DNA of 13,282 bases, from positions 1-13,282 of the forward strand of contig WOZY01000064.1 of assembly GCA_011620045.1 (NCBI GenBank). The letters run 5' to 3'. Below the pieces are notes generated by a model, which saw only the letters and a program-made list of their open reading frames with translations, made no database searches and was not told the origin of the DNA. A program made the translations under genes and the position numbers. The stretch comes from Mesotoga sp. (GTDB lineage Bacteria > Thermotogota > Thermotogae > Petrotogales > Kosmotogaceae). Shown piece by piece: positions 1-13,282 of the stretch (its first letter is position 1; each line of letters opens with the position of its first letter).

Positions 1-65
1 GATATCAATATACTTAATTCACCTATGTTCCTTCGAGGAATATCTTTAGTAGATTGATCAGTCAT
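1..65 (-). CDS. possible start of a further gene, cut by window edge
   Basis: An ATG at 65 opens a frame that runs leftward without a stop to the window edge. It encodes about 21 residues starting MTDQSTKDIPRRNIGELSIL. It lies 57 nt beyond the tdk stop on the same strand, so it could be the next gene of the operon. The ribosome binding site is weak. Twenty-one open codons are not strong evidence, and no family can be named from so few residues. Confidence 0.3.
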   Translation of the reverse strand, partial: MTDQSTKDIPRRNIGELSILI

Positions 66-83
66 ACTTACTGAAGAGAACAA

Positions 84-117
84 TGTTTGCCCTGAAAGTG
101 ATTCTAAGACGCAAACA
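84..117. repeat. 7-bp inverted repeat downstream of tdk
   Basis: TGTTTGC at 84-90 is complementary to GCAAACA at 111-117, with a 20-nt loop between them. On the minus strand it follows the tdk stop by a few bases and precedes a weakly T-rich stretch (TTGTTCTCTT). It might be a poor terminator or mRNA 3' hairpin. The long loop and lack of a real U-tract leave it uncertain. Confidence 0.25.
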
Positions 118-122
118 AACAC

Positions 123-3377
<3,255 letters not shown>

Positions 3378-3399
3378 GTAAAAAACCTCCTCCAGGATT

Positions 3400-4446
3400 C
3401 TATTCAGACATTTTCTTCAGTGAAATGTTGTATGGTGGCCTTGCAATTCCCTTTTCCGTGATTATTCCGGTTATCAAACTCCATGGAGTTACATCAAAAG
3501 CGGGGTTTAAACATTTCACATTATCGGGAGCAATCTGGTAGTTTCCTATGTGAGTTATCTCGCGGTGGTCTCTTTCCTCTATGGGGATGTCATCCCCTGT
3601 TGGGGTTGAGAGATCCACCGTGCTTAAAGGAGCAACTATGTAGAAGGGAATTCCATGCCTCTGAGCAAGAATCGCCACTGAATATGTCCCTATTTTGTTT
3701 GCTGAATCACCATTCGCTGCAATTCTGTCTGCTCCAACTAGTACTAGATCTACCAGTCCCTTTTTCATTACCCATCCAGACATATTGTCACAGATGACCG
3801 TAACGTCGATCCCCGATTTCATAAGCTCCCATGCCGTCAGTCTCGCCCCCTGAAGATAAGGACGTGTTTCATCGGCGTAAACAGAGATCTTCTTGCCCTG
3901 TTGAACTGCAGCTCGCATTACTCCGAGCGCCGTACCATAGTCAACTGTTGCAAGAGCTCCGGCGTTACAGTGAGTGAGTATTCCATCACCGTCTCTCACA
4001 ATTGCTGCCCCGTTCTTCCCTATTGCCTTATTGATCTCGATATCTTCAGTGGCAATTCTCAGTGCTTCGCTTTCGAGAGATGCAATTAGATCTTTCCTTT
4101 CCAGCTTTCGCAGCGAATTAAGCGTCCTTTCCATTCTATCAAGAGCCCAGAATAAATTCACGGCCGTAGGTCTGCTCTCTGAAAGTCTTTTCTTGACTGA
4201 AATCATGTGCCTGAAAAACATCTCTTCAGAACCGGCTTGAGCCTCTTTTGCACCGAGAAGATAACCAAATGCTGCACTTGCGCCTATTGCCGGCGCACCT
4301 CTGACAACCATGTTCTTGATTGAAAGATATACGTCTTCGTGAGTTAAGCATTCAACAAACTCTTCCCGTGAAGGAAGACTTCTTTGATCGATGAGTATCA
4401 GTCGGTCTTCTTTCCATTCAAGCGTCATGCTCTTGAACTTACCCAC
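3400..4446 (-). CDS. mtnA: S-methyl-5-thioribose-1-phosphate isomerase
   Basis: Isomerises 5-methylthioribose-1-phosphate to the ribulose form in methionine salvage. It has 348 residues, typical for the family. [14 protein letters not shown] lies at 49-62, [14 protein letters not shown] at 158-171 with catalytic Cys160, [19 protein letters not shown] at 190-208, and [18 protein letters not shown] from 238 with catalytic Asp240. These residue numbers match those known for the Bacillus enzyme. The start is GTG at 4446. It shares one base with the mrp TAG stop and has GAGGGTG 8 nt upstream. ATG at residue 7 is a weaker alternative. No other methionine salvage genes are in the window. Related aldose-phosphate isomerases and eIF2B-like proteins are less likely given the intact motifs. 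Confidence 0.96.
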
Positions 4447-5252
4447 TACAGCTTCACCCTCTGAATTATCTCTTTTACTGTCTCTCGATAGGCGACTTCA
4501 AGCTCGGAACCCCTCATGTGTGTCACAATACTCTTGCCTATGTCCGAAAATCCTACCAGCGCCGGATCAAATGGAAGGGAACCTAGAAGCGGGATGTCAA
4601 AGAGATTCTCGAGATCCTTTCCACCACCTTCTCCAAACAGCCTTATAACTTCTCCGCAATGTGGACATTTCATGTATGACATATTTTCAACAATGCCAAT
4701 AGGTCTTCTGTGCATGGTCTTGACTAGATTTATCGCTCTTTTCACGTCCTGAACGGCAACGGCCTGAGGTGTCGTCACCACAAGAGCCATTATGTCGGAA
4801 AGAGTCTGGAGAGCAGTGAGCGGCTCGTCTCCTGTACCTGGAGGAGAATCAATTATTAGAAAGTCAAGCTCACCCCACGCAACGTCGCCTAGAAACTGAT
4901 ATATTGCCGTTGTCTTCATAGGACCTCTCCATACTACCGGAGTATCTTCTTCAACAAAACTGGAAATGCTTATTACCTTGAGATTCGGCAGGACCTCTGG
5001 GGGAAAGATCTGATTCTCTATGACTTCAGGTTGTTGTTTCAGTCCAACCATTCTCGCCACATTCGGACCGTGAAGATCTATATCCATAAGCCCCGTTCTG
5101 AATCCCTCATCCGCAAGAGCTAGCGACAAATTCACTGCAACAGTGGATTTTCCCACTCCACCTTTTCCTGACATTACAAGTATTTTGTGCTTTATTGACT
5201 TGACGTTGTTTCTGATCTTCTCCATTGTTTCAGCCATCTCTTGAGAATTCAA
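4446..5252 (-). CDS. mrp: Mrp/NBP35-type iron-sulfur cluster carrier ATPase
   Basis: P-loop ATPase of the MinD/ParA superfamily thought to hold and transfer Fe-S clusters in the cytoplasm. The deviant Walker A, SGKGGVGKST, lies at 28-37, DIDLHGPN at 58-65 and IIDSPPGTGD at 133-142. MKCPHCGE near 194-201 carries Cys196 and Cys199, the cluster ligands shared by ApbC/Mrp proteins. The N-terminal DUF59/MIP18-like domain found in many Mrp proteins is absent, giving 268 residues. The predicted start is TTG at 5252, whose bases overlap the osmC TGA (TTGA), with GAGGGTG 7 nt upstream. In-frame ATG codons at 5237 and 5225 are alternatives. MtnA starts on its last base. Confidence 0.94.
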   Translation of the reverse strand: MNSQEMAETMEKIRNNVKSIKHKILVMSGKGGVGKSTVAVNLSLALADEGFRTGLMDIDLHGPNVARMVGLKQQPEVIENQIFPPEVLPNLKVISISSFVEEDTPVVWRGPMKTTAIYQFLGDVAWGELDFLIIDSPPGTGDEPLTALQTLSDIMALVVTTPQAVAVQDVKRAINLVKTMHRRPIGIVENMSYMKCPHCGEVIRLFGEGGGKDLENLFDIPLLGSLPFDPALVGFSDIGKSIVTHMRGSELEVAYRETVKEIIQRVKL

Positions 5253-5671
5253 TTCTCTTCACCCTCATATTCAATCTTCATTGTAATATCTACCGACTTA
5301 TTCAGCATCGCATAGACAGAACAATATCTTTCCTGCGAGAGATTCACTGCTTTTTCAATCTTGTCTCTAGGCAGATTCTTGCCGGAGAAATGGTAGACGA
5401 GTTCAATACTTGTAAAGACTTTTGGATGCTCTTTGGCATACTCATAGTTTGCAGAAATCGAGTATTCGTAGTCGTTGATCTTCATCTTGGAGAGTGTGGA
5501 AACAACATCCATCGACGTGCACCCCATCAGTGCAGCCAAAACGGTCTCCATCGGGCTTGGTGCTGAACCATCTCCTCCTGAAGCTTCCCTGGCGTCCATA
5601 TATATATCATGACCTGAGGGGGTTTTTGCGTAGAAGGCCATCTTCCCTATCCTCTTAGCAGAGTATTCCAT
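5249..5671 (-). CDS. OsmC/Ohr-family peroxiredoxin-like protein
   Basis: Small cytoplasmic protein of the OsmC/Ohr family, many of which reduce organic hydroperoxides with a pair of cysteines. The ATG at 5671 gives 140 residues, the usual length, and has AGGAG 8 nt upstream. A TTG at 5689 in the same frame lies in the terminator tail and was not chosen. The conserved cysteines are Cys51 in LAALMGCTSMDVV and Cys117 in SQERYCSVY, both at family positions. Ohr and OsmC subgroups cannot be separated reliably here, and this sequence resembles the broader YhfA/OsmC group. It is the first gene after the rplT terminator and overlaps the mrp start by 4 nt. Confidence 0.9.
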   Translation of the reverse strand: MEYSAKRIGKMAFYAKTPSGHDIYMDAREASGGDGSAPSPMETVLAALMGCTSMDVVSTLSKMKINDYEYSISANYEYAKEHPKVFTSIELVYHFSGKNLPRDKIEKAVNLSQERYCSVYAMLNKSVDITMKIEYEGEEN

Positions 5672-5687
5672 TGTCTCATCTCCTCTC

Positions 5688-5713
5688 AAAAAAAAAGGGC
5701 CTAAGCCCCTTTT
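5688..5713 (-). terminator. rho-independent terminator after rplT
   Basis: On the minus strand the last bases of rplT fold into a stem of about 9 pairs (AAAAGGGGC with GCCCTTTTT, loop TTAG), including one G-U pair. It is followed by a run of T to 5688. The hairpin overlaps the rplT stop codon. The run of T passes straight into the GAGAGGAG ribosome binding site of osmC. Confidence 0.85.
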
Positions 5714-6071
5714 AACCTCCGTTCAGTGCCGATTTGGCGATCTCGCAATACTCCCTAAACGTGTCGAAGTCATTGACCGCAAGGTCTGCAAGCATCTTTC
5801 TGTTGATGTTTACACCGGCAATTTTCAAACCATGTATCAGATCATTGTACTTGGTGCCCGCGATTCGTGCACCGGCATTGATCCTGGTTATCCAGAGTTT
5901 TCTAAAATCTCTCTTCCTTATCTTTCTTCCTGCATAAGCATAGACACCGGATCTTATGTAAAACTGCTTAGCCAGCCTGTATCTTCTGCTCAGGGCACCC
6001 CTATAACCCTTCGCAGCTTTCAAATATTTCAGCTTTTTCTTCTTTGAATTTACTCCACCTTTTACACGCAT
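5712..6071 (-). CDS. rplT: 50S ribosomal protein L20
   Basis: Early-assembly 23S rRNA-binding protein and, in several bacteria, the autorepressor of its own operon. It has 119 residues, typical for the family. The basic N-terminal arm (MRVKGGVNSKKKKLKYLKAAKGY) and the globular core (WITRINAGARIAGTKYNDLI, then INRKMLADLA) are characteristic. ATG at 6071 has AGAGGTGA about 7 nt upstream and lies 23 nt after rpmI. A GGGCATTTGACCC-TTTT mini-hairpin sits just before that site. It is third in the classical infC-rpmI-rplT order. Confidence 0.98.
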   Translation of the reverse strand: MRVKGGVNSKKKKLKYLKAAKGYRGALSRRYRLAKQFYIRSGVYAYAGRKIRKRDFRKLWITRINAGARIAGTKYNDLIHGLKIAGVNINRKMLADLAVNDFDTFREYCEIAKSALNGG

Positions 6072-6094
6072 CTAAATCTCACCTCTCAAAAGGG

Positions 6095-6298
6095 TCAAAT
6101 GCCCAGGCTTTTCTTGACTTTCTTCTCGTATCCGCCTTCGACCAGCTTCCATTTTCGAGCCTCGCGGCGACTGCTTTCACTCTTCTTACCGGTATTATGA
6201 CCAGTTCCAGATTGGTTCCTCATGATCTTTCCACTACCGGTAACCTTATACCTTTTGGCACTTGCCTTATGAGTCTTCATTTTTACTTTGTTGCCCAT
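6095..6298 (-). CDS. rpmI: 50S ribosomal protein L35
   Basis: Small basic large-subunit protein of 67 residues. KMKTHKASAKRYKVTGSGKI is the conserved N-terminal motif, followed by HNTGKKS and a lysine-rich tail. ATG at 6298 has AAGGAGGT 7 nt upstream. The in-frame ATG at residue 7 would give the more common KMKTHK beginning but has no comparable site. The start lies inside infC: the two genes overlap by 32 nt, so L35 translation is probably coupled to IF3. Confidence 0.97.
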   Translation of the reverse strand: MGNKVKMKTHKASAKRYKVTGSGKIMRNQSGTGHNTGKKSESSRREARKWKLVEGGYEKKVKKSLGI

Positions 6299-6833
6299 TA
6301 TCTTTACCTCCTTGAGGAGCTGCCTTTGGCTTGAGAATCATCCACATATCTCTTCCCTCCAACTTTGGAGGCCGATCGATATCGGAAATCTGCTGTAGCT
6401 GATCTGCAACTCTTTCGAGAATCTCTCTTCCTTTATCTGAAAAGACGATTTCCCTGCCTCTGAACATTATGACGACCCTAACTTTACTTCCCTTTTCAAG
6501 GAATTCTTTGATCCTGTTCGTCTTAGTCTGGAAATCATGCTCATCAATCCTGATCCTGAATTTCATCTCTTTAAGCTGTGACTGCTTGGTCTTCTTCTTG
6601 GCTTCCTTCTTTCGCTTGTCCTTTTCGTACTTATACTTTCCGTAATCCATGATTCTTGCTACCGGCGGATTTGCCGCTGGTGCCACAAGAACTAGATCTA
6701 GACCCTTTTCTCTGGCAATCTTAAGCGCTTCTGATGTCTGGACAACACCCAGCTGTTCCCCGTTAATGTCAACAAGTCTCACCGTCTTCGTCATTATTTC
6801 ATTGTTTTTCGGTGTTGAATCACCTCTTGCGAT
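6267..6833 (-). CDS. infC: translation initiation factor IF-3, probable AUC start
   Basis: Binds the 30S subunit, checks start codon-anticodon pairing and blocks premature 50S joining. The N-domain shows VRLVDINGEQLGV, the linker has KKEAKKKTKQ, and the C-domain shows KEMKFRIRIDEHDF and RVVIMFRGREI. The first in-frame ATG (6794) has no nearby ribosome site and would cut off the conserved NNEI segment before VRLV. Extending upstream without a stop reaches ATC at 6831-6833, exactly 7 nt after GAGGTG (6841-6846). I take ATC as the start, giving 188 residues beginning MARGDSTPKNNEI. Non-AUG infC starts (AUU in E. coli) are a known autoregulatory device, since IF3 rejects such codons. The C-terminus overlaps rpmI by 32 nt. 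If databases use ATG, they list 175 residues. Confidence 0.93.
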   Translation of the reverse strand: MARGDSTPKNNEIMTKTVRLVDINGEQLGVVQTSEALKIAREKGLDLVLVAPAANPPVARIMDYGKYKYEKDKRKKEAKKKTKQSQLKEMKFRIRIDEHDFQTKTNRIKEFLEKGSKVRVVIMFRGREIVFSDKGREILERVADQLQQISDIDRPPKLEGRDMWMILKPKAAPQGGKDNGQQSKNEDS

Positions 6834-6840
6834 ACTACAT

Positions 6841-6848
6841 CACCTCTC
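6841..6848 (-). promoter_or_regulatory. ribosome binding site fixing the infC AUC start
   Basis: GAGAGGTG followed by AT pairs over seven bases with the anti-Shine-Dalgarno (AGGTGAT). Its GAGGTG core lies 7 nt before the ATC at 6833. The only other codon near it, an ATG at 6840, overlaps the site and is followed at once by TAG. A second GAGGTGATT at 6819-6827 inside the gene lies too far from the ATG at 6794. Confidence 0.7.
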
Positions 6849-6875
6849 AAAAAAAATTGGCGGAATATCCCGCCA
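6849..6875 (-). terminator. intrinsic terminator/attenuator before infC
   Basis: TGGCGG (from 6875) pairs with CCGCCA around the loop GATATT, and eight T follow at 6849-6856. It lies downstream of tRNA-Lys and immediately upstream of the infC ribosome site. It can therefore end tRNA transcription and also control infC operon readthrough. Confidence 0.85.
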
Positions 6876-6958
6876 TGTCAATAACCTAATTCTTAAGGTA
6901 TTGACCCCTCAACCTTCGGGCGGGGGTGGGAGAAAATCTCCACTTAGTTTACACTCTC

Positions 6959-7034
6959 TGGTGAGCCGTGCAGGGATCGAACCTGCAACCTATTGATTAA
7001 GAATCAATCGCTCTGCCTGCTGAGCTAACGGCCC
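6959..7034 (-). tRNA. tRNA-Lys (anticodon CUU), CCA encoded
   Basis: A 76-nt cloverleaf. The acceptor GGGCCGT pairs with ACGGCTC, with one G-U pair. The D stem is GCTC/GAGC and the anticodon stem ATTGA/TCAAT, with loop TTCTTAA giving CUU. The variable loop is AGGTT, the T arm is GCAGG-TTCGATC-CCTGC, the discriminator is A, and the CCA is genomic. It begins about 14 nt after the -10 box of a strong promoter and lies upstream of the infC leader on the same strand. Confidence 0.97.
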
Positions 7035-7047
7035 ACTAACGGTATTT

Positions 7048-7076
7048 ATTGTATCTCATGGGAATGAACCTGTCAA
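7048..7076 (-). promoter_or_regulatory. sigma-A promoter for tRNA-Lys and the infC operon
   Basis: On the minus strand, TTGACA (7071-7076) and TACAAT (7048-7053) are separated by exactly 17 bp. The tRNA 5' end is 13 nt past the -10 box, so the transcript should start a few bases before it. The -35 box is only 7 nt beyond the stop codon of the upstream hydrolase, and no terminator lies between. Readthrough from upstream is therefore also possible. Confidence 0.9.
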
Positions 7077-7083
7077 CCGGGTT

Positions 7084-7887
7084 TCAAACGTATAGATCGT
7101 CTCTGAAGTTAGAAAAATACCCGTGAGAATCGCGACTCTCGTTGAATCGATATCTCTTGACAAGCTTGGAGTCAACATCGGCAAAAACAAAACCTTCTGC
7201 GTCACCACAATCTGCAATGATTTCCCCTGAAGGCGAAACGATTCTGCTTTCTCCGACAAAGTTCATAGACTTATTCGATCCAACTTGACTGGCCGCCGCA
7301 AGGAAGCACCCGTTCTCAATTGAACGAGCTCTGGTCGCAGTTTCGTAAATCGTTTTTCTCTCTCTTCCAAAAGCGAATGGAACCAAGAGAACCTCGGCTC
7401 CTTGCCTGCAGAGTTTTCTTGAGATTTCGGGGAACCCGATTTCATAGCACATAAGTAGTCCAAACTTCACACCCAAATACTCAAAAGACCTGAATTCTTT
7501 GCCAGGAGTGAAGACTTTTTTTTCTTCGCGGAAAAGGTGAGTTTTGTTGTAGTAGACCGCTTCAAGATAAGGAAGCATTATTACAGTGGAATTGAAAAGA
7601 CCGTCTTTCGTCTTGTTCACCATTCCGCCAACAATGGCAATGTCATTGTAATCGGCAAGCGCCGAAAGAACTTCTTCTGTCTCCTACTGCATCTCGACTG
7701 CATTTTTGACAGTGGCTTCATCGGTTCCATATCCGCTGTTAAACATCTCTGGAAGAACAACAATGTTCACATCTTCTTCAACAAGGCTCTCAATATAGCT
7801 TGTCGCCTTCTCCAGATTCTCACCAGGCTCATCATTATCTGCTTTGAACTGAACAATACCAATTCTGATTCTCTCCGTTCTACTCAT
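7084..7887 (-). pseudogene. carbon-nitrogen hydrolase (nitrilase superfamily) with in-frame TAG
   Basis: Family members hydrolyse amides or nitriles in the cytoplasm; the substrate is unknown here. ATG at 7887 opens IRIGIVQFKADN, and the frame continues to 7084 with one interruption, a TAG at 7684-7686 (codon 68). The coding sense is continuous on both sides: before it, VVLPEMFNSGYG; after it, ADYNDIAIVGGMV, in the same frame. The catalytic triad is complete but split by the stop: Glu47 before it, Lys115 (YYNKTHLF) and Cys147 (LLMCYEIGFPE) after. Full length would be 267 residues, normal for the family. A truncated 67-residue product would be inactive, and the 179-residue C-terminal part lacks the Glu. 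The most likely readings are a recent nonsense mutation or a sequencing error. It overlaps the upstream membrane-protein gene by 8 nt. Confidence 0.85.
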
Positions 7888-8374
7888 ACTTGTCTTCACC
7901 ATCCCGTTCAAAAGGAGTCCTCGCAATGGGTTTCAGAATTCTTCTAAGATCCTGACCCGCAACTAAAATCATTAGAACCGCAGCAAGCATGATTCCGCCA
8001 CTTCCCAACCTAACATTTGCGATTCTGCCTATCGCCACTCCAACAAGAGTCCAATACAAAAGTGAAAAGGCAACCGCCAACAGCTTCTTATGGTGAAGAA
8101 ATCCGTAGAATCCCGATACTGCTTGCGCCGCGGCGAGAATAAGAACTTCACCTCCGTACATTGTGCCAGTTGTATCTTGAAAGTAGCCAAATACGAGAAC
8201 AACATAAAAGAGAAAAAGGGTAAGATTCTGGATTCTCGAAACACGAACTGTCTTGTTTCCAAGAATCATGCCCATGAAAACTAGAAAAGCAGCTGTCGCC
8301 GAAAACAAAAACGAGTAATTAAGAAACGGCATCAGAACAAGTGGAACGAGAGAAAAGATGATTCTGTAAAGCAT
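7880..8374 (-). CDS. hypothetical polytopic membrane protein
   Basis: 164 residues, no family recognised. About six hydrophobic segments can be seen, near residues 4-18, 21-39, 50-65, 75-94, 98-116 and 123-140. They are followed by a charged cytoplasmic-looking tail (RRILKPIARTPFERDGEDKYE). There are no obvious catalytic motifs. The ATG at 8374 shares a base with the TGA of the upstream TPR gene (TGATG), so coupling is likely. Its stop overlaps the start of the carbon-nitrogen hydrolase. The three genes thus form one translational unit, but no common function is apparent. Confidence 0.75.
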   Translation of the reverse strand: MLYRIIFSLVPLVLMPFLNYSFLFSATAAFLVFMGMILGNKTVRVSRIQNLTLFLFYVVLVFGYFQDTTGTMYGGEVLILAAAQAVSGFYGFLHHKKLLAVAFSLLYWTLVGVAIGRIANVRLGSGGIMLAAVLMILVAGQDLRRILKPIARTPFERDGEDKYE

Positions 8375-9090
8375 CAGTATCCGTTATCTTCCAGCCACTT
8401 CTTAGCCTTTTCCTTCGACTCCTGGCCTTCAGCCACGAAATCGGTCTGAATTTCCATCTCAAGAACCTTCCTGTAGTATTGTGCGGCCAAATCCTTCTTT
8501 TTCCATACCTGATAAAGGAGGGCAAGCTCGTAGTAACTATTGATATACGCAGGATCGTTTTCAATGGCCTTCAGGAATCGTTCTTCCGACTTTCCGTAAT
8601 TTCGGTATGGCCAGGGCGTATCCCTATCTCTCATACCTTTGGCAATAAAGGGAAATGGACTGTCTGGCATTAGTTCCATAGCCTTATCTATACTCTTATC
8701 GAAGTCGGTAATCAGGAAGATAGATTGAATTATCCCAGCCATCTGAGCAAGCTGTCCTATCGCCGCCCCTTTGACGTAGTAGGCCATCCCATAGGAATCG
8801 TCCATGTCTATAGCCTTTTCTGCAAGCTCCCTTGCTTTCTCATAGTGAGTTTCTCTATCTTTCTTGTCTTCTATCCAGTTTGCATATTCTCTGTGAGAAT
8901 CTGCAAGCAACGTGAGAATTTCTATGTCTTCCAAATCCTCTGACTCGAGTCTCTCTATGAAGTTGGCCATTAGTTCAGTGTTCTGTACAGCCCTTATCTG
9001 AACAAACTCAGATTGGAGCGTCTCGAAATCCGAAGCAACAAAGAGTGATGAAAACAGAACCAAGAAAGAGATTAATACCAGTTTCTTCAT
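8374..9090 (-). CDS. exported tetratricopeptide-repeat protein
   Basis: 238 residues, beginning with a signal peptide: MKK, a hydrophobic core to about residue 19 (LVLISFLVLFSSLFVAS), then an acidic mature start. No lipobox Cys is present, so it should be periplasmic or anchored by its leader. The rest is helical with TPR-like repeats near 55-97, 101-146, 150-182 and 183-212. The clearest is AYINSYYELALLYQVWKKKD. It is likely a scaffold or binding protein; the partner is unknown. It recalls TPR proteins that accompany TRAP transporters, but no transporter is nearby. ATG at 9090 was chosen because AGGAGGTG ends 9 nt before it. The GTG at 9102 lies inside that site. It is the first gene of the leftward unit, transcribed from the AT-rich gap shared with thiI. 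Confidence 0.75.
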   Translation of the reverse strand: MKKLVLISFLVLFSSLFVASDFETLQSEFVQIRAVQNTELMANFIERLESEDLEDIEILTLLADSHREYANWIEDKKDRETHYEKARELAEKAIDMDDSYGMAYYVKGAAIGQLAQMAGIIQSIFLITDFDKSIDKAMELMPDSPFPFIAKGMRDRDTPWPYRNYGKSEERFLKAIENDPAYINSYYELALLYQVWKKKDLAAQYYRKVLEMEIQTDFVAEGQESKEKAKKWLEDNGY

Positions 9091-9102
9091 GTAAAGGAAC
9101 AC

Positions 9103-9171
9103 CTCCTAAGTAAGATTGTATGATAGGAATATTATATAACTACAATAATAAAAACAACCTGGAGGTACTTC
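9103..9171. promoter_or_regulatory. divergent promoter region between the TPR gene and thiI
   Basis: An AT-rich 69-bp gap serving two divergent genes. ATTGTA (9115-9120) and TACAAT (9141-9146) form an inverted repeat. Each can act as a -10 box on one strand, with the opposite element as a poor -35 (TTGTAT or TTGTAG, 19-bp spacing). TATAAT is also present on the minus strand at 9131-9136. Ribosome sites flank the gap: AGGAGGTG toward the TPR gene and GGAGGT (9161-9166) toward thiI. Exact promoters cannot be fixed by eye. Confidence 0.45.
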
Positions 9172-11112
9172 ATGGATAGATTCGTAGTAGTGAGATATGG
9201 CGAAATTGCTCTAAAGCAGGGAAACAGAAAACTCTTCGAAAAGGTCCTGTCAAACAACATAAAGAGACAATTAGGAAAGTCGACTGTCGAAAGGATCAGG
9301 GGGCGAATAATTGTCACTGTGCCTTCTGATAAGCTGCAAACGGCCATGGAAGTAATGTCTCGGACATTTGGGATCCAGAACTACAGTTTGGGGACGTGGA
9401 CAACTTACGATCTTGAGGACATTTATTTGACTTCCACCGACCTTGCAAAGAGGGAGGTCGAGAGGGGTAACAGAACCTTTAAAGTAGAGACGCGAAGGCT
9501 CGACAAGCGATTTCCTTTGAAAAGCGTCGAACTAAATCCTCTTGTGGGGGAGCGGATTCTTGAAGAGATCCCCGAGACTTCCGTCGATCTTCACAATCCG
9601 AATTTCAAGATCGAGATTGAGGTAAGGGATGAAGGAGTTCTCATTTCATGCGGAAAAACAAGTGCGAACGGAGGTCTCCCTGTCGGAGTAAGCGGTAGGG
9701 CTATTCTGCTGCTTTCTGGAGGAATCGATAGTCCCGTCTCCGGTTGGCTCGCCCAGAAGAGGGGATTAGATCTCGACGCCATTCACTTCTCCAGTCCGCC
9801 ATACACCGGAGAGAAGGCTTTCGACAAAGTTCTCTCTCTTGCGAAATCCCTTTCCCTATACAATGGAGGCAGGGAGTTTAGACTATATTCAATTCACTTC
9901 ACAGAAGCTCAGATTGCCGTTCACAAACATGTTGAAGAGAGATATAGCCTTGTCTGTCAGAGAAGGTTAATGATGAGGATCACAAGCAGAATTGCTGAAA
10001 TGAATAGGATAATCGCTGTCGTGACAGGAGAGAACCTTGGCCAGGTGGCGAGTCAAACTCTCGAGAATCTAAGAGTAATTGAAGAACAGACAGATTTGAT
10101 AGTGCTCAGGCCTTTGCTCACTTACGATAAAATCGAGACTATAGAGCTTGCCAAGAGAATCGGGACGTTTGAGACGTCAATACTGCCTTATGAAGACTGT
10201 TGTACGGTGTTCGTGCCGTCGAGTCCCGCAACAAAGGCAAGACTATTTGACATCAACCGGGTAGAAGCCGGGCTGGACTTTGAAGACTTGACGACGAAAT
10301 CCCTGAACAAGTCGAAAATGTACAGAATGAAGAATGGTGAGATATTGGAGGTAGGGGAATTGAGATTCCTGAAAAAGCTACTTAGTCTGGTAGTCACTGT
10401 CTGGATAGCCGTGCTTGGAGTCCTTTACATCTATGTCTATGGAGGAATCGTGATCCTTATCGGAAACTTGATAGGCAAAATGAAAGGGAAGAAAGAGAGA
10501 AAGACTTTCATCTCGAGAGAAGTCTCGAGATTTGGCAGAGCTGCCTTTGTACTTTCGGGATCAAAGGTCAGGGTAGCAGGTAAGGAAAATGTGCCCCAGA
10601 AAGGACCAATGGTAATCGTCGCAAATCATCAAAGCGCCTTCGACATACCGCTCATACCTGGCTACGTCTATCCGGAAATATCTTTCATAGCAAAGAAAGA
10701 GCTGTCGAGAATTCCAGGTGTCAACTGGTTCATAAGCGCTCTTGACGGAGTATACATTGAGAGGGGAAACAGATCGCAAACAGCAGGTGCTATGAGAAAG
10801 ATCTTCAGAATACTGAAAGAGGACGGGACAATTCTGCTTTTTCCGGAAGGAACCCGCAGCACAACCGGTGAAATTGGAGAATTCAAAGAAGGGAGTCTTT
10901 CAATACCTTTCAAACTTGGAGTAAAAGTCATCCCAGTGGCTCTAGACGGAACTCGTAATCTTCTGCAGAAGAACAGTTTTCTTATCACTCCGTCAAGGAT
11001 CTCTCTTGCCATATCTAAGCCGGTTTTGCCGGAAGATTTCGCTTCCGAAAAAGAGTTCAGCGAAGGAGTCTATAATATAATTAGAGATGCATTGGAATCA
11101 CTTAGAAATTGA
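9172..11112 (+). CDS. thiI: ThiI tRNA 4-thiouridine synthase fused to a PlsC-like acyltransferase
   Basis: One unbroken 646-codon frame. Residues 1-395 are ThiI, which adenylates and thiolates U8 of tRNA. They comprise an N-terminal ferredoxin-like and THUMP region to about 165 and a PP-loop domain with SGGIDSPV (182-189). PYEDCCTVFVP carries Cys343/344 at the position of the conserved ThiI cysteine. No C-terminal rhodanese domain is present. Residues 397-646 are a 1-acyl-glycerol-3-phosphate acyltransferase-like module, making phosphatidate at the membrane. It has hydrophobic segments at about 402-433, NHQSAFD (485-491, His486/Asp491), FPEGTRS (557-563) and VIPVALDGTRN. No stop codon separates them. 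At the junction GGAGGT lies 7 nt before a TTG at codon 397, so the acyltransferase may also, or only, be made separately. ATG at 9172 has GGAGGT 5 nt upstream. First gene of the plus-strand operon. Confidence 0.9.
   Translation: MDRFVVVRYGEIALKQGNRKLFEKVLSNNIKRQLGKSTVERIRGRIIVTVPSDKLQTAMEVMSRTFGIQNYSLGTWTTYDLEDIYLTSTDLAKREVERGNRTFKVETRRLDKRFPLKSVELNPLVGERILEEIPETSVDLHNPNFKIEIEVRDEGVLISCGKTSANGGLPVGVSGRAILLLSGGIDSPVSGWLAQKRGLDLDAIHFSSPPYTGEKAFDKVLSLAKSLSLYNGGREFRLYSIHFTEAQIAVHKHVEERYSLVCQRRLMMRITSRIAEMNRIIAVVTGENLGQVASQTLENLRVIEEQTDLIVLRPLLTYDKIETIELAKRIGTFETSILPYEDCCTVFVPSSPATKARLFDINRVEAGLDFEDLTTKSLNKSKMYRMKNGEILEVGELRFLKKLLSLVVTVWIAVLGVLYIYVYGGIVILIGNLIGKMKGKKERKTFISREVSRFGRAAFVLSGSKVRVAGKENVPQKGPMVIVANHQSAFDIPLIPGYVYPEISFIAKKELSRIPGVNWFISALDGVYIERGNRSQTAGAMRKIFRILKEDGTILLFPEGTRSTTGEIGEFKEGSLSIPFKLGVKVIPVALDGTRNLLQKNSFLITPSRISLAISKPVLPEDFASEKEFSEGVYNIIRDALESLRN
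10347..10362 (+). promoter_or_regulatory. internal ribosome binding site and TTG at the ThiI-PlsC junction
   Basis: GGAGGT (10347-10352), a 7-nt spacer, then TTG (10360-10362) in frame with the acyltransferase. The resulting 250-residue protein would start just before its membrane segment, as free-standing PlsC proteins do. In the +1 frame relative to ThiI, TAG (10352-10354) and TGA (10361-10363) occur here. An ancestral or true ThiI end at this point would therefore need a single-base frame change upstream. Confidence 0.55.
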
Positions 11113-11122
11113 GGTGGGTTTT

Positions 11123-11656
11123 ATGTTGCAGGTAAGACTTAGAGGGTTGGCTCTCGACCAGAGTAATTCCCCGGTAGTCATACTGGAAGTTGAAAAGACA
11201 AACAAAGGGTTTGGAATATGGATCGGCCCATTTGAAGCAGAGGCTCTTGCCCTTGCTGTTAGTGGAAAAGACTTTCCGAGGCCTTTGACGTATGATCTCT
11301 TTCTAAATACAGTCTCACAACTTGGGGGTACTTTCGAAAAGGCGGTGATTGGGCAGGTAAAAGACAATATCTATTACGCGACTCTACATCTGCAGGATCG
11401 GAACGGTCAATTGCACGTAATAGATGCTCGCCCATCGGACTGTCTAGTGCTTGCCGTTAAGAATGGTTTCCCAATTTTCGTAGAAGATGCTGTATTCGCG
11501 GAGAGTTCAATCGATCTGAGCAACCTTCAGACTGACACTCTTCAGCACGGTCAGGAAGAGGAAAATGAAGGCTTCAAGAAGTTCGTTGAAAATCTTGACA
11601 TTGAAGAGCTCAAAAAACACTTTAGAGGAAAAGACGAGAACAATGAATCTAGCTGA
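11123..11656 (+). CDS. bifunctional nuclease family (DUF151/BFN) protein
   Basis: 177 residues. The DUF151 domain fills residues 1-135: GFGIWIGPFEAEALALAVSG, RPLTYDLFLNTVSQLGG, NIYYATLHLQ and the hallmark IDARPSDCLVLAVKNGFPIFV. Related plant and bacterial proteins have reported RNase/DNase activity, but the physiological role in bacteria is unclear. The tail (about 140-177) is Glu/Asp/Lys-rich with a short helix, FKKFVENLDIEELKKHF. ATG at 11123 was chosen because GAGGTG (11111-11116) is 6 nt upstream. A longer frame from 11087 would run back into the acyltransferase gene. From memory, Thermotoga maritima also has a DUF151 gene beside its prenyl synthase gene (TM0160/TM0161), so this neighbourhood looks conserved. 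Confidence 0.92.
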   Translation: MLQVRLRGLALDQSNSPVVILEVEKTNKGFGIWIGPFEAEALALAVSGKDFPRPLTYDLFLNTVSQLGGTFEKAVIGQVKDNIYYATLHLQDRNGQLHVIDARPSDCLVLAVKNGFPIFVEDAVFAESSIDLSNLQTDTLQHGQEEENEGFKKFVENLDIEELKKHFRGKDENNESS

Positions 11657-12482
11657 ATTTACACCCTTTTTCAACATGAATCTCAGAAGGTTTCTCGATG
11701 AACTAGACCTTTATGAACCTTTGAAAGAAGTAGTCTCTTATACCCCTCTGGCTGGTGGAAAGAGACTCAGAGCGTATCTTATCTGGGAACTATCGAGATT
11801 CACTGACTTTGGGGAGGAAAATGCTTTAAAGACAGGAATTGCTGTGGAACTCTTCCATAGCGGAAGTTTGATCCACGATGATCTCCCTGCAATAGACAAC
11901 GATACAACAAGGCGGGGTTTACCATCTAGTCACGTGAAATTCGGTGAGTGCAAGGCCATATTGGCCGGGGATTTCCTTATGTTGTACCCCTCAGAACTCC
12001 TCTCTTCTCTAGATATCGAAAGCAGTTCTAAGCTGAAGCTATTGAAACTCTGGCAAGAGACTTCTTTGGAGGTTGTTAAAGGTGAGTTCGAAGACGTCTT
12101 TCCCGAAAACAAGTCAAGAGAACAAATGGAGAGGATTCACAGTGCCAAGACAGGTTCTCTTTTCGGGTTCTGTTTCGCAGCTCCATTTGCCGGGAAAAAG
12201 GAAGAGAAACTCGTTCAAATGCGCCAACTCGGGCTGAGATTCGGCAAATTGTTTCAGATGATGGATGACATAAAAGATGTAACATCTACCGAAACCGAGC
12301 TTGGAAAGACGCCGGGAAAAGATGGTAAACAAGACAAACTCACTATACTTTCGTTCGAATCCCTTGAGGAAGCCCAAATGAAAGTCAAAGAGATGTTTCT
12401 CCGCCTTCTGGAAGAAATCGAAGAATTCTCTGACCTTTCAGAAGAAATGGTAAATGTATACGACCTGATTGCCAGGCGCTGA
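11643..12482 (+). CDS. polyprenyl diphosphate synthase (IspA/GGPPS family)
   Basis: Condenses IPP with allylic diphosphates to make C15-C20 or longer isoprenoid diphosphates. ATG at 11643 gives 279 residues, slightly short for the family (about 290-300), and overlaps the DUF151 gene by 14 nt. Its ribosome site (AGAGGA) is weak and distant, so coupling is likely. GGKRLRAYLIWE lies at 38-49. The first aspartate motif, DDLPAIDND, is at 79-87 and the second, DDIKD, at 208-212. GKTPGKDGKQDKLT follows at 221-234. The residue five before the first DD is Gly, not the Tyr of E. coli farnesyl synthase, so a product longer than C15 is possible. The usual GQxxD is GEFED here (148-152). From memory, T. 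maritima TM0161 also has Glu. Its stop is one base from the convergent kinase stop. Confidence 0.93.
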   Translation: MNLAEFTPFFNMNLRRFLDELDLYEPLKEVVSYTPLAGGKRLRAYLIWELSRFTDFGEENALKTGIAVELFHSGSLIHDDLPAIDNDTTRRGLPSSHVKFGECKAILAGDFLMLYPSELLSSLDIESSSKLKLLKLWQETSLEVVKGEFEDVFPENKSREQMERIHSAKTGSLFGFCFAAPFAGKKEEKLVQMRQLGLRFGKLFQMMDDIKDVTSTETELGKTPGKDGKQDKLTILSFESLEEAQMKVKEMFLRLLEEIEEFSDLSEEMVNVYDLIARR

Positions 12483-12483
12483 A

Positions 12484-13282
12484 TCAGAATCCAAAGAATC
12501 TTGACTTCAAGGCCCTTCTGAAACTGGTCGCATCAGAGTACCTTTTCTCTGAGAGTAATGCCATTGATTTGCCGAGAATTCGCTTGGCTCTTCTTGAAAA
12601 CGTATCGAAGATGAGAGGTACTCCCTTAACCCTTTCTGTCGATGGAACAGGATCCTCTCCACTCAGAAGAAAGTATAGAATCCCCCCAACTGAATACACA
12701 TCCCATGAGTAGTTTGGTGGCGAAGAAGAATAGAATTTCTCGGGACAAGTGTAACTGAGGGAAACCACTTTCGAGAGAGAAATAAGGAACACATCCTTTA
12801 GACAGGCTCCACCGAAATCCATTACTTTTACTTTTCCATCATCTGTGAGCATTACGTTGGTAGGTTTTAAGTCGCCATGAATATAACCTCTTTCGTGAAT
12901 AGACGATACTCCTTCAAGTATGCTGTCTAGCACTTCAAAAGCCTTTGCATCGTTCATCACGCCCTCGTCTTTTACTGAATCCTTCAAAGTCTTTCCACTT
13001 ATGAACTCCATCACATAGTAAGCGGTGTTATTCTCTGTGAAAAGGTCTAGAACCTTAACAACTCTGTCATCTTCGATTCTGGACATTATTGTGAATTCCT
13101 CAGAGAAGGATGAAAGCTTGTCGAAATAGATCTCTCTCAGGTCATCGCTCACCGGTTTGACGTTGTTGCCTTCTCTTTCTACACCTCTGGGAAAGAACTC
13201 TTTCACGGCGACATTATTTCCCTTGTGAAAGTCAAAGCATAGATAAGTTAAACCGAATCCACCCCTACCCAACGGCTTGATA
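12484..13282 (-). CDS. Hanks-type Ser/Thr protein kinase, N-terminus outside window
   Basis: The frame is open to the window edge; the first visible residues are IKPLGRGGFGLTYLCFD, so only a short N-terminal piece is missing. The TTG at 13272 is the middle of the Gly-loop region, not a start. Numbering from the first visible codon, the Gly loop GRGGFG is at 5-10 and Lys27 of VAVKEFFP should contact ATP. The KEFFPRG segment marks a bacterial subgroup. The catalytic loop is HGDLKPTNVM (HGD in place of HRD), and DFG occurs in VMDFGGA. The APE motif is CPE (SYTCPEKFY), followed by SWDVYSVGGILYFLLSG. The protein ends shortly after the kinase domain, with no PASTA repeats or membrane segment, so it should be soluble. 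The substrate is unknown. Its stop nearly touches that of the convergent prenyl synthase gene. Confidence 0.92.
   Translation of the reverse strand, partial: IKPLGRGGFGLTYLCFDFHKGNNVAVKEFFPRGVEREGNNVKPVSDDLREIYFDKLSSFSEEFTIMSRIEDDRVVKVLDLFTENNTAYYVMEFISGKTLKDSVKDEGVMNDAKAFEVLDSILEGVSSIHERGYIHGDLKPTNVMLTDDGKVKVMDFGGACLKDVFLISLSKVVSLSYTCPEKFYSSSPPNYSWDVYSVGGILYFLLSGEDPVPSTERVKGVPLIFDTFSRRAKRILGKSMALLSEKRYSDATSFRRALKSRFFGF

Follow-up and report, generated by a model that had tools for sequence, protein, structure and literature searches.

The window analysed here, a 13,282-nucleotide stretch of Mesotoga sp. DNA, carries a single plus-strand reading frame in which the tRNA-modifying protein ThiI runs on into the acyltransferase PlsC. 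The arrangement raises the question of whether the locus encodes a bifunctional protein, whether one mRNA yields both a fusion and a free acyltransferase, or whether two neighbouring genes have been joined by a change of frame, be it in the organism or only in an assembly that is fragmented (317 contigs) and 78.86% complete. The features of the locus are as follows.

9172..11112, + strand: merged reading frame, 646 codons plus a TGA stop
9172..10359, + strand: thiI part, residues 1–396, a rhodanese-less ThiI (domain and profile matches, structure relatives)
10347..10352, + strand: Shine-Dalgarno sequence GGAGGT of plsC, within thiI codons (in nine of nine aligned genomes)
10353..10359, + strand: spacer with a GGGG run, 7 nt, site of a one-nucleotide length difference (8 nt in eight of eight same-genus relatives)
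10360..11112, + strand: plsC read from TTG, 250 codons and a stop codon (domain matches, relatives' alignment)
10383..10385, + strand: former thiI stop TAG, now out of frame (window held against the relatives' alignment)

The merged frame and its two parts

The frame at 9172–11112 contains no internal stop, and its 646-residue product has a computed mass of 72.4 kDa. Reading frame and domain scores agree with the preliminary description, made from the DNA letters, of a complete rhodanese-less ThiI followed by a complete PlsC, and its placement of GGAGGT, a 7-nt spacer and TTG at the joint (10347–10362) is confirmed. Because both domains exceed curated cut-offs and the ribosome site and TTG are kept in nine of nine matching genomes of the genus, the joint arrangement is, as far as sequence can tell, more than chance would produce.

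Within the ThiI part, hmmscan located ThiI_fer at residues 5–72, THUMP at 80–159 and ThiI at 172–368, and no rhodanese family matched the merged protein at E 0.001. The TIGR00342 profile (ThiI, tRNA uracil 4-sulfurtransferase) scored 359.5 bits against a curated cut-off of 264.5. The PP-loop signature SGGxDS appears as SGGIDSP from residue 182 and the conserved cysteine region as PYEDCCT from residue 339, with Cys343 and Cys344 invariant among 12 aligned ThiI sequences. The ThiI part would be expected to synthesize s4U8. The C-terminal tail of ThiI, which PlsC replaces in the window, is variable among relatives. Solved structures related in sequence comprise 1vbk, which matches the first 235 residues of the merged protein, 2c5s (residues 4–383), presumably the ThiI of B. 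anthracis, and 4kr6 (residues 3–365), which we take to be the T. maritima ThiI of PMC4041423. In the excerpted text of that paper the T. maritima enzyme is a dimer whose three domains end at residue 388.

The PlsC part is equally complete. Its PF01553 acyltransferase domain (residues 465–591) scored 115.3 bits against a cut-off of 23, and TIGR00530 (AGP acyltransferase) scored 113.3 bits against 102.95. The motifs HX4D and FPEGTR define PlsC; here they occur as NHQSAFD from residue 485 and FPEGTR from residue 557. Acyltransferase activity is a prediction. Translation from the TTG at 10360–10362 would give an inner product of 250 residues with a computed mass of 27.7 kDa. An AlphaFold2 model predicts the N-terminal two-helix membrane motif of PlsC as helices 401–438 and 440–461, and the most hydrophobic 19-residue stretch begins at residue 412. 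The solved relative 5kym matches from residue 401 onwards; excerpts of PMC10146087 identify it as the T. maritima PlsC and describe PlsC as a monotopic membrane protein anchored through its N-terminal two-helix motif.

The junction in relatives

We searched for the merged protein in 31 genomes, its own and those of relatives, and 29 matched; among the nine other genomes of the genus, eight matched and G007 did not. In every one of these eight, thiI comprises 404 codons, ends in TAG and overlaps plsC in a different frame, with the plsC TTG 26 nt before the thiI end, so that the ribosome site and start of the second gene lie inside the first. The same TTG position recurs in four further loci of the family (L015, L016, L017, and L019). 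GGAGGT and TTG are kept in the window and all eight relatives, and the spacer between them measures 7 nt in the window versus 8 nt in each relative; the window spacer is one nucleotide shorter, and the thiI and plsC frames are therefore merged. One option raised in the preliminary description, that a change of frame had joined two genes, is thus borne out by all eight matching genomes of the genus. Its remark that TAG and TGA stand at the junction in the +1 frame is correct (10352 and 10361), but it is the other alternative frame that holds the old thiI end, at TAG 10383–10385. Set against these relatives, the fusion is not ancestral.

In the genus, plsC most likely starts, behind a strong Shine-Dalgarno sequence of its own, at the TTG 26 nt before the thiI end. 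In three of the eight relatives (L004, L010, and L011) the open plsC frame extends further upstream, with an ATG at −53, so that a longer PlsC is possible there and TTG is the likeliest, not the sole, start. Since the Shine-Dalgarno sequence and TTG are kept in relatives with separate genes, the inner ribosome site is, by that conservation, the ordinary plsC start and did not evolve within a fusion. The layout further suggests that the thiI-plsC pair of the genus is probably translationally coupled.

Across the phylum Thermotogota, 95 of 103 genomes matched at E 1e-40 or better, and among the matches listed, which cover 84 of these 95, a stop-free match across both parts occurs in the window only. 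By a hand count of the matches listed, the two genes are neighbours, thiI first, in at least 52 of the 102 other genomes (the adjacency in G022 being taken from the 31-genome search); elsewhere they are widely separated on one contig (e.g., G067–G070) or placed on separate contigs. Several loci come close to merging. In G014 (L012) the two genes share one frame with TGAATG between them, and in L165 (G083), L166 (G082), and L167 (G084) a single TAG separates them in one frame. That TAG belongs to TAGGAGG, apparently the ribosome site. We also observed, at L031 (G022:C1, about 184601–186164), a nearly whole plsC match beside thiI in pieces (query 4–85, 91–177, and 320–394), as if decayed, and, at G052:C1:2264936–2266914, an apparently reversed order in which plsC directly precedes thiI, both on one strand.

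Among the best 120 of 7,999 protein-database matches, ThiI-like proteins had at most 423 residues and none was a fusion, and a comparison of the PlsC region with fusion-length proteins returned 24 proteins that all lack the ThiI family PF02568. Because the database entries represent 90%-identity clusters, a second fusion may sit hidden within a cluster. We reject an ancestral or widespread fusion, as none appeared among the listed phylum matches, the best 120 of 7,999, or the 24 long PlsC-domain proteins. The locus thus has the stop-free frame through both parts that marks an established gene fusion, while the occurrence in more than one genome that also marks one is absent from the matches listed for 84 genomes and from the protein database rows. 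We did not find a ThiI-PlsC fusion in open-licence papers; for Mesotoga and gene fusion, these yielded one paper, on alcohol dehydrogenase fusions.

A lost base or a missed one

The deletion is present in the consensus sequence; its presence in the organism has to be argued. The main rival explanation, which we hold to be unlikely while taking it seriously, is a sequencing or assembly error, in which case the two genes would overlap in the organism as they ordinarily do, and one base at a short G run would be missing from the consensus. The length difference does fall at such a run (four G in the window, five in G002 and G009), the case is a singleton among the phylum matches listed, the assembly is fragmented and incomplete, and the same contig holds another window-specific gene-breaking change, an in-frame TAG at 7684–7686 that is found in none of eight relatives. 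The gene that it interrupts (7084–7926, − strand) is presumably a carbon-nitrogen hydrolase, judging from its sequence. We rejected poor quality of the contig overall, since the hydrolase break is an in-frame stop and not an indel, and neither excess indels nor odd substitutions were seen.

An indel survey bears indirectly on this rival. We compared 81 of the 317 contigs, the window among them (384,770 of 1,745,902 nt), with 781,319 nt of the relative G009. The alignments came to 95.8 kb at a mean identity of 91.2% and took in 81 ORFs (72.3 kb) of 150 aa or longer. Frameshifting indels occurred in eight ORFs, two of which were compensated (net zero) and dropped, and the six remaining net indels are all found no more than 41 nt from an ORF edge, with none deeper. 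Two are at a 3′ edge, namely the thiI-plsC junction and one in L068, and four are at the 5′ edge of stop-to-stop ORFs, whose true start may lie further in. Edge zones of this width, counted at either end, account for about 9% of the surveyed ORF sequence, so that randomly placed errors would rarely give six of six at edges, with the proviso that the 41-nt limit was picked after seeing the data. Zero interior cases in about 66 kb set a ceiling of roughly 3 per 66 kb on random indel errors, and the other 3′-edge indel is one among 80 ORF ends. On a rough estimate, these edge and interior rates favour a genuine indel several-fold in the few tens of nucleotides that permit a merger.

The other comparisons point the same way. 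Window-specific substitutions fall at codon positions 1:2:3 as 26:16:52 (14:14:38 for G005), and 70 of 99 are transitions (49 of 68 for G005), a normal pattern without sign of many random errors. In comparison with the three nearest relatives (G005 over 6485–13282 only), the junction indel is the sole frameshifting indel within a gene in 13 kb, and it occurs in the short stretch, a few tens of nucleotides long, in which its cost is least. In excerpts of PMC3711429, singleton frameshifts are said to reflect either mutation or sequencing error in general, and those near a gene's 3′ end are speculated to be likelier indel mutations than sequencing errors, relative to other places. A protein-level survey of 61 of the 317 contigs (283,554 nt) was of little help, since many of its ORFs are short and may be spurious antisense ones, and weight is placed on the indel survey instead: 82 ORFs of G009 matched G000 across 90% or more of their length, ten with stops and none in more than one frame, and the reverse direction gave 78 ORFs, 11 with stops and one in more than one frame, the thiI-plsC locus itself. 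Elsewhere in the window, at 12781, a protein-kinase-like ORF (12484–13272, − strand) has a 3-nt in-frame deletion relative to all six relatives compared. Taken together, we consider the one-base deletion likely to be genuine. The preliminary description had taken separate genes in close relatives, together with raw reads showing an indel, as the mark of an assembly artefact; the separate genes are there, but the indirect tests lean towards a genuine indel.

Products, alternative histories and known systems

We regard it as probable that the locus records a recent, isolated and probably near-neutral one-base merger of a coupled overlapping pair, with PlsC made from its own start alongside a 72-kDa ThiI-PlsC read-through product. 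In the window lineage, one nucleotide would have been lost between the Shine-Dalgarno sequence and TTG, so that the thiI frame enters plsC. Ribosomes translating thiI would continue and yield the 646-residue fusion, in which ThiI would retain its conserved domains and lose the variable tail alone, and fresh initiation at the unchanged Shine-Dalgarno-TTG site would still yield the free 250-residue PlsC. The data are compatible with the proposal in the preliminary description that one mRNA gives both a fusion and a free acyltransferase, because the inner site appears to be the normal, conserved plsC start. Counting against a genuine merger are its occurrence in one genome only among the matches listed, the fragmented assembly with its second window-specific gene break, and a longer branch for the window (0.0278) than for G005 (0.0194).

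Low dN/dS between the window and G005 (0.11 for thiI, 0.13 for plsC) indicates that both parts are kept, though it possibly reflects mostly the time before the merger. We modelled the merged chain with AlphaFold2 on a 40-row alignment (P0001, 20 ThiI relatives, and 19 PlsC relatives), which gave a mean pLDDT of 91.8 and a pTM of 0.68; the latter leaves the mutual placement of the ThiI and PlsC halves uncertain. In the model, the last ThiI strand (390–396) and the first PlsC helix (401–438) are four residues apart, which suggests that ThiI would be held near the membrane if the N-terminal helices of PlsC place the fusion there.

The age of the merger is bound up with the sister genome. The window and G005 are sisters with support of 1.000, and G005 (L004 / L054) is altered exactly where the window misses a base, reading GTTAGGGG in place of the GTAGGGGG of G002 and G009, against GTAGGGG in the window. 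The loss may accordingly be older and shared with the ancestor of G005, which would then have re-separated its genes by gaining a base; we think this variant, itself compatible with the one-base merger, rather unlikely. It needs two events, against three if the loss was separate and two adjacent bases were substituted. In 6.3 kb, though, the G005 branch shows two other cases of tandem substitution, so that such a path is not unusual and the event count settles nothing. A genuine and perhaps clade-old bifunctional ThiI-PlsC that would tether tRNA thiolation to the membrane, with free PlsC made from a second start in the same frame and the inner ribosome site setting the proportion of the two proteins, we consider improbable.

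The adaptive form of the idea, selection for a membrane-tethered ThiI beside phosphatidate synthesis with free PlsC as a second product, seems very improbable. To our knowledge, s4U8 and phosphatidate have no known link. Both parts are intact and conserved and the local structure of the modelled chain is confident, and the N-terminal anchor of PlsC (excerpts of PMC10146087) would leave space for a cytoplasmic N-terminal partner, but there is no second fusion in the listed matches, the best 120 of 7,999 or the 24 long proteins, and no sign that a fused state has been retained through time. The suggestion of a bifunctional protein tying tRNA thiolation to the membrane accordingly finds no comparative support, and we see no evidence that tRNA thiolation and lipid synthesis are physiologically tied. 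Programmed frameshifting or phase variation between thiI and plsC, with the window as one state, would draw on the overlap in another frame and on the short G run of some genomes. A run of four to five G is short for a phase-variable tract, the spacer differs among the nine genomes compared, and these have no conserved slippery sequence or repeat tract in common; we rejected this explanation as exceedingly improbable. A recent one-base merger would make the locus a clean case of overlapping coupled genes fusing through one lost base with both products retained, neither being lost because the ribosome site of the second gene sits inside the first. The fusion, if genuine, is also a domain combination that we have not met among the listed matches or in the open-licence literature.

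Each part of the merged chain closely resembles a known system. Rhodanese-less ThiI proteins (TIGR00342; 4kr6/4kr7/4kr9 and 2c5s) have the domain order, PP-loop and PYEDCC region seen in the window; they end in a short variable tail, whereas the window chain continues into PlsC. With PlsC (1-acylglycerol-3-phosphate acyltransferase; PF01553/TIGR00530; 5kym) the window shares HX4D, FPEGTR and the modelled N-terminal helices, at full length from residue 397. PlsC relatives are separate proteins of 210–286 residues (best 120 of 2,787 matches to PlsC alone), while in the window ThiI precedes PlsC. The 24 longer PlsC-domain proteins likewise carry PF01553 within a longer chain, but they lack PF02568 and are at most 39% identical to the window PlsC; their partner domains include, judging partly from Pfam numbers, phosphoserine-phosphatase and AMP-binding domains. 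A further parallel is the class of translationally coupled overlapping pairs described in excerpts of PMC3711429, in which the upstream stop lies near the downstream start, an arrangement likewise conserved in the relatives of the window. In the window, by contrast, the two frames are merged with no stop between them.
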